The translations under genes were made by a program, and so were the position numbers. DNA of 51,724 nt from a bacterium. Its GTDB lineage: Bacteria > Patescibacteriota > Minisyncoccia > CAIUEV01. Positions 1 through 51,724 of the stretch are shown piece by piece (the first letter of the stretch is position 1; every line of letters begins with the position of its first letter). The notes below the pieces were generated by a model, which did no database searches, was not told the origin of the DNA, and was given only the letters and a program-made list of their open reading frames with translations. Location: the NCBI GenBank assembly GCA_021779915.1, contig JAJXZR010000041.1, positions 399-52,122 on the forward strand. The letters are read 5' to 3'.

Positions 1-2
1 AA

Positions 3-686
3 ATGTGCAAAAATGGAAGTAACAATGATTGGGGTGAACATACGTGCAAACCAGCCTTTTCCAGCCTCGAATATCGCCATTATTTGCAATACATAACGAG
101 AAAAGCTATGGATCTTGGGATTCAAAGTTTTATGTTCGGCCAAATTTACATGCAAGAAGGGGAAAATAAAATTTACGCACCAAGAATTATTAAAGACATG
201 CGTTCCTATGCCGATAAAAAAGGATTGAATATTGTTATCGGCGCTCAAACTGGAGCCATCACGGACGAAAAATATTTAAAACTCTTCGATTACATTGAGG
301 GAGGAGTGGGAATTAATAGTTCGGGAGGAATTGAAAGTGGACCTTGTCTTTCCCGAAAAACTAGTTGTTGGGGACTGCTTTGGAATAAAGCCTATTCCAG
401 TAAAGCCAACAATGTTTTGCTACATCTGGATTGGACCGGAATAGTTTATGACGATCTTGATGTGTTTGCCCGCATGGATTCTGCGACTAGAGCAGCCACA
501 CTCAAAAAACTTTACGCTTATTTCACTTCAAAAAACATGGGCTTTTTGATGCCATACTTTGGAGTTCTTTACAAAGATAACGGTGGCTGTTATGGTCCCA
601 AGAAAAAATTCTATTCTCCCGACAATTCTTATTCTTGTAAAGATGAAGATGTAATTAATGAAATTTTGAGTGGAGGGGGAAAATAA
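3..686 (+). CDS. C-terminal part of an unrecognised protein, cut by the window edge
   Basis: Open from the left edge to a TAA at 684-686, so the true start probably lies outside the window; the first ATG at base 3 is only the first one visible. About 227 residues are seen. Alternating hydrophobic strands and helices (IQSFMFGQIYM, LNIVIGAQTGAI, VLLHLDWTGIVYDDLDVF, MGFLMPYFGVLY) resemble one half of a TIM-barrel, as in glycosidase-like or DUF4434-like proteins, but I see no diagnostic catalytic motif. Several Cys residues (positions 2, 15, 115, 122, 198, 213 of the visible part) could suggest an exported, disulfide-bonded protein. The end of the gene is followed at once by a family A repeat. 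Function not assigned. Confidence 0.6.
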   Translation: MCKNGSNNDWGEHTCKPAFSSLEYRHYLQYITRKAMDLGIQSFMFGQIYMQEGENKIYAPRIIKDMRSYADKKGLNIVIGAQTGAITDEKYLKLFDYIEGGVGINSSGGIESGPCLSRKTSCWGLLWNKAYSSKANNVLLHLDWTGIVYDDLDVFARMDSATRAATLKKLYAYFTSKNMGFLMPYFGVLYKDNGGCYGPKKKFYSPDNSYSCKDEDVINEILSGGGK

Positions 687-690
687 AAAA

Positions 691-957
691 GTGTCATCCT
701 CGGCGTGTCGACCGGGGATCCAGGTTAGACTCACTAATTATTCTAATTAACCTAATTATTCTAAACAAAATCCCAAGAACAGATTTAAGAATTACGATTT
801 AAGATTTAAGAATATTTTTATTTTGTTATTTTTCCTTAAATCTCAAATCTTAAATCGATTTATTTACTTGGTGCTTTTTTAGGTCAATTAGTATAATTAG
901 GTTAATTAGAATAATTTTCTATTCTCCTGGATCCCGGATCAAGTCCGAGATAGTAAG
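691..957. repeat. Family A modular inverted repeat, copy R1
   Basis: Left arm GTGTCATCCTCGGCGTGTCG..GATCCAGG, right arm CTCCTGGATCCCGGATCAAG..GAGATAG (its last part decayed). Inside are AT-rich inverted words (CTAATTATTCTAATTAACC on the left, GGTTAATTAGAATAATT on the right) and a nested TTAAGATTTAAG / CTTAAATCTCAAATCTTAAA pair. It fills the whole gap between the first gene and the convergent amidohydrolase gene. Confidence 0.85.
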
Positions 958-962
958 TTTTC

Positions 963-1982
963 TCACACCATCTCCCCAATATGATGGGAATAAAGCAGAT
1001 CATATTTATCGATTTTATCGATTTCTTCTTGAACATCTGAAATTTTCTTTCCATCTATTTCAGAAAATCCCAGAGCCTTCATTCCATTTACTGTCATCAT
1101 TTCAATAGCTTCTTTGGCAGTGATAATCGAAGGATCACCGGTGATCCCTTTTTGGAGAAGAACGGCGAATTTTCCAGCCTCCCAAATATCCAAACGATTA
1201 GAACTGGCAGCTCCATCCGTTCCAAGTGCAACCGTTATTCCCTTTTTTATCATCTTGTGAACTGGAGCAATTCCGGAACCCAACTTTAAATTACTGAGTG
1301 GGCAGTGAGCTACTTTTACGTCTCTCCTGGCAAGAATATCAATGTCTTCGTCAGTAAGCCAAACGCAGTGAGCCAAGATTGTTTTGTCGTCCAACAGTCC
1401 CAATTTTTCTAAATATTCCACCGGAGTTGCCCCGTTTTTCTCCCGACATTCTTCAAACTCTTCTCTCGTTTCTGCTAAATGAGTGTGGAAAATCGTGTCA
1501 TACTTTCGTGCTAATTTTTTAGCTTTTACTAAATTATCTTCACAAACAGTATAGATAGAGTGCGCCATAACAGCGATTTTTACATAGTGACTATCCTTGT
1601 AACGAACGAGTTGTTTTTCTAAAATATCAAAAGCCTCTTCCGGTTTTCCGTAACTTGGGGTAGGGAAGTCTATGATCGATTCTCCCAGTACTGCGTACAT
1701 CTGAAGTTCTTCTGCTACCCTCGCCACTTCATCCTCAAAAAAATACATGTCGCAGAAAGCTCGAATACCGTTTTTCTGCATTTCGATGATCGCCCTTTTA
1801 GTGTTTTCATAAACAAACTCAGGATTAACTTTTGCTTTTTCCATTGGCCAAATGTTTTCTTCCAGCCATTTCTTGAGCGGTAGATCTTCCGCCATTCCTC
1901 GAAAAGCAATCATAGCCGCATGAGTATGAGTATTAATAAAAGGCAGTTTGAAATTTTTGCTCACATTTTTTAAATTAATCAT
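963..1982 (-). CDS. Amidohydrolase of the chlorohydrolase / MTA-SAH deaminase type
   Basis: Metal-dependent hydrolase of the cytosolic deaminase-like branch that includes 5-methylthioadenosine/S-adenosylhomocysteine deaminase. Visible metal and substrate motifs in order: INTHTHAAM near the N terminus, MAHSIYTV, FHTHLAET, LAHCVWLTDED, VAHCPLSN and ALGTDGAASSNRLD. The start chosen is the ATG at 1982 (protein MINLKNV..), because the upstream extension to 2015 reads like non-coding DNA; no Shine-Dalgarno sequence is seen for either. At about 340 residues it is shorter than the usual 420-450: the HxH motif sits about 18 residues from the N terminus, so the N-terminal strands of the small beta-sandwich domain are absent. 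A role in purine or methylthioadenosine salvage is inferred; the substrate cannot be read from sequence. Confidence 0.85.
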   Translation of the reverse strand: MINLKNVSKNFKLPFINTHTHAAMIAFRGMAEDLPLKKWLEENIWPMEKAKVNPEFVYENTKRAIIEMQKNGIRAFCDMYFFEDEVARVAEELQMYAVLGESIIDFPTPSYGKPEEAFDILEKQLVRYKDSHYVKIAVMAHSIYTVCEDNLVKAKKLARKYDTIFHTHLAETREEFEECREKNGATPVEYLEKLGLLDDKTILAHCVWLTDEDIDILARRDVKVAHCPLSNLKLGSGIAPVHKMIKKGITVALGTDGAASSNRLDIWEAGKFAVLLQKGITGDPSIITAKEAIEMMTVNGMKALGFSEIDGKKISDVQEEIDKIDKYDLLYSHHIGEMV

Positions 1983-2110
1983 TGAAAAATAACAAAAGTA
2001 TTGTAAGAAAGACAAAACAATCTGTCTAAATTCTCAAATGATCTTTTTGAAATTAAAACACTTTCGCTTGCGTTCTCACCTATGTAGCCAATAATTTTTA
2101 AATTAAAAAA

Positions 2111-2305
2111 ATGTTTCACCAAGAACACAATGACGGACACAGAGGAGGGATGATGTGGGGAGGTTGTTTCCCTAAAGGAATGAAGAAAGAATTTAAGATG
2201 GCCTTCCTCAACAAAAAGGAAAAAATCCTTGAGGCAAAATTGGAGTTCGTCCGAGAAATGAAGGCTTTAGTTGAGAAAATGCCTGCTGACACCAAAGAAG
2301 AGTAG
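2111..2305 (+). CDS. Small hypothetical protein (64 aa)
   Basis: N terminus rich in His, Gly, Met and Trp (FHQEHNDGHRGGMMWGGCF), followed by a basic amphipathic helix-rich half (KKEFKMAFLNKKEKILEAKLEFVREMKALVEKM). No Shine-Dalgarno sequence is seen before the ATG. A good intrinsic terminator 20 bases after the stop supports a real transcription unit. The His/Met-rich front could bind metal, but that is inference. A minus-strand ORF overlaps almost all of it, and I judge that one to be a shadow. Confidence 0.6.
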   Translation: MFHQEHNDGHRGGMMWGGCFPKGMKKEFKMAFLNKKEKILEAKLEFVREMKALVEKMPADTKEE

Positions 2306-2327
2306 CAGAGGGGCAATGTTAGGCTGT

Positions 2328-2361
2328 AACCGTCCGGTCAAAAACTGGGCGGTTTTAATTT
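2328..2361 (+). terminator. Intrinsic terminator after the 64-aa gene
   Basis: Stem AACCGTCC / GGGCGGTT (one G-T pair) with loop GGTCAAAAACT, followed by TTTAATTT. Confidence 0.75.
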
Positions 2362-2379
2362 GGATTGTAAAGCACTGTT

Positions 2380-3420
2380 TTAGATCAGCCCAAAATAAAA
2401 CAACGCAAAAATTCCTCCTCCGTACAAAATAATTTCTAATATTGAATCTAGTCCCAGTCTGAAATATCGGCGTTTTAGTTTTAGAACAAATGTCGTGGCA
2501 TACACTCCCATCATAATAATTCCAAGAAGCGCAAATATTTTATCTTCCACCACCGCACCAGAAAGAATTGGTTTTCCTGCAATCAAATCTGCCACAAAAA
2601 ATGGTACCAACATAAAGGCATTACCTCCCCAGATGTCGCTAATGGCAAGATGATTATCGCCAATTAAAACTGCTTCAATACCTGTACTAAGTTCCGGTAG
2701 GGAAGTAACAAAGGCGATTGCGGTTGCTGCAAAAAGTCCACTATCAAGACCAAAACTATAAGCAAGGGCGGTACCGTATTCTTCCAACAAAAACCCAGCA
2801 ATAAGAATGCTGACAGAAGCAATTAGAAAAACAAAAATAACATAAACATTCGATCTTCCTACAAAAAAGGGGCTTTTCTCGGATAATCTGCGTTCATCGT
2901 GCATTTTCCCCGGATGAGAATCATCTTCTACTTGGTTGAAGCGTTTTACTTTGCGAGATTTATTAATCAAATACAAACCTATGATCCAAGCAATCGGTAA
3001 AACCAAAGAAACTGGGTTCATATTAAAAACTGAATTGTTTGAGGGAATATACATTGCAAGAAGAGAAATTGCCGTGAGGATAATGGCAAAAATTGCTTCA
3101 AAAGAAAGTGCCACAGATCCAGCTAAATAAGAAAGGGGTCTTTTGCCCTTGATAACAAAATCAAAAATCACAATGATTAAAGTTTGGATCGCTACTCCTC
3201 CAATCAAGTTTCCCACAATCACAGACAAATGCCCATAAAAAGCAGCACTCAAGGCTATCGCCACTTCCGGCAAGCTCCCCGCCACACCAAGAAGGATAAG
3301 TCCGCCAAAAGCATCACCGATTTTGTAGCGACAATCAAGAGAGTCTGTCGTTTTCGTCAAAGCCACCCCAGCAACCCAAGTGACAACACCTGCTAAAATG
3401 AATATTAATATTTGAATCAT
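2380..3420 (-). CDS. Sodium/calcium exchanger family membrane protein
   Basis: 346 residues with about ten membrane segments. The two alpha-repeats of the CaCA superfamily are visible: GVAGSLPEVAIALSAAF..VGNLIGG in the first half and VTSLPELSTGIEAVLIG..DIWGGNAF in the second, in the duplicated layout of YrbG/NCX proteins. A charged cytoplasmic loop (DDSHPGKMHDERRLSEKS) separates the halves. It likely exchanges Ca2+ or another cation for Na+ or H+ across the cytoplasmic membrane; the ion is not certain. The ATG at 3420 is followed directly by the first membrane helix. It is transcribed away from tRNA-Trp. Confidence 0.85.
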   Translation of the reverse strand: MIQILIFILAGVVTWVAGVALTKTTDSLDCRYKIGDAFGGLILLGVAGSLPEVAIALSAAFYGHLSVIVGNLIGGVAIQTLIIVIFDFVIKGKRPLSYLAGSVALSFEAIFAIILTAISLLAMYIPSNNSVFNMNPVSLVLPIAWIIGLYLINKSRKVKRFNQVEDDSHPGKMHDERRLSEKSPFFVGRSNVYVIFVFLIASVSILIAGFLLEEYGTALAYSFGLDSGLFAATAIAFVTSLPELSTGIEAVLIGDNHLAISDIWGGNAFMLVPFFVADLIAGKPILSGAVVEDKIFALLGIIMMGVYATTFVLKLKRRYFRLGLDSILEIILYGGGIFALFYFGLI

Positions 3421-3464
3421 TGGTTTTTTAAATTACATTTTTATTTTATCACAGAAAAAATCTA

Positions 3465-3494
3465 TTGCTCTATTTAAAATAATCTTCTTATAAT
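3465..3494 (+). promoter_or_regulatory. Promoter for tRNA-Trp
   Basis: TTGCTC at 3465-3470, 18-base spacer, perfect TATAAT at 3489-3494, about 30 bases before the tRNA. Confidence 0.6.
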
Positions 3495-3523
3495 GGTTTT
3501 ATCGAGTATCAATTATAAATAAT

Positions 3524-3594
3524 GCGGGTGTAGTTAAGTGGTATAACGGCGGTCTCCAAAACCGCCATCGGGGGTTCGATTCCCTCCACCCGTG
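3524..3594 (+). tRNA. tRNA-Trp (anticodon CCA)
   Basis: Full cloverleaf: acceptor GCGGGTG / CACCCGT, anticodon stem GCGGT / ACCGC with loop CTCCAAA, T-arm GGGGGTTCGATTCCCTC. Anticodon at 3556-3558. The 3' CCA is not encoded. Confidence 0.95.
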
Positions 3595-3615
3595 CTAATA
3601 ATCTGTACTCGAAAA

Positions 3616-4596
3616 ATGAATAAAAAAAGGGTTGGTATTATTTTCGGAATAATTTTGATTTTTATCTTGGGCTTGTTTCTAACAAACCACTTGTTTTTTA
3701 GCGCCCCGCAATCGCAGAAAGAAGATAAGGTTTTTATTATTAATCAAAAACAGACTGAGACGGAAACTATTGATAAATTAAAAAATCAAGGGTTAATCAA
3801 AAACAAATCGGCTTTCAAGATTGTTTTGTTTTTTAAAGGGAAACACAACATAGCACCTGGTGGATATAATGTTTCAAAAAACATGAGTGCTGAGCAAATT
3901 GCTAGAAAAATCACTGGTGAACCTGATTTAAAATGGGTGGTAATCCCCGAAGGTTGGCGGAAAGAACAAATTGGAGATCTTTTGGCAAAAACTTTTAACT
4001 GGAATACTGAGGAGCTGAACAAATGGAATACTGTTTATACAAAAATGAAAATTGACTATGTCGAAGGAACTTATTTTCCTGACACTTATCTCATTCCCAT
4101 CAACGAAAGCGGGCTGGATATAGCTAACCGAATGACCAGACGTTTTGATGAGAAATTTACTCCTTATATTAGCCAATTTGCCAATCAAAATATCAAATGG
4201 ACCACTGGAGTCAAGCTGGCTTCAATTGTTCAAAGAGAAGCTGGAAGCAAAGCTGATATGCCTCTTATCGCCGGAATCCTGTGGAATCGGCTTAATCAAG
4301 ACATTAATTTGGGAATTGACGCCACCGTTCAATATGCCATCGGAAAAACCAGTGACAGCTGGTGGACGCCCATTAAATCTGAAGATATCACCAACATCGA
4401 TTCGCCTTACAACACCTACAAATACAAAGGCTTGCCTCCCACTCCCATTGACAGCCCGGGGCTGGATGCCATTGAGTCCGTCCTAAATCCAACCGAAACA
4501 AATTGTTTGTATTACCTACACGACAAAAATCAGCAAATCCATTGCTCCGAAACTTATGAAGAACATCAAGCTAATATTGAACGGTATTTAAAATAA
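3616..4596 (+). CDS. mltG: Endolytic murein transglycosylase MltG (YceG family)
   Basis: Membrane-anchored lytic transglycosylase that cuts nascent glycan strands and sets their length. One N-terminal membrane helix (residues about 6-28), a LysM-like region, then the YceG domain. The catalytic Glu is probably Glu208 in IVQREAGSKADMPLIAGILWNRL, followed by the family motifs IDATVQYAIG, SPYNTYKYKGLPPTPIDSPGLDAI and the C-terminal YYLHDKNQQIHCSETYEEH. Start at 3616 (MNKKRVG) puts the helix at the very front; the in-frame upstream ATG at 3592 lies in the acceptor arm of tRNA-Trp and is rejected. 326 residues, normal for the family. Confidence 0.95.
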   Translation: MNKKRVGIIFGIILIFILGLFLTNHLFFSAPQSQKEDKVFIINQKQTETETIDKLKNQGLIKNKSAFKIVLFFKGKHNIAPGGYNVSKNMSAEQIARKITGEPDLKWVVIPEGWRKEQIGDLLAKTFNWNTEELNKWNTVYTKMKIDYVEGTYFPDTYLIPINESGLDIANRMTRRFDEKFTPYISQFANQNIKWTTGVKLASIVQREAGSKADMPLIAGILWNRLNQDINLGIDATVQYAIGKTSDSWWTPIKSEDITNIDSPYNTYKYKGLPPTPIDSPGLDAIESVLNPTETNCLYYLHDKNQQIHCSETYEEHQANIERYLK

Positions 4597-4700
4597 ACGT
4601 GAAAAAACAACTATTTTTACCACTTTTTCACGATTATGCTCTTCTCTTTACCGAATTATAGGTCTATACTCAAAGCACCTAGAAAATTTTTATCCAAAAA

Positions 4701-4877
4701 ATGTACAACTGGTCAACTGATACAACTAAACTCAAAAAGGACAAAAAAGCTTACACCATTTGGCGACTTGAGCAAATGGTTAATTTTGGTTTGGGCAAAG
4801 AAAAAATCAACGCCAAAGAATTGAAAGAAAATTGAAAAAAATTAAATCTAGATCCTCTCAAAAAGAATTACGCCTGA
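4701..4877 (+). pseudogene. Small gene interrupted by an in-frame TGA
   Basis: The ATG at 4701 reads MYNWSTDTTKLKKDKKAYTI.. through ..NAKELKEN and stops at a TGA (4833-4835). The same frame continues with KKLNLDPLKKNYA before another TGA at 4875-4877. The piece after the stop completes the apparent helix pattern (KELKEN-x-KKLNLDP), and TGA is one change from TGG, so Trp is the likely lost residue. It looks like the small N-terminal extension of proteins with an IWRLEQMVNFGLG segment, but I cannot name the family. It may be a decaying gene or a genuine 44-residue product. Another frame (4636-4824) is open over the same bases but has poor composition. Confidence 0.45.
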
Positions 4878-4963
4878 CAGGCAGCGCTTACCGCGTGATT
4901 ATTTTTTTATGTGAGAAAAAGAGTGGGAATGTTACTGAGATAGGGGACTCAGAGCGGGGAACT

Positions 4964-5001
4964 AAATAAAACGAAAACCTGATTTTCGTTTTATTTTTAT
5001 T
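4964..5001. terminator. Bidirectional intrinsic terminator
   Basis: Perfect stem AAATAAAACGAAAA / TTTTCGTTTTATTT with loop CCTGA, flanked by T-rich DNA on the plus strand. Confidence 0.6.
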
Positions 5002-5066
5002 TTAGAAAAATTTTATGTCTGCCATGTTAGGTTGAGATTAAAATAATTTATTTTAATCTCAAAAAC

Positions 5067-5381
5067 ATGGAAAAAGAATCAAGTAACAAAGTAATTATCT
5101 ACAGTACAGAAGATGGGGGAACGGAGATAGAAGTAAATCTTGAAGATGAAACTGTTTGGTTGAATCAAAAGCAAATGGCAGAGTTGTTTCAAAAAGATAT
5201 TAGAACTGTAAATGAACACATAAGAAACCTTTATAAGGAGAATGAATTATCAAAAAAATCCACTATTAAAGCCAAAACCGGAATTTCCGGATTTGGCTTA
5301 TTTAAGCCAACGAAGTACTACAACTTAGATGTGATTATTTCTGCTGGCAACACTTTTGACTTATTTAAAGTTAGTGACTAA
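5067..5381 (+). pseudogene. Truncated RhuM-family protein (N-terminal part)
   Basis: The first about 90 residues match the virulence protein RhuM family: IEVNLEDETVWLNQKQMAELFQ (DNA-binding-like N-terminal domain), IRTVNEHIRNLYKENEL and KYYNLDVIISAG. In full RhuM proteins this last motif continues with a long conserved domain (about 330 residues in all), but here the frame leaves the family right after ISAG and ends in NTFDLFKVSD. The rest of the gene is gone, replaced by a 32-base palindrome and fic. RhuM and Fic/Doc modules are known to occur next to each other or fused, so this looks like the remnant of such a pair. Confidence 0.75.
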
Positions 5382-5412
5382 ACTTTAAATATAAAAAATT
5401 ATATTTAAAGTT
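5381..5412. repeat. Perfect palindrome ending at the fic start codon
   Basis: 13-base arms AACTTTAAATATA / TATATTTAAAGTT around AAAAAT. The right arm ends at 5412 and the ATG of fic begins at 5413. It overlaps the stop of the truncated rhuM. It could be an operator, a terminator-like hairpin or a junction relic; same placement as the hairpin arrays in front of other genes in this window. Confidence 0.7.
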
Positions 5413-6546
5413 ATGTTTCAAAACAAATTTGATGCAGGGAGATACAGAAAGCAATATCAATATCAGAGTTTTTCTCCTACTTTAATCAACAAACACTACA
5501 ATTTTTCTGATCCCGAAATCAATATTCTCTTGGAAGAAGCTATGAGGTATTTGGGCGAACTTAATGCTTATTCCCTTCTGGTTCCTGACGTTGATTTTTT
5601 TATTCGTATGCATCTATACAAAGAAGCGACCACTTCAAGTCGCATCGAGGGAACTAAAACAGGAATGAAAGAAGCTTTTCTACCAAGACAAGAGATTGAT
5701 CCGGAGAGAAGGAACGATTGGACAGAAATCCAAAACTATATAAGAGCTATAAATTTTTCTATTACTGAATTAAAGAAATTACCTCTTTCAATACGCCTTC
5801 TTAAAAAAACTCACAAAATACTGCTTAATGGAGTAAGAGGGAGATATAAAAATCCCGGTGAAATTAGAAAGAGTCAAAATTGGATTGGAGGATCGTCAAT
5901 TAGGGATGCTGTTTTTATTCCTCCTCATTTTAAAGAAATTCCTGAATTACTAAGTGATTTAGAAAAGTTTTGGCATAACAAAAAAATAGCGAATCCGCAC
6001 CTTATTAAACTAGCGATAAGTCATTATCAGTTCGAAACTATTCATCCCTTTTTGGACGGAAATGGTCGTATTGGAAGATTGTTTATCACACTTTATTTAG
6101 TAAGTGAGGGCATATTAAAAAAACCAACTTTATATTTGTCTGATTTTTTTGAGAAGAATAAAGGCAGTTATTATGACGGTCTGACAACAGTAAGAACTTC
6201 TAACAATTTAGAACAATGGATAAAATTTTTCTTGATTGGTATTTCCGAAACATCTCAAAAAGGAAAGATGACTTTTGAGCGCATAATCTCAATTAAAAAT
6301 AAATCAGAGGAGAAAATAATGAACTTAGGCAAAAGAGCAAAGGTTGGAAAAAATTTGCTAGAGTATCTTTACTCTCAGCCAGTTATTAATATAAAACAAG
6401 TAGCCAAAAAATTGGAAATTTCCAATCCGTCAGCTAACACGCTAGTAACTCATTTCCAAAAAGAAGGTATTTTGAAAGAAATTACAAAATTTAAGAGAAA
6501 CAGACTGTTTGTCTTTGATGAATATTTGAAACTTTTTGATCAATAA
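5413..6546 (+). CDS. Fic family protein (class II AMPylase-like)
   Basis: 377 residues. The Fic motif is intact: [15 protein letters not shown] (catalytic His, metal-binding Asp/Glu position and Arg residues of HxFxxGNGRxxR). The N-terminal part carries the inhibitory-helix motif SSRIEGT ([S/T]xxxE[G/N]), whose Glu blocks the ATP site in class II proteins, and the C-terminal 70 residues form a winged-helix domain ([30 protein letters not shown]). Fic proteins of this layout transfer AMP to protein targets. The start follows a perfect palindrome with no Shine-Dalgarno sequence. It lies after a truncated rhuM, so it may be what remains of an accessory module. Confidence 0.9.
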
Positions 6547-6576
6547 ACAAAATACTGTAACTTTGTCAAGGGTTTA

Positions 6577-6705
6577 ATGCTCTTAATGTTTCCCCAAATT
6601 ACCATGGATTTCTACAAAAAAACAGTAACCGCAAAAATCAATTCTTATCTCGGATACGCTGTTTCAATCTTAGGAATCGGTCTGCTTCTCTTGGGATTTT
6701 TTTAG
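6577..6705 (+). CDS. Possible small membrane peptide
   Basis: 42 residues from the ATG at 6577 (or 33 from the ATG at 6604, MDFYKKTVTAKINSYLGY..). A basic N-terminal half is followed by one hydrophobic helix (AVSILGIGLLLLGFF) ending at the stop codon, the pattern of single-pass small membrane proteins. No Shine-Dalgarno sequence and no homologue that I recognise. It is the only coding signal between fic and repeat R2. Confidence 0.4.
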   Translation: MLLMFPQITMDFYKKTVTAKINSYLGYAVSILGIGLLLLGFF

Positions 6706-6867
6706 GAAAATATTATACGACATTGTTAGTTTAGATTTTCTTTACTTGTTTTTCAGAAAAAAATAAAAAATTTGCACGATTTTGAAAGTGTGATTTATTA
6801 TAAAATTAGAAAGGAACGTTAAAAGTTTAAAATAAAAACTAAATTAATAATTTAAGCTTATACCACT

Positions 6868-7033
6868 TGTCATCCCGGGCTTGACCAGGGATCCAGTTAG
6901 ACTAACAGGGTGTTGTTTTGATGTGTATTTTAGGAAACTGAACAAAATAATATTCTAATAGACTATTACTACTCTCCTGGATCCCCGGTCCCCAGTCATC
7001 CGACGGGGCACAGCGACACGCCGGGGATGACAC
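6868..7033. repeat. Family A modular inverted repeat, copy R2 (short-core type)
   Basis: Arms TGTCATCCCGGGCTTGACC..GATCCAG / CTCCTGGATCCCCGGTC..GACACGCCGGGGATGACAC. Core of the second type (GTTAGACTAA..GTGTTGTTTTGATGTGTATT..AGGAAACTGAACAAAATAA), shared with R3, R7 and R15. The right arm carries an extra 24 bases (6991-7014). Confidence 0.85.
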
Positions 7034-7072
7034 TTACTTTGAAAATTTCTTAAGCCCATCCCCAAATTAATT

Positions 7073-7660
7073 ATGGAAAAACTAGCGGAGGATATTTGGA
7101 AAGCACTTTTGTTTTCACTCATTTTTTTGGCCAGCATTGTCGGGATTCTTCGCTATGTTGAAAGTGAAGATTGGTGGAGAGTTGGCAAAATCGCCAAGGA
7201 AAGTGAGCGCGGTTCGCCTTTAGTTTATTATTCCGTTAAAGGGGTTGGGAATGATCTTGTTCCCACAGTAGATCTTTATATCAAAAATACTATTCAAGAT
7301 GAACAAATCGGCAGATATGGAACTTTTGAAAATCTACTTCCGGGGCAGTCTGCTTCCGTCAAAATAACTATTGGAAACCAATCAATAAGAAGTCCTTCTT
7401 TCATTTTAGGCGACAGGGAGATCAAGAGCTTGGTTTTTAATGCTTCGGAAAAAGAATTAGTTTACGTAGGCTGTTTCTCTAGAATACGCGAAGTAATTTT
7501 TCCCAAATTCGTCCACTTCGAAGAAGCACCCGACATCTTCGGACAGCTAGGAGCAGTTTTTCTTGATAAATACAAACTGACTAAAGAGGCAAAGGCAGAG
7601 GAAGAGAGGGGAGAAGTTTCTAACCTTCCTAACGATAGCAGGGTTCATCTAATTAAATGA
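7073..7660 (+). CDS. Hypothetical membrane-anchored protein
   Basis: 195 residues. One membrane helix at residues about 11-27 (ALLFSLIFLASIVGILRYV), then a mostly beta-rich domain to about residue 165 (LVPTVDLYIKNTI, SASVKITIGNQSI, SFILGDREIKSLVF) and a polar C-terminal tail. No family motif is recognised. The layout suggests a type II anchored extracytoplasmic domain. Convergent with leuS, separated from it by a family B inverted repeat. Confidence 0.65.
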   Translation: MEKLAEDIWKALLFSLIFLASIVGILRYVESEDWWRVGKIAKESERGSPLVYYSVKGVGNDLVPTVDLYIKNTIQDEQIGRYGTFENLLPGQSASVKITIGNQSIRSPSFILGDREIKSLVFNASEKELVYVGCFSRIREVIFPKFVHFEEAPDIFGQLGAVFLDKYKLTKEAKAEEERGEVSNLPNDSRVHLIK

Positions 7661-7668
7661 CAATTTCA

Positions 7669-7814
7669 AATGACGAATGACTAATGACGAATGTCGAATC
7701 AATGGCAAAGTCCCCGCTCAAAACAGGTCGCCTAAGGAGACAAAAAACAAAATATTTTAAATCTTTGGATTTTGGACTTGGTTTGTCATTCGTCATTAGT
7801 CATTCGTCATTTCG
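7669..7814. repeat. Family B inverted repeat (ATGACGAATG words)
   Basis: Left arm of AATGACGAATGACTAATGACG type words, right arm GTCATTCGTCATTAGTCATT. Inside are CAATGGCAAAG, a GTCGCCTAAGGAGAC piece, and AAAATATTTTAAATC / TTTGGATTTTGGA. Nearly the same core recurs at 50859-50973 and inside R14. It fills the gap between two convergent genes. Confidence 0.8.
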
Positions 7815-10802
7815 TCAGACTACTATATTCAAAATCCTCCCCGGAATATAAATCCATTTTTTTATTTTTTTCCCTTGAAGAAGTGGTTTGAGGCGGGGGA
7901 GCTCTAGAACTATTTTACAAACTTCTTCCTCGGTTATTTCTATAGGCAAACTGACTGATTCTCTCTTCTTGCCATTAATTTGAACTACTAAGAGCGTTTT
8001 TTCTTGCTTAAGAAAGGTCTCCAGAGGAATCGGCCATTCTTCTTTAAAAATACTTTCTTTGTTGCCCATCAATTCCCAAAGTTCTTCGGTTATGTGGGGA
8101 GCAAACGGACTCAAAATTTTGAGAAAAATTTCATAATCTTTCTGATCAATTTTTTCTTCCGCTTGTAATTTATTTGTCAGAATCATCATCTGGCTAATAG
8201 CTGTGTTAAAGGAGAGTGACTCAATGTCAGAACTAACTTTTTTAATCGTGAGGTGTAACATTTTTTTGGCTTCCATTTTTTCTCCTCGCCCACCGTAGCC
8301 CTCAGACGAAGGCGGACCTTGTCCTTCTAGTTCAGAAAGTTTCTCCACTTTTTCTTGAAGAGACCAAACCTTTTCCAAAAATCTTCGAAGACCGACAATA
8401 CCCTTGGTATCCCAAGGTTTCATTTCTTCTAGCGGTCCCATAAACATTTCGTAAAGTCGAAGGGTGTCGGCTCCCATTTCCCTGACAATGTCGTCCGGAT
8501 TAATTACATTTCCTTTGCTCTTGGACATTTTGTTATGATCGGGTCCAAGAATCATTCCTTGATTACGCAATTTTTCAAATGGTTCAGAAAAATCAACGTA
8601 TCCAGCATCTTCCAAGACTTTAGTGAAAAAACGGGTATAAAGAAGATGTAAAACGGCATGCTCAATTCCTCCAACATAAAGATCGACTGGCATAAAACGA
8701 CGGATTTTTTCTTGAGAGGCAAACTCTTTTTCGTTTTTGGGATCAGTGTAGCGAAAAAAATACCAGCTGGAGCAAACAAAAGTGTCCATTGTATCAACTT
8801 CTCTTTTAGCATCGGCGTCACACTTAGGACATTTGGTATTGATAAATTTTTCATCCCGCTTGAGTGGAGATTCACCGGTAGGAACAAATTCCGCTTTAGC
8901 CGGTAATCTCACTGGGAGTTCCTTTTCAGGAACCGGTACGATACCGCATTTTTCACAATAAACCATTGGGATGGGCGCCCCCCAATATCTTTGCCGAGAA
9001 ACCAACCAATCTCGGAGGCGATAATTAACCGTCCGCTGTCCAATTTTTTGTTCTGCGAGCCAATCAGTAATTCGGTCGCTGGCTCTTTCCACGCCCATTC
9101 CGTCGAGGAAAGCCGAGTTCCAAAGATAGCCTTCTTTGGAACTGACACAAATTGCTTCTCGATAAAATCCGACAGGTAGCGTCCAATTTAAAAATTCCGG
9201 CGAGAAATTTTTTGAATTCGCTACTTTTTCAAGAAGTGGCAACCTGGGATCTTCTGTTTTTCTCCTTAAAAGAATTTCAACTGATTTTTTCAGTCTTGTT
9301 TGCAACTCTTCGACATTTTCCCTTAAGTCATCTTTGATAATTTTGTCACCAAAAACATAAGAAAAATATTTTCCTCCCACAATTTCGCTCCAGCGATTTT
9401 TTTTCAGATCACCTTGAATTATTTTGATATATTTTTCAATTTCATTTTCTCCTTTTATATGTGTAAAAATTCCATAGGGTATTCCAACTTTCAAGTCTGA
9501 AGAAATGGTAAATCCGACTTTGTTCAAATTAAGAAAATTCAATTCAAAATTATTTTTGAGATTTTCTAAAATTTCTTTAGGGTTTTGGAGGAAAGACATT
9601 GGAAGAAATGCCAAATGCTTTCCTTGTTCGTAAATCACTCTCTCGACTGGTAGCTTGTTTTTAAAGGCAAATTCAAAATCCCTTTGGTCATGAGCTGGCA
9701 CCGCCATGATAGCTCCCGATCCATAATCGCCCATAATATAGTCAGCCACCCAGATTGGAAGAGGCTGGTTGTTGGCCGGATTAACAGCAATCAAACCCTG
9801 GATTTCCACTCCAGTTTTTTTCTTATCGAGACTGGTCCTTTGCAATTCACTTTTGGCAGAAGCGGAAATTTGATAAGCCTTAATCTTAGCAAAATTGGCA
9901 ATATATTCTTTCACTTCTTCCACAAATTTCCCGTCTGGTGCCAGAGCAAGGTAAGTCGCCCCAAACAAGGTATCGGGTCTCGTTGTAAAAACTTTTACGC
10001 GCGCCACCGTCGGATAGCGTTTTAAGTTGCTGGCTATCTCAATATTGGAATATGTTTTTTGATCAAAATATTTTTTATCCTTGGGATTGATTTTTTTTAT
10101 TTCAAAAACAATTTCCGCTCCGTTACTTTTGCCAATCCAATTTTTTTGTAAATCTTTAACACTTTGAGGCCAGTCCAAATTTTCCAAACCTTGCAATAAT
10201 TTTTCCGCATAATCCGTGATTCGAAAAAACCATTGCTCTAATTCTTTCTGGTTAACTTCACTTTCACATCTTTCACATCTACCAGAAATCACTTGCTCAT
10301 TGGCAAGACTGGTCTGGCATTTCGGGCACCAATTGACCTTCGCCTTTTTCTTGTAGGCCAAGCCTCTTTTCCAAAGAAAAATAAAAAACCACTGCGTCCA
10401 TTTGTAATAGTCCGACTGGGAACTGTTCAACTCTCTATCCCAGTCATAACTCAAACCAAGTGAGCCCATTTGTTTTTTAAAAACTTTGATGCTCTCTGCC
10501 GTTGTTTTAGCCGGGTGTTTTCCGTTTTTAATAGCATAATTTTCCGCCGGGAGACCAAAAGCATCCCAACCCATCGGATAAAGAACATTAAACCCCTGCA
10601 TTCTTTTGTAGCGAGCTACAATATCGGTCGCAGTATAAGATTCAACATGACCAACGTGCAATCCCTCCCCAGACGGGTAGGGAAACATACAAAGACAATA
10701 AAATTTCTTTTTTTTGCTTTCATCCGAAGCTCTAGAAAGTTCTGGGTTCTTAGCCCAATATTTTTGCCATTTCGGTTCTATTTTAGAAGGAGTATAAGCC
10801 AT
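7815..10802 (-). CDS. leuS: Leucyl-tRNA synthetase with an extra domain
   Basis: Charges tRNA-Leu. Class I signatures: HIGH version PYPSGEGLHVGHV (residues 41-53), Zn-type cysteines CPKCQTSLANE..CERCE, CP1 editing domain with TTRPDTLFGATY and GSGAIMAVPAHDQRDFEFA, YRLRDWLVSRQRYWGAP and KMSKSKGN. At 995 residues it is about 130-170 longer than most bacterial LeuRS. The excess is mainly an insertion at about residues 395-550, between the editing domain and GYLWNSAFLDGM, of unrecognised sequence (GDLKKNRWSEIVGGKYFSYV..). A second oddity is GPPSSEGYGGRG before the C-terminal region, encoded at about 8287-8316 by a copy of a palindromic module found elsewhere in the window. Monocistronic, start ATG at 10802. 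Confidence 0.95.
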   Translation of the reverse strand: MAYTPSKIEPKWQKYWAKNPELSRASDESKKKKFYCLCMFPYPSGEGLHVGHVESYTATDIVARYKRMQGFNVLYPMGWDAFGLPAENYAIKNGKHPAKTTAESIKVFKKQMGSLGLSYDWDRELNSSQSDYYKWTQWFFIFLWKRGLAYKKKAKVNWCPKCQTSLANEQVISGRCERCESEVNQKELEQWFFRITDYAEKLLQGLENLDWPQSVKDLQKNWIGKSNGAEIVFEIKKINPKDKKYFDQKTYSNIEIASNLKRYPTVARVKVFTTRPDTLFGATYLALAPDGKFVEEVKEYIANFAKIKAYQISASAKSELQRTSLDKKKTGVEIQGLIAVNPANNQPLPIWVADYIMGDYGSGAIMAVPAHDQRDFEFAFKNKLPVERVIYEQGKHLAFLPMSFLQNPKEILENLKNNFELNFLNLNKVGFTISSDLKVGIPYGIFTHIKGENEIEKYIKIIQGDLKKNRWSEIVGGKYFSYVFGDKIIKDDLRENVEELQTRLKKSVEILLRRKTEDPRLPLLEKVANSKNFSPEFLNWTLPVGFYREAICVSSKEGYLWNSAFLDGMGVERASDRITDWLAEQKIGQRTVNYRLRDWLVSRQRYWGAPIPMVYCEKCGIVPVPEKELPVRLPAKAEFVPTGESPLKRDEKFINTKCPKCDADAKREVDTMDTFVCSSWYFFRYTDPKNEKEFASQEKIRRFMPVDLYVGGIEHAVLHLLYTRFFTKVLEDAGYVDFSEPFEKLRNQGMILGPDHNKMSKSKGNVINPDDIVREMGADTLRLYEMFMGPLEEMKPWDTKGIVGLRRFLEKVWSLQEKVEKLSELEGQGPPSSEGYGGRGEKMEAKKMLHLTIKKVSSDIESLSFNTAISQMMILTNKLQAEEKIDQKDYEIFLKILSPFAPHITEELWELMGNKESIFKEEWPIPLETFLKQEKTLLVVQINGKKRESVSLPIEITEEEVCKIVLELPRLKPLLQGKKIKKWIYIPGRILNIVV

Positions 10803-10908
10803 TATTTGTCTATCGAATTACTAAATTATAAAGCCTATCAAACGAAAAAGAACGCTATATTTAGTTTTAATCAATATTTATCACCAGAATTGTGATTTGT
10901 AAAATATG

Positions 10909-11460
10909 CTAGCTGTTGCAAACACCCATTTTGTTCTTGACTTCCAACTTAGAAATTCTCGCTTTTATTTTATCTTGTTCATTTTCCATAAAACGCTTTC
11001 CGTTTTCTAAAAAAACTAGTCTGATTGCATTATCGTTTTGTTTTTCTTCTAATTTATTGTTACTTTTTTTAAGATTCTTTACATCATAAGAAATATCATC
11101 TAATTTTTTATACACTTGATCAAATTCCTTTTTCACTATTATGGCCAATCCCTCGATTTTATCATCGATCTTTTTCTCTAATTTCTGTTCCATGTTCAGA
11201 AACCCTTTATCCATCTTTTTATCAAAATTCTGTTCCATATCTAGGAATCCTTTGCTCATCTTTTTATCAAAGGTCTGTTCCATATCTAGGAATCCTTTGC
11301 TCATATTCTTATCGAATTTTTGTTCCATATTCAGAAACCCTTTGTTTGTTTTCCTTTCAAAGTTCTGATCCATATTTAAAAACCCTTTATCCATCTTTTT
11401 GGACAGTTGGTCTATTGCTAAAGCCAATTTTTCTAGGGTTACTTTTTTAGTCTGTTGCAT
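10909..11460 (-). CDS. Coiled-coil protein with five 15-residue repeats
   Basis: 183 residues, no membrane segment. Residues 23-97 are five near-identical 15-residue units of the form M(D/S)KGFL(N/D)MEQ(K/N/T)FDKK. The part after it (KIEGLAIIVKKEFDQVYKKLDDISYDVKNLKK..) is a heptad-patterned coiled coil. The family resembles small coiled-coil proteins of unknown role often seen in CPR and Bacteroidetes genomes (RMxxVEKRLDxVE-type repeats), but I cannot name it. It likely forms an elongated oligomer. It lies downstream of nrdD on the same strand with about 160 bases between. Confidence 0.75.
   Translation of the reverse strand: MQQTKKVTLEKLALAIDQLSKKMDKGFLNMDQNFERKTNKGFLNMEQKFDKNMSKGFLDMEQTFDKKMSKGFLDMEQNFDKKMDKGFLNMEQKLEKKIDDKIEGLAIIVKKEFDQVYKKLDDISYDVKNLKKSNNKLEEKQNDNAIRLVFLENGKRFMENEQDKIKARISKLEVKNKMGVCNS
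11170..11394 (-). repeat. 45-bp tandem repeat inside the coiled-coil gene
   Basis: Five in-frame copies of a 45-base unit, seen on the plus strand as the recurring words TCAGAAACCCTTT or CTAGGAATCCTTTGCTCAT and TCAAAATTCTGTTCCAT. Copies 3 and 4 are the most alike. Copy number could change without breaking the frame. Confidence 0.85.
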
Positions 11461-11622
11461 TTCATTTGCAATTATTTTTCTCTTTATAATATAAAGAAAT
11501 CCAAAGAATATTTTTGTAAATACCCAAAAATAAAACGAAAATCAAGAGAGGTTCTAAATCAAGTATTAATCTAGCTTGAGGGATTTACATTATAAAAATA
11601 AAATCAAAAAATATCCTTATTT

Positions 11623-13629
11623 TTATTCCTTTCCCACTTCTTCTTTTTCTTTGAGGGCTCCCCGTTCAATATGCCCACAATCGTTGCAATACAAAAAGTC
11701 AGGCGAGAAGGCGATTTGTGCCACTTCCGTCATACGAAAACTTTTTTCCACCAGAGCCGCAATTCCTTCGGCGGGTGGTTTGGATTCTCCCAGCCAAATG
11801 TGAGTGAGTGCTCCCGCATCGATCATCGGGTGAAAAAGCCCTTCAATCCTAATTCTCTCGAGAGGATCAAAAGGGGCTCCGATATTTATTTGAGTTGAAT
11901 TAGTATAATAAACTTCTCCACTTTTTATATCCCCCTTAACTACGGTTTTAGCGGCTCTTTCAAACCAGTTTAAATCTAGCTTGGAAAATCGATAAGCCGT
12001 TGTTTCGGCAGGTGTCTGCTCAAGGACAAGACGGAGTCCGAAGCGCTCCGAAAAACTTTCACAAAGTAATTTTAATTCGGCAATCACTTTGAGACCAAAT
12101 TTTAAAGCCCTTCTTGACTCATGAAGTTCTTCTCCTAAATGATATTGGACTGCTTCGTTTAATCCGACAAGTCCCACCAAATTAGTAACTCGATGAAGCC
12201 TGAGATAGGCGTGCTCGTCGTCCGGTTTTTTAATCGCTAGGAGCCCCAGAGGCCCATCCGTGCCCTTGGCGAGTAAATGTTCAAGAAATATTCTTTTCTG
12301 TCGGTGACCTTTAACAACAGTGTTCATAAGATTTTTTAGTTCCGCAAAAAATACTTCGTCATTTCCTCCAGCTTTATAGGCCACTCGAGGAAGATTGATT
12401 GAAATATTTTGCAATGCGGAATATCTCATTCTCCAAGGTTTCTTGGCATCCTCTATATCACTTCTTTCAAGCTTAAAGGAAAGACGGCAACACTCGGAAA
12501 TTTTTGCCTCGTTACGTCTGTCAAAAACAAAATAAGTATTACCTTTTTCGGAAGCAACCCTGGAAATAATCAGCAGAAACTCTTCGTGTCCGGGAGTTTT
12601 GAAAAAATCTTCAGTAATATGCATCAGGGGTTTAGGGAAGAAGAAAGGTCTGCCCGAAGCATCTCCCTCGAGATAAACTTCAAAAAGCGCCTTGACAAAA
12701 GCCTGCGATTCTTTAATGTATTCTGAATATGTTTTTCCTGTGTAAACCCCTCCCGGACCAATTGCCTCCACATCTTGAAAGTGTCTAGGCACTTCCCAAT
12801 AAAGATTTATATCGGAGAAAATAGCCTGGCCACCTCGCGCAACCGCCTGCTGAGAAAATTCATAAATTAAAATTTGAGCCAATTGTTTGATTTCTTCTTC
12901 ACTTTTTCCTACCAAATAGGGGGCTAGAAAAACGTTGATGGCATCCCAACCGATTGCTCCAGAAAAATGACATTGTAAAGCGGCCGATAGTTTTATCAAA
13001 TGAGCAATCAACACTTCCGGATGTTTGGCTGGTTTGGCTTGAGCCAGGGAAGAGGTCAGGTCTAATCCATATTTTTTCACGTACTCAAGCGACTGACCAG
13101 AGCAATAAGGCCGATCAACCATTCCAAGATCGTGAAGATGGATGTCTCCTCTGGCATGGGCATCGCTGACATCTTGGGAGAATACTCGCAAAAGGGCATA
13201 TTCTTTTTTTATCCCCTCAGCTAAAGTGAGGTTAGTAGCTTCCGGACCGTGAGGAACATTGGCATTATCTTTATTCGTTTCATTCCCAATAATCTGTTCT
13301 ACATCGAAAATCGGAAAACCTAATCGGCTGTATCTTTTGTGAGCTTCCTCCAAGCCTCTTTCCAAAAGCTGTCCGAGGACAAGCTCTCGAATAAGCCTGG
13401 TTGTGATAAATTTGATTTTTCCCTCGAACATCTGTTCTTCTACCTCTTTAGTTATTTCAGAAGCGATTCGCATGCTGATTCCTGTTTCTCTAACCAAATT
13501 TTCAGTAATACGAGTAGCGTTCCACTTCTCCATTTCATCCCCACTGGTACGGACAAATAAGGCCTTATCAGTCACATCTTCTCTTAAATTCAATTCAAAT
13601 GAAGATTGTTTTTTTTTCGATTCTGACAT
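11623..13629 (-). CDS. nrdD: Anaerobic (class III) ribonucleotide reductase large subunit, C-terminus truncated
   Basis: Reduces ribonucleoside triphosphates to deoxy forms by glycyl-radical chemistry. An N-terminal ATP-cone (WNATRITENLVRETGISMRIASEI..RELVLGQLLERG) is followed by the NrdD barrel with IHLHDLGMVDRPYC, LQCHFSGAIGWDAINVF, ISECCRLSF and TNSTQINIGAPFDPLERIRIEGLFHP. The C-terminal zinc motif begins (LYCNDCGHIERG), but the second CxxC and the terminal R-V-x-G-Y glycyl-radical loop are absent; the protein ends ALKEKEEVGKE. Start chosen is MSESKKK at 13629, since the ORF upstream to 13761 has no family similarity. No nrdG activase gene lies next to it. About 668 residues. Confidence 0.88.
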   Translation of the reverse strand: MSESKKKQSSFELNLREDVTDKALFVRTSGDEMEKWNATRITENLVRETGISMRIASEITKEVEEQMFEGKIKFITTRLIRELVLGQLLERGLEEAHKRYSRLGFPIFDVEQIIGNETNKDNANVPHGPEATNLTLAEGIKKEYALLRVFSQDVSDAHARGDIHLHDLGMVDRPYCSGQSLEYVKKYGLDLTSSLAQAKPAKHPEVLIAHLIKLSAALQCHFSGAIGWDAINVFLAPYLVGKSEEEIKQLAQILIYEFSQQAVARGGQAIFSDINLYWEVPRHFQDVEAIGPGGVYTGKTYSEYIKESQAFVKALFEVYLEGDASGRPFFFPKPLMHITEDFFKTPGHEEFLLIISRVASEKGNTYFVFDRRNEAKISECCRLSFKLERSDIEDAKKPWRMRYSALQNISINLPRVAYKAGGNDEVFFAELKNLMNTVVKGHRQKRIFLEHLLAKGTDGPLGLLAIKKPDDEHAYLRLHRVTNLVGLVGLNEAVQYHLGEELHESRRALKFGLKVIAELKLLCESFSERFGLRLVLEQTPAETTAYRFSKLDLNWFERAAKTVVKGDIKSGEVYYTNSTQINIGAPFDPLERIRIEGLFHPMIDAGALTHIWLGESKPPAEGIAALVEKSFRMTEVAQIAFSPDFLYCNDCGHIERGALKEKEEVGKE

Positions 13630-13800
13630 GATGTTTATTTTATTAATTTGAAATTTTCTGGTGTGATTTGAGGTCATAAAAACCCTTTCTGTTATAAAAA
13701 AACAGACCTTTAAAAAGCCCCGTTTCCTTGGATGGTTTGGGCAAAAGACATTTGCTCCCAAATCGGCTTGTCTAGCGGGTTTGCAAGAGTTTTTATTTTT
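13630..13800 (-). promoter_or_regulatory. Structured leader of nrdD (candidate)
   Basis: On the minus strand the bases before nrdD contain CCCG (13779) pairing with CGGG, enclosing a hairpin TTTGG-GA-GCAAA / TTTGCC-CCAAA, then GGGGCTTTTT, then a second hairpin TCTGTT / AACAGA with an AT loop. The pattern of nested pairing followed by a T-run looks like an attenuator or riboswitch-like leader. I do not recognise a known riboswitch class, and no clear NrdR box is seen. Confidence 0.35.
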
Positions 13801-13932
13801 AAAAACGATACTTTATTTCCTAACTTTAAAGATAACACGAAATTTAAAATGAGGTAATTTCAGTAAACAATGTAAAATTAAAAGTGTCTACCTGACGGCA
13901 GGCAGGTAACGATAAAATTCGAGTGATCGCTC

Positions 13933-14346
13933 TTACCCCTTAGTTTTGCATTTTTCATTCTCAATTTTACGTTTATCTAGGTAGCTCTGCAAAATAATTC
14001 TGGCCGCTTCTTTGTCGTCCTTCTTTGATCCCCTGAGGTTTCTTTGGGCTTCTTTGGACGTAAATCTTTCGTCAATGGTTGTTATGGGAATTTTTTTGAA
14101 GTGCTTTTGAAATTCTTTTTGAAAGCGAACAGTCGCTAAGGAGGATGGGGTTTCGGTTCCATCAGTACTGAGGGAAAGACCTAAGACGACCGAATCTATT
14201 TGCTGGTTCGATATTACCTCTTCCAAAACCTTCCACAAATTACCGCTGTTAGCAATAACCCCATATCCGAAAGCCATAATTCCAGAGGGAGAAACAGCCA
14301 GTCCGATTTTTTTTTGACCGAAGTCAATCCCTAAATAGTTACACAA
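13933..14346 (-). CDS. ruvX: Putative pre-16S rRNA nuclease / Holliday junction resolvase RuvX (YqgF)
   Basis: 137 residues, RNase H-like fold. Visible motifs: YLGIDFGQKKIGLAVSP (first catalytic Asp), VVLGLSLSTDGTETP (the family GLPLxxDG motif), TTIDERFTSKEA (second acidic site) and KDDKEAARIILQSYLD (third). In E. coli YqgF takes part in 16S rRNA 5' maturation; a Holliday-junction role is less certain. The C terminus ends in a short Lys/Glu-rich tail. A promoter for a divergent RNA lies immediately upstream. Confidence 0.93.
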   Translation of the reverse strand: MCNYLGIDFGQKKIGLAVSPSGIMAFGYGVIANSGNLWKVLEEVISNQQIDSVVLGLSLSTDGTETPSSLATVRFQKEFQKHFKKIPITTIDERFTSKEAQRNLRGSKKDDKEAARIILQSYLDKRKIENEKCKTKG

Positions 14347-14349
14347 AAC

Positions 14350-14377
14350 TTGACAAAATTTAAAGTGATGGTTTAAT
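14350..14377 (+). promoter_or_regulatory. Promoter of the 14.4-kb structured RNA
   Basis: TTGACA at 14350-14355, 16-base spacer, TTTAAT at 14372-14377 preceded by TGG (extended -10). Start of transcription expected near 14384. Confidence 0.65.
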
Positions 14378-14383
14378 TACCCG

Positions 14384-14668
14384 TTCAAAACAAAACGACA
14401 AAATCTATTTGGATTTGTTTTGCTTTGAATTCCCTTTTTTGGAAAGGGGATAGCAATCTGTAGACAATGAGGCGTTGCCACTTGGTTTTATAAACAGCCT
14501 CGGGAGAGTTCCTAGAAACAGGGTTTCTGGGTGCTGCTCGGATCCTCCTCGGGAACCCTTCCCTCCTGTTCTAAAGTAGCAGGAAGATTGTCTACAGCTT
14601 TATATCCCCAACCAACATATTTATATTTCAACGTTAAACCCAAAATAATTTTGGGTTTTCTGTTTTTA
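14384..14668 (+). ncRNA. Orphan structured RNA, about 285 nt, family unknown
   Basis: Bounded by a strong promoter and an intrinsic terminator with no convincing ORF. A 5' hairpin (TTCAAA.CAAAA / TTTTG.TTTGAA) is followed by a closing helix GGGGATA + TGTAGACAAT paired with ATTGTCTACA + TATCCCC across a 6x6 internal loop. Inside are three arms: GAGGC / GCCTC (14470-14503), GGGAG.GTTCC / GGAAC.TTCCC enclosing AGAAAC / GTTTCT, and TCCTG / CAGGA. This makes a four-way junction of about 140 nt. No RNase P, tmRNA or 6S signatures are seen. The reverse strand has an AGG..AGCAGC arrangement faintly like the SRP RNA tip, but the promoter and terminator favour the plus strand. Confidence 0.6.
14637..14668 (+). 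terminator. Intrinsic terminator of the structured RNA
   Basis: AACCCAAAAT / ATTTTGGGTT palindrome followed by TTCTGTTTTTA. Confidence 0.75.
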
Positions 14669-14786
14669 TAGAGCTTTATTTTTATAAAAAGAGCAAGCGG
14701 AGAAATAATTTTCAATTTCTAATTCTCAATCAATTTTCAATTTTATAATTCATTAATTTTCAAACAAAGTAAAATTAACAGTTGCA

Positions 14787-14930
14787 TGTCATCCCGGGCT
14801 TGACCCGGGATCCAGTTAGACTAATTGAGTGTTATTTTAATGTGTATTATTAAGAAACTAAACAAAAGAACATTTTATCAGACTAATGTCGTTCTCCTGG
14901 ATCCCCGGTCGACACGCCGGGGATGACACA
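14787..14930. repeat. Family A modular inverted repeat, copy R3 (short-core type)
   Basis: Arms TGTCATCCCGGGCTTGACCC..GATCCAG / CTCCTGGATCCCCGGTCGACAC..GGGGATGACA. Core GTTAGACTAATTGAGTGTT..AAGAAACTAAACAAAAG..ATCAGACTAAT. On its left is a TTTTCAATTTCTAATT array, and on its right (about 14965-15040) GAAAATTATTTGG.. around CTTAGGCGACCCGCC, so an array family encloses this copy. Confidence 0.85.
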
Positions 14931-15038
14931 TTGGGTATGGACATTGCTTAAAGCATTAAATCATTCCGTCATTGAAAATTATTTGGAAATTGTCTCCTTA
15001 GGCGACCCGCCTAGGGCGGGAAAATTGAAAATTAGAAA

Positions 15039-15881
15039 TTATTTAATAATCTCCCTTCCTACTTTCGATAGCCAATTCAGCTTCGTGATTATCAATGCTT
15101 TGAAATAAGCCCAGAAATAATTGTCTCCCGTTTTATACCAAAACCGTCCTAACCCCTTCCACCAGAGAAACAGCCTTTTAAATTCAGGAAGTATAGCCGT
15201 ACTGCTTCCGTGGAGATGATAAGCATAAACGGAAGCCAAAAAATAACTTTTTCCTCCCAACTCATTTTTTGTTCTATAACTTAAATCGACATCATTGAAA
15301 AATAAAAAGAAATGGGGGTTAGAATCAAATCCCCCTAGTTTGTCAATAACCTCTTTGCGATACAAAAGACAACTAGCCATTGGCTGATCAACTTCCGAGT
15401 CCTTGTCTGGAAAATAAAAAGATCGATAGCTTTTACCACCGGTAAAAATATCTTTTATAAAAAGACCAAAGGTAGGGAAGGGGCGACAAGAATTTTGAAT
15501 CTCACCGCTTTTGAAACGAAGTTGCGGAGCGACACAAGAATATTCTTTGTTAACTTCTAAAAATTGAATTAACTTTTCAACCACTTTTCTTTTGATAAAC
15601 ACGTCTTGGTTGAGTAATAAAATATACTCGCCTTTGCATTTTTCAATCAAAAAATTATTCCCTTCCGAAAAACCAACATTTTTTCCTTCACCATAGAACT
15701 TTATCTTGGGAAAAACCTCTTGAAGTTCCTGCCATCTTCCCGGTTCAAAACCATTGTTGTAAACTAAAATTTCCCAATTTCCATTGCCAAGAAGATCCTC
15801 CGAGCTACGATAAAGAGATTCTAAACACTCCTCAAAGATATCTTCTCCAAAAAAGGCAGGGATGATTATAGAGAGTTGCAT
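15039..15881 (-). CDS. Family 2 glycosyltransferase
   Basis: 280 residues, GT-A fold, probably membrane-associated. N-terminal LSIIIPAFFGEDIFEECLESL, nucleotide-binding GEGKNVGFSEGNNFLIEKCKGEYILLLNQDVFI (NxD version of the DxD motif, as in rhamnosyltransferase-like GT2 enzymes), and acceptor-side motif FFLFFNDVDLSYRTK (the ED/DxD-like second acidic cluster). The C-terminal part has an aromatic, basic amphipathic end (LFLWWKGLGRFWYKTG..YFWAYFKALI) fitting membrane contact. Role in cell-surface polysaccharide synthesis is inferred. Alone in its neighbourhood, bounded by repeats on both sides. Confidence 0.88.
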   Translation of the reverse strand: MQLSIIIPAFFGEDIFEECLESLYRSSEDLLGNGNWEILVYNNGFEPGRWQELQEVFPKIKFYGEGKNVGFSEGNNFLIEKCKGEYILLLNQDVFIKRKVVEKLIQFLEVNKEYSCVAPQLRFKSGEIQNSCRPFPTFGLFIKDIFTGGKSYRSFYFPDKDSEVDQPMASCLLYRKEVIDKLGGFDSNPHFFLFFNDVDLSYRTKNELGGKSYFLASVYAYHLHGSSTAILPEFKRLFLWWKGLGRFWYKTGDNYFWAYFKALIITKLNWLSKVGREIIK

Positions 15882-15904
15882 ATTTAATTATATTACTGCA
15901 AACC

Positions 15905-16158
15905 GTGTCATCCCCGGCGTGTCGACCGGGGATCCAGGAGAATAGAATTAATCTAATTAAATTCCAAATTCCAAGAAACAAATTACAAACAAATTCAAAA
16001 TTACAAATTCCAAACAAAAAAATAATGTTTTGAATTTAGAAAATTGTATTCTTGTTTGTAATTTGTTTCTTGGAATTTGGAATTTTAAGTCTTACTTTCC
16101 TGGATCTCGGATCCCTGCCTGCCGGTAGGCAAGGTAGGCAAGAAGCCCGGGATGACAC
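15905..16158. repeat. Family A repeat R4 enclosing a TTCCAAATT array
   Basis: Outer arms GTGTCATCCCCGGCGTGTCG..GGATCCAGG / TTTCCTGGATCTCGGATCC..GCCCGGGATGACAC. The core is an inverted array: AAATTCCAAATTCCAAGAAAC and relatives on the left, GTTTCTTGGAATTTGGAATT on the right. The right tip carries the CTGCCTGCCGGTAGGCAAGG module also found in R7 and R11. Confidence 0.85.
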
Positions 16159-16166
16159 TGCATTAT

Positions 16167-16472
16167 TTACGGTAAATTAAATGGATCTTTTTTATTTTGA
16201 TTACCATCGGAACTACCAGAAAAAGGTGACAGTGCCTCGTCTTTTTTCTTTGCCCGATCATCCAGAAACTTTAAAAGTTCTTGCCTTTTATCTCCCCTTA
16301 TCGAAGAAGCTAGGTCTGTTTTATCAACACCGGTACTAACTCCCTGCATTACAAACAAAAGATATAAATAGACTATCCCTCCCAAAGCCACGGTCGCAAA
16401 AAGAGATGTAACAATCAAAGCTCCGAAGGAAGTCCATTTTTCAATTTTTTTAAAACCATTTCTTGTAAGCAT
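16167..16472 (-). CDS. Small membrane protein, probably pilus-assembly related
   Basis: 101 residues: one membrane helix (SFGALIVTSLFATVALGGIVYLYLLFVM) after a short cytoplasmic N terminus, then a polar extracytoplasmic tail (GDKRQELLKFLDDRAKKKDEALSPFSG..). It starts 13 bases after the stop of the PilO-like gene, so the two are likely co-transcribed, and a role in the same pilus or secretion inner-membrane complex is inferred from position only. No family recognised. Confidence 0.6.
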   Translation of the reverse strand: MLTRNGFKKIEKWTSFGALIVTSLFATVALGGIVYLYLLFVMQGVSTGVDKTDLASSIRGDKRQELLKFLDDRAKKKDEALSPFSGSSDGNQNKKDPFNLP

Positions 16473-16485
16473 ACTCTCAAAAAGA

Positions 16486-17115
16486 TTAAAAATTGTTTGA
16501 AATTAATAGGGACGAATGTATTATTCCTAAGGATCCGTCTTTATTGACAAGCATTTCTTCAGGTGTTGAAGTTTTCAATTGACCGATTGAAAGGGAGGTT
16601 ATAGCGACTATTTTATCAGCATTTTCAACATATTTTATAAACTGAACCGTCTTTTCAAAGCTACCGTCAATATCCGCCTTCAACCATACTTCATCGACTT
16701 TTCCAGTTGAAGAGTCTGAATTATTATTATCATTTGCACTGCTCAAGGAGTTCGTAACAGCCACCGTCTTTTGAGCAAGTGGCTTGCTTCCTACACTAGT
16801 TTTTAAAGATACTCCGGTTAATTTCGCAGCTTCCTCCAATTCTTTTATCAGATCGAGAGTGCTGTTTTTGCTAACGGTCATATTTTGAAACTTATCCTTG
16901 TCTCCACTGTATGAATCGTAGGTTTTTTTAATCTCATTAAATGATTTCAATTGATCCATCGTATCAGAATAATTCTGCATCGTTTCTTCTAAAACCTTTT
17001 CCTCTGCATCCAATTTAGAAAATAAAAACCAAGTACCGACCACTCCCGCAACAGAAAGAAGAATAACCCAAGGCAAAACTGTTTTTACAACTATTTGTAT
17101 TTTTTTGTTTTTCAC
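16486..17115 (-). CDS. PilO-like type IV pilus inner-membrane protein
   Basis: 209 residues with the PilO layout: an N-terminal membrane helix (VLPWVILLSVAGVVGTWFLFSKL), a periplasm-side coiled coil (DAEEKVLEETMQNYSDTMDQLKSF..), then an alpha/beta ferredoxin-like domain (LIKELEEAAKLTGVSLKTSVG .. VWLKADIDGSFEKTVQFIKYVENADKIVAITSLSIGQ). PilO aligns the pilus motor and channel. The start is GTG at 17115, since no ATG precedes the membrane helix. Upstream is an AAAGTTTAT inverted array. Assignment to PilO rests on topology and domain pattern, not a single diagnostic motif; a GspM-like protein is the alternative. Confidence 0.65.
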   Translation of the reverse strand: MKNKKIQIVVKTVLPWVILLSVAGVVGTWFLFSKLDAEEKVLEETMQNYSDTMDQLKSFNEIKKTYDSYSGDKDKFQNMTVSKNSTLDLIKELEEAAKLTGVSLKTSVGSKPLAQKTVAVTNSLSSANDNNNSDSSTGKVDEVWLKADIDGSFEKTVQFIKYVENADKIVAITSLSIGQLKTSTPEEMLVNKDGSLGIIHSSLLISNNF

Positions 17116-17123
17116 GAGAATTA

Positions 17124-17236
17124 AACTAGTTTATAAAGTTCATAAAGTTTATAAAGTTTATAAAGTTTATAAAGTTTATCAAGTAAAATTTTTTATGAAC
17201 TTTATGAACTTTATGAACTTTATGAACTTTATGAAC
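17124..17236. repeat. AAAGTTTAT / ATGAACTTT inverted 9-mer array
   Basis: About five copies of AAAGTTTAT (one AAAGTTCAT) on the left, a short T-rich spacer, then five copies of ATGAACTTT. The whole can fold into one long hairpin. It separates the PilO-like gene from tRNA-Thr. Confidence 0.9.
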
Positions 17237-17244
17237 TAATCTTG

Positions 17245-17317
17245 AGCCGTTGATCGGACTTGAACCGATGACCTACTCCTTACCATGGAGTTGCTCTACC
17301 AACTGAGCTACAACGGC
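17245..17317 (-). tRNA. tRNA-Thr (anticodon GGT)
   Basis: Acceptor GCCGTTG / CAACGGC, anticodon stem ACTCC / GGAGT with loop ATGGTAA, T-arm with GGTTCAAGTCC. CCA not encoded. It lies downstream of tRNA-Pro on the same strand. Confidence 0.95.
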
Positions 17318-17390
17318 AAACAAAAAACGAACTTTTAAACTCCACGGGTGAGACTTGTCGTGATTTTAATCGTAATTTTTGCCTTAGACA

Positions 17391-17456
17391 ATATTATTAA
17401 TTTTCAATTTCTAATTTTCCCGCCTTTGGCGGGGAAATTGATCATTAAAAATTATT
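17391..17456. repeat. TTTTCAATTTCTAATTTT array with a CCCGCC core
   Basis: Left words AATTTTCAATTTCTAATTTT, core CCCGCCTTTGGCGGG, right words AAATTGATCATTAAAAATT. Same class as the arrays near 14713-14760 and 14965-15040. It separates the two minus-strand tRNAs. Confidence 0.65.
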
Positions 17457-17461
17457 TTTTG

Positions 17462-17535
17462 TCGGGGTACCGGGACTCGAACCCGGAATCTCCTGCTCCC
17501 AAAGCAGACACCTTAGCCAATTAGGCCATACCCCG
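17462..17535 (-). tRNA. tRNA-Pro (anticodon TGG)
   Basis: Acceptor CGGGGTA / TACCCCG, anticodon stem TCTGC / GCAGG with loop TTTGGGA, T-arm CCGGGTTCGAGTCCCGG. CCA not encoded. Upstream on the minus strand TTGCTT - 16 bases - TAATAA (with TGA before it) is a plausible promoter. Confidence 0.95.
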
Positions 17536-17596
17536 TCTTTACACTACCCTTTTATTATCACAGCTAAACTCATAAGCAAAATTCCATCCTATCATT

Positions 17597-17624
17597 TTGT
17601 CTAATTGGGCAAATATGTTATAAT
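17597..17624 (+). promoter_or_regulatory. Promoter of the dfx-rbr operon
   Basis: TTGTCT at 17597-17602, 16-base spacer, TATAAT at 17619-17624 preceded by TGT (extended -10). Confidence 0.75.
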
Positions 17625-17654
17625 AACGGTAGGAAAATTTTTAACTAAAAAACA

Positions 17655-18047
17655 ATGACAGAACTATCTCAAATTTACAAATGCAGTGTTTGCGGAAATA
17701 TGGTTGAGGTCATTCATGCGGGTGGGGGGGAGTTGGTTTGTTGTCAAGTGCCCATGAATTTACAAGAAGAGAAAAATGAAGAGGAGGGTTTTACAGAAAA
17801 GCATCTTCCCGTTTTGGAGCAAACTGCAAAAGGAATAAAAGCTAAAATTGGAAGTATTTCCCATCCTATGGAAGAAGCCCATTTTATTGAATGGATAGAA
17901 ATCAAGTACGCGAACAATGAATGCGTTAGAAAACTGCTAAAACCGGGTGATCTTCCAGAATTTGAGTTTCTGCCTCAAGAGAAAATCGTTCTCGTCAGAG
18001 CTTATTGCAATATTCACGGTCTTTGGAGTATTAAATTAACGCTATAA
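17655..18047 (+). CDS. dfx: Desulfoferrodoxin (superoxide reductase)
   Basis: Reduces superoxide to hydrogen peroxide without making oxygen. 130 residues, two domains: an N-terminal desulforedoxin domain with CSVCG and the paired Cys of GGGELVCCQVPM (four iron ligands), and a C-terminal SOR domain with the catalytic-loop EKHLPV, the ligand region HPMEEAHFIEWIEI and the C-terminal YCNIHGLW supplying Cys and His to the active iron. This is the two-iron type. First gene of a two-gene operon with rubrerythrin, which would remove the peroxide made. It has a strong promoter and no Shine-Dalgarno sequence. Confidence 0.95.
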   Translation: MTELSQIYKCSVCGNMVEVIHAGGGELVCCQVPMNLQEEKNEEEGFTEKHLPVLEQTAKGIKAKIGSISHPMEEAHFIEWIEIKYANNECVRKLLKPGDLPEFEFLPQEKIVLVRAYCNIHGLWSIKLTL

Positions 18048-18056
18048 ATAAAAATT

Positions 18057-18629
18057 ATGAACTTAAAAGGATCTCAAACTGAAAAAAATTTACTCGCCGC
18101 TTTTGCGGGAGAATCCCAAGCACGAAACCGATACACTTATTTTGCTTCGGTTGCTAAAAAAGAAGGGTATGAACAAATTTCCGCCCTTTTTTTAGAAACG
18201 GCTGACAACGAAAAGGAACACGCCAAAAGACTTTTCAAGTATCTTGAAGGAGGAGCTGTTGAAGTTACTGCTTCTTTTCCAGCTGGTACCATCGGCAACA
18301 CAAAAGAAAACTTGAAAGCTTCCGCCGAGGGGGAAAATCATGAGTATAATAGCATGTACCCTGATTTTGTAGCTGTTGCTGAAAAAGAAGGTTTCCCGAC
18401 AGTTGCCCAAACTTTCAGAAGCATTGCTGTAGCAGAAAGACAACATGAAAAAAGATATTTGGGTCTTCTCTCCAATATTGAGGAGGATAAAGTTTGGAAG
18501 AAAGAGAATGAAACTGTTTGGAAATGCAGAAACTGTGGTTACATTCACCTTGGAGAAGAAGCTCCTGAAAAATGCCCCGCCTGTGACCATCCGAAAGCCT
18601 ATTTTGAAACTCTTTGCGAAAATTGGTAA
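18057..18629 (+). CDS. rbr: Rubrerythrin
   Basis: Non-heme peroxidase. The four-helix diiron domain shows the paired iron-ligand motifs AAFAGESQARNRYTYFA, TADNEKEHAKRLF and AVAERQHEKRYLGLL, and the C-terminal rubredoxin-like domain shows WKCRNCGYIH and CPACDHPKAYFE. Full length (190 residues) with no missing ligand. It starts 9 bases after dfx. Together they form the usual anaerobe pair: superoxide to peroxide to water. The electron donor is not encoded here. Confidence 0.95.
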   Translation: MNLKGSQTEKNLLAAFAGESQARNRYTYFASVAKKEGYEQISALFLETADNEKEHAKRLFKYLEGGAVEVTASFPAGTIGNTKENLKASAEGENHEYNSMYPDFVAVAEKEGFPTVAQTFRSIAVAERQHEKRYLGLLSNIEEDKVWKKENETVWKCRNCGYIHLGEEAPEKCPACDHPKAYFETLCENW

Positions 18630-18670
18630 GAGCAAAATTTTATTAAATCATTAATAACCCTAAAAAACTG

Positions 18671-19081
18671 ATGGGATTGTTTTTTTGTTTTTTTCAAAAT
18701 TTACGCCGGCCAAAAAGGAAAAAAGTGAGGAAAAAACCTTCTTTAGAAAAGAAAAAATACTTGAAATTTAAAGAATCCGCAAGAGAATTGATCTGCAAAA
18801 GAGTGGGGGAAATAAATGAATTTTATAATTTTTCCTACAGCCGAATTTCAATCAGAAACCAAAGAACTCGGTGGGGAAGTTGTAGCAAAAAGGGCAACTT
18901 AAATTTCAATTATCGAATCGCGCTTCTTCCAAGAAAATATATGGACTACGTAATTTCCCACGAACTTTGCCACTTAAAAGAATTCAACCATTCAAAAAAC
19001 TTCTGGCTGTTAGTGGCGCAAACAGTTCCGGATTATAGAGAAATTAGGAAGGCGATTAGAAAGATGAAGGTTGGAAGTTAG
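18671..19081 (+). CDS. YgjP-like (DUF45) zinc metallopeptidase
   Basis: 136 residues. The family core is plain: RISIRNQRTRWGSCSKKGNLNFNYRIALLP, then the zinc site YVISHELCHLKEFNHSKNFW (HExxH plus a third His), then VPDYREIRKAIRKM. The N terminus is very basic (RRPKRKKVRKKPSLEKKK) after a short hydrophobic start, so the real start may be a little downstream of the ATG at 18671. Predicted metal-dependent hydrolase; in many genomes it sits next to restriction systems, but none is near here. Probably co-transcribed with dfx-rbr (41 bases after rbr). Confidence 0.85.
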   Translation: MGLFFCFFQNLRRPKRKKVRKKPSLEKKKYLKFKESARELICKRVGEINEFYNFSYSRISIRNQRTRWGSCSKKGNLNFNYRIALLPRKYMDYVISHELCHLKEFNHSKNFWLLVAQTVPDYREIRKAIRKMKVGS

Positions 19082-19116
19082 GAATTTTTGGAGATTTGGA
19101 AAGAAAATAATTGCCT

Positions 19117-19343
19117 GTGTCATCCCGGGCTTGACCCGGGATCCAGGTTAGCCTCACCAATTATTCTAATTGTTCTAAACAAAATCCCAATTAAACCTTA
19201 TTTTGTTATTTTTCCTTAAATCCTAAATCATAAATCCTAAATCGATTTATTTAGTTGGTGCTTTTTTAGGTCAATTAAAATAATTAGGTTAATTAGAATA
19301 ATTTTACGTTCTCCTAGATCCCGGATCAAGCCCGGGATGACAT
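19117..19343. repeat. Family A modular inverted repeat, copy R5 (long-core type)
   Basis: Arms GTGTCATCCCGGGCTTGACC..GATCCAGG / CTCCTAGATCCCGGATCAAG..CCCGGGATGACA. Core with AATTATTCTAATTGTTC, ACAAAATCCCAA, and on the right TTGGTGCTTTTTTAGGTCAA and GGTTAATTAGAATAATT, as in R1, R10, R11 and R12. It fills the gap after the YgjP-like gene. Confidence 0.88.
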
Positions 19344-19408
19344 ATTATTACTATTTTTGTAACATTTTAAACTTTCTAACCTATTTTTTTCTTGTAAAAA
19401 AGAATAAC

Positions 19409-19426
19409 CTGTGTTAAAAAACACAG
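19409..19426. promoter_or_regulatory. Short palindrome before the 58-aa gene
   Basis: CTGTGTT / AACACAG around AAAA. It lies 30 bases before the start of a strongly ribosome-bound small gene and could be an operator or a leader hairpin. Confidence 0.4.
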
Positions 19427-19458
19427 CCCACATAGAACACATTCAAAAGGAGGGAATA

Positions 19459-19635
19459 ATGAAAGAAGAAATCAAGATAGCCAAAGAAATCTTCGAAGAT
19501 TTTCGCAATAGCACTCATTACAAAAGCTTCAGGGAAGTGTTCACGGCATGCAGGATCAGATCAAAATTTGAACAAGAAAAAAATTCGGATTTACTGGAAG
19601 ACGCGAACTTTCCGTGTTGGCAAACAAGAGTTTAG
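19459..19635 (+). CDS. Small soluble protein with a strong ribosome-binding site
   Basis: 58 residues (MKEEIKIAKEIFEDFRNSTH..). The ATG at 19459 is preceded by AGGAGG at 19449-19454, one of the few full Shine-Dalgarno sequences in the window, which decides this start over the upstream in-frame ATG at 19411. Amphipathic helices, two Cys (TACRIRS and NFPCWQ), no membrane segment. An intrinsic terminator follows 8 bases after the stop, so this is a complete monocistronic unit, probably well expressed. No family recognised. Confidence 0.7.
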   Translation: MKEEIKIAKEIFEDFRNSTHYKSFREVFTACRIRSKFEQEKNSDLLEDANFPCWQTRV

Positions 19636-19642
19636 AATCAAC

Positions 19643-19672
19643 AAAAAGACAGGGAAAATCTCTGTCTTTTTC
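19643..19672 (+). terminator. Intrinsic terminator after the 58-aa gene
   Basis: AAAAAGACAG / CTGTCTTTTT with loop GGAAAATCT and a T-rich tail. Confidence 0.85.
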
Positions 19673-19677
19673 CTTTA

Positions 19678-20109
19678 TCACTGTACTGTGATCATCCCAG
19701 TATCGCTGGGATAAAGATTATTGTGAAATCCCCAGGATCCGGATTTCGTAAAAGTAAATGAGTAAGACTCGCCTTTATTGAGTGATTTTGTTGAGTTTAA
19801 TTCCGGATAGTCATTGTCCGCCGGGTGAGGGGCGGACGCGATGAGCATTGGCTTATTGCTTTCGTTTTTAAAAACCACCGTGCCTCCGTTGCGTACACTT
19901 AACACATTAGGAGAGAAACCAGAATCAGTATATGTAATAACAACATTTTCCTGCTTTGCTTCTCCCAATCCTTCTTGACTGCCTGAAGTTACAGTATATA
20001 CGTTAGATTGTTTGGCAGTATTAACAAAATTATTTTTCACTCCCAAAAAAATTCCCGCCCCCATTACCAAAACAATTGTGGCAATGCCTATGAAAATGTA
20101 TTTTTTCAT
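19678..20109 (-). CDS. Membrane-anchored cupredoxin-like protein
   Basis: 143 residues. Signal-anchor helix at residues 4-24 (YIFIGIATIVLVMGAGIFLG), a linker, then a cupredoxin beta-barrel (VVITYTDSGFSPNVLSVRNGGTVVFKNESNKPMLIASAPHP .. GESYSFTFTKSGSWGFHNNLYPSDTGMITVQ). The first copper-ligand His (ASAPHP), the second His (GFHN) and a C-terminal Met are in place, but the usual Cys of type 1 sites is not seen before the second His. It may be a non-blue copper or copper-free relative. Outer-face electron carrier or copper-binding role is inferred. Confidence 0.8.
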   Translation of the reverse strand: MKKYIFIGIATIVLVMGAGIFLGVKNNFVNTAKQSNVYTVTSGSQEGLGEAKQENVVITYTDSGFSPNVLSVRNGGTVVFKNESNKPMLIASAPHPADNDYPELNSTKSLNKGESYSFTFTKSGSWGFHNNLYPSDTGMITVQ

Positions 20110-20161
20110 TTTTTTGTTTTAATAATTAATGCACTATGCTTAGTGTAACATAAAAAAATCA

Positions 20162-20355
20162 GGTGTCATCCTTGGCGTTTAGACCGGGGATCCAGGAAGA
20201 TGGAAAATTAATCTAATTGTTCTAATTATACTAATTGACCTAAAAAAGCACCAAGTACCAAAAAATAAAACTTAGAAATTGGTTTTTGGTATTTTGTTTA
20301 GAATAATTAGAGTAATTAGAACAATTAGAATAATTAATGAGTCTAGCCTGGATAC
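20162..20355. repeat. Family A modular inverted repeat, copy R6 (right arm decayed)
   Basis: Left arm GTGTCATCCTTGGCGTTTAG..GGGGATCCAGG. Core TTAATCTAATTGTTCTAATT..GACCTAAAAAAGCACCAAG, then TTGGTATTTTGTTTAGAATAATTAG. The core is inverted relative to R11, with the GCACCAAG block on the left. The right arm is reduced to GCCTGGATACTG. Confidence 0.75.
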
Positions 20356-20421
20356 TGAAACTACGTATTATTTTGGTTTTTCTTTGTTTACATCATTGTT
20401 AAAATATTTTAATTTATCGTC

Positions 20422-22380
20422 TTGTTTCAAATTTCCTCCAAATTCGCTCCTGCCGGGGATCAACCTCAGGCAATCGATAAATTGGTAAACAACCTAAAAA
20501 ATCGGGAAAAATTTCAAACCCTCCTTGGAGTAACCGGGTCGGGAAAGACTTTTACTGTTGCCAAGGTAATTGAAAAAGTCCAGAAACCTACTTTAGTAAT
20601 CGCCCACAACAAAACTCTTGCGGCTCAACTCGCTCAGGAGTTCCGCACTTTCTTTCCAAAAAACGCAGTGGAATATTTTGTTTCTTATTATGATTATTAC
20701 CAACCCGAAGCCTATCTTTCAGCTACTGATACTTATATCGAAAAAGAAGCTCAAATCAACGAAGAAATAGACCGTCTAAGACACGCTTCAACTTCAGCTT
20801 TAATGTCTCGGAGTGACGTTGTTATCGTTGCCTCGGTTTCTTGCATTTATGGTTTAGGTTCTCCGGAGTTTTATGGTAATATTTCTTTAAAATTTCTCCT
20901 AGGAGAAAAACTAGAAAGGGAAAAAACAATTGAAAATCTTATTGAAATGCATTACGAGCGATCAGAAATATTAACTCGCGGAAAATTTCGAGTACGAGGA
21001 GAAATATTTGAAATTGTCTCTCCCGCCAGAGAAATTTTAACCAGAATTGACGCCAGAGGAGGATTAATCAATAAAATTTCCGAGTATGATCTTGTATCCG
21101 GAGAGGAGCTGGGAAAATTAGAAAAAGTCTATCTTTACCCCGCTAAACATTTTGTTGTTCCAGAAAAAATAATGGGAGAGGCGCTTTCAGGAATCGAAAA
21201 AGAACTCTTAGAAAGAATTAAATATTTTCAAAAAAATAACCAGTTGCTAGAAGCGCAAAGAATTGAGAGAAGAACTAAACAAGACCTTGAAATGATGAAA
21301 GAAATCGGATACTGCAACGGAATCGAAAATTATTCAAGATATCTAAGCGGTAGGGAAGCGGGGGAAGCGCCCTACACTCTAATCGATTATTTCCCCAAAG
21401 ATTTCTTGATGGTGATTGATGAATCGCACGTCACCGTACCACAGTTGGGAGCGATGTACAGCGGGGATTTTTCTCGAAAAACCAACTTGATTGAAAACGG
21501 ATTCCGCCTTCCCAGCGCTCTTGATAACCGACCCCTTCGATTCGAAGAATTTGAAAAGAAAATTAACCAAGTGATTTTTACTTCCGCCACACCTAGTAAA
21601 TATGAAAAAGAAAAATCCCCCAAGTTTATTGAACAAATAATCAGACCCACCGGACTGGTCGACCCGACACTCATCTTGCGACCCGCTCAAGGTCAGGTGA
21701 AGGATGTCGTGGAAGAAATAAAAAAGGAAGTGGCAAAAGGAGGCAGAGTTTTAGTCACCACCCTTACAAAAAAAATGGCGGAAGATTTGTCTGAATTCCT
21801 CGCCGAACAAAAAACCAAATCCCGTTATCTTCATTCCGGGGTGGACACTATTGAAAGAATCAGGATTCTAGAAGACCTTCGCAGAGGAAAATTTGATATT
21901 TTGGTCGGGGTAAACTTGCTTCGTGAGGGGCTTGACCTTCCAGAAGTAACTCTGGTTGCCATTCTGGACGCTGACAAAGAAGGGTTCCTTCGCAGTGAAA
22001 CCTCCCTCATCCAAACCATCGGGAGAGCCGCCCGCAACGTCGCCGGCCGAGTCATTCTCTACGCCGACAACATCACCGGCTCAATGGAAAGAGCCATCAG
22101 AGAAACCGAGCGCCGCAGAAAAAAACAGGAAGAATATAATCGAAAAAATCAGATTACTCCCAAATCCATCCGCAAAAAGATCGAATCTATCGTCGACCAC
22201 GAACTCAAGCCGGAAATTTCGAGGGAGTTCATGGACCTCACGAATATTGAAGATATCGCGGGATATATCAAACAAAGAGAAAAAGAAATGAAAGAGGCTG
22301 CTCGCAATCTAGAGTTCGAAAGGGCGACTGTTATTCGGGATGAGATTGGGGAATTAAGGAAGTTAAAATTGAAAAACTAG
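20422..22380 (+). CDS. uvrB: Excinuclease ABC subunit B
   Basis: DNA-damage-verifying helicase-like subunit of nucleotide excision repair. 652 residues, full length: FAPAGDQPQAIDKLV, Walker A GVTGSGKTFTVAKVI, the YYDYYQPEAYLSATDTYIEKEA beta-hairpin that clamps DNA, DESHVTVPQLGAMY, helicase motifs LVTTLTKKMAEDL and GVNLLREGLDLPEVTLVAILDADKEGFLRS .. TIGRAARN, and the C-terminal UVR motif (YIKQREKEMKEAARNLEFERATVIRDEI). The start is TTG at 20422, giving FQISSKFAPAG in register with other UvrB proteins; no ATG precedes the conserved region. uvrA and uvrC follow downstream. Confidence 0.97.
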   Translation: MFQISSKFAPAGDQPQAIDKLVNNLKNREKFQTLLGVTGSGKTFTVAKVIEKVQKPTLVIAHNKTLAAQLAQEFRTFFPKNAVEYFVSYYDYYQPEAYLSATDTYIEKEAQINEEIDRLRHASTSALMSRSDVVIVASVSCIYGLGSPEFYGNISLKFLLGEKLEREKTIENLIEMHYERSEILTRGKFRVRGEIFEIVSPAREILTRIDARGGLINKISEYDLVSGEELGKLEKVYLYPAKHFVVPEKIMGEALSGIEKELLERIKYFQKNNQLLEAQRIERRTKQDLEMMKEIGYCNGIENYSRYLSGREAGEAPYTLIDYFPKDFLMVIDESHVTVPQLGAMYSGDFSRKTNLIENGFRLPSALDNRPLRFEEFEKKINQVIFTSATPSKYEKEKSPKFIEQIIRPTGLVDPTLILRPAQGQVKDVVEEIKKEVAKGGRVLVTTLTKKMAEDLSEFLAEQKTKSRYLHSGVDTIERIRILEDLRRGKFDILVGVNLLREGLDLPEVTLVAILDADKEGFLRSETSLIQTIGRAARNVAGRVILYADNITGSMERAIRETERRRKKQEEYNRKNQITPKSIRKKIESIVDHELKPEISREFMDLTNIEDIAGYIKQREKEMKEAARNLEFERATVIRDEIGELRKLKLKN

Positions 22381-22402
22381 CTGTAAATTTTATTTTTCAC
22401 AA

Positions 22403-22437
22403 TTGACAAACATATACATTGTATATATAAAGTATAC
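22403..22437 (+). promoter_or_regulatory. Promoter and likely operator of toxin-antitoxin pair 1
   Basis: TTGACA (22403-22408), 17-base spacer, TATAAA (22426-22431). The spacer and -10 region contain the inverted repeat ATACA-TT-GTAT and a following GTATAC, suitable for autoregulation by the antitoxin. Confidence 0.65.
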
Positions 22438-22458
22438 ATAAATATTAATCTCAAAAAA

Positions 22459-22734
22459 ATGAACTCTGCCCTAATCAACATTAAAACTGATCCGAAAATC
22501 AAAAAACAAGCTCAAAAAGTCGCTAAAAATTTGGGGTTTAGCCTTAGTAGCCTTCTGAATGCTTACCTGCGCCATTTTGTCGAAACCGAAACAGTTTTTT
22601 TCTCCTCCCGATACGAAGAGCCGACTCAGTATCTTTTGGATATGGTCGAAGAATCGAAAAAAGAAATTGCAAAAGGGGAAATTTCTCCATCTTTTGATAC
22701 TTCCAAAGATGCAATAAAATGGCTTAATAAATAA
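22459..22734 (+). CDS. RelB/DinJ-type antitoxin
   Basis: 91 residues. An N-terminal ribbon-helix-helix region (INIKTDPKIKKQAQKVAKNLGFSLSSLLNAYLRHF) typical of RelB/DinJ antitoxins is followed by an acidic toxin-binding tail (EEPTQYLLDMVEESKKEIAKGEI). It binds its own promoter and neutralises the toxin encoded 5 bases downstream. It stands between uvrB and uvrA. Confidence 0.88.
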   Translation: MNSALINIKTDPKIKKQAQKVAKNLGFSLSSLLNAYLRHFVETETVFFSSRYEEPTQYLLDMVEESKKEIAKGEISPSFDTSKDAIKWLNK

Positions 22735-22739
22735 AGTCG

Positions 22740-23000
22740 ATGAAAGTAAGATTCTCGAAAAAATTCAGGAAACAGTACAAAAAATCTCCCCTTGAAATTC
22801 AAAAAGTTTTTAATTTAAGATTGGAATTTTTTATCAGTAATCCAAATTCTATCTTACTTCGCAATCATGCCCTCATCGGTAAGATGCAGGGGCTTCGAAG
22901 TATTAATATAACAGGAGATGTACGTGCTCTTTATGAGGAAAAAGGGGGTGATGAGGTGGTTTTTATTGCCATCGGAACACACAGCGAACTTTATAGATAA
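22740..23000 (+). CDS. RelE/YafQ-type mRNA interferase toxin
   Basis: 86 residues of the RelE/ParE superfamily: VRFSKKFRKQYKKSPLEIQKVFNLRLEFFISNP, then NHALIGKMQGLRSINITGDVRALYEEKGGDEVVFIAIGTHSELY. The IGTHSELY end matches the YafQ-type C terminus with its catalytic His region. Pairing with a DinJ-like antitoxin fits. It would cut mRNA on the ribosome when free. Confidence 0.85.
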   Translation: MKVRFSKKFRKQYKKSPLEIQKVFNLRLEFFISNPNSILLRNHALIGKMQGLRSINITGDVRALYEEKGGDEVVFIAIGTHSELYR

Positions 23001-23020
23001 AAAATATTTATTTCTAGAAA

Positions 23021-23060
23021 TTGACTAAAAAATATGTACGTTTTAATGTACATATATAAT
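23021..23060 (+). promoter_or_regulatory. Promoter and operator of toxin-antitoxin pair 2
   Basis: TTGACT at 23021-23026 and a perfect inverted repeat ATATGTAC / GTACATAT (23032-23055) that runs into TATAAT (23055-23060). The arrangement suits repression by the Phd/YefM-like antitoxin. Which -10 is used is uncertain. Confidence 0.55.
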
Positions 23061-23076
23061 TATTTAATTTCAAAAA

Positions 23077-23376
23077 ATGAACACCCAAACTTGCATTTCC
23101 ATTTCTGAGGCTCGTAAAAGAATTTTTCAGATCAGTGATGAAATCCAAACTCCTGGTAATTTTTATACTTTGACTGAGAAGGGGAAACCCAAAGTTGTTT
23201 TAATTTCAGCCGAGGAATTTGAATCTTGGCAAGAGACAATTGAAACTATGAGAGAACTGCCTAATTTAAAAAAAGATGTTCAAAAGGCCGAGAAGGAATA
23301 TAAAAATAAAGACTATGTGACGCTAGAAGAATATCTTGCCGAAGAGGGTTTCGTCCGTAAATCTAAGAAAAAATAA
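23077..23376 (+). CDS. Phd/YefM-family antitoxin
   Basis: 99 residues. N-terminal Phd/YefM DNA-binding fold (CISISEARKRIFQISDEIQ..FYTLTEKGKPKVVLISAEEFESWQETIETM) with an acidic, helical toxin-binding tail (KDVQKAEKEYKNKDYVTLEEYLAEEG). The toxin gene starts 2 bases after the stop. Confidence 0.87.
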   Translation: MNTQTCISISEARKRIFQISDEIQTPGNFYTLTEKGKPKVVLISAEEFESWQETIETMRELPNLKKDVQKAEKEYKNKDYVTLEEYLAEEGFVRKSKKK

Positions 23377-23378
23377 CC

Positions 23379-23615
23379 ATGGAATTTCAAATAATTATTC
23401 CAAAAAAAGTCCAGAAAGAAATCAAAAAAATTGGCAAGAAAGATCAAATTAAAATTATCAAAACTTTTTTGAGTCTGGCTAAAAATCCTTTTTTGGGTAA
23501 AAAATTGAAGGGTCAATACGAAGATTATTTTTCACTTCGTGTCTGGCCGTATCGGATTATTTATGCAATAAAAAGAAAGAAACTTGTAGTCCTAATCGTT
23601 AATATAAAGAACTAA
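23379..23615 (+). CDS. RelE-family toxin
   Basis: 78 residues, compact RelE/ParE fold: FQIIIPKKVQKEIKKIGKKDQIKIIKTFLSLAKNPFLGKKLKGQYEDYFSLRVWPYRIIYAIKRKKLVVLIVNI. The conserved KKLKGQ..YFSLRVWPYRIIYAI core of RelE toxins is present; the usual C-terminal GHR..Y segment is absent, so the protein stops early and could be weak or of a short subtype. Paired with the Phd-like gene just upstream. Confidence 0.82.
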   Translation: MEFQIIIPKKVQKEIKKIGKKDQIKIIKTFLSLAKNPFLGKKLKGQYEDYFSLRVWPYRIIYAIKRKKLVVLIVNIKN

Positions 23616-23623
23616 CCGCCCTT

Positions 23624-23769
23624 GTGTCATCCCGAGCTTCTTGCCTACCGGCAGGCAGTTAGGCTAATAGAGCATTATTTAGTGTGTATTTGCAAAAGAC
23701 TAGACAAAAAAACATTTTACTAGTCTAATATTGTTCTCCTGGATCCCGGCTCGGAGGCCGGGATGACAC
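23624..23769. repeat. Family A modular inverted repeat, copy R7 (short-core type)
   Basis: Left arm GTGTCATCCCGAGCTTCTTG with the CCTACCGGCAGGCAG module in place of the usual tip; core GTTAGGCTAATAGAGCATT..GACTAGACAAAA..CTAGTCTAAT; right arm CTCCTGGATCCCGGCTCGGA..CCGGGATGACAC. Confidence 0.85.
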
Positions 23770-23811
23770 GCTGTATTTACAATAAAACACGCTCAATAAA
23801 CTTATAAAACT

Positions 23812-26649
23812 ATGGAAAAAATCATTATTAAAGGTGCCCGCGAGCACAATCTCAAAAATATCGATCTGGTTTTGCCACGGGATAAGTTTATTGTTTTCAC
23901 GGGACTAAGTGGCTCAGGAAAGTCGACTTTGGCTTTTGATACTATTTTTGCAGAAGGACAGAGGAGATATCTCGAGAGTTTGTCGAGTTATGCCAGACAA
24001 TTTTTGGGGCAGATGGATAAGCCCGATGTTGACTACATTGAGGGACTGAGTCCGGCTATTTCTATCGACCAGAAATCTTCTTCTCACAATCCCAGATCCA
24101 CCGTGGGAACGGTGACAGAAATTCACGATTATTTGCGCCTTCTTTATTCGAAGATCGGAATTCCTCATTGTCCGATTTGCGGAAGAGAAATTTCTCGTTT
24201 GTCTACGGACGAAATAGTAGAGAGAATTCTAGATATCAAAGCAGAAAAAGAAATAGAAATAATCGCTCCTGTTGTTAGATCTAGAAAAGGAGAATACAAA
24301 GAGCTAATTTCGGATTTCAAAAAAAGGGGTTTTTCTTTTGTTTATGTCGACCAAAAGAAAATCGATTTATCTGAACAAGAAGAAAACGAAATCAATTTAG
24401 AGAAGCACAAGAAACATGATATTGATATTGTAGTCGACGAAGTAAAAATAGATGAAAAAGCAATTTCCCGTATTTTTGAAGGGGTGGAGCTCGCCCTAAA
24501 ACTAGCTGAAGGAATCGTTAAAATCAAAAACGAAAAACAAGAACAAATTTTTAATCAAAAGTTTTCCTGTCCTGTTCACGAAATTGAGTTTCCCGATCTT
24601 GAACCACGTCTTTTTTCTTTTAACAGCCCCTATGGCGCTTGCCCCGAATGTGAAGGACTGGGAGCAAAAAAAGAAATAGACGTCGATCTGGTCATGCCTG
24701 ATAAAAGCAAAACTATTGCCGATGGAGGTCTTTTGCCTTGGAGCTATAAAAAAAATAATTACCAAGCATTAATTCTGCGGGCAGTCGCAAAATATTACCA
24801 CATCCCAGAAAACGCTCGTATTTCTGATTTATCGGATTACCAAATAAAAATTCTTCTTTTTGGAGACGAAAATCCTCCTCGTATTCCAGTCAAAATCCAC
24901 TCTAAAACCGGCTCAGTTTGGCGTTTCCATATAGAATGGAAAGGAATAACAGGATTTCTCAAGGATCGTTACTTTAAAACCAACTCCGACGCAGTTCGAA
25001 ATGATATTGAAAAATATATGTCACAGAAAAAATGTTCTGTTTGCGGGGGATCAAGGTATAAAAAAGAGGTTCTCTTGATCACCATAGGAGGAAAAAATAT
25101 TTATGAATTTGAGAAGATCAGTATTCAAAAATCTCTTGATTTCATAGAAGAACTAAAACTTTCCAAGAGGGAAGAGTTAATTGGAAAAAGAATTATTCAG
25201 GAAATAAAAAGCCGTTTGAATTTTCTTAACAATGTTGGTCTTTCTTATCTAAGCTTGGAAAGATCAGCCAACACATTAGCAGGAGGAGAAACACAAAGAA
25301 TTAGGCTAGCTTCTCAGATTGGGTCTGGTCTTTCTGGAGTGCTTTATGTCCTCGACGAACCATCAATCGGACTCCATTCCCGAGACAACCGGAAGCTTCT
25401 TAGCGCTCTCCATAAACTTCGAGAAATCGGTAACACTTTGATCGTGATCGAGCATGACGAAGAAACAATTCGCTCAGCTGATCATGTCGTTGATATTGGT
25501 CCCGGCGCTGGAAAATTAGGAGGGGAAATCGTAGCAGAGGGTAATTTGGAAAAGTTTTTAAAAAGCAAAAATTCAATTACGGTAAAATACCTCAAAGGAG
25601 AAGAGCGAATTGAAACTCCTAAAATCAGAAGGCCAGTAAAAAATAAAAAAATGATTACGGTTAAAGAAGCAAGGGAGAATAATTTAAAAAATTTAACCGT
25701 GGCTTTTCCTCTTAAAGTTTTTACTTGTGTCACCGGAGTGAGTGGCAGTGGAAAATCAACTTTAGTGGAGGAAATACTTTACAAACATCTTTCTTCCAAG
25801 CTGATGAGGTCTCTCGAAAAACCAGGTGCTTTCAGAGAGATTACCGGCATTGAGGCAATAGAGAAAGTAATCTCTGTCGATCAGTCTCCTATCGGAAGAA
25901 CTCCTCGATCTAATCCTGCCACTTACACCGGGTTGTTCACTCCTGTCAGAAATATTTTTGCCGGAACCAAAGACGCCAGAGCCAGAGGCTATCTTCCGGG
26001 CAGATTTTCTTTTAATGTTGCAGGGGGACGTTGCGACAATTGCAAGGGAGAAGGATTTCTCAAGGTAGAAATGCAGTTTATGCCTGATGTTTATCTTCCT
26101 TGCGATGTATGCAAAGGAGCAAGATATAACAGCGAAACTTTGAATGTTAAGTTTAAAGAAAAAAATATTGCCGAAGTTTTGGAAATGACCGTCAGTGAAG
26201 CGAAAAACTTTTTTGAAAATTTTCCGGAAATTTATGAACCGCTCAAGGTTTTAGAAGAGGTAGGATTAAGTTACATCAATTTAGGACAGGCTGCCACGAC
26301 TTTATCCGGCGGGGAAGCCCAAAGAATAAAATTGGCTTCCGAACTTTCCAGAAGATCCCGTGGCAACACCCTTTACATCTTAGATGAACCCACTACCGGA
26401 CTTCATTTTGAAGATATCAAGAAATTATTAGGAGTCCTCAATCGCTTGGTTGATGCAGGAAATACTGTAGTTGTAATTGAACACAATCTTGATGTAATAA
26501 AAAACGCTGACTGGATTATTGACCTTGGACCAGAGGGCGGAGAAGGAGGTGGAAAATTAATCGCTACCGGCACCCCAGAAGAAATTGCACGTTATGAAAA
26601 TAGCTATACAGGGATTTTTTTGAAAGAAGTTTTGGGGAAAATAAACTGA
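23812..26649 (+). CDS. uvrA: Excinuclease ABC subunit A
   Basis: Damage-sensing ATPase of nucleotide excision repair. 945 residues, full length. Two ABC modules: Walker [13 protein letters not shown] and [13 protein letters not shown]; signatures [18 protein letters not shown] and [15 protein letters not shown]; Walker [14 protein letters not shown] and [13 protein letters not shown]. Zinc modules: CPICG and CPECEGLG region, CSVCGGSRY, and the C-terminal CDNCKGEGF / CDVCKGARY. Separated from uvrB by two toxin-antitoxin pairs and repeat R7. No Shine-Dalgarno sequence. Confidence 0.97.
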
Positions 26650-26710
26650 TTAAACTATTCCAAATTCCAAGAAACAAATTACAACAAATTCAAAACGATA
26701 CCCGGCTAGT

Positions 26711-26861
26711 GTGTCATCCCGGGCTTGACCCGGGATCCAGGAGAATAATGTTAGTCTAACGAAATCTTAATCTGTCTAGTTGTTTAACAATACAAACTAA
26801 ATTAAAATTCTGTTAGTCTAATTTTGTTTCCTGGATCCCGGCTCGGAGGCCGGGATGACAC
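26711..26861. repeat. Family A modular inverted repeat, copy R8
   Basis: Arms GTGTCATCCCGGGCTTGACC..GATCCAGG / TTCCTGGATCCCGGCTCGGA..GGGATGACAC. Core GTTAGTCTAACG..CTGTTAGTCTAAT. A broken TTCCAAATT array (AAATTCCAAGAAACAAATTAC) precedes it at about 26660. Confidence 0.85.
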
Positions 26862-26895
26862 GTGGAAATATCTTGTTTCTTAGAATTTTTAATAA

Positions 26896-28128
26896 ATGTT
26901 TCTAATGAAAGATCACCTCAAAAAAACAATCTCCATTCTCCCCAAATCTCCCGGGGTTTATAAATATTTTGATCAGACTGGAAAAATTATTTATGTGGGA
27001 AAAGCCACGTCCCTAAAGGACAGGGTCGGTTCTTATTTTACTGGAGCCCATGATACAAAAACAGAAAAATTAGTTTCAGAAATTAAAAAAATTAAATTTC
27101 AAAAAACTGAAACTGTACTTGAAGCACTAATTTTAGAATCTGAATTAATTAAAAAAAATCAGCCAAAGTATAATATTAAAGACAAAGATGACAAAAGTTT
27201 TTCTTATTTTTCGATAACTAAAAATGAGAAATTTCCTAGAATTTTAATTGTAAGAAAAACTGATTTAGGAAAGATCGAAAGTAAAAAAATATACGGCCCA
27301 TACACTTCCAAGAGGCAGGCCGAGATTGTCTTAAAACTCCTTCGAAAGATATTTCCTTTTCATTCAAGAAAAGAGTCTTCAGAGAAAGGCTGTCTGGACT
27401 TTGAAATAGGGAGATGCCCCGGACCCTATGCCGGAGCAATCTCGAAGAAAGATTATTTAAAAAATATTCGAGGAATTGAAGCTGTTCTTTCTGGTAAGAA
27501 AAAAATTTTGATAAAAAAACTTGAGCAAGAAATGAAAAATTTTTCAAAAGAGCAAAAATTTGAAAAAGCAGCAGAAATTCGTAACACCCTTTTTGCTCTA
27601 AAACACATCCAAGACGTAGCTCTTATTTTAGGAGATGAAGCCAATGAAACTTTTACCCAATCAACAAAGAAAATCCGCATAGAGGGATATGATATTTCTA
27701 ATATTTCCGGTGACTTTGCCGTCGGTTCGATGGTGGTTTTCAAAAATTCTAAACCTCAAAAATCCGAATACCGAAAGTTTAAAATTAAGAATATTTCCAA
27801 AATTAACGACATAGGAATGATGAAAGAAATAATAGAAAGGAGATTTGAAAACGACTGGAAAAAACCAGATCTTATCCTTCTAGACGGAGGAAAAGGGCAT
27901 CTCAATATGGCCACGAAAGTCCTTTTGGAAAGAAATTTAAACATTCCAATTATTGCAGTGGCAAAGGGACCAACTAGAAAAAAACTTGATTTATTCCATA
28001 GCAAAAATATTTCCTCCTTCGCAAATATCGTTTCTGATTTAAAATTAATCGAGCAAATAAGAAACGAAGCACATCGGTTTGCAATTAAATATCATAGGGA
28101 AGTGAGAGGAAGGGAGTGGAGAAAATAA
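26896..28128 (+). CDS. uvrC: Excinuclease ABC subunit C, short form
   Basis: Makes both incisions in nucleotide excision repair. A GIY-YIG domain at the front (SPGVYKYFDQTGKIIYVGKATSLKDRVGSYF), a Cys-containing linker (GCLDFEIGRCPGPYAGAI), a UVR motif (FSKEQKFEKAAEIRNTLFAL), then the RNase H-like second nuclease domain (IEGYDISNISGDFAVGSMVVF .. PDLILLDGGKGHLNMA .. IRNEAHRFAIKYHREVR). It ends there: the C-terminal tandem HhH domain of typical UvrC (about 600 residues) is absent, leaving 410. The start may be the first Met or the Met at residue 4. Confidence 0.93.
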   Translation: MFLMKDHLKKTISILPKSPGVYKYFDQTGKIIYVGKATSLKDRVGSYFTGAHDTKTEKLVSEIKKIKFQKTETVLEALILESELIKKNQPKYNIKDKDDKSFSYFSITKNEKFPRILIVRKTDLGKIESKKIYGPYTSKRQAEIVLKLLRKIFPFHSRKESSEKGCLDFEIGRCPGPYAGAISKKDYLKNIRGIEAVLSGKKKILIKKLEQEMKNFSKEQKFEKAAEIRNTLFALKHIQDVALILGDEANETFTQSTKKIRIEGYDISNISGDFAVGSMVVFKNSKPQKSEYRKFKIKNISKINDIGMMKEIIERRFENDWKKPDLILLDGGKGHLNMATKVLLERNLNIPIIAVAKGPTRKKLDLFHSKNISSFANIVSDLKLIEQIRNEAHRFAIKYHREVRGREWRK

Positions 28129-28316
28129 ATGGAAAATGGAAAAATCAAAATACAAAATGAAATAAATATTTTTAAGAAACGACTCATCGTGTCATCCCGG
28201 GCCCCGTACCGAATGGTTTGGGGCCCGGGATGACACTACCTCATTAGTTTCTTGAAGTATCCATTTTACATTTTAATCTGTCATTTTTCGTTTTGATTTT
28301 TCCATTTTCCATTTAT
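28129..28316. repeat. Nested repeat: GGAAAATGG array around compact family A hairpin R9
   Basis: Outer arms AAATGGAAAATGGAAAAATC / GATTTTTCCATTTTCCATTT. Within them, 28189-28236 is a compact hairpin GTGTCATCCCGGGCCCCGTA.. / ..TTTGGGGCCCGGGATGACAC, whose loop ACCGAATGGTTT also occurs at the right end of R14 (as ACCGAATAGTTT). Nesting order is the reverse of R4 and R14. Confidence 0.88.
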
Positions 28317-28395
28317 CCGCCTATCTTTATCTTTCTAAATTCTAGTGTTAGAATTTGAAGATATAAAATAAATTAAAATTAACTTTATCGTTCCT

Positions 28396-29166
28396 ATGTT
28401 TTTTCGCTTCCTGCCCTTTCTCTCATCTTTGGCTTTTATTTCGGCGATTATTTTTACTTTGTTTTTCTATTCTCATCCTCATTTTTGGTTGATTCTTTTC
28501 CTCATAGGAATTACTATTTTCTTTCTGGTAAAAAAAACTGCCGGGAAATTTACCGACACTCTTATTCCGCTTCTACTTGTGTTGGGAAGCCTGCCCGTTT
28601 TATCTTTAATGGACACAGCCATTGTTCGCTATGTGCTAATTGGACTTCTTGCCTTGCTTTTTTATTTTGAACTTTTGGCAAGAGGCAGATTGAAAGATTA
28701 TCCCTTGGACAAAACCGCTCTTCCTATTCTAAGTACTACTAATTTTATCGTTTTTTTTATCTGGTCCAATCTGATTTTTGCCAGCTTCATCAATTTTTCT
28801 GAAAGGATATTTCCTTTTTGGGCAATGATCTTGGTCGCTTCTTTAATAAGTTTCGTTGTCTCAAAAGACATTTTAAGACATGTTTTTTATCCAAGAGCAG
28901 ATACCTCCATTTCTAAGACCGAGATAAATTTGGTCAGCTTCGTTGTTGCTCTTTCTATGAGCGAAATTACTTGGTCGCTCGCTTTTTACCCCCTTCGTTA
29001 TCGATCAAGCGCTGTTATTCTTCTCTCCGCTTTTTACCTTGCATTTGTCTCAGTTATGGCTTTTTTGACAAAAGAAGAGAAAAGAGTGAAATTAACTAAG
29101 GACATCGTTATAGCCTTGATTGCGGTTGTCATTGTTCTCGTAACTAGTAAATGGAGATACTACTAG
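28396..29166 (+). CDS. Hypothetical multi-pass membrane protein
   Basis: 256 residues, seven or eight hydrophobic segments (e.g. FLPFLSSLAFISAIIFTLFFY, FWLILFLIGITIFFLV, LIPLLLVLGSLPVLSL, ILVASLISFVVS, AVILLSAFYLAFVSVMAFL, IVIALIAVVIVLVTS). No transporter or enzyme motif recognised. Found in a run of housekeeping genes; a repeat array separates it from thrS downstream. Confidence 0.65.
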   Translation: MFFRFLPFLSSLAFISAIIFTLFFYSHPHFWLILFLIGITIFFLVKKTAGKFTDTLIPLLLVLGSLPVLSLMDTAIVRYVLIGLLALLFYFELLARGRLKDYPLDKTALPILSTTNFIVFFIWSNLIFASFINFSERIFPFWAMILVASLISFVVSKDILRHVFYPRADTSISKTEINLVSFVVALSMSEITWSLAFYPLRYRSSAVILLSAFYLAFVSVMAFLTKEEKRVKLTKDIVIALIAVVIVLVTSKWRYY

Positions 29167-29312
29167 TTAAAAGTGAAAAGTTTAAAGTTAAAAGTTAAAG
29201 TGTCGCCGGAGGCGACAATCAATTGGTTGTCCCGCTATGCGGGACTCCATAATTTTGCATTTTTCCCACCTTGGCGAGGTCTAAACGACATTTTTAATTT
29301 TAAATTATCTTC
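29167..29312. repeat. TTAAAAGT array with GTGTCGCC core before thrS
   Basis: Left words GTTAAAAGTGAAAAGTTTAA; a core of paired GTCGCC-GGA-GGCGAC hairpin, CAATCAATTGG and GTCCCGC / GCGGGAC hairpin; the right arm is mostly lost or replaced by unrelated AT-rich bases. It is open in frame with thrS but does not resemble any ThrRS domain. Confidence 0.7.
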
Positions 29313-29313
29313 C

Positions 29314-31104
29314 ATGCTTTCTCTCGAAATCCAGCGTCATTCTCTCTCCCATATCCTCGCTCTCGCTCTTAAGCGTATTTACGGGCGAAGTGTTAAATTT
29401 GCAACTGGTCCTGCGACGGAGGATGGGTTTTTTTATGATATTGAAATCGCGAAGCCTATTAAGGAAGATTCTCTCCCTAAAATACAGGCAGAAATGGAAA
29501 AAATTGTCAATGAAAAAATACCATTTCAGTTGAAATCCATGCCTTGGAAAGAAGCGTATGAATTTTTTAAAGAAGAGGAACAACCTTACAAACTTGAATT
29601 ACTAGAGGACATCGCCCAGGAAGAATCCGCCAAAAGTGCGAATGGAATTGAAGAAATAAAACAAAATTTATCTGTTTCAATTTATCAACTCGGTGAATTT
29701 GAAGACCTTTGCAGGGGACCTCACATAGAAAATTCTTCTAATATTGGCGGAGGAAGTTTTATGCTCACAAGAACCGCCGGAGCTTATTGGAGAAGCGACG
29801 AGAAAAATAAAATGCTTACCCGAATCTATGGAGTGGCTTTTTCTGACAAGAAACAATTGAAAAAATATCTTTTTGATAGGGAAGAAGCTAAAAAAAGAGA
29901 CCATCGAAAACTTGGGAAAGAACTTGATCTTTTTTGTTTTTCCGATTTGGTTGGTCCTGGGTTGCCTCTTTTCACCCCAAAAGGGACAATCATAAAGGAA
30001 GAATTGCAAAAAAACGTAGAGAAGATTTGTCGCCGTTACGGTTTTGAGAAAGTATCTACTCCTCATTTGGCAAAAATAGACCTTTATGATCTTTCCGGAC
30101 ACAAATATAAATTTGGGGAAGAACTTTTTCACGTCAAATCCCACCACAAACAAAATTATGTAATGAAACCGGTACAATGCCCCCATCAAACGCAAATTTA
30201 CGCTTCCAGACCTAGATCCTATCGAGATCTGCCAATCAGATATATGGAGTCGGAAAAACAATATAGAGATGAAAAACCTGGAGAAATAAGCGGTTTGAGC
30301 CGGGTAATTGCCATAACAGTTGAGGACGGGCATTCCTTTTGCACAGTAGGACAAGTAAAAGAAGAAATAATTAATATGGTAAAAATTATCAAAGATTTTT
30401 ACAGTTCTTTGGGTTTGTGGGGAAATCATTGGGTCTCCCTTTCGGTAAGAGACTACGCCCATCCCGAAAAATACATAGGAGAAACTAAAGATTGGGATAT
30501 TTGCGAAAAAATGTTACAAGAGGTTTCGGACGAAATGAAGCTCAAGGCAAAAAAAAGAGAAGGGGAAGCCGCTCTCTACGGACCAAAGCTAGACTTTATG
30601 TTTCGTGACGCACTGGGAAAAGAAATCCAAATTCCTACTGTACAAGTTGATTTTGCTACTCCAAAGAGATTTAATCTAGTTTATACGGACGAGAATGGGG
30701 AAAAAGTCAATCCGGTAATGGTACATCGAGCCATACTGGGCTCTTATGAAAGGTTTATGGTTCTTTTGATCGAACATTTTGCAGGGAAATTCCCCCTTTG
30801 GTTGTCTCCAATTCAAGTAAAAATTCTTTCAGTCAATTCGAACCATGAAAAATTTTGTCAGGAATTGTTGACAGAATTCAGAGAAAATGAAATTCGAGCA
30901 GAATTTGATGGGGAGAACGAAACAGTCGGAAACAAAATCAGAAAAGCCATTCAAGAAAAAGTTCCTTACGTTTTAGTAATTGGTGATAGAGAGGCTAAAT
31001 CTGATGAATTGTCAGTCCGAGACCGAGAAGACGGAAAGACCAGAAATATCAGTCGGGAAAAATTTGTTGAAGAAGTTAAAAAAAGAATAGAAAATAAGAA
31101 GTGA
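29314..31104 (+). CDS. thrS: Threonyl-tRNA synthetase lacking the TGS domain
   Basis: Charges tRNA-Thr. 596 residues from the ATG at 29314; the upstream in-frame ATG at 29173 lies in a repeat. The protein begins directly in the editing domain (HSLSHILALALKRIYG, ATEDGFFYDIE, and the DLCRGPHIEN Cys/His site), followed by the class II catalytic core: GPGLPLFTPKGTIIKEEL (motif 1 region), the zinc-site Cys in VMKPVQCPHQTQIY, RYMESEKQYRDEKPGEISGLSRV (motif 2), HRAILGSYERFMVLLIEHFAGKFPLWLSP (motif 3), and a C-terminal anticodon-binding domain. The N-terminal TGS (N1) domain found in E. coli ThrRS is missing. Confidence 0.95.
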   Translation: MLSLEIQRHSLSHILALALKRIYGRSVKFATGPATEDGFFYDIEIAKPIKEDSLPKIQAEMEKIVNEKIPFQLKSMPWKEAYEFFKEEEQPYKLELLEDIAQEESAKSANGIEEIKQNLSVSIYQLGEFEDLCRGPHIENSSNIGGGSFMLTRTAGAYWRSDEKNKMLTRIYGVAFSDKKQLKKYLFDREEAKKRDHRKLGKELDLFCFSDLVGPGLPLFTPKGTIIKEELQKNVEKICRRYGFEKVSTPHLAKIDLYDLSGHKYKFGEELFHVKSHHKQNYVMKPVQCPHQTQIYASRPRSYRDLPIRYMESEKQYRDEKPGEISGLSRVIAITVEDGHSFCTVGQVKEEIINMVKIIKDFYSSLGLWGNHWVSLSVRDYAHPEKYIGETKDWDICEKMLQEVSDEMKLKAKKREGEAALYGPKLDFMFRDALGKEIQIPTVQVDFATPKRFNLVYTDENGEKVNPVMVHRAILGSYERFMVLLIEHFAGKFPLWLSPIQVKILSVNSNHEKFCQELLTEFRENEIRAEFDGENETVGNKIRKAIQEKVPYVLVIGDREAKSDELSVRDREDGKTRNISREKFVEEVKKRIENKK

Positions 31105-31125
31105 GTTTATAAAGTTTTTAAAAAG

Positions 31126-31346
31126 GTGTCATCCTCGACGTATCGAACGAGGATTTAGGTTACACTCAATTAATTATTCTAATTATACTAATTAACCTAA
31201 TTATTCTAAACAAAATCCCAAAAACCAATTGAAAAAATATTTATTTTTTGGTATTTGGGGCTTTTTTAGGTCAATTAGTATAATTAGGTTAATTAGAATA
31301 ATTTTCTATCCTCCTGGTTTACCGGCCGACACGCAGAGAATGACAC
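31126..31346. repeat. Family A modular inverted repeat, copy R10 (long-core type)
   Basis: Left arm GTGTCATCCTCGACGTATCG, GGATTTAGG; core AATTATTCTAATTATAC, ACAAAATCCCAAAAACC, then TTTGGGGCTTTTTTAGGTCA, GGTTAATTAGAATAATT; right arm CCTCCTGGTTTACCGGCCGA..GAATGACAC. It sits upstream of pyrG and is open in its frame, so automatic start calls may include it. Confidence 0.85.
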
Positions 31347-31396
31347 GAGAATTTTTAATATCATCCCATATTTATGAACCTGATAAACTAATATTT

Positions 31397-33037
31397 ATGA
31401 GCAAAAGAAAAAACGAAACCAGATATATTTTTGTGACCGGCGGAGTGATGTCCGGAGTGGGGAAGGGCGTGGCTTCTTCTTCAATTGCGGCTATTTTGCA
31501 AGCAAGGGGATACAAAACCACTGCCATTAAAATTGATCCTTATGTTAACGTTGATGCGGGAACAATGAATCCAGTAGAACACGGGGAAGTTTTTGTGTTA
31601 GGAGACGGTACTGAATGTGATCAAGATATGGGAAATTATGAAAGATTTTTAGAGTGCAAATTAAGTCGCCACAACTATATGACCACCGGCAGTGTTTATC
31701 AAACGGTTATTGAAAAAGAAAGAAGCATGCATTACAAAGGAAAATGCGTGGAAGTGGTTCCTCATATTCCCTATGAAGTGGTGCGTAGAATCAAGAATGC
31801 CGGCAAGAGAAATGACGCGGACGTAGTTGTCATCGAAATTGGCGGAACGGTGGGGGAGTACCAAAACGTACTTTTCTTGGAAGCTGGAAGAATGATGAAG
31901 CTCGATCTTCCTGGTAAAGTCCTTTTTGCGATGGTTAGCTTTTTGCCAGTTCCGGATAAAATTGGGGAAATGAAGACGAAGCCTACTCAATATGCCGTCA
32001 GAACTTTAAATTCAGCGGGAATTCAACCTGACATTGTGATTGCTCGATCTGCCATCCCCCTCGATAACAAACGAAAAGAAAAAATTTCAATTTTTTGCAA
32101 CATTCGAAAGAAAGATGTGATCTCTGCTCCGGATGTAGATACCATTTATGAAGTCCCTTTTAATTTTGAAAAAGAAGATTTAAGCAATATTATTTTGCAG
32201 AAACTGGGACTTAAACCTAAAAAGAAAGATTTTAAGAAATGGGAAAAACTTGTTAAAAGTATTAAATCACCCAAGAAATCAGTCAAAATCGGCATCGTAG
32301 GAAAATATTTTGCGACAGGTAGTTTTGTCTTGAGTGATGTTTACATTTCGGTAATTGAGTCATTGAAACACGCTTCTTACAAAGCGGGAGTCAACCTTGA
32401 ACTTGATTGGATTGATTCGGAAGAATTTGAAAAAAATAAAGAGGCTTTGAAAAAATTGAGAAAATATTCTGGGGTTGTTGTTCCTGGAGGGTTTGGTACC
32501 AGAGGAGTAGAGGGAATTATTCAAGCCATTGAATTCGCCAGAGTTAACAAAATCCCCTACCTTGGGCTTTGTTACGGAATGCAACTTGCTGTCATTGAAT
32601 ACGCAAGAAATGTCGCAAACCTCAAGAACGCCCACACCACAGAGGTAAACCCCAAGACGCCCTATCCCGTAATCGACATTCTCGCTGAACAAAAATCTCT
32701 TCTTAGCAACAAACAATATGGGGGAACCATGCGTCTAGGGAGCTACCCCGCTAAAATTCTAAAAGGAACAGAAGTTTTCAACATTTATCAAAAAAATCAA
32801 ATCAGCGAAAGACACCGACACCGTTATGAAGTAAATCCAAAATATATTAAAAAAATAGAAAACAGCGGTCTTGTTTTTTCGGCTATTTCTCCCGACCGAA
32901 AGCTTATGGAGGTGATTGAGCTTCCTAAAAAAATCCACCCATTTTTCATCGCTTCTCAGTTCCATCCTGAATTCCAATCCAACCCCTTTAATCCCCATCC
33001 ACTTTTTTATTCATTCATTGAAGCAACAAAGAATTAG
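31397..33037 (+). CDS. pyrG: CTP synthase
   Basis: Makes CTP from UTP, ATP and glutamine. 546 residues from the ATG at 31397 (MSKRKNETRYIFVTGGV). The synthetase half shows GGVMSGVGKGVASSSIAAIL, KIDPYVNVDAGTMNPVEHGEVFVLGDGTE and DLDxGxYERF (here DQDMGNYERF); the class I glutamine amidotransferase half shows PGGFGTRGVEGII, LGLCYGMQLAVIEYARN (catalytic Cys) and the His-Glu pair in SQFHPEFQSNP. Full length. The upstream in-frame extension to 31229 is repeat DNA and is excluded. Confidence 0.97.
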   Translation: MSKRKNETRYIFVTGGVMSGVGKGVASSSIAAILQARGYKTTAIKIDPYVNVDAGTMNPVEHGEVFVLGDGTECDQDMGNYERFLECKLSRHNYMTTGSVYQTVIEKERSMHYKGKCVEVVPHIPYEVVRRIKNAGKRNDADVVVIEIGGTVGEYQNVLFLEAGRMMKLDLPGKVLFAMVSFLPVPDKIGEMKTKPTQYAVRTLNSAGIQPDIVIARSAIPLDNKRKEKISIFCNIRKKDVISAPDVDTIYEVPFNFEKEDLSNIILQKLGLKPKKKDFKKWEKLVKSIKSPKKSVKIGIVGKYFATGSFVLSDVYISVIESLKHASYKAGVNLELDWIDSEEFEKNKEALKKLRKYSGVVVPGGFGTRGVEGIIQAIEFARVNKIPYLGLCYGMQLAVIEYARNVANLKNAHTTEVNPKTPYPVIDILAEQKSLLSNKQYGGTMRLGSYPAKILKGTEVFNIYQKNQISERHRHRYEVNPKYIKKIENSGLVFSAISPDRKLMEVIELPKKIHPFFIASQFHPEFQSNPFNPHPLFYSFIEATKN

Positions 33038-33142
33038 TTTAGAAAGTTTATCAAGTTATAAAGTTTATAAAGTAAATACTTTAGTAAATTTTATTGTAAC
33101 CACTTGATAAACTTGATGAACTTTATAACTTTACAAACTAAT
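33034..33142. repeat. AAAGTTTAT-type inverted array before the pilC-like gene
   Basis: Left words AGTTTAGAAAGTTTATCAAG and AAAGTTTATAAAGT, AT-rich centre, right words ACTTGATAAACTTGATGAAC and TTTATAACTTTACAAACTAAT, ending 5-6 bases before the ATG. Confidence 0.85.
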
Positions 33143-33146
33143 ATCC

Positions 33147-34361
33147 ATGGCTCTTTTCAAGTACCGTGCTAGGGACAACGCTGGAAAAAAAATTGAAGGA
33201 CTGATGCCGGCTCGTAGCAAGTCTGAATTGGCTCATACCCTAAAAAATCAGGGGATGCTTTTGGTTTTTGCCATGGAAGAAAACGCCAAAGAAGGAGGAA
33301 AAAAGGGTGGTGATATTTATCTCAAAAGGGTTTCTTTAGCGGAAAAAATGATTTTTATCAAAAATCTCGGAGTTATGATAAAAGCGGGAATACCTATTCC
33401 TAGAGCTCTTGAGATACTGTCCAAACAAACTAAAGCCCGTTATTTCAAAGAGATATTGACTAGCCTTAGAGAAGACGTCCAAACAGGAAAATCTCTTTCG
33501 GAGTGCATGATGAAATATCCAAAAGTTTTTCCGCCTCTTTTTTCTAGCACGATTCGAATAGGAGAAATGGGTGGAAGTTTGGAAGAGGTTTTAGAAGTTC
33601 TTGCGATTCAATTGGAAAAAGAAAACGGTATCCGGACGAAAGTCAAAGGAGCGATGATCTACCCTTCAGTAATTGTTTTTGCCATGGTAATAATCGGGAT
33701 TTTGATTATGATTTTTGTAGTCCCCAGCCTAACAAAAATTTTTACTGATATGGATATACCGCTTCCTCTTACAACCAGGATAATTATCGGTAGTAGTGGA
33801 TTTTTGCGGGACAATATGCTTGTGACGTTGGTTGCACTTATCGCTCTTCCTGTTGGATTTATTTATTTTAAAGGAACTCCCAAGGGAAAAAAAGCACTGC
33901 ACTATTTAATCCTCCACGCTCCAATAATTAATAATATTTCTCAAAAAGTAAACACTGCCCGATTTTCCAGATCACTAAGTTCTCTCTTAAAAAGCGGTGT
34001 TTCTATTGTAAAGGCTCTGGAAATAATTTCCGAATCCCTGGACAATGTCTATTTTCAAGAAGCTCTTCTTTCCGCTTCAAAAAAAGTCCAAAAGGGATCA
34101 CCTCTTAATAAATCGATTGAGGATCGTCCCGATCTTTTTCCCCCCATGGTAGCACAAATGATCAAAGTTGGAGAAGAAACAGGAAGCTCCGAGCAAGTAC
34201 TCGCCCAACTAGCAGATTTTTATGAAAGGGAAGTAGACGAACTAACAAAAAACCTCAGCTCCGTCATTGAGCCAGTTCTAATCATGTTCATCGGAGGAGC
34301 TGTAGGGGTCTTCGCCATCTCCGTTATCCAACCAATGTATTCAGTGATGGACTATATGTAG
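33147..34361 (+). CDS. Type II secretion / type IV pilus inner-membrane platform protein (GspF/PilC)
   Basis: 404 residues with the duplicated T2SSF domain. An N-terminal soluble part (FKYRARDNAGKKIEGLMPARSKSELAHTLKNQGM) is followed by LAEKMIFIKNLGVMIKAGIPIPRALEIL (first copy), three membrane helices, and the second copy (ARFSRSLSSLLKSGVSIVKALEIISESL .. GEETGSSEQVLAQLADFYEREVDELTKNLSSVIEPVLIMFIG). It couples the assembly ATPase to pilin assembly. Its partner genes are not adjacent, though a PilO-like pair lies at 16.2-17.1 kb. Start directly after a hairpin array, no Shine-Dalgarno sequence. Confidence 0.92.
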   Translation: MALFKYRARDNAGKKIEGLMPARSKSELAHTLKNQGMLLVFAMEENAKEGGKKGGDIYLKRVSLAEKMIFIKNLGVMIKAGIPIPRALEILSKQTKARYFKEILTSLREDVQTGKSLSECMMKYPKVFPPLFSSTIRIGEMGGSLEEVLEVLAIQLEKENGIRTKVKGAMIYPSVIVFAMVIIGILIMIFVVPSLTKIFTDMDIPLPLTTRIIIGSSGFLRDNMLVTLVALIALPVGFIYFKGTPKGKKALHYLILHAPIINNISQKVNTARFSRSLSSLLKSGVSIVKALEIISESLDNVYFQEALLSASKKVQKGSPLNKSIEDRPDLFPPMVAQMIKVGEETGSSEQVLAQLADFYEREVDELTKNLSSVIEPVLIMFIGGAVGVFAISVIQPMYSVMDYM

Positions 34362-34475
34362 TTAAAAGTTAAAAGTTGAAAGTAGAAAGTCATTGTGTCG
34401 CCTTTGTCGACAAATCAATCAAATGTCGCAAAGGCGACACCTAGACTTTTAACTTTTAACTTTTAACTTTTAACT
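34359..34475. repeat. TTAAAAGT inverted array with GTGTCGCC core
   Basis: Left GTTAAAAGTTAAAAGTTGAA, core GTGTCGCCTTTGTCGAC..AATCAATC..GTCGCAAAGGCGACAC, right CTTTTAACTTTTAACTTTTA ending in ACTAATG beside the next start codon. The core is the same module as at 42679, 45113 and 29203. Confidence 0.9.
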
Positions 34476-34480
34476 AATGT

Positions 34481-35647
34481 ATGCGTATTGCTATTGACGC
34501 TCGCTTTATTAATCCTGAAAACAGGGGTCTTGCTTGTTATACGAAACATTTGGTTTACGGTCTTAGTGAAATTGACGAGAAAAACGATTATTATATTTTA
34601 CTTAGAGACAAAGATTACCACATTACCCACTTTCAAAACAAAAATTTTCACAAAATAAGGGCTGAGGCTCATTGGTATGGTTTGAAAGAGCAAATTATTA
34701 TTCCACTTATCCTTAAAAAAATCAAACCGAATGTTACTCATTTTCCTCATTTCAATGTTCCGATTTTGTGGCGGAAGCCATTCATAACAACAATCCATGA
34801 TTTAATTCTCTTTGCCTTTCCCACCAAAAAAGCCACTAATTTGAGTAAAATCGGGTATTTTATCAAAGAAAAAGGATATTTTTTAACTATCAACCATGCC
34901 CTTCGAAAATCCCGTTTGATAATATCTGTTTCAAACAGCACCGCCAAAGATATTCACCGCTATTTTCCAAGAGTTAACCCCAAAAAAATAAAAACAGTCT
35001 ATGAAGGAGCGGGAGAAACAAACCCAGAAGACATCTCAAAATTTGCCAAGTTCGATCAAAAAAAAAGACAAGAATGGCTTCAAAAAGAACTATCCATTCC
35101 GCCTGGTCCATTTATTCTTTATTTAGGCGGGGCTTACCCACACAAAAATTTAGAAAGACTTTCTATCGCTTTTTGTAATATATATCCCAAATTAAAAGAA
35201 AAAACCAACCTCATTATTGCCGGCGGAGATGATTTTTTCTTTCAAAGATTGAAGGGGTTTATCAAGAAAAATAAAATAAAAAATGTTATTTTACCAGGCT
35301 TCATAAAGGACAGAAAAACTTTAGAATTCCTTTACCAAGAGTCTCTTTTTTGCATTTTCCCCTCTCTTTACGAAGGATTCGGACTACCCCCCCTTGAAGC
35401 CTTAAAAAGAAAAAAATTGGTACTTTGTAGCCACTCCACTTCCTTTCCAGAAATTCTCCAAGACAAAGCCATTTATTTTGACGGGAATTCCACTCTGGAT
35501 ATCGGAGAAAAAATTGTAGAAACCATAAAAAATAAGTCTGTCCTTGAAGAAAGGATGTTGAAAGATTCAGAAAATTTCCTCAAAAATTACAGCTGGAAAA
35601 AAATGGCAAGGGAAACATTGAGATTATATGGAGAAGCTGTAAATTAA
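34481..35647 (+). CDS. Family 4 glycosyltransferase (GT-B fold)
   Basis: 388 residues. N-terminal domain begins MRIAIDARFINPENRGLACYTKHLVYGL; the C-terminal nucleotide-sugar domain shows FILYLGGAYPHKNLERLSIAF, NLIIAGGDDFFFQRL, VILPGFIKDRKTLEFLYQESLFCIFPSLYEGFGLPPLEALKRKKLVL (the E-x7-E motif of GT4). Likely adds a sugar, probably mannose or similar, to a surface glycan or lipid carrier. The ATG is next to the end of a repeat array. The neighbouring DUF4012 and murJ genes suggest a cell-envelope role. Confidence 0.9.
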   Translation: MRIAIDARFINPENRGLACYTKHLVYGLSEIDEKNDYYILLRDKDYHITHFQNKNFHKIRAEAHWYGLKEQIIIPLILKKIKPNVTHFPHFNVPILWRKPFITTIHDLILFAFPTKKATNLSKIGYFIKEKGYFLTINHALRKSRLIISVSNSTAKDIHRYFPRVNPKKIKTVYEGAGETNPEDISKFAKFDQKKRQEWLQKELSIPPGPFILYLGGAYPHKNLERLSIAFCNIYPKLKEKTNLIIAGGDDFFFQRLKGFIKKNKIKNVILPGFIKDRKTLEFLYQESLFCIFPSLYEGFGLPPLEALKRKKLVLCSHSTSFPEILQDKAIYFDGNSTLDIGEKIVETIKNKSVLEERMLKDSENFLKNYSWKKMARETLRLYGEAVN

Positions 35648-35758
35648 TTTGAAATTTTTAATTTTAAATTAATTCGTTTTAGTTGCTCTTTCCACATAAA
35701 AACGATATAATGAATTGTTAAATTATCCTGGCTTTTTAAATATAAAAAGATCGATATT

Positions 35759-38700
35759 ATGTCTTTTGATCTTATTAAAAAACAAAAAGAGGAACTGCAA
35801 AAAGAAAAGCGCAAGGTGACCCAAAGCGCCGATTTTTCTCGTCATCCCTTGGCTTATCAACCAAAAGCCAAGGGAAGGGAATTAGCTCTCAAAGAGAGAA
35901 TAATAAAGACTAAGGGAAAGTTAGATTCTGTGGTTCTTGAGAATGAACAAAAAAACAACAAATTAGAAACTGCCGGCATCACCCCCGACAAAAATTCCGC
36001 CGCTTTGTTTTTTTCCAATATGCAAGCATTCAATGCGGGAAAAAAGGGAAATCACATTGCTGATGTTTTTTCACCAAACAACCAGTTACCTTTTGAAAGG
36101 CAAAAATCATCCGAAAAGCCGAAATTGAGTTTTGCCGATTTTCAAAGAGAATCCTATAAGGGGTATAACGAATCAGAAGCTCGTTTAAAAATTAAACTGG
36201 GAAAAGAACACACCGAATCCGGTGATGCAAAAAACCCCTCAAGCCTCCCGGATGTTCTTATGGATACAGATTCCGATTTTCCCAAGTATGATCCAAAAGA
36301 TATCAACGAAGGACTTTTCGCCTTCGGAAACGGTGGTCAAGAAAAAAACAAAGCAAGGCATTCTAAAAAACCCTCTAAAAAAGATCAGGATTTTTGGGAA
36401 GAGGTATTTTTAGAGCAACAAGAAAGAATTAAGCTAAAAGAAAAGGCGTTGAAAGAGGAATGGGAAGATAAGAAACCAAATTATGACACCTCGGTCAAAC
36501 TTTCTTTCGCCAAACCCAATACCCGTCTAGTATTAGCGGTTGAAGAAGAGGAAGAGGAAATTTCTAATTCACCTAATTACCTAATTTCTAACAAATCCCA
36601 AATCCCAAATCCCAAAAACGAGAATTTAAATTCAGATTTTAATGATTATGGTGATAGCAGAATACAGGATGAATATTTTTATGAGAAAGATACTGAACCC
36701 CGGTATCAACAGGATAAAAGCCTTGAGGAAACAGAAGGAAATATCCCAGAAATCAGTACTGTCCAAAATAACAACCATTCTCAAAACATCAACGTTGTCG
36801 ACCTTACCAAAGTTTCTCGGGGAAATGGATATTCGGGAAAAGCTGGAGTAAAAATTCCGATCATAGAAAAATCCAGACCTTTGCAAAAAGAGGTCTTGTT
36901 AAGCGATTATACACCACAGACCGACTACCAATGGGATGATGACGGACACGAAAATAGTGGAAAAATAAATTTTCCTGTTCAAGAAATTAAGAACAAAATA
37001 AGTGGCTTATTGGGTCTTAAAAAAAAACTGTTTCCCGAGACAAATAAGATTGTTGATTTTGAATTTAAAAATGGACGAGAATATCAAAATGATAAAAAAA
37101 GCTGGAAAAATAGTAATGATGAATATTCACAGGAGGAATCCTATAAAGTTTATCCTCACGACCAAATCTTGCCTTTGGTTGTGGCAAGAGATGAAGACCC
37201 AAATACTAACAAGACCGCCTTCGCAGAGCTACGGCGAGTCGAAGAGGAAGAAGAGTCTTTTGTACCTTTTAACGACCTCAATTTAAGACCCGACCATCAC
37301 GTTTTTTTAGGAGAGAAAAAAGAAGGGAGGATTAAAAAATTAGCTCGTAAGTTTATTACCAAGAGAGAAAAAAGAGCTTTACAAAAATCAATAAAAATAG
37401 TTAAAAAGCCGGTTGAAAAGTTCCAAAGAAATTTTTTTACCTTTCGCTCTCCTAATTCCAAAAGATCCTTTGCTGTCCTAACTATAGCTGTAACCATGGC
37501 ACTGACCGTTCCTTTGGGCGTTTATGTCCAAAAAATTATTGAGGCCAAGAGCAAAGTCGAGGAGCAAAGCAACAAAGCATTGCAAGAGGTTGACAACGCC
37601 AAATCTGCCATTGCTTCTGCCAAACCAGAAGAAGCTAGGCACAATTTTCAAACCGCTTATCAAGATTTTCTTTCAGCTGACGAATCTTTAGACCAGGTCG
37701 GCGGAGTAATGCTAACTTTAATTAAAGTTATCCCAGGAGGAGACAAAGTAGAGTCCGGACGAAAAATTCTAGAGTCCGGAAAACATTTGACGATGGCTGG
37801 ACAAATTATGTCCGAAGCTTTCGGTCTTTTTTTGGGAGAAGAGAGTTCCCTTAGAAAGAATCTGACTGCCACTGACAATCTCTCTAGTCTCAAAGAGCTG
37901 ACTACTTTTTCTCCCGAAGCAAAATCTTCACAGGCAAAAACATTGACTGAAGCCATTGTTATTTTTAAAGACAAGTTGGATAAAGCAAAAAACGAACTTT
38001 CGCAGGCGAATGATCTTCTTGGGGGGGTAGATGAAAAAGCGGTACCCCAAGACAAACAGGAGCAACTTGTTAAATTAAAAGAACAGCTCCCCTTAATTCT
38101 GGAGAATATTAATCATTTTGAGGGGTACACCGATTTCCTCCTCAATCTTCTCGGCCATAACCAATCAAAAACTTATTTATTTCTCTTTGAAAACAATGAT
38201 GAAATCAGGGCTACTGGCGGGTTCATCGGAACTTATGGAATAATAAAAGTCAGCGAAGGAGAGATTTCCCAGCTTTTCATTGATGGAATATACAACCCTG
38301 ATGGACAACTGAAAGAAAGAATCATCCCACCCAAACCCATCCAAAAAATGAGTGCCACTTGGTCGATGCACGATGCCAACTGGTGGCCGGATTTTCCCAA
38401 GAGTGCCCAAAAAGTGGCTTGGTTCTATGAGAAAACCGGAGGGCCAACCGTTGACGGAGTTATCGCTTTAACTCCAAAACTAATGAAAGATCTTCTGACC
38501 GTAACCGGTCCTATAACAATGGACAAATACAACACAACTGTCACAGCGGATAATTTCATTGAGGTCACCCAATACAAAGTGGAGGTAGATTACGACAAAC
38601 AAATGAACCGTCCAAAACAGTTCCTAGCTGATCTTTTACCGATAGTTTTGGGAAAAGTTTTCAATGCCACGCCGGACAAATGGGTTCAGATTTTGAAGGA

Positions 38701-39505
38701 TTTTTCCGATTGTCTTAATCAAAGGCAAATTTTAATGTATTTTTTTGATAAGGATTCAGAGCAAAAAATTTCTGAGCTTGGTTGGTCGGGAGAAGTTTTA
38801 GATACTCCTAAAGATTATCTTTCCGTTATAAATACCAATATCAGCGGACTTAAAACCGATCACGTAATAAATCAGACAATTAACCATTCGGTGGAAATAA
38901 AGCCCGATGGATCAATTTTTGACACGGTTTCCGTCACTCGTACACACAATGGGGGGAAAGAAAAATATGACTGGTATAACGGCGTTAATTCTGATTGGAT
39001 GCGTATTTATGTTCCAAAAGGAAGCCAGCTACTTTCTGCCGAAGGCTACACTCGGGAGGTTGATTCTTCTCCGGTAGATTATGAAAAACTCGGCTTTGTT
39101 AAAGACGAAATGGTCTCCTCGGAAGAAGACAGCACCACTATAGATCCCTACTCGGGAACAAGGATTTACGAAGATTCGGGAAAAACTGTATTTGCCAATT
39201 GGACTTATGTTTCTCCTGGTGAAACTCTAACAGTGAAATATACTTATTTATTGCCTTTTAAACTCCGTTTTGATGATATTAAAAAACCAGCCGATACTTA
39301 TAGTCTCTTGGTTCAAAAACAAGCGGGCGATGAACATTCAAAAATTTCCTCCGAAGTCAAGGGTCTCGATAATTTCGATATCATTTACAGTTACCCCAAA
39401 ACACTGCCATTGCCTTCTTGGAACATAGCACAAGACCTAAATGGTGACTTGTTCGCAGGGGCAGTACTTACAGAGAAGGGGAAAGGAGGAGAGGTTAGTA
39501 AATAG
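35759..39505 (+). CDS. Large DUF4012 membrane protein with long disordered N terminus
   Basis: 1248 residues. Residues 1 to about 560 are polar, charged and low in hydrophobics, so probably cytoplasmic and disordered. One membrane helix at about 568-590 (RSFAVLTIAVTMALTVPLGVYV), then an extracytoplasmic coiled-coil stretch (NKALQEVDNAKSAIASAKPEEA..), and the DUF4012 domain with FENNDEIRATGGFIGTYGII, SMHDANWWPDFPKSAQKVAWFYEKTGG, DGVIALTPKLMKDLLTVTGPI. The family is linked to cell-surface polysaccharides in Actinobacteria and CPR, but its activity is unknown to me. Two stretches of the disordered part (36562-36625 and 37214-37237) are copies of intergenic repeat modules read in frame. Confidence 0.9.
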   Translation: MSFDLIKKQKEELQKEKRKVTQSADFSRHPLAYQPKAKGRELALKERIIKTKGKLDSVVLENEQKNNKLETAGITPDKNSAALFFSNMQAFNAGKKGNHIADVFSPNNQLPFERQKSSEKPKLSFADFQRESYKGYNESEARLKIKLGKEHTESGDAKNPSSLPDVLMDTDSDFPKYDPKDINEGLFAFGNGGQEKNKARHSKKPSKKDQDFWEEVFLEQQERIKLKEKALKEEWEDKKPNYDTSVKLSFAKPNTRLVLAVEEEEEEISNSPNYLISNKSQIPNPKNENLNSDFNDYGDSRIQDEYFYEKDTEPRYQQDKSLEETEGNIPEISTVQNNNHSQNINVVDLTKVSRGNGYSGKAGVKIPIIEKSRPLQKEVLLSDYTPQTDYQWDDDGHENSGKINFPVQEIKNKISGLLGLKKKLFPETNKIVDFEFKNGREYQNDKKSWKNSNDEYSQEESYKVYPHDQILPLVVARDEDPNTNKTAFAELRRVEEEEESFVPFNDLNLRPDHHVFLGEKKEGRIKKLARKFITKREKRALQKSIKIVKKPVEKFQRNFFTFRSPNSKRSFAVLTIAVTMALTVPLGVYVQKIIEAKSKVEEQSNKALQEVDNAKSAIASAKPEEARHNFQTAYQDFLSADESLDQVGGVMLTLIKVIPGGDKVESGRKILESGKHLTMAGQIMSEAFGLFLGEESSLRKNLTATDNLSSLKELTTFSPEAKSSQAKTLTEAIVIFKDKLDKAKNELSQANDLLGGVDEKAVPQDKQEQLVKLKEQLPLILENINHFEGYTDFLLNLLGHNQSKTYLFLFENNDEIRATGGFIGTYGIIKVSEGEISQLFIDGIYNPDGQLKERIIPPKPIQKMSATWSMHDANWWPDFPKSAQKVAWFYEKTGGPTVDGVIALTPKLMKDLLTVTGPITMDKYNTTVTADNFIEVTQYKVEVDYDKQMNRPKQFLADLLPIVLGKVFNATPDKWVQILKDFSDCLNQRQILMYFFDKDSEQKISELGWSGEVLDTPKDYLSVINTNISGLKTDHVINQTINHSVEIKPDGSIFDTVSVTRTHNGGKEKYDWYNGVNSDWMRIYVPKGSQLLSAEGYTREVDSSPVDYEKLGFVKDEMVSSEEDSTTIDPYSGTRIYEDSGKTVFANWTYVSPGETLTVKYTYLLPFKLRFDDIKKPADTYSLLVQKQAGDEHSKISSEVKGLDNFDIIYSYPKTLPLPSWNIAQDLNGDLFAGAVLTEKGKGGEVSK

Positions 39506-39532
39506 ATATTCTTATCATATTTCAATGCTTTT

Positions 39533-39766
39533 GTGTCATCCCGGGCTTCTTGCCTACCGGCAGGCAGGGAACCGGGATCCAGGTTAAGCTCATTAATTAT
39601 TCTAATTGCTCTAATTATTCTAAACAAAATACCAAGAACCAATTTTTAAGATTTATTTTTTTATTGTTTGGTACTTGGTGCTTTTTTAGGTTAATTAGAG
39701 TAATTAGGTTAATTAGAGTAATTTTCTATCCTCCTGGATCCCGGGTCGACACGCCGGGGATGACAC
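39533..39766. repeat. Family A modular inverted repeat, copy R11 (long-core type)
   Basis: Left arm GTGTCATCCCGGGCTTCTTG with the CCTACCGGCAGGCAG module, GGGATCCAGG; core TTAATTATTCTAATTGCTC, ACAAAATACCAAGAACC, TTTGGTACTTGGTGCTTTTT, GGTTAATTAGAGTAATT; right arm CTCCTGGATCCCGGGTCGAC..CGGGGATGACAC. It fills the gap between the DUF4012 gene and murJ. Confidence 0.9.
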
Positions 39767-39816
39767 GTAACTGTAATTTTTCTTTGTTTTGTAAATAAAT
39801 TGAAAATTATCACGCT

Positions 39817-41517
39817 ATGTCCTTAAAAGCCAAGTTTTCTTATCTTGAAAGTTTCACCCGATCCCTTACTAAGGCGGCTTTTTTGGTTGGGATGCTTTCT
39901 CTTTTAGCAAGTCTTCTTGGAATGGTGAGGGACAGGATGCTGGCTGGAACATTTGGGGCTGGAGCAGAACTTGATATCTATTACGCTGCTTTTCGCGTGC
40001 CGGACTTCTTTTTCAACACGATTTTAGTGGGAATAACCTCCTCCGCATTTCTGCCAGTCTTAACTGAATATCTCCACAAACCGGGGAAAAGGGGAGAAAG
40101 AAAAACTACTGGTAGCCCCTTTGACTTTCCAAAAGGAGCTCAGGACTTTATTAACAGCTTAGTGTCAACCTTGTTGGTTGGGTTGCTCTTTTTATCTGTC
40201 ATTCTTTTTTTTATCGCACCTATTTTTACAGATCTTATCGCCCCGGGTTTCACACAAGAACAAAAAGAAGCAACGGTTCTTTTGACCAGAATAATGCTAT
40301 TATCACCCTTTTTCCTGAGTTTTTCGGGAGTGTTAGGAAATATCCTTAATATCAGAAAATATTTTTTCTTCTATTCGCTAGCTCCTGTCATATATAATTT
40401 GGGAGCTATTATTGCAATTATATTTTTCGTACCTAGCATGGGCGTTGCTGGGCTCGCTTGGGGTATTTCCCTAGGAGCTTTTTGCCATATGATGATGCAA
40501 TTCCTTCCTGCTAAAGTGCTTGGTCTTAAACTGAACTGGCGCTTAAATCCTAGACATCCTGGAATTATCAGAGTAATCAAGATGATGATTCCCAGAAGCG
40601 TCCATTTGGGAGTATTACAACTGAATCTGATTGCAACTACTTTTCTTGCTTCCACTCTCCCCGTCGGCTCCCTGACTGTCTTCAACTTTGCCAACAACCT
40701 GCAAAGTGTTCCTTTGGGTTTGTTTGGAGCTTCTTTCGCCATCGCCGCTTTTCCAGCGCTCTCAATTATGGCTGCTAAAAAACAAAAAAAGGAGTTTAGA
40801 GATGAATTCTCCAGTATTATGTGTAAAATACTGTTTTTTATCATTCCTCTCTCGGCCATCTTAATCATTCTCCGGGCTCAAATCGTTAGGCTCATTCTGG
40901 GTAGTGGAAAGTTTGACTGGGAAGATACCATCCTCACTTTCAATGTCCTTGGGATTTTAGCGCTAAGCCTGTTTGCCCAAAGCCTCAATATACTTTTTGT
41001 AAGAGCCTTTTTCGCTATTCACGATACAATAACTCCTTTGAAATCAGGCATAATAGGGCTGATCGTCAATGTGGGAACGGCAATTTTAATTGTAAAAGAA
41101 TGGAGTTGCATCGCTCCTTTTGTAGAAAAAAGCACCAGTTGTGCGGGAGTTAAAGCTCCAATTGTAGGTTTGGCCTTGGCTTACACCTTCTCTCAAATTG
41201 CAACCTTCTTTTTCCTATTAATCGGATTAAGCAAATACCTCAAAGGAATGAAGATTAAAGCCATAAAAAGCTCTCTTGTTAAAATTGCCTTATCTACTCT
41301 GCTTATGGGGGCAGTCGTTCAGATTATCAAATGGGTTTTTGGAGTATTTTTTCCGCTTTCGACTTTTATTTCGGTAGCTACTCAGGTATCTCTCTGCTCT
41401 TTATTCGGTATTGCCATTTATCTTTTAATCTGCAAAACTCTAAAATGTAAGGAGTTAACGGAACTATACAATGAATGTCCCAAAATCTTCGGGCGAAAAA
41501 ACTGCCCCAGACAATAA
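39817..41517 (+). CDS. murJ: Lipid II flippase MurJ (MviN family)
   Basis: Moves lipid II across the membrane for peptidoglycan synthesis. 566 residues, about 14 membrane helices, MOP/MVF fold. Family features: LSLLASLLGMVRDRMLAGTFGAGAELDIYYAAFRVPDFFFN (TM1-TM2 with the substrate-binding Arg region), IAPGFTQEQKEATVLLTRIMLLSPFFLSFSGVLGNILNIRKYF, and PRSVHLGVLQLNLIATTFLAS. The end overlaps the next gene by 47 bases in another frame, so the two are translationally coupled. Confidence 0.95.
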   Translation: MSLKAKFSYLESFTRSLTKAAFLVGMLSLLASLLGMVRDRMLAGTFGAGAELDIYYAAFRVPDFFFNTILVGITSSAFLPVLTEYLHKPGKRGERKTTGSPFDFPKGAQDFINSLVSTLLVGLLFLSVILFFIAPIFTDLIAPGFTQEQKEATVLLTRIMLLSPFFLSFSGVLGNILNIRKYFFFYSLAPVIYNLGAIIAIIFFVPSMGVAGLAWGISLGAFCHMMMQFLPAKVLGLKLNWRLNPRHPGIIRVIKMMIPRSVHLGVLQLNLIATTFLASTLPVGSLTVFNFANNLQSVPLGLFGASFAIAAFPALSIMAAKKQKKEFRDEFSSIMCKILFFIIPLSAILIILRAQIVRLILGSGKFDWEDTILTFNVLGILALSLFAQSLNILFVRAFFAIHDTITPLKSGIIGLIVNVGTAILIVKEWSCIAPFVEKSTSCAGVKAPIVGLALAYTFSQIATFFFLLIGLSKYLKGMKIKAIKSSLVKIALSTLLMGAVVQIIKWVFGVFFPLSTFISVATQVSLCSLFGIAIYLLICKTLKCKELTELYNECPKIFGRKNCPRQ

Positions 41518-42658
41518 TAAAATTTCTCTGCTTAAGGAAATAGACTATTTTTCGTTATTGAAGCGTACTATCTCCCTTGTCAGAAACAACCTTAGATATC
41601 TTCTTATTACTGGAGCGCTCGTTTCTTTGACTGGAGGGCAACTATTGACAATGGACTCTTCTTTGTTTCAAACGACCGGTGGAGGATCAGGATACGACAC
41701 TTCTTCCAACAACAATAGCAAAAACAGTTCTCCCGCTTTGCAAAATCAGAATTACCCAGAGATATTAAAAAATATTCAAAACGAGGAAAATATCAAAAGA
41801 CAAGTAAACAATTTTCTGAGCAACAAAGACAAACTTCCTTCACTGTTGTGGACTATAGGAATTGCATTGTTTTTGATTCTTATTATGGTTTTTTTGGTAT
41901 TTCTTTATAATTGCCATTTAAACGTTTTGTTTCTCGGTCAAATTTCCTGTTTGGAAAAGGGAAGAACAGATAACAAAAAAATTATCAAAAGGAAAATTCG
42001 GGGAAAATGGAAAAAAGTGGCTGTTCTTAGGCTAATTTTTGTTGCCTTAAAAATCGCTTCTATCCTTCTGTTCATTTCTCCCGCACTTTTTTTCGTTTTT
42101 CAAAAAAACTGGGGAACCGCTATTTTCCTAGGAATAATTGCCCTTATTGCTTTGCTGATCGCCCTAATTTTTTTAAGCTACGTTTTTCGTTACAGCTTTT
42201 TATATCTTTTAGGAGGGAATTTGAGTTTAAAGGAATCCATTGATAGAGGACATGATCTTTTTCTTAAAAAATGGAAGCAAACAGTCATTGCCAGCTTAAT
42301 AACTGTTGCTTCTCACATTGTAAGCGGTATAGGAGCATTTATTTTGCTTTTTATTTTTCTCATTCTTTGTGCCCTAATAAGCGGACTAATTGGTTTAATA
42401 ATCGTTATTATAATTGGTAAAATCTATTTATACTGGGTGATTGGCGTCCTTGGAGTCCTCTTGGTCTTGACTCCAGTATTGCTTTTTGCTATTATCCTAA
42501 GCGCTGTCTGGCAATCTTTTTTAACGACATTTTGGTTTTTATTCTTCAAAGAAATTGCAGGAGTAAAAATAACCGAAACAGCAGTTTCCAAAATACTTTT
42601 AGTCAAGGGAAAAAAGAAAGCGACAGAAGCGATAAATAAAGAAATGACGAATGACTAA
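41471..42658 (+). CDS. Hypothetical multi-pass membrane protein coupled to murJ
   Basis: 395 residues. A short cytoplasmic N terminus, one helix (LRYLLITGALVSLTGGQ), a polar Ser/Asn-rich extracytoplasmic loop (TTGGGSGYDTSSNNNSKNSS), then at least five more helices (LPSLLWTIGIALFLILIMVFLVFLY, LRLIFVALKIASILLFISPALFFV, AIFLGIIALIALLIALIFLSYVF and others). Repetitive Leu/Ile composition and the soluble stretch between helices 2 and 3 resemble DUF975/glycerophosphoryl-type membrane domains, but I cannot assign a family. Overlap with murJ suggests a joint envelope role. Confidence 0.7.
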   Translation: MNVPKSSGEKTAPDNNKISLLKEIDYFSLLKRTISLVRNNLRYLLITGALVSLTGGQLLTMDSSLFQTTGGGSGYDTSSNNNSKNSSPALQNQNYPEILKNIQNEENIKRQVNNFLSNKDKLPSLLWTIGIALFLILIMVFLVFLYNCHLNVLFLGQISCLEKGRTDNKKIIKRKIRGKWKKVAVLRLIFVALKIASILLFISPALFFVFQKNWGTAIFLGIIALIALLIALIFLSYVFRYSFLYLLGGNLSLKESIDRGHDLFLKKWKQTVIASLITVASHIVSGIGAFILLFIFLILCALISGLIGLIIVIIIGKIYLYWVIGVLGVLLVLTPVLLFAIILSAVWQSFLTTFWFLFFKEIAGVKITETAVSKILLVKGKKKATEAINKEMTND

Positions 42659-42760
42659 TGACTAATGTCGAATTAAAGTGTCGTCTTCGACGACTTACAA
42701 TTGATTGTCTCCATAGGCGACACCAAAATTCGTCATTCGATATTCATCATTCGTCATTAA
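42642..42760. repeat. Family B (ATGACGAATG) inverted repeat with GTGTCGTC core
   Basis: Left AATGACGAATGACTAATGAC, core GTGTCGTCTTCGACGAC..CAATTGATTG..CATAGGCGACACC, right AATTCGTCATTCG..TTCGTCATT. The left arm overlaps the end of the upstream gene, whose last residues (KEMTND) are encoded by the repeat. Confidence 0.85.
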
Positions 42761-42767
42761 TAAATTT

Positions 42768-42839
42768 GGCCCTATCGTCTAGTGGTTAGGACATCGGGTT
42801 TTCAGTCCGGTAACCGGGGTTCGACTCCCCGTAGGGCTA
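42768..42839 (+). tRNA. tRNA-Glu (anticodon TTC)
   Basis: Acceptor GGCCCTA / TAGGGCT (first pair G-T), anticodon stem TCGGG / TCCGG with loop TTTTCAG, T-arm CCGGGGTTCGACTCCCC. CCA not encoded. Its 3' 24 bases are copied about 100 bases downstream. Confidence 0.93.
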
Positions 42840-42920
42840 CGGATAAATTTTTCTTTGTTGAAAATCTTACGAGGGGGTTCGCCAGGTTATCCAACCTGGC
42901 GCCACGTCGGATGACTGTGG

Positions 42921-42944
42921 CGACTCCCCGTAGGGCTATGGATA
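42921..42944 (+). repeat. Duplicated 3' end of tRNA-Glu
   Basis: CGACTCCCCGTAGGGCTA plus GGATA repeats 42822-42845 with one mismatch (C to T). The 75 bases between the copies hold a perfect hairpin GCCAGGTT / AACCTGGC (42881-42900) and a second one CGCCAC / GTGGCG. This is the layout left by integration at, and loss from, a tRNA 3' end, or by a repeat module inserting there. Confidence 0.75.
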
Positions 42945-42952
42945 CAGTAGTT

Positions 42953-43026
42953 TGGAAAGTTTAGAAGGTTTAGAAAGTATTTTTTTATAACTTTCTAACT
43001 TTATAACTTTCAAACTTTCTAGACTC
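42953..43026. repeat. AAAGTTTAG / CTTTCTAAC inverted array before tmRNA
   Basis: Left TGGAAAGTTTAGAAGGTTTA, right ATAACTTTCTAACTTTATAA and CTTTCAAACTTTCTAGAC. It separates the tRNA-Glu remnant from the tmRNA 5' end. Confidence 0.8.
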
Positions 43027-43031
43027 ATTTT

Positions 43032-43417
43032 GGGAGTGCGTAGATTTGATGGGAGTTAAGAAAATTGGATGCAAGCCGGGTTTGAGCACGTTACGCTCTA
43101 AAGGTTATTAAATGCCAACCTTACAAAGCTAAAGGATGGAATCGCCAGCTTATTTGGCGTTTCTACTCCAGCATTTGCAGTCGCCTAGCGCGATCGCCAT
43201 CGTTCCATCTTCCGCCTGATGAGAGGTAAAACGGTGTCATAAGTCAGGCTGGGAAAAAGTTTGCTCTTAACTTTTTCTAAGACTCAAAGAGCAGGGAACT
43301 TAGGAATTTTTGTTTAGTTTTTGGCCTTCTCGTTCCCCAAAGCAAAAAATTAGACTATGCTTGTAGTATCTGGTTTTTAAGGCTTACCAGACGTCGGTGC
43401 AACTCCGGCCACTTCCA
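43032..43417 (+). ncRNA. ssrA: Transfer-messenger RNA (tmRNA)
   Basis: Rescues stalled ribosomes. The alanyl tRNA-like part pairs GGGAGTG (43032-43038) with CACTTCC (43410-43416); the third pair is G-U, the alanine identity element. The 3' half has GACTATGCTTGTAGTATCTG and the T-arm GTCGG-TGCAACT-CCGGC. The tag reading frame starts at GCC (43114) and ends at TAG (43186): 24 codons, beginning ANLTKLKDG and ending PAFAVA. Two oddities: the tag is long and ends in AVA instead of the usual LAA, and the T-loop has G where U55 is expected. The CCA end is not encoded. infC lies downstream on the same strand. Confidence 0.95.
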
Positions 43418-43436
43418 CAAAAATTTCGCTTCGCTC

Positions 43437-43567
43437 AATTTTGAGTAGTTTGTAGTTTGTAGTTAGTAATTCAAATAAAGAAAAGATTTCAGACTCAAGA
43501 GCGAAATTTTTCCCAAAGCACAAACTACCCACACAAATTACTTTCTAAACTTGATAAACTTTAAACT
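43437..43567. repeat. Inverted array before infC
   Basis: Mixed words: TTTTGAGTAGTTTGTAGTTT and AGTTAGTAATTC on the left, AAACTACC..ACAAATTACTTTC and AAACTTGATAAACTTTAAAC on the right, ending 5 bases before the ATG. A GCGAAATTT / AAATTTCGC pair flanks it. Confidence 0.7.
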
Positions 43568-43572
43568 AATTA

Positions 43573-44085
43573 ATGTCCAAACGCATTTATATCAATGAGC
43601 AAATATGGGCCAAAGAAGTTAGGCTTATTGATGAAGAGGGAAAACAAATCGGAATAGTATCAAGGGAAGAAGCCTTGAACATTGCAAGAGAAAAAGATCT
43701 TGATTTGGTCGAAGTAGGACCAACGGCAAAACCTCCTGTTTGTCGGATCATAAATTACGACAAATTCCGATTCCAAATGGAAAAAAAAGAAAAACAACAA
43801 AAAAAAACCAGCAAGAGAGTAGAAATGAAGGAAGTGAGAATTGGGGTCAGAACAGGAGAACACGACTTAGAATTTAAAAAAACCCAAGCTTTAAAGTTTC
43901 TAAAGCAAGGCAAAAAAGTAAAATTGGAGTTAGTTCTCAAAGGTCGCGAAAGAGCCCACAAAGACCTGGCTTTCAAGATGCTCAACGCCTTTCTGGAAAA
44001 AGTAATTGAGGAATCAGAGGCAAAACTCGAACAAAGAGTCATGGGAAGCCCTAGGGGATTTAATTGCGTAGTCAGCAAAAATTAG
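43573..44085 (+). CDS. infC: Translation initiation factor IF-3
   Basis: Binds the 30S subunit and proofreads start codon choice. 170 residues, both domains complete: N-terminal INEQIWAKEVRLIDEEGKQIGIVSREEALNIAREKDLDLVEVGPTAKPPVCRIINYDKFRF, linker of Lys/Gln, C-terminal VEMKEVRIGVRTGEHDLEFKKTQALKFLKQGKKVKLELVLKGRERAH. The start is a plain ATG, not the AUU used for autoregulation in E. coli. Followed by rpmI and rplT, the classical order, but with 100-200 bases of inverted repeat between genes. Confidence 0.97.
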   Translation: MSKRIYINEQIWAKEVRLIDEEGKQIGIVSREEALNIAREKDLDLVEVGPTAKPPVCRIINYDKFRFQMEKKEKQQKKTSKRVEMKEVRIGVRTGEHDLEFKKTQALKFLKQGKKVKLELVLKGRERAHKDLAFKMLNAFLEKVIEESEAKLEQRVMGSPRGFNCVVSKN

Positions 44086-44283
44086 TTTATCAAGTTCATA
44101 AAGTTATAAAGTTTATAAAGAAAGATAATACCTTTTTTCTACAACCTTTTTTCTAAACTTGATAAACTGGTATGTTTGTGATAGAAATAAACTCGTTAAG
44201 TTATAAAATTTGTTAAGCAAATATTTTGACGAGATTTATAACTTTACGAATTTGATAAACTTTATGAACTTGATAAACTAATC
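44084..44283. repeat. Inverted AAAGTTTAT arrays between infC and rpmI
   Basis: Two hairpin units in tandem: AGTTTATCAAGTTCATAAAG.. / ..AACTTGATAAACTGG and CGTTAAGTTATAAAATTTG.. / ..TTTATAACTTTACGAATTTG, ending ACTTGATAAACTAATCT just before the rpmI ATG. Confidence 0.85.
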
Positions 44284-44284
44284 T

Positions 44285-44479
44285 ATGTACAAACTTAAAA
44301 ATAACAAAGGCGCTGCTAAGCGCTTTATTAAGAGAAAATCAGGAAAGGTGCAAAGAAAAAAACAAGGTCAGGGGCACTATAATGCCAATGACAATGCAGA
44401 ACAAAAATCCCGCAAGAAAGGTCTTTCCACTCTCACGAAAGGCACCGCTAAACAAATTGTGGGGCAACTGAGAGGATGA
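44285..44479 (+). CDS. rpmI: Ribosomal protein bL35
   Basis: 64 residues, basic. YKLKNNKGAAKRFIKRKSGKVQRKKQGQGHYN then KSRKKGLSTLTKGTAKQIVGQL, the usual bL35 pattern. Large-subunit protein. The start is ATG at 44285, straight after a hairpin array. Ends in TGA, showing that TGA is a stop in this genome. Confidence 0.95.
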   Translation: MYKLKNNKGAAKRFIKRKSGKVQRKKQGQGHYNANDNAEQKSRKKGLSTLTKGTAKQIVGQLRG

Positions 44480-44480
44480 T

Positions 44481-44588
44481 GAGTTCATCAAGTTTGTAAA
44501 GTTATAAAGTTTATCAAGTCACAATTAAATTTGATAAACCTAGAAACTTTATGAACTTGATAAACTTTATGAACTTGATAAACTAATT
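44481..44588. repeat. Inverted AAAGTTTAT array between rpmI and rplT
   Basis: Left GAGTTCATCAAGTTTGTAAAG, AAAGTTTATCAAG; right TTGATAAACCTAGAAACTTT, ATGAACTTGATAAACTTTAT; ending ACTTGATAAACTAATTCC before the rplT ATG. Confidence 0.88.
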
Positions 44589-44590
44589 CC

Positions 44591-44938
44591 ATGACTCGAG
44601 TTAAAAGAGCTGTTAGTGCTCATAAGAAGAAGAAAAAAGTTGCTAAGCGCGTGAAAGGATTTGGAGCTACAAGAAGAGGTAGCTATAAAAAAGCTAAAGA
44701 GGCCATCTTGAAGGCTGAAGGATATGCCTACAAAGACCGAAAAGCCAAGAAAAGAACCATGCGGACTATTTGGCAAACCAGAATCAGTGCGGCTGTAAAG
44801 CAATATGGTTTAAGCTACAGCAAATTTATTCATCTCCTCAAAGAAAAGAATATTCTGTTAGATCGCAAGATCCTTGCTAAGCTAGCTAACGAATTTCCAG
44901 TGGCTTTTCGAAAGGTCGTTGAAAGCGTGAAGAAGTAA
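44591..44938 (+). CDS. rplT: Ribosomal protein bL20
   Basis: 115 residues. TRVKRAVSAHKKKKKVAKRVKGFGATRRGSYKKAKEAILKAEGYAYKDRKAKKRTMRTIWQTRISAAVKQYGLSYSKFIHLL matches bL20 throughout, with the basic N-terminal extension and the globular C-terminal half. Early assembly protein of the large subunit. Last gene of the infC unit, followed by a clear terminator. I do not see a bL20-binding autoregulatory leader before rpmI; repeat arrays occupy that space. Confidence 0.96.
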   Translation: MTRVKRAVSAHKKKKKVAKRVKGFGATRRGSYKKAKEAILKAEGYAYKDRKAKKRTMRTIWQTRISAAVKQYGLSYSKFIHLLKEKNILLDRKILAKLANEFPVAFRKVVESVKK

Positions 44939-44957
44939 ATCTAAATTTATTTTGATT

Positions 44958-44992
44958 TAAAAAGGACTGTCCATTTTTTGACAGTCCTTTTT
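44958..44992 (+). terminator. Intrinsic terminator of the infC-rpmI-rplT unit
   Basis: AAAAAGGACTGTC / GACAGTCCTTTTT around CATTTTTT, with T-rich ends on both strands. Confidence 0.9.
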
Positions 44993-45016
44993 GTATACAC
45001 GAAAAAATTTTCTTAG

Positions 45017-45088
45017 TACCGCTACGGGGAATCGAACCCCGGTTGCTGGAATGAGAATCCAGCGTCCTAACCTCTAGACGATAGCGGC
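45017..45088 (-). tRNA. tRNA-Glu (anticodon CTC)
   Basis: Acceptor GCCGCTA / TAGCGGT, anticodon stem CTGGA / TCCAG with loop TTCTCAT, T-arm CCGGGGTTCGATTCCCC. CCA not encoded. Second glutamate isoacceptor in the window, opposite strand to the first. Confidence 0.93.
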
Positions 45089-45092
45089 AGAT

Positions 45093-45192
45093 TTAATGAC
45101 GAATGACGAATTTGGGTGTCGCCTTTGGCGACAATCAATTGAGAGTCGCCATAGGCGACACCTTACTTCGTCATTCGACATTCGTAATTTAG
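45093..45192. repeat. Family B inverted repeat with GTGTCGCC core
   Basis: Left TTAATGACGAATGACGAATT, core GGTGTCGCCTTTGGCGACAA..TCAATTGA..GTCGCCATAGGCGACACC, right CTTCGTCATTCGACATTCG. Confidence 0.9.
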
Positions 45193-45195
45193 TCT

Positions 45196-46239
45196 CTATC
45201 CTCTCACTTTCCGATAAAACCTGTATAGCTTATAATAATAATTTTTCAAAGGAATTTCATAAAGAGGAGGGTAATCTTTGGTTTTTCCGCCAAAACCTTC
45301 TTTGAAACTGGTTACTCCCGGCCACCTTTTTTTGTCTACTCCCCAGAAATCATAAAACTCGCATCCTTCTGCTTTTGCCTTTTTTATTATTTCGAAATGC
45401 AAAAGATAAGTCGACATCAGATTTCTATGTTCATTGCTTGAAGCTCCATGAAGGTAGAAGGCGACTTTATTAAAAAATAAAACCAAATTCGCACTAATAA
45501 CCTTTCCTTTGTAAGAAGCAAACACTATTTCCACCCGATTAGACGGAACAATAGATTTGGTCTTTATGAGGCGCAAATAATGATCAAAATTATGAGAGGT
45601 AAACTGACCTCTTTCTGTTGTAATCAAATTTAGCTTCCAAAAAGATTTTAAGTCGGAAACTTTCCGACTCCATTTCACTTCCAGACCCTTTCTTTTTCCT
45701 AGTTTGATGTTATAGCGTGTTTTAGCTTTCATTCCATCTAAAATAGCCTCTTCACTTTGAGAAAGATTAATAATGGAAGTTTTTCTCGGGGGGCGCGTTT
45801 TTGCCAAACTCGGGAAAAAATCCCAGTGTGAATCTTTTTTTGAATATCCAGCCTCAAAATAATAGCTTGATTCAAGATATCGAGGAGATATCAAAAGACT
45901 GGCTGGAGGACTGAGTCGCCAGAAAATTGCATTGCCTTTCTTGCTGAAAAACGAGAAAAAGTTTTTTAAAAGCTCCGAAGTCAAGGATCCAGCCAATTTT
46001 TTAGACCAGACCGGACCCCAAAGAGATTCGAAATAAGAAGCGCCTTTGGCCATTTTTTTATTTTCCACCAGTGAAATTCCTTGCAAAGTTTTACCCTCCC
46101 ACAACTCAAAATACTGGACATCTTTTCCTTCGCTCTTCAAAAATTCACCCCAATAATAACTCTGAAGAAAATTATACGGCTGGTTCTTCTCAATAAACTC
46201 TTCCCAAATTTTAGGATCTTTCGACTCAATAATTTTCAT
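45196..46239 (-). CDS. FemX/FemAB-like aminoacyltransferase
   Basis: 347 residues with two GNAT-like halves, the Fem fold. YNFLQSYYWGEFLKSEGKDV near the front, SIINLSQSEEAILDGMKAKTRYNIKLGKRKGLEV (typical of the family, before the coiled-coil/second GNAT part), ISANLVLFFNKVAFYLHGASSNEHRNLMSTYLLHFEIIKKAKAEGCEFYDFWGVD and the C-terminal FKEGFGGKTKDYPPLYEIPL. These enzymes transfer an amino acid from aminoacyl-tRNA to lipid II or peptidoglycan stem peptides, building cross-bridges. Soluble or peripheral. The amino acid used is not readable. Confidence 0.9.
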   Translation of the reverse strand: MKIIESKDPKIWEEFIEKNQPYNFLQSYYWGEFLKSEGKDVQYFELWEGKTLQGISLVENKKMAKGASYFESLWGPVWSKKLAGSLTSELLKNFFSFFSKKGNAIFWRLSPPASLLISPRYLESSYYFEAGYSKKDSHWDFFPSLAKTRPPRKTSIINLSQSEEAILDGMKAKTRYNIKLGKRKGLEVKWSRKVSDLKSFWKLNLITTERGQFTSHNFDHYLRLIKTKSIVPSNRVEIVFASYKGKVISANLVLFFNKVAFYLHGASSNEHRNLMSTYLLHFEIIKKAKAEGCEFYDFWGVDKKRWPGVTSFKEGFGGKTKDYPPLYEIPLKNYYYKLYRFYRKVRG

Positions 46240-46275
46240 TGAATTTTTCTGAATAAAGAAAATCTAAAAAGCCTC

Positions 46276-46491
46276 GTGTCATCCCGGGCTTGACCCGGGA
46301 TCCAGGTTAGTCTCACTAATTATTCTAATTGCTCTAATTAACCTACCTAATTGTACTAAACAAAATCCCAAGAACCAATTTAAAAAAATTTATTTATTGG
46401 TTTATAGTGCTTTTTTAGGTTAATTAGTTATAATTAGGTCAATTAGAGTAATTTTTCGTCCTCCTGGACCCGGGTCAGGTCCGGGATGACA
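46276..46491. repeat. Family A modular inverted repeat, copy R12 (long-core type)
   Basis: Arms GTGTCATCCCGGGCTTGACC..GATCCAGG / CTCCTGGACCCGGGTCAGGT..GGGATGACA. Core AATTATTCTAATTGCTC, ACAAAATCCCAAGAACC, GTGCTTTTTTAGGTTAATTA, GGTCAATTAGAGTAATT. Confidence 0.9.
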
Positions 46492-46536
46492 TCTATTTTC
46501 CCCGACAAATTCGAGACCTCTATGCGACTTCATCAA

Positions 46537-46977
46537 CTAAAACATTGTCATAATTCCAATCAAAATAATCGTTGCGGCAAACCCCAGGAGTGCTCCCCAA
46601 AATATTTCTTCCGGACGATGACCAACTCGTTCCTTGAGCTTGGAGATTGAAGGCTCGTTGTCCAAGCTTAGTTGATCGATAAGATTATTAAGGGTCTTGC
46701 CATAAGAACCAATATACATCCGCAACCTCAGGGCATCGCTAATCACCAAGAGCGTCATAACGACAGCTATAGCAAACTCAGAGCTCTGTATTCCTTCAAG
46801 AAAGCCTATTGAAGAAGTTAGCGATACCATCATAGCCGTATGGGAAGATGGCATATGTCCGTATTCAAACAAAAAACGCCAATCAAACCCGTGCTTCAAG
46901 GAGAAAATAACAAACTTCGCCACCTGAGCCAATAAACCCGCAACTAAAGGACTTAAAAGAATGGCATATCCTTCCAT
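46537..46977 (-). CDS. Divergent PAP2 family membrane protein (DUF212)
   Basis: 146 residues, four membrane segments. The DUF212/YuiD hallmark is present: GHMPSSHTAMMVSLTSSIGF (PSSHT of the phosphatase site), VVMTLLVISDALRLRMYIG and KERVGHRPEEIFWGALLGF (second His-containing motif, VGHxxxE). Probably an integral-membrane lipid or undecaprenyl-type phosphatase relative; activity not established for this family to my knowledge. Confidence 0.9.
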   Translation of the reverse strand: MEGYAILLSPLVAGLLAQVAKFVIFSLKHGFDWRFLFEYGHMPSSHTAMMVSLTSSIGFLEGIQSSEFAIAVVMTLLVISDALRLRMYIGSYGKTLNNLIDQLSLDNEPSISKLKERVGHRPEEIFWGALLGFAATIILIGIMTMF

Positions 46978-47084
46978 TTATTTTAATTTATTTTTCTTAT
47001 TATTGTTTCATTATAGGATGTTAAATGTTAGAAGTAAAATTAGTTGAAACAGTTTAGAAATTTAAATATATATAAGCGCCTTCC

Positions 47085-47114
47085 GTGTCATCCTTGCGAA
47101 AGCGAGGATGACAC
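47085..47114. repeat. Family A minimal hairpin, copy R13
   Basis: GTGTCATCCTTGC / GCGAGGATGACAC around GAAA: only the tips of the arms, no core. Confidence 0.8.
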
Positions 47115-47141
47115 GTATTTTTCACTTGATAAACTTATTCT

Positions 47142-48854
47142 ATGAAAAAATGGTCTGTTCGCCCCAAAGCCAATTCAAAATATTACGCCCAATTTCCTGA
47201 TATTTCAAAAACAATCCTAGATCTCCTTTATTATCGCATACCTCGAACCAAAGAAGCTTTGGAGGAATTTTTTCATCCTGATTACGAAAAAGACGTCCAC
47301 GACCCCTTCATATTTTGCGACATGCAAAAAGCTGTCGCAAGGGTTTTTGAGGCTATTTCGCGCAAAGAAAAAATTGCCATTTTTGGTGACTATGACGTAG
47401 ACGGGATCACTAGTTCCAATGTTTTGTGGAGTACTTTGTCTGAGCTAGGAGCCAAGCTGGAAATCTACATCCCAGATAGAAAACAGGAAGGTTATGGTAT
47501 GAACAAAAATGCTCTAAAAATTCTTAAAGAAAAAAAAGTAAAGCTTATTCTCACTGTTGATTGCGGAATAAGAGATCTCAAGGAAGCCGAACAAGCGAAG
47601 AAAATAGGAATTGATCTTATTATTACCGACCACCATTTACCAGGAGAAATTTTGCCAGAGGCTTTCGCTATTATAAATCCAAAAGTAAAAGGAGAAAAAT
47701 ATCCTTTTAAAGAACTAGCTGGGGTCGGAGTAGCTTTTAAGTTTGCTTCAGCCATCATCAAAAAAGCTTCTCGAGGAAAATTTATCAAAGGGTATGAAAA
47801 GTGGCTTTTAGACCTGGTTGCCCTCGGGACAATCGCTGACATGGTTCCGCTCGTCGGGGAAAATCGAACACTAGTAAAATACGGTTTAATCGTTCTTAGT
47901 AAGACCAAAAGAGAAGGAATCAAAGCCATTTTCAACTCCGCTAAAGTACCTCTTTCTCCTTCGAGTCCACCCAATTCAAATCAAATTGGATTTTTCGTTG
48001 CTCCAAGACTCAATGCTGCTGGAAGAATGGATCACGCCAACAGCTCTTTTGAGTTGCTCCGCACCAAAATCACTAAAAAAGCCACCCAAATCGCTGAGGA
48101 ACTTGAAGAAAAAAACAGTCGTCGCCAACATCTGACGGACAAGATTGTCAAGGAAGTAGAGGCAAGGATAAACCTCAAAAACAAATTGGTTTTTGAAGGA
48201 GACGAATCATGGCCAGTAGGAATTTTGGGGCTGGTAGCCGGAAAAATCTGTGAAAAATACGCTCGCCCTGCCTTTATCTACCACATCAGCGGGGCAGGGA
48301 AGTGCCAAGGCTCGATTCGCAGTATCAAAGAGTTCAAAGTTGTAAAAAATCTGGAAGAAATCAAGGAATTACTCTCAAGTTTTGGAGGACACGACTTCGC
48401 CGGAGGATTCAGTTTTGACGCTTATAATAAGGAAAAAATTAAACGGAATCTCAACCGCCTCGCCGACCAGAAACTCAGGGAAGAAGATTTGATTTTGGAA
48501 ATTGAAATCGACAAACTAATCAAGCTTAAAGAGATTAACTGGGATCTCTACAACGAACTCAAAAAAATGGAACCCTTTGGAATGGGAAACGCCAGCCCAC
48601 TTTTCCTAGCCAAGGGAGTGGAACTTTTCCAGTGCAATATGGTCGGAAACGGTAACAAGCACCTAAAAATGTGGCTCAAGGAAGACGGCCAGATTTTCGA
48701 ATCCATCGCTTTTGGCAAAGGAGAAGAACACTCAAAACTCATTTCCAGACCTAACACTAAGGTGGATATTGTTTTTGAAATTTCCAGCGACGAATGGAAT
48801 GGGGAGAAGAAGTTGCAACTATATGTGAGAGATTTACGACTTTCATCGGAATAA
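47142..48854 (+). CDS. recJ: Single-stranded-DNA exonuclease RecJ
   Basis: 5'-3' exonuclease on single-stranded DNA in recombination and mismatch or excision repair. 570 residues. DHH domain: IAIFGDYDVDGITSSNVLW, LILTVDCGIRD, IDLIITDHHLPGEILPEA (DHH triad), VALGTIADMVPLVGENR, APRLNAAGRMDHANSSFELL; DHHA1 domain: LVAGKICEKYARPAFIY, and SFGGHDFAGGFSF; C-terminal OB fold. All metal ligands appear present. It joins uvrABC and ruvX as DNA-repair content. Preceded by hairpin R13, no Shine-Dalgarno sequence. Confidence 0.96.
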   Translation: MKKWSVRPKANSKYYAQFPDISKTILDLLYYRIPRTKEALEEFFHPDYEKDVHDPFIFCDMQKAVARVFEAISRKEKIAIFGDYDVDGITSSNVLWSTLSELGAKLEIYIPDRKQEGYGMNKNALKILKEKKVKLILTVDCGIRDLKEAEQAKKIGIDLIITDHHLPGEILPEAFAIINPKVKGEKYPFKELAGVGVAFKFASAIIKKASRGKFIKGYEKWLLDLVALGTIADMVPLVGENRTLVKYGLIVLSKTKREGIKAIFNSAKVPLSPSSPPNSNQIGFFVAPRLNAAGRMDHANSSFELLRTKITKKATQIAEELEEKNSRRQHLTDKIVKEVEARINLKNKLVFEGDESWPVGILGLVAGKICEKYARPAFIYHISGAGKCQGSIRSIKEFKVVKNLEEIKELLSSFGGHDFAGGFSFDAYNKEKIKRNLNRLADQKLREEDLILEIEIDKLIKLKEINWDLYNELKKMEPFGMGNASPLFLAKGVELFQCNMVGNGNKHLKMWLKEDGQIFESIAFGKGEEHSKLISRPNTKVDIVFEISSDEWNGEKKLQLYVRDLRLSSE

Positions 48855-48862
48855 AGTACAAC

Positions 48863-49096
48863 GTGTCATCCCCGGCGTGTCGACCGGGGATCCAGGACTA
48901 ATCAGGCGTAAATGACAAATGTCAAATGACTAATGACGAATCAAATCCAAATTCCAAAGATTTAAAATATTTTGATTTTTGAATTTTGTCATTGATTTGA
49001 CATTCGTCATTGGAAATTTGTCATTAAATTATTAATTCTCCTGGATCCCCGGTCAAGTTTACCCCATACCGAATAGTTTGGGGCCCGGGACGACAC
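48863..49096. repeat. Family A repeat R14 with a family B repeat nested inside
   Basis: Outer arms GTGTCATCCCCGGCGTGTCG..GGATCCAGG / TTCTCCTGGATCCCCGGTCA..GGGCCCGGGACGACAC. Inside is a complete family B unit: AATGACAAATGTCAAATGAC .. ATTTAAAATATTTTGATTTT .. GACATTCGTCATTGG. The right tip carries the CCCCATACCGAATAGTTTGG module that forms the loop of R9. Confidence 0.9.
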
Positions 49097-49154
49097 ACTC
49101 TTCGCTTTCATAACTTTCCAAACCTTCTAAACTAATATTGTACGACACTCTCTC

Positions 49155-49183
49155 TTGACAACATTTGCTTCTTGTGATAGAAC
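49155..49183 (+). promoter_or_regulatory. Promoter of the large structured RNA
   Basis: TTGACA at 49155-49160, 17-base spacer, TAGAAC at 49178-49183 preceded by TGA (extended -10). Transcription expected from about 49190. Confidence 0.6.
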
Positions 49184-49383
49184 TCTCTGGCAATAAGGTT
49201 GGATTATTTATTGGGAGGTTGTTGTGAGAAGTCGTCTGAGTGTCCGGAAAAAAATCATTCAGAAGAACCGAAAGAAAAACTTTAATAACCACCGCCAGAC
49301 AGAGACATCAGAGTCTCTCGTCAGCAAGACCCCTTTTCGTCCAAGAATAAAAGATTCGGACGAAGAATAAAGGAGACGAGAAA

Positions 49384-49419
49384 ATGAGAGTATTTTTTCG
49401 ACATCCATATCCACCTTAA
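49384..49419 (+). CDS. Possible 11-residue peptide with Shine-Dalgarno sequence
   Basis: ATG AGA GTA .. CCT TAA encodes MRVFFRHPYPP. AAGGAG (49370-49375) lies 8 bases before the ATG, in a genome region where most genes lack such a site. A hairpin TTCGTCC / GGACGAA precedes it. It could be a leader peptide of the structured RNA or chance. Confidence 0.3.
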   Translation: MRVFFRHPYPP

Positions 49420-49852
49420 GAACTTTAAAACTATTATTCCAGGGAGCAAGACACTTTTATATTTAAAAGAATCGGGTTGTCTATATTTAAAAACGATTGA
49501 ATGATTAAGAAACGATTGAAAGAGTACTTTAAAAAAAGGACGTAACGCAAAGTCTTGCCTCCCTTGGTGAACAATCCTGAGAATCCCAAATATACTTAAG
49601 CACTTTCAGGGAGCGGATTGTTCACTTTACAAGGAACAGGTCTAAAGAGAGAAGCATCGGCACAGGCGCCCAATAAACAATCACATAAGTGGTTTGAATC
49701 GGTGCCACAAGCGGGGCACGACAATTATAAGAGAGATTATATTCCTCTTTTCGTGCTCAAGCGCCCGCTCTCCGCCTGTTCCTTCCAAAATCGCAGGGGT
49801 TCTGTGCCAAATATATTGTTCTTCGGCATCGCGAGAACCCCAACCCAATCCC

Positions 49853-49882
49853 AGCTCGGCTAAACTTAGTCGAGCTTTTTTG
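49853..49882 (+). terminator. Intrinsic terminator of the large structured RNA
   Basis: AGCTCG-G-CTAA / TTAG-T-CGAGCT followed by TTTTTT. Confidence 0.88.
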
Positions 49883-49903
49883 TTTGTCAAAAAGCCAAAA
49901 TAC

Positions 49904-49931
49904 TTGACAAAATATAGAAAAGTGGTATTTT
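49904..49931 (+). promoter_or_regulatory. Promoter of the small structured RNA
   Basis: TTGACA at 49904-49909, 16-base spacer, TATTTT at 49926-49931 preceded by TGG. The same layout, down to TTGACAAAAT, as the promoter at 14350. Confidence 0.7.
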
Positions 49932-50062
49932 CAAGGGGTTATAGTACATTATATAGAAAGATTATTGACTAAGGGAAAGGACTACTCCTGTTAATTCTGT
50001 TGTTTGAAAAACAAAAAATTTTCCGGAAGATCTTCAAAAAGACTTCCAAACAGGAGAAACTA

Positions 50063-50092
50063 ATGTTTTTCCCAAGAGCCCCTACTAAATAG
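50063..50092 (+). CDS. Possible 9-residue peptide in the small RNA
   Basis: Encodes MFFPRAPTK, with AGGAG (50052-50056) 6 bases before the ATG. That site is base-paired in the predicted fold, so translation would depend on opening the stem. The stop overlaps a short hairpin. Confidence 0.3.
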   Translation: MFFPRAPTK

Positions 50093-50130
50093 TAGCCCCC
50101 CCCTAATCAACCAAATTTTTCGCCCAACCA

Positions 50131-50164
50131 AAAAGCCATACTACTTTCAGTATGGCTTTTTTTA
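50131..50164 (+). terminator. Intrinsic terminator of the small structured RNA
   Basis: AAAAGCCATACT / AGTATGGCTTTT around ACTTTC, then TTTAATT. Confidence 0.9.
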
Positions 50165-50230
50165 ATTGTTGAATGTTTATCTACATAATTGTGTTACTTT
50201 ATTAAAGGCACTCTCAAACAAGTCCCTCTT

Positions 50231-50372
50231 GTGTCATCCCGGGCTTGACCCGGGATCCAGTTGGACTAATGGAATGTTATTTATGTGTGTTTTATTAAGA
50301 AACTAAACATAATAACGTTTTATCAGACTAATATTATCCTCCTAGATCCCGGCTCGGGGATCGGGATGACAC
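50231..50372. repeat. Family A modular inverted repeat, copy R15 (short-core type)
   Basis: Arms GTGTCATCCCGGGCTTGACC..GATCCAG / CTCCTAGATCCCGGCTCGGG..GGGATGACAC. Core GTTGGACTAATGGAATGTTA..TTAAGAAACTAAACATAAT..ATCAGACTAAT, nearly that of R3. Confidence 0.88.
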
Positions 50373-50858
50373 TATAATCCTATGTCTTTCTGTTTAAAAA
50401 ATTACAAAATTAGGATTTATTTATAAAATTATAAAAATTAAAAATTACAAAATTTATATCTAATATTAGCTCCAATAGGGAATATCCAGCCATATTTTTC
50501 GATTTTTAGATCGACTAACTTAGTAAAAACCATCTAAAATAGCGGGTTTTTTATATTATTGCTCGATCAGAAGGAGAAATCCGAAAGGGAAACGATTTTT
50601 CTAGGGAAGTGGCAAAAATCTTTTTTCAAAGAGAGGGAACAATAAAAATGAAGGAATAGAGAGAGTTTTGGGGAAATGAAAAGTTTAGAAAATATAAAAA
50701 TGGATAGGGGAGCGGATGAGATTTACGATTTAGAATTTAAGATTTAAGAAAAAAGAGTCCCGCCTTCGCCATAGGCTACGGCGAGGTGAAAGGGAACTAA
50801 ATACGTAGTGTCGCACAAGGTATCTTATGCGACTATATATAAGGGAAGAAGGGGAAGA
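50373..50858. other. Gene-free stretch
   Basis: No ORF with coding character and no clear promoter-terminator pair. AT-rich at the start, purine-rich in the middle (50570-50740). It contains one copy of the CCGCCTTCG..CTACGGCG module (50760-50784) and GTGTCGCAC..TGCGAC (50809-50834), a remnant of the GTGTCGCC core type; GTGTCGCAC recurs at 51136. Confidence 0.5.
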
Positions 50859-50973
50859 AATGACGAATGTCTAATGACGAATGCCAAATCAATGGCAAAG
50901 TTCAAAAATCAAAATATTTTAAATTTTTGGATTTTGGATTTGATTCGTCATTAGTCATTCGTCATTTGACATT
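50859..50973. repeat. Family B inverted repeat
   Basis: AATGACGAATGTCTAATGACG on the left, CAATGGCAAAG, AAAATATTTTAAATTTTTGG, then GATTCGTCATTAGTCATTCG on the right. Core nearly identical to the copy at 7669-7814. Confidence 0.88.
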
Positions 50974-50983
50974 GATAACCAAT

Positions 50984-51038
50984 TTTCCTGGATCCTCACT
51001 GGAGTTTATCCTCGTGAAAACGGGAACAAGGATAACAC
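50984..51038. repeat. Family A remnant, copy R16
   Basis: Only a right arm (TTTCCTGGATCCTCACTGGA) and a degenerate hairpin TTATCCTCG..GGATAACACG remain, directly beside the family B copy. Confidence 0.6.
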
Positions 51039-51212
51039 GTTGATAAATTTGATAAGAGCAAATAAATATTTTCTTAATTCTTAAATCATAAATCTTAAAT
51101 CCTAATTCCCCCCTTTCCCAATCCTCTCCCACATCAGTGTCGCACAATATATATTAGTTGTAAGAGAAAAGCCTGCCTGCCCGTAGGCAAGGTAAAAAGT
51201 TAAAAGAACACT

Positions 51213-51244
51213 AAAAAAGGAGCGAGAAAACCCCGCCCCTTTTT
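51213..51244 (-). terminator. Intrinsic terminator of groES
   Basis: Minus-strand stem AAAAAGGGGCG / CGCTCCTTTTT around GGGTTTTCT, followed by a T-run; about 60 bases after the groES stop. Confidence 0.8.
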
Positions 51245-51305
51245 GTCATTTAGATTTTGTCATTGTTTTGTCATTCGTCATTAGACATTCGTCATTCTCA
51301 ATCAT

Positions 51306-51581
51306 CTATTCCTCTATCTTCCCCAAAATATCCTCCGCCTTCAGAATCAAGTATTCCTCGTCGCTCACTTTCACTTCGGTTCCGCCGTATTTGGCAAATA
51401 TAATCTTGTCTCCAGCAGTCACTTTGATTTTTTCATCATCTCCGCAAGCGATCACTTCTCCAATCTGCGGTTTTTCATCACTAGCGGTATCCGGCAAAAC
51501 GATTCCTGATTCCGTAGTCTTTTCTTGCTTTCTCACTTGGACCAAAACATTGTCCCCTAGTGGTTTGATTTTGATGGACAT
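51306..51581 (-). CDS. groES: Co-chaperonin GroES
   Basis: Lid of the GroEL chamber. 91 residues: [44 protein letters not shown] (mobile loop region GIVLPD), [38 protein letters not shown]. Normal length. In most bacteria groEL follows directly; here a terminator and repeats follow, so groES stands alone in this window. Upstream of its start is a 9-mer array. No CIRCE element seen in the visible 140 bases. Confidence 0.97.
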
Positions 51582-51591
51582 AGAAATAAGT

Positions 51592-51724
51592 TAAAAGTTA
51601 GAAAGTTTATAAAGTTTGTAAAGTTAAAAGGAATATATTCACCTAAGAGTTATTTATGAACTTTATGAACTTTATGAACTTTATGAACTTTATGAACTTT
51701 ATGAACTTTATGAACTTTATGAAC
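51592..51724. repeat. AAAGTTTAT / ATGAACTTT array, running off the window
   Basis: Left arm AAAGTTTATAAAGTTTGTAA (51602-51626), spacer, then at least 7 uninterrupted copies of ATGAACTTT from 51656 to the last base. The right arm continues beyond the window. Confidence 0.92.

Follow-up and report, generated by a model that had tools for sequence, protein, structure and literature searches.

We identified a predicted RNA unit of about 690 nt (unit 1, 49190-49885, forward strand) which we read, tentatively and at somewhat less than even confidence, as a stand-alone structured RNA with mini-ORFs behind masked SD sequences and as a candidate dual-function regulatory RNA. The unit lies in the window, a 51,724-nt stretch of a 1.1-Mb assembly of Candidatus Moraniibacteriota type (G000 in the family comparisons), in the gap between recJ (47142-48854, + strand) and the convergent groES (51306-51581, - strand). 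The predicted unit, its folding above chance, its family-wide position, the enrichment of SD plus start codon on one strand and a mini-ORF common to two relatives can all be read from the sequence. Should it be transcribed, Patescibacteria would have in it a candidate for a large RNA of the dual-function kind.

Signals and fold of the predicted RNA

Unit 1 is preceded by a predicted promoter (49155-49183) consisting of TTGACA (49155-49160), a 17-nt spacer and TAGAAC (49178-49183) with TG before the -10 box, and it ends in an intrinsic terminator (49853-49884) found by terminator prediction and by pair probability. Both the extended -10 promoter and the strong terminator proposed in the initial annotation were thus recovered. 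Folded as RNA, 49190-49885 has a minimum free energy of -209.7 kcal/mol versus -160.0 ± 7.9 kcal/mol for shuffled sequences (z -6.3; z -7.3 with 40 shuffles), which bears out the heavily paired unit described there. The segment 49559-49885 alone reaches z -6.35, with none of 100 shuffles as good, and the + strand of the unit folds slightly better than the - strand (-210 vs -200). The same annotation had held the pairing density to be special. Density alone is no proof here, because dispersed palindromic repeats in the gap fold equally strongly (both strands, per 250 nt: z -9.7 at 48855-49104, z -8.8 at 50130-50379 and z -7.4 at 50730-50979); what stands is that the unit beats its shuffles and that its pairing, in contrast to that of the repeats, is long-range and non-palindromic. 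The repeats, at 48860-49100, 50230-50375 and 50870-50965, are of the types gtcatccc...gggatccag and gacattcgtcatt and form strong folds on both strands.

The helices listed for unit 1 all reach 0.84 or more in mean pair probability. Domain I (49194-49418) is closed by TAAGGT-GGAT/ATCC-ACCTTA (49194-49204/49409-49418; pair probability 0.84-0.88), and a short hairpin is formed by 49377-49386/49391-49400. Domain II (49441-49564; z -3.3) is built on the helix AGGGAG-CAAGAC/GTCTTG-CTCCCT (49441-49452/49552-49564; pair probability 0.88-1.0) and is followed by hairpin III (49566-49626), predicted from pair probability, with the 12-bp stem GGTGAACAATCC/GGATTGTTCACT (49566-49577/49615-49626). The second half of the unit holds domain IV (49631-49784; z -5.7), a multibranched element with the closing helix AAGGAACAGG/CCTGTTCCTT (49631-49641/49774-49784) and a further helix at 49714-49721/49751-49758, then hairpin V (49796-49841; GGGGTTCT-GTGCC/GGCAT-AGAACCCC, 49796-49808/49825-49841), likewise from pair probability, and the terminator stem (49853-49862/49867-49876). 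Directly 3' of unit 1 lies a shorter structured RNA of the same design, unit 2 (49938-50165; z -6.2), with its own predicted promoter (49904-49931; TTGACA-16-TATTTT, the same as that of unit 3 in the relative G002), its own SD-led mini-ORF and, at its end, a predicted terminator (50130-50161).

Searches of the window with the Rfam 15 covariance models gave no match in the unit at the gathering score, GOLLD, ROOL and OLE included, which places the unit outside the Rfam 15 families; at E<=5, the matches over 48800-51400 were chance matches, mostly of miRNA models on the dispersed palindromes. The GOLLD, ROOL and OLE models likewise gave no match in the loci of the relatives at E<=1. The unit resembles these RNAs, the function of the first two of which is unknown (PMC12286853), in size range, high pairing and intergenic position, and differs from them in having mini-ORFs and in lacking an Rfam match and a phage or tRNA-island context. 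The initial annotation had seen none of the GOLLD or ROOL context, and we agree: the neighbours are recJ and groES, the nearest tRNA is at 45016-45088 and phage matches are at chance level. Its comparison with large ornate RNAs in the sense of GOLLD, ROOL and OLE finds no support, since those rest on conserved, covarying structure and the helices of the window are unrecognised in relatives. Other known RNAs were considered and rejected. RNase P is located elsewhere in the genome (C4), and the tmRNA is at 43032-43420; tmRNA is similar in combining structured RNA with a short ORF, whereas the unit has mini-ORFs with SDs and ARAGORN found no tRNA-like domain in it. A T-loop-like GUUUGAAUC in domain IV is not embedded in a tRNA-like fold, nor did ARAGORN detect one there.

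The locus in related genomes

Three same-family relatives were compared with the source genome: G001 (JAJYBC010000001), G002 (VGKB01000051) and G003 (CAIUEV010000097). A counterpart lies 3' of recJ, in the same direction, in all four family genomes, each consisting of a TTGACA promoter and a strongly folded unit of 570-700 nt and, where the contig extends far enough, a terminator. The promoters of the relatives are TTGACA-16-TAGAAG with a preceding TG (G003), TTGACA-17-TAAAAG (G001) and TTGACA-16-TATTTT (G002). The order recJ, unit and convergent groES is found in G000, G001 and G003, in which recJ and groES are on one contig; in G002 the unit follows recJ, the two genes are on separate short contigs and a contig end falls inside the gap. 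Compared with shuffles, the G003 unit (651 nt) folds at z -8.75, the G001 unit (589 nt) at z -4.8 and unit 3 of G002 (566 nt) at z -3.5, although the contig end cuts the last one off. The order-level Moranbacteria lack such a unit; there, other genes come immediately after recJ, or the gap behind it is short. The G002 gap holds two further folded segments besides unit 3 (L039 1851-2235 and 2256-2835), which have terminator-like ends and separate recJ from unit 3; in the first of them, a strong SD stands ahead of a 68-codon frame. In G003, the stretch from recJ to the RNA unit contains two short genes on the minus strand (L037 1818-2475), whose resemblance to toxin-antitoxin genes is one of appearance only.

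Sequence similarity between these units is slight. BLASTN of the locus against 55 relatives and phages gave chance-level matches, two of which were checked and fall within ordinary genes, and pairwise DNA alignments of the units across the family are marginal at most. A covariance model of domain IV (R1) found only itself in 37 genomes, the three same-family ones included, and a model built from G002 and G003 (R2) found only the second G003 copy and missed the window. There are two local resemblances between family units: the 8-bp core GGAACAGG/CCTGTTCC of domain IV, which recurs in the corresponding 3' domain of G002 (L039 3288-3432), and an SD-mini-ORF segment common to G002 and G003. The family comparison comprises four sequences, too few for a covariation test. 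Because sequence and individual helices are not common to the relatives, we infer homology from place and architecture. As judged from these alignments and folds, the locus is conserved and its predicted RNAs are strongly folded but different, with a sequence that changes very fast. The comparison of homologous regions proposed earlier thus came out divided, locus and strong folding being kept and the helices of the window not being recognised. What persists despite the turnover is the locus, the size of the unit, how strongly it folds, its promoter and terminator, and its mini-ORFs behind SDs. The usual discovery of large RNA classes seeks conserved structure and would overlook such an RNA, since sequence and helices turn over here.

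Mini-ORFs behind SD sequences

SD-led mini-ORFs were defined as GGAGG, AGGAG or GGGAG, 3-10 nt, ATG and 4-40 codons. In the seven units, whose boundaries for this count were drawn by hand, eight were found on the RNA (+) strand and none on the - strand (shuffle mean 0.38; none of 500 shuffles reached this number); with the recJ-to-dif gaps included, the counts were nine and none, with 0.8 expected and a shuffle maximum of 4. The count was not blind, as mini-ORFs had been spotted by eye beforehand; even so, the strand asymmetry and the shuffles together argue strongly for SD-led mini-ORFs. The region, called gene-free in the initial annotation, is therefore not plainly ORF-free. In unit 1, AGGAG (49371-49375, + strand) precedes a mini-ORF at 49384-49419 (MRVFFRHPYPP*), the start codon of which lies within the hairpin 49377-49400; the SD is 32% unpaired and the start codon 9%. 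In unit 2, AGGAG precedes a mini-ORF at 50063-50092 (MFFPRAPTK*; SD and frame together 50052-50092, + strand), and this SD is able to pair with the upstream CTCCTGTT. An SD-like GGGAGG (49213-49218, + strand) stands 5 nt ahead of a GTG-started 48-codon frame (49224-49370), the stop of which adjoins the next SD; its codon usage is like that of non-coding sequence (-0.27 bits/codon vs 0.09 ± 0.12 for genes). SD sites are on average about 20% unpaired, compared with 36-43% for whole units, a difference that is suggestive only, because strong folds hide many sequences anyway.

A mini-ORF of the form M-x-F-x(1-2)-S-G-F-[TL]-stop is common to G002 and G003, which belong to two genera, and the peptides encoded in their gaps would be MNFRCSGFT, MKFPSGFT and MRFPSGFL. 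In 384 genomes of the class, GGAG-ATG-x-F..G-F-x-stop occurs only in the G003 gap (two sites), in the G002 gap and in two isolated matches. The three frames differ in length by three bases, in frame, and their changes include the third bases of F, S and T codons, which is compatible with a translated peptide. The mini-ORF sequences of the window and of G001 have no clear match to those of G002 and G003, and the pattern was not found in viral contigs. A search for paralogues in the source genome with GGAGG-RTGARA returned ordinary genes or isolated sites, and CsrB-like GGA arrays were rejected as an explanation, GGA being weakly enriched (77 vs 64.7 ± 5.6).

The mini-ORFs are the most notable feature of the units, since SDs are rare in ordinary genes and those of the units have below-average accessibility. 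The four genomes provided 69 ORFs that are 150 aa or longer, and an SD pentamer precedes the first ATG in 2 of these 69 (0 of 27 in G000 and 1 of 33 in G001), compared with 7 of 69 in an upstream control; the figure is approximate, as the first ATG was taken as the start. As a few genes of the genome do have GGAGG before their start, SD use is rare rather than absent. The 16S rRNA of G001, G002 and G003 ends in AATCACCTCCTTTCT, and the anti-SD tail CACCTCCTTTCT is intact in these three. The unit, if transcribed, would make it testable why these bacteria retain a perfect anti-SD that their genes hardly use. In the source genome, 16S rRNA was matched in pieces (L171/L174, G000:C6) that lie further apart than the model positions call for, and it is cut short by the contig end; an insertion in this rRNA is possible.

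In the reading that we prefer, a predicted transcript of about 690 nt would contain one or two frames of about 7-12 codons, every one of them led by a strong, partly buried SD. Ribosomes would gain access to a mini-ORF only upon opening of the masking hairpin, and translation, stalling or the short peptide itself might then switch the fold of the remaining RNA. The refolded RNA, or released 3' domains, could have other RNAs or the ribosome as target, in the manner of RNAIII. RNAIII of Staphylococcus aureus, SgrS and VcdRP (PMC8672173) are long folded stand-alone RNAs with promoter, terminator and a short SD-led ORF, and the unit would be like them if it is transcribed and its mini-ORFs are translated; it differs in its peptides of about 7-12 aa, often two per RNA, in having no sequence relation to them and in occurring in an SD-poor lineage. 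The erm, cat and trp leaders would share the mini-ORF, the masked SD and the switching RNA. Unlike these attenuators, the unit closes with a terminator; it is followed by the second terminator at 50130-50161 and then by the convergent groES, with no downstream gene on the same strand, and a leader-peptide attenuator was rejected on this ground.

The dif-like site and alternative readings

Besides the mini-ORFs, the initial annotation had missed a dif-like site in the same gap, GTGTCGCACAA-GGTATC-TTATGCGACTA (50808-50835, + strand), which is single-copy and differs by 0-1 mismatch over 26 bp among G000, G001 and G003. Each of these three genomes has a single copy of GTGTCGCACAAGGTATCTTATGCGAC (at 50808 in the window), confined to the recJ/groES gap; the sequence is absent from the 20 further genomes examined, among them G002, which is incomplete at the gap. 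The site is nearly identical across three genera, amid gap sequence that cannot be aligned. It is an imperfect palindrome of the 11-6-11 form expected of dif, one per chromosome, and with a single Xer-type recombinase in G000 (one is present in G003 as well) this makes 50808-50835 a candidate chromosome-dimer-resolution site of this Patescibacteria family. Agreement with known dif sequences does not exceed 18-20 of 28 positions, barely above noise, and GC skew has no clean switch at the site in G001 and a weak change in G003. Searches of the literature collection consulted, on RNAs and dif of Patescibacteria or Moranbacteria, found nothing. One arm of the site recurs, inverted, at a distance of 6 nt ahead of the -35 box of unit 1 (GTGTCGTACAA, 49138-49148, - strand) and, in the opposite orientation to that copy, at 51137-51147 (GTGTCGCACAA, + strand). 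Further copies of the motif are at L037 2548 and 3984, L038 4688 and L039 2841, and in the four genomes each unit-1-type promoter is preceded by one at a distance of 6-52 nt.

Other readings of the units have to be weighed against the one preferred here. A purely noncoding RNA that binds protein or ribosomes, a decoy or scaffold whose GGAGG pairs with the 16S anti-SD or binds a protein while the ATGs are incidental, is rather unlikely. It would agree with the non-coding look of the 48-codon frame, with near-perfect anti-SD complements such as that in G002 (AAAAAGGAGGTGAG, -18.1 kcal/mol), with the number of complementary sites at or below -9 kcal/mol in the units (22 vs 13.5 ± 3.1 in shuffles) and with the ribosome pull-downs reported for GOLLD (PMC12286853). 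However, weak sites of this kind are about equally many on the - strand (21), the enrichment of SD plus ATG at start spacing far exceeds that of SD-like sites by themselves, and G002 and G003 have kept a peptide-like pattern in common. We regard it as very unlikely that the unit is a type I toxin mRNA, or an operon for small proteins whose UTRs are long and structured. Type I toxin mRNAs typically have masked SD sites, and the 48-codon GTG frame, placed 5 nt after GGGAGG with its stop adjoining the next SD, would suit a small protein, but this frame is not conserved, has no Pfam match and has non-coding codon usage, the peptides are not hydrophobic and no antisense RNA was seen. Chance folding of AT-rich intergenic DNA with a fortuitous promoter and terminator, to which the other palindromic repeats of the gap and the lack of conserved helices in relatives might point, is highly improbable given z values of -5 to -9 at the same place in three family genomes and the strand-specific enrichment of SD plus start.

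It is also unlikely that the units are mobile or relic cargo which exploits Xer, with the gap as landing site at dif and Xer-arm motifs as boundaries, an origin that would account for the fast turnover and the non-host translation signals. The single-copy dif-like site within the gap, the inverse arm motifs on both sides and just upstream of each unit's promoter, the insertion of two short genes on the minus strand and of genes of efflux type into the gap (G003 and G001) and the one Xer-type recombinase in G000 and G003 are consistent with it. However, no recombinase, replication or capsid gene lies between the sites, the outer sites are single-armed, the motif elsewhere is also found inside genes, viral contigs gave no match and phage matches are at chance level, and the unit, far from being sporadic, keeps its position in 4/4 family genomes. 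Distinctly doubtful, too, is a more far-reaching proposal, that of a novel class of structured RNAs which evolve very fast and are linked to the chromosome-dimer-resolution locus in one family of Patescibacteria, and whose SD-led mini-ORFs would recruit ribosomes and couple the state of translation to the fold or to the terminus region.

The arm GTGTCGYAYAA is present in 4-13 copies per family genome and in 0-1 copies in order relatives. Its orientation flips across the dif-like site within the gap, and elsewhere it is mostly antisense to open frames. It is possibly a polar terminus motif (fork-trap or KOPS-like) that has the dif arm in common.
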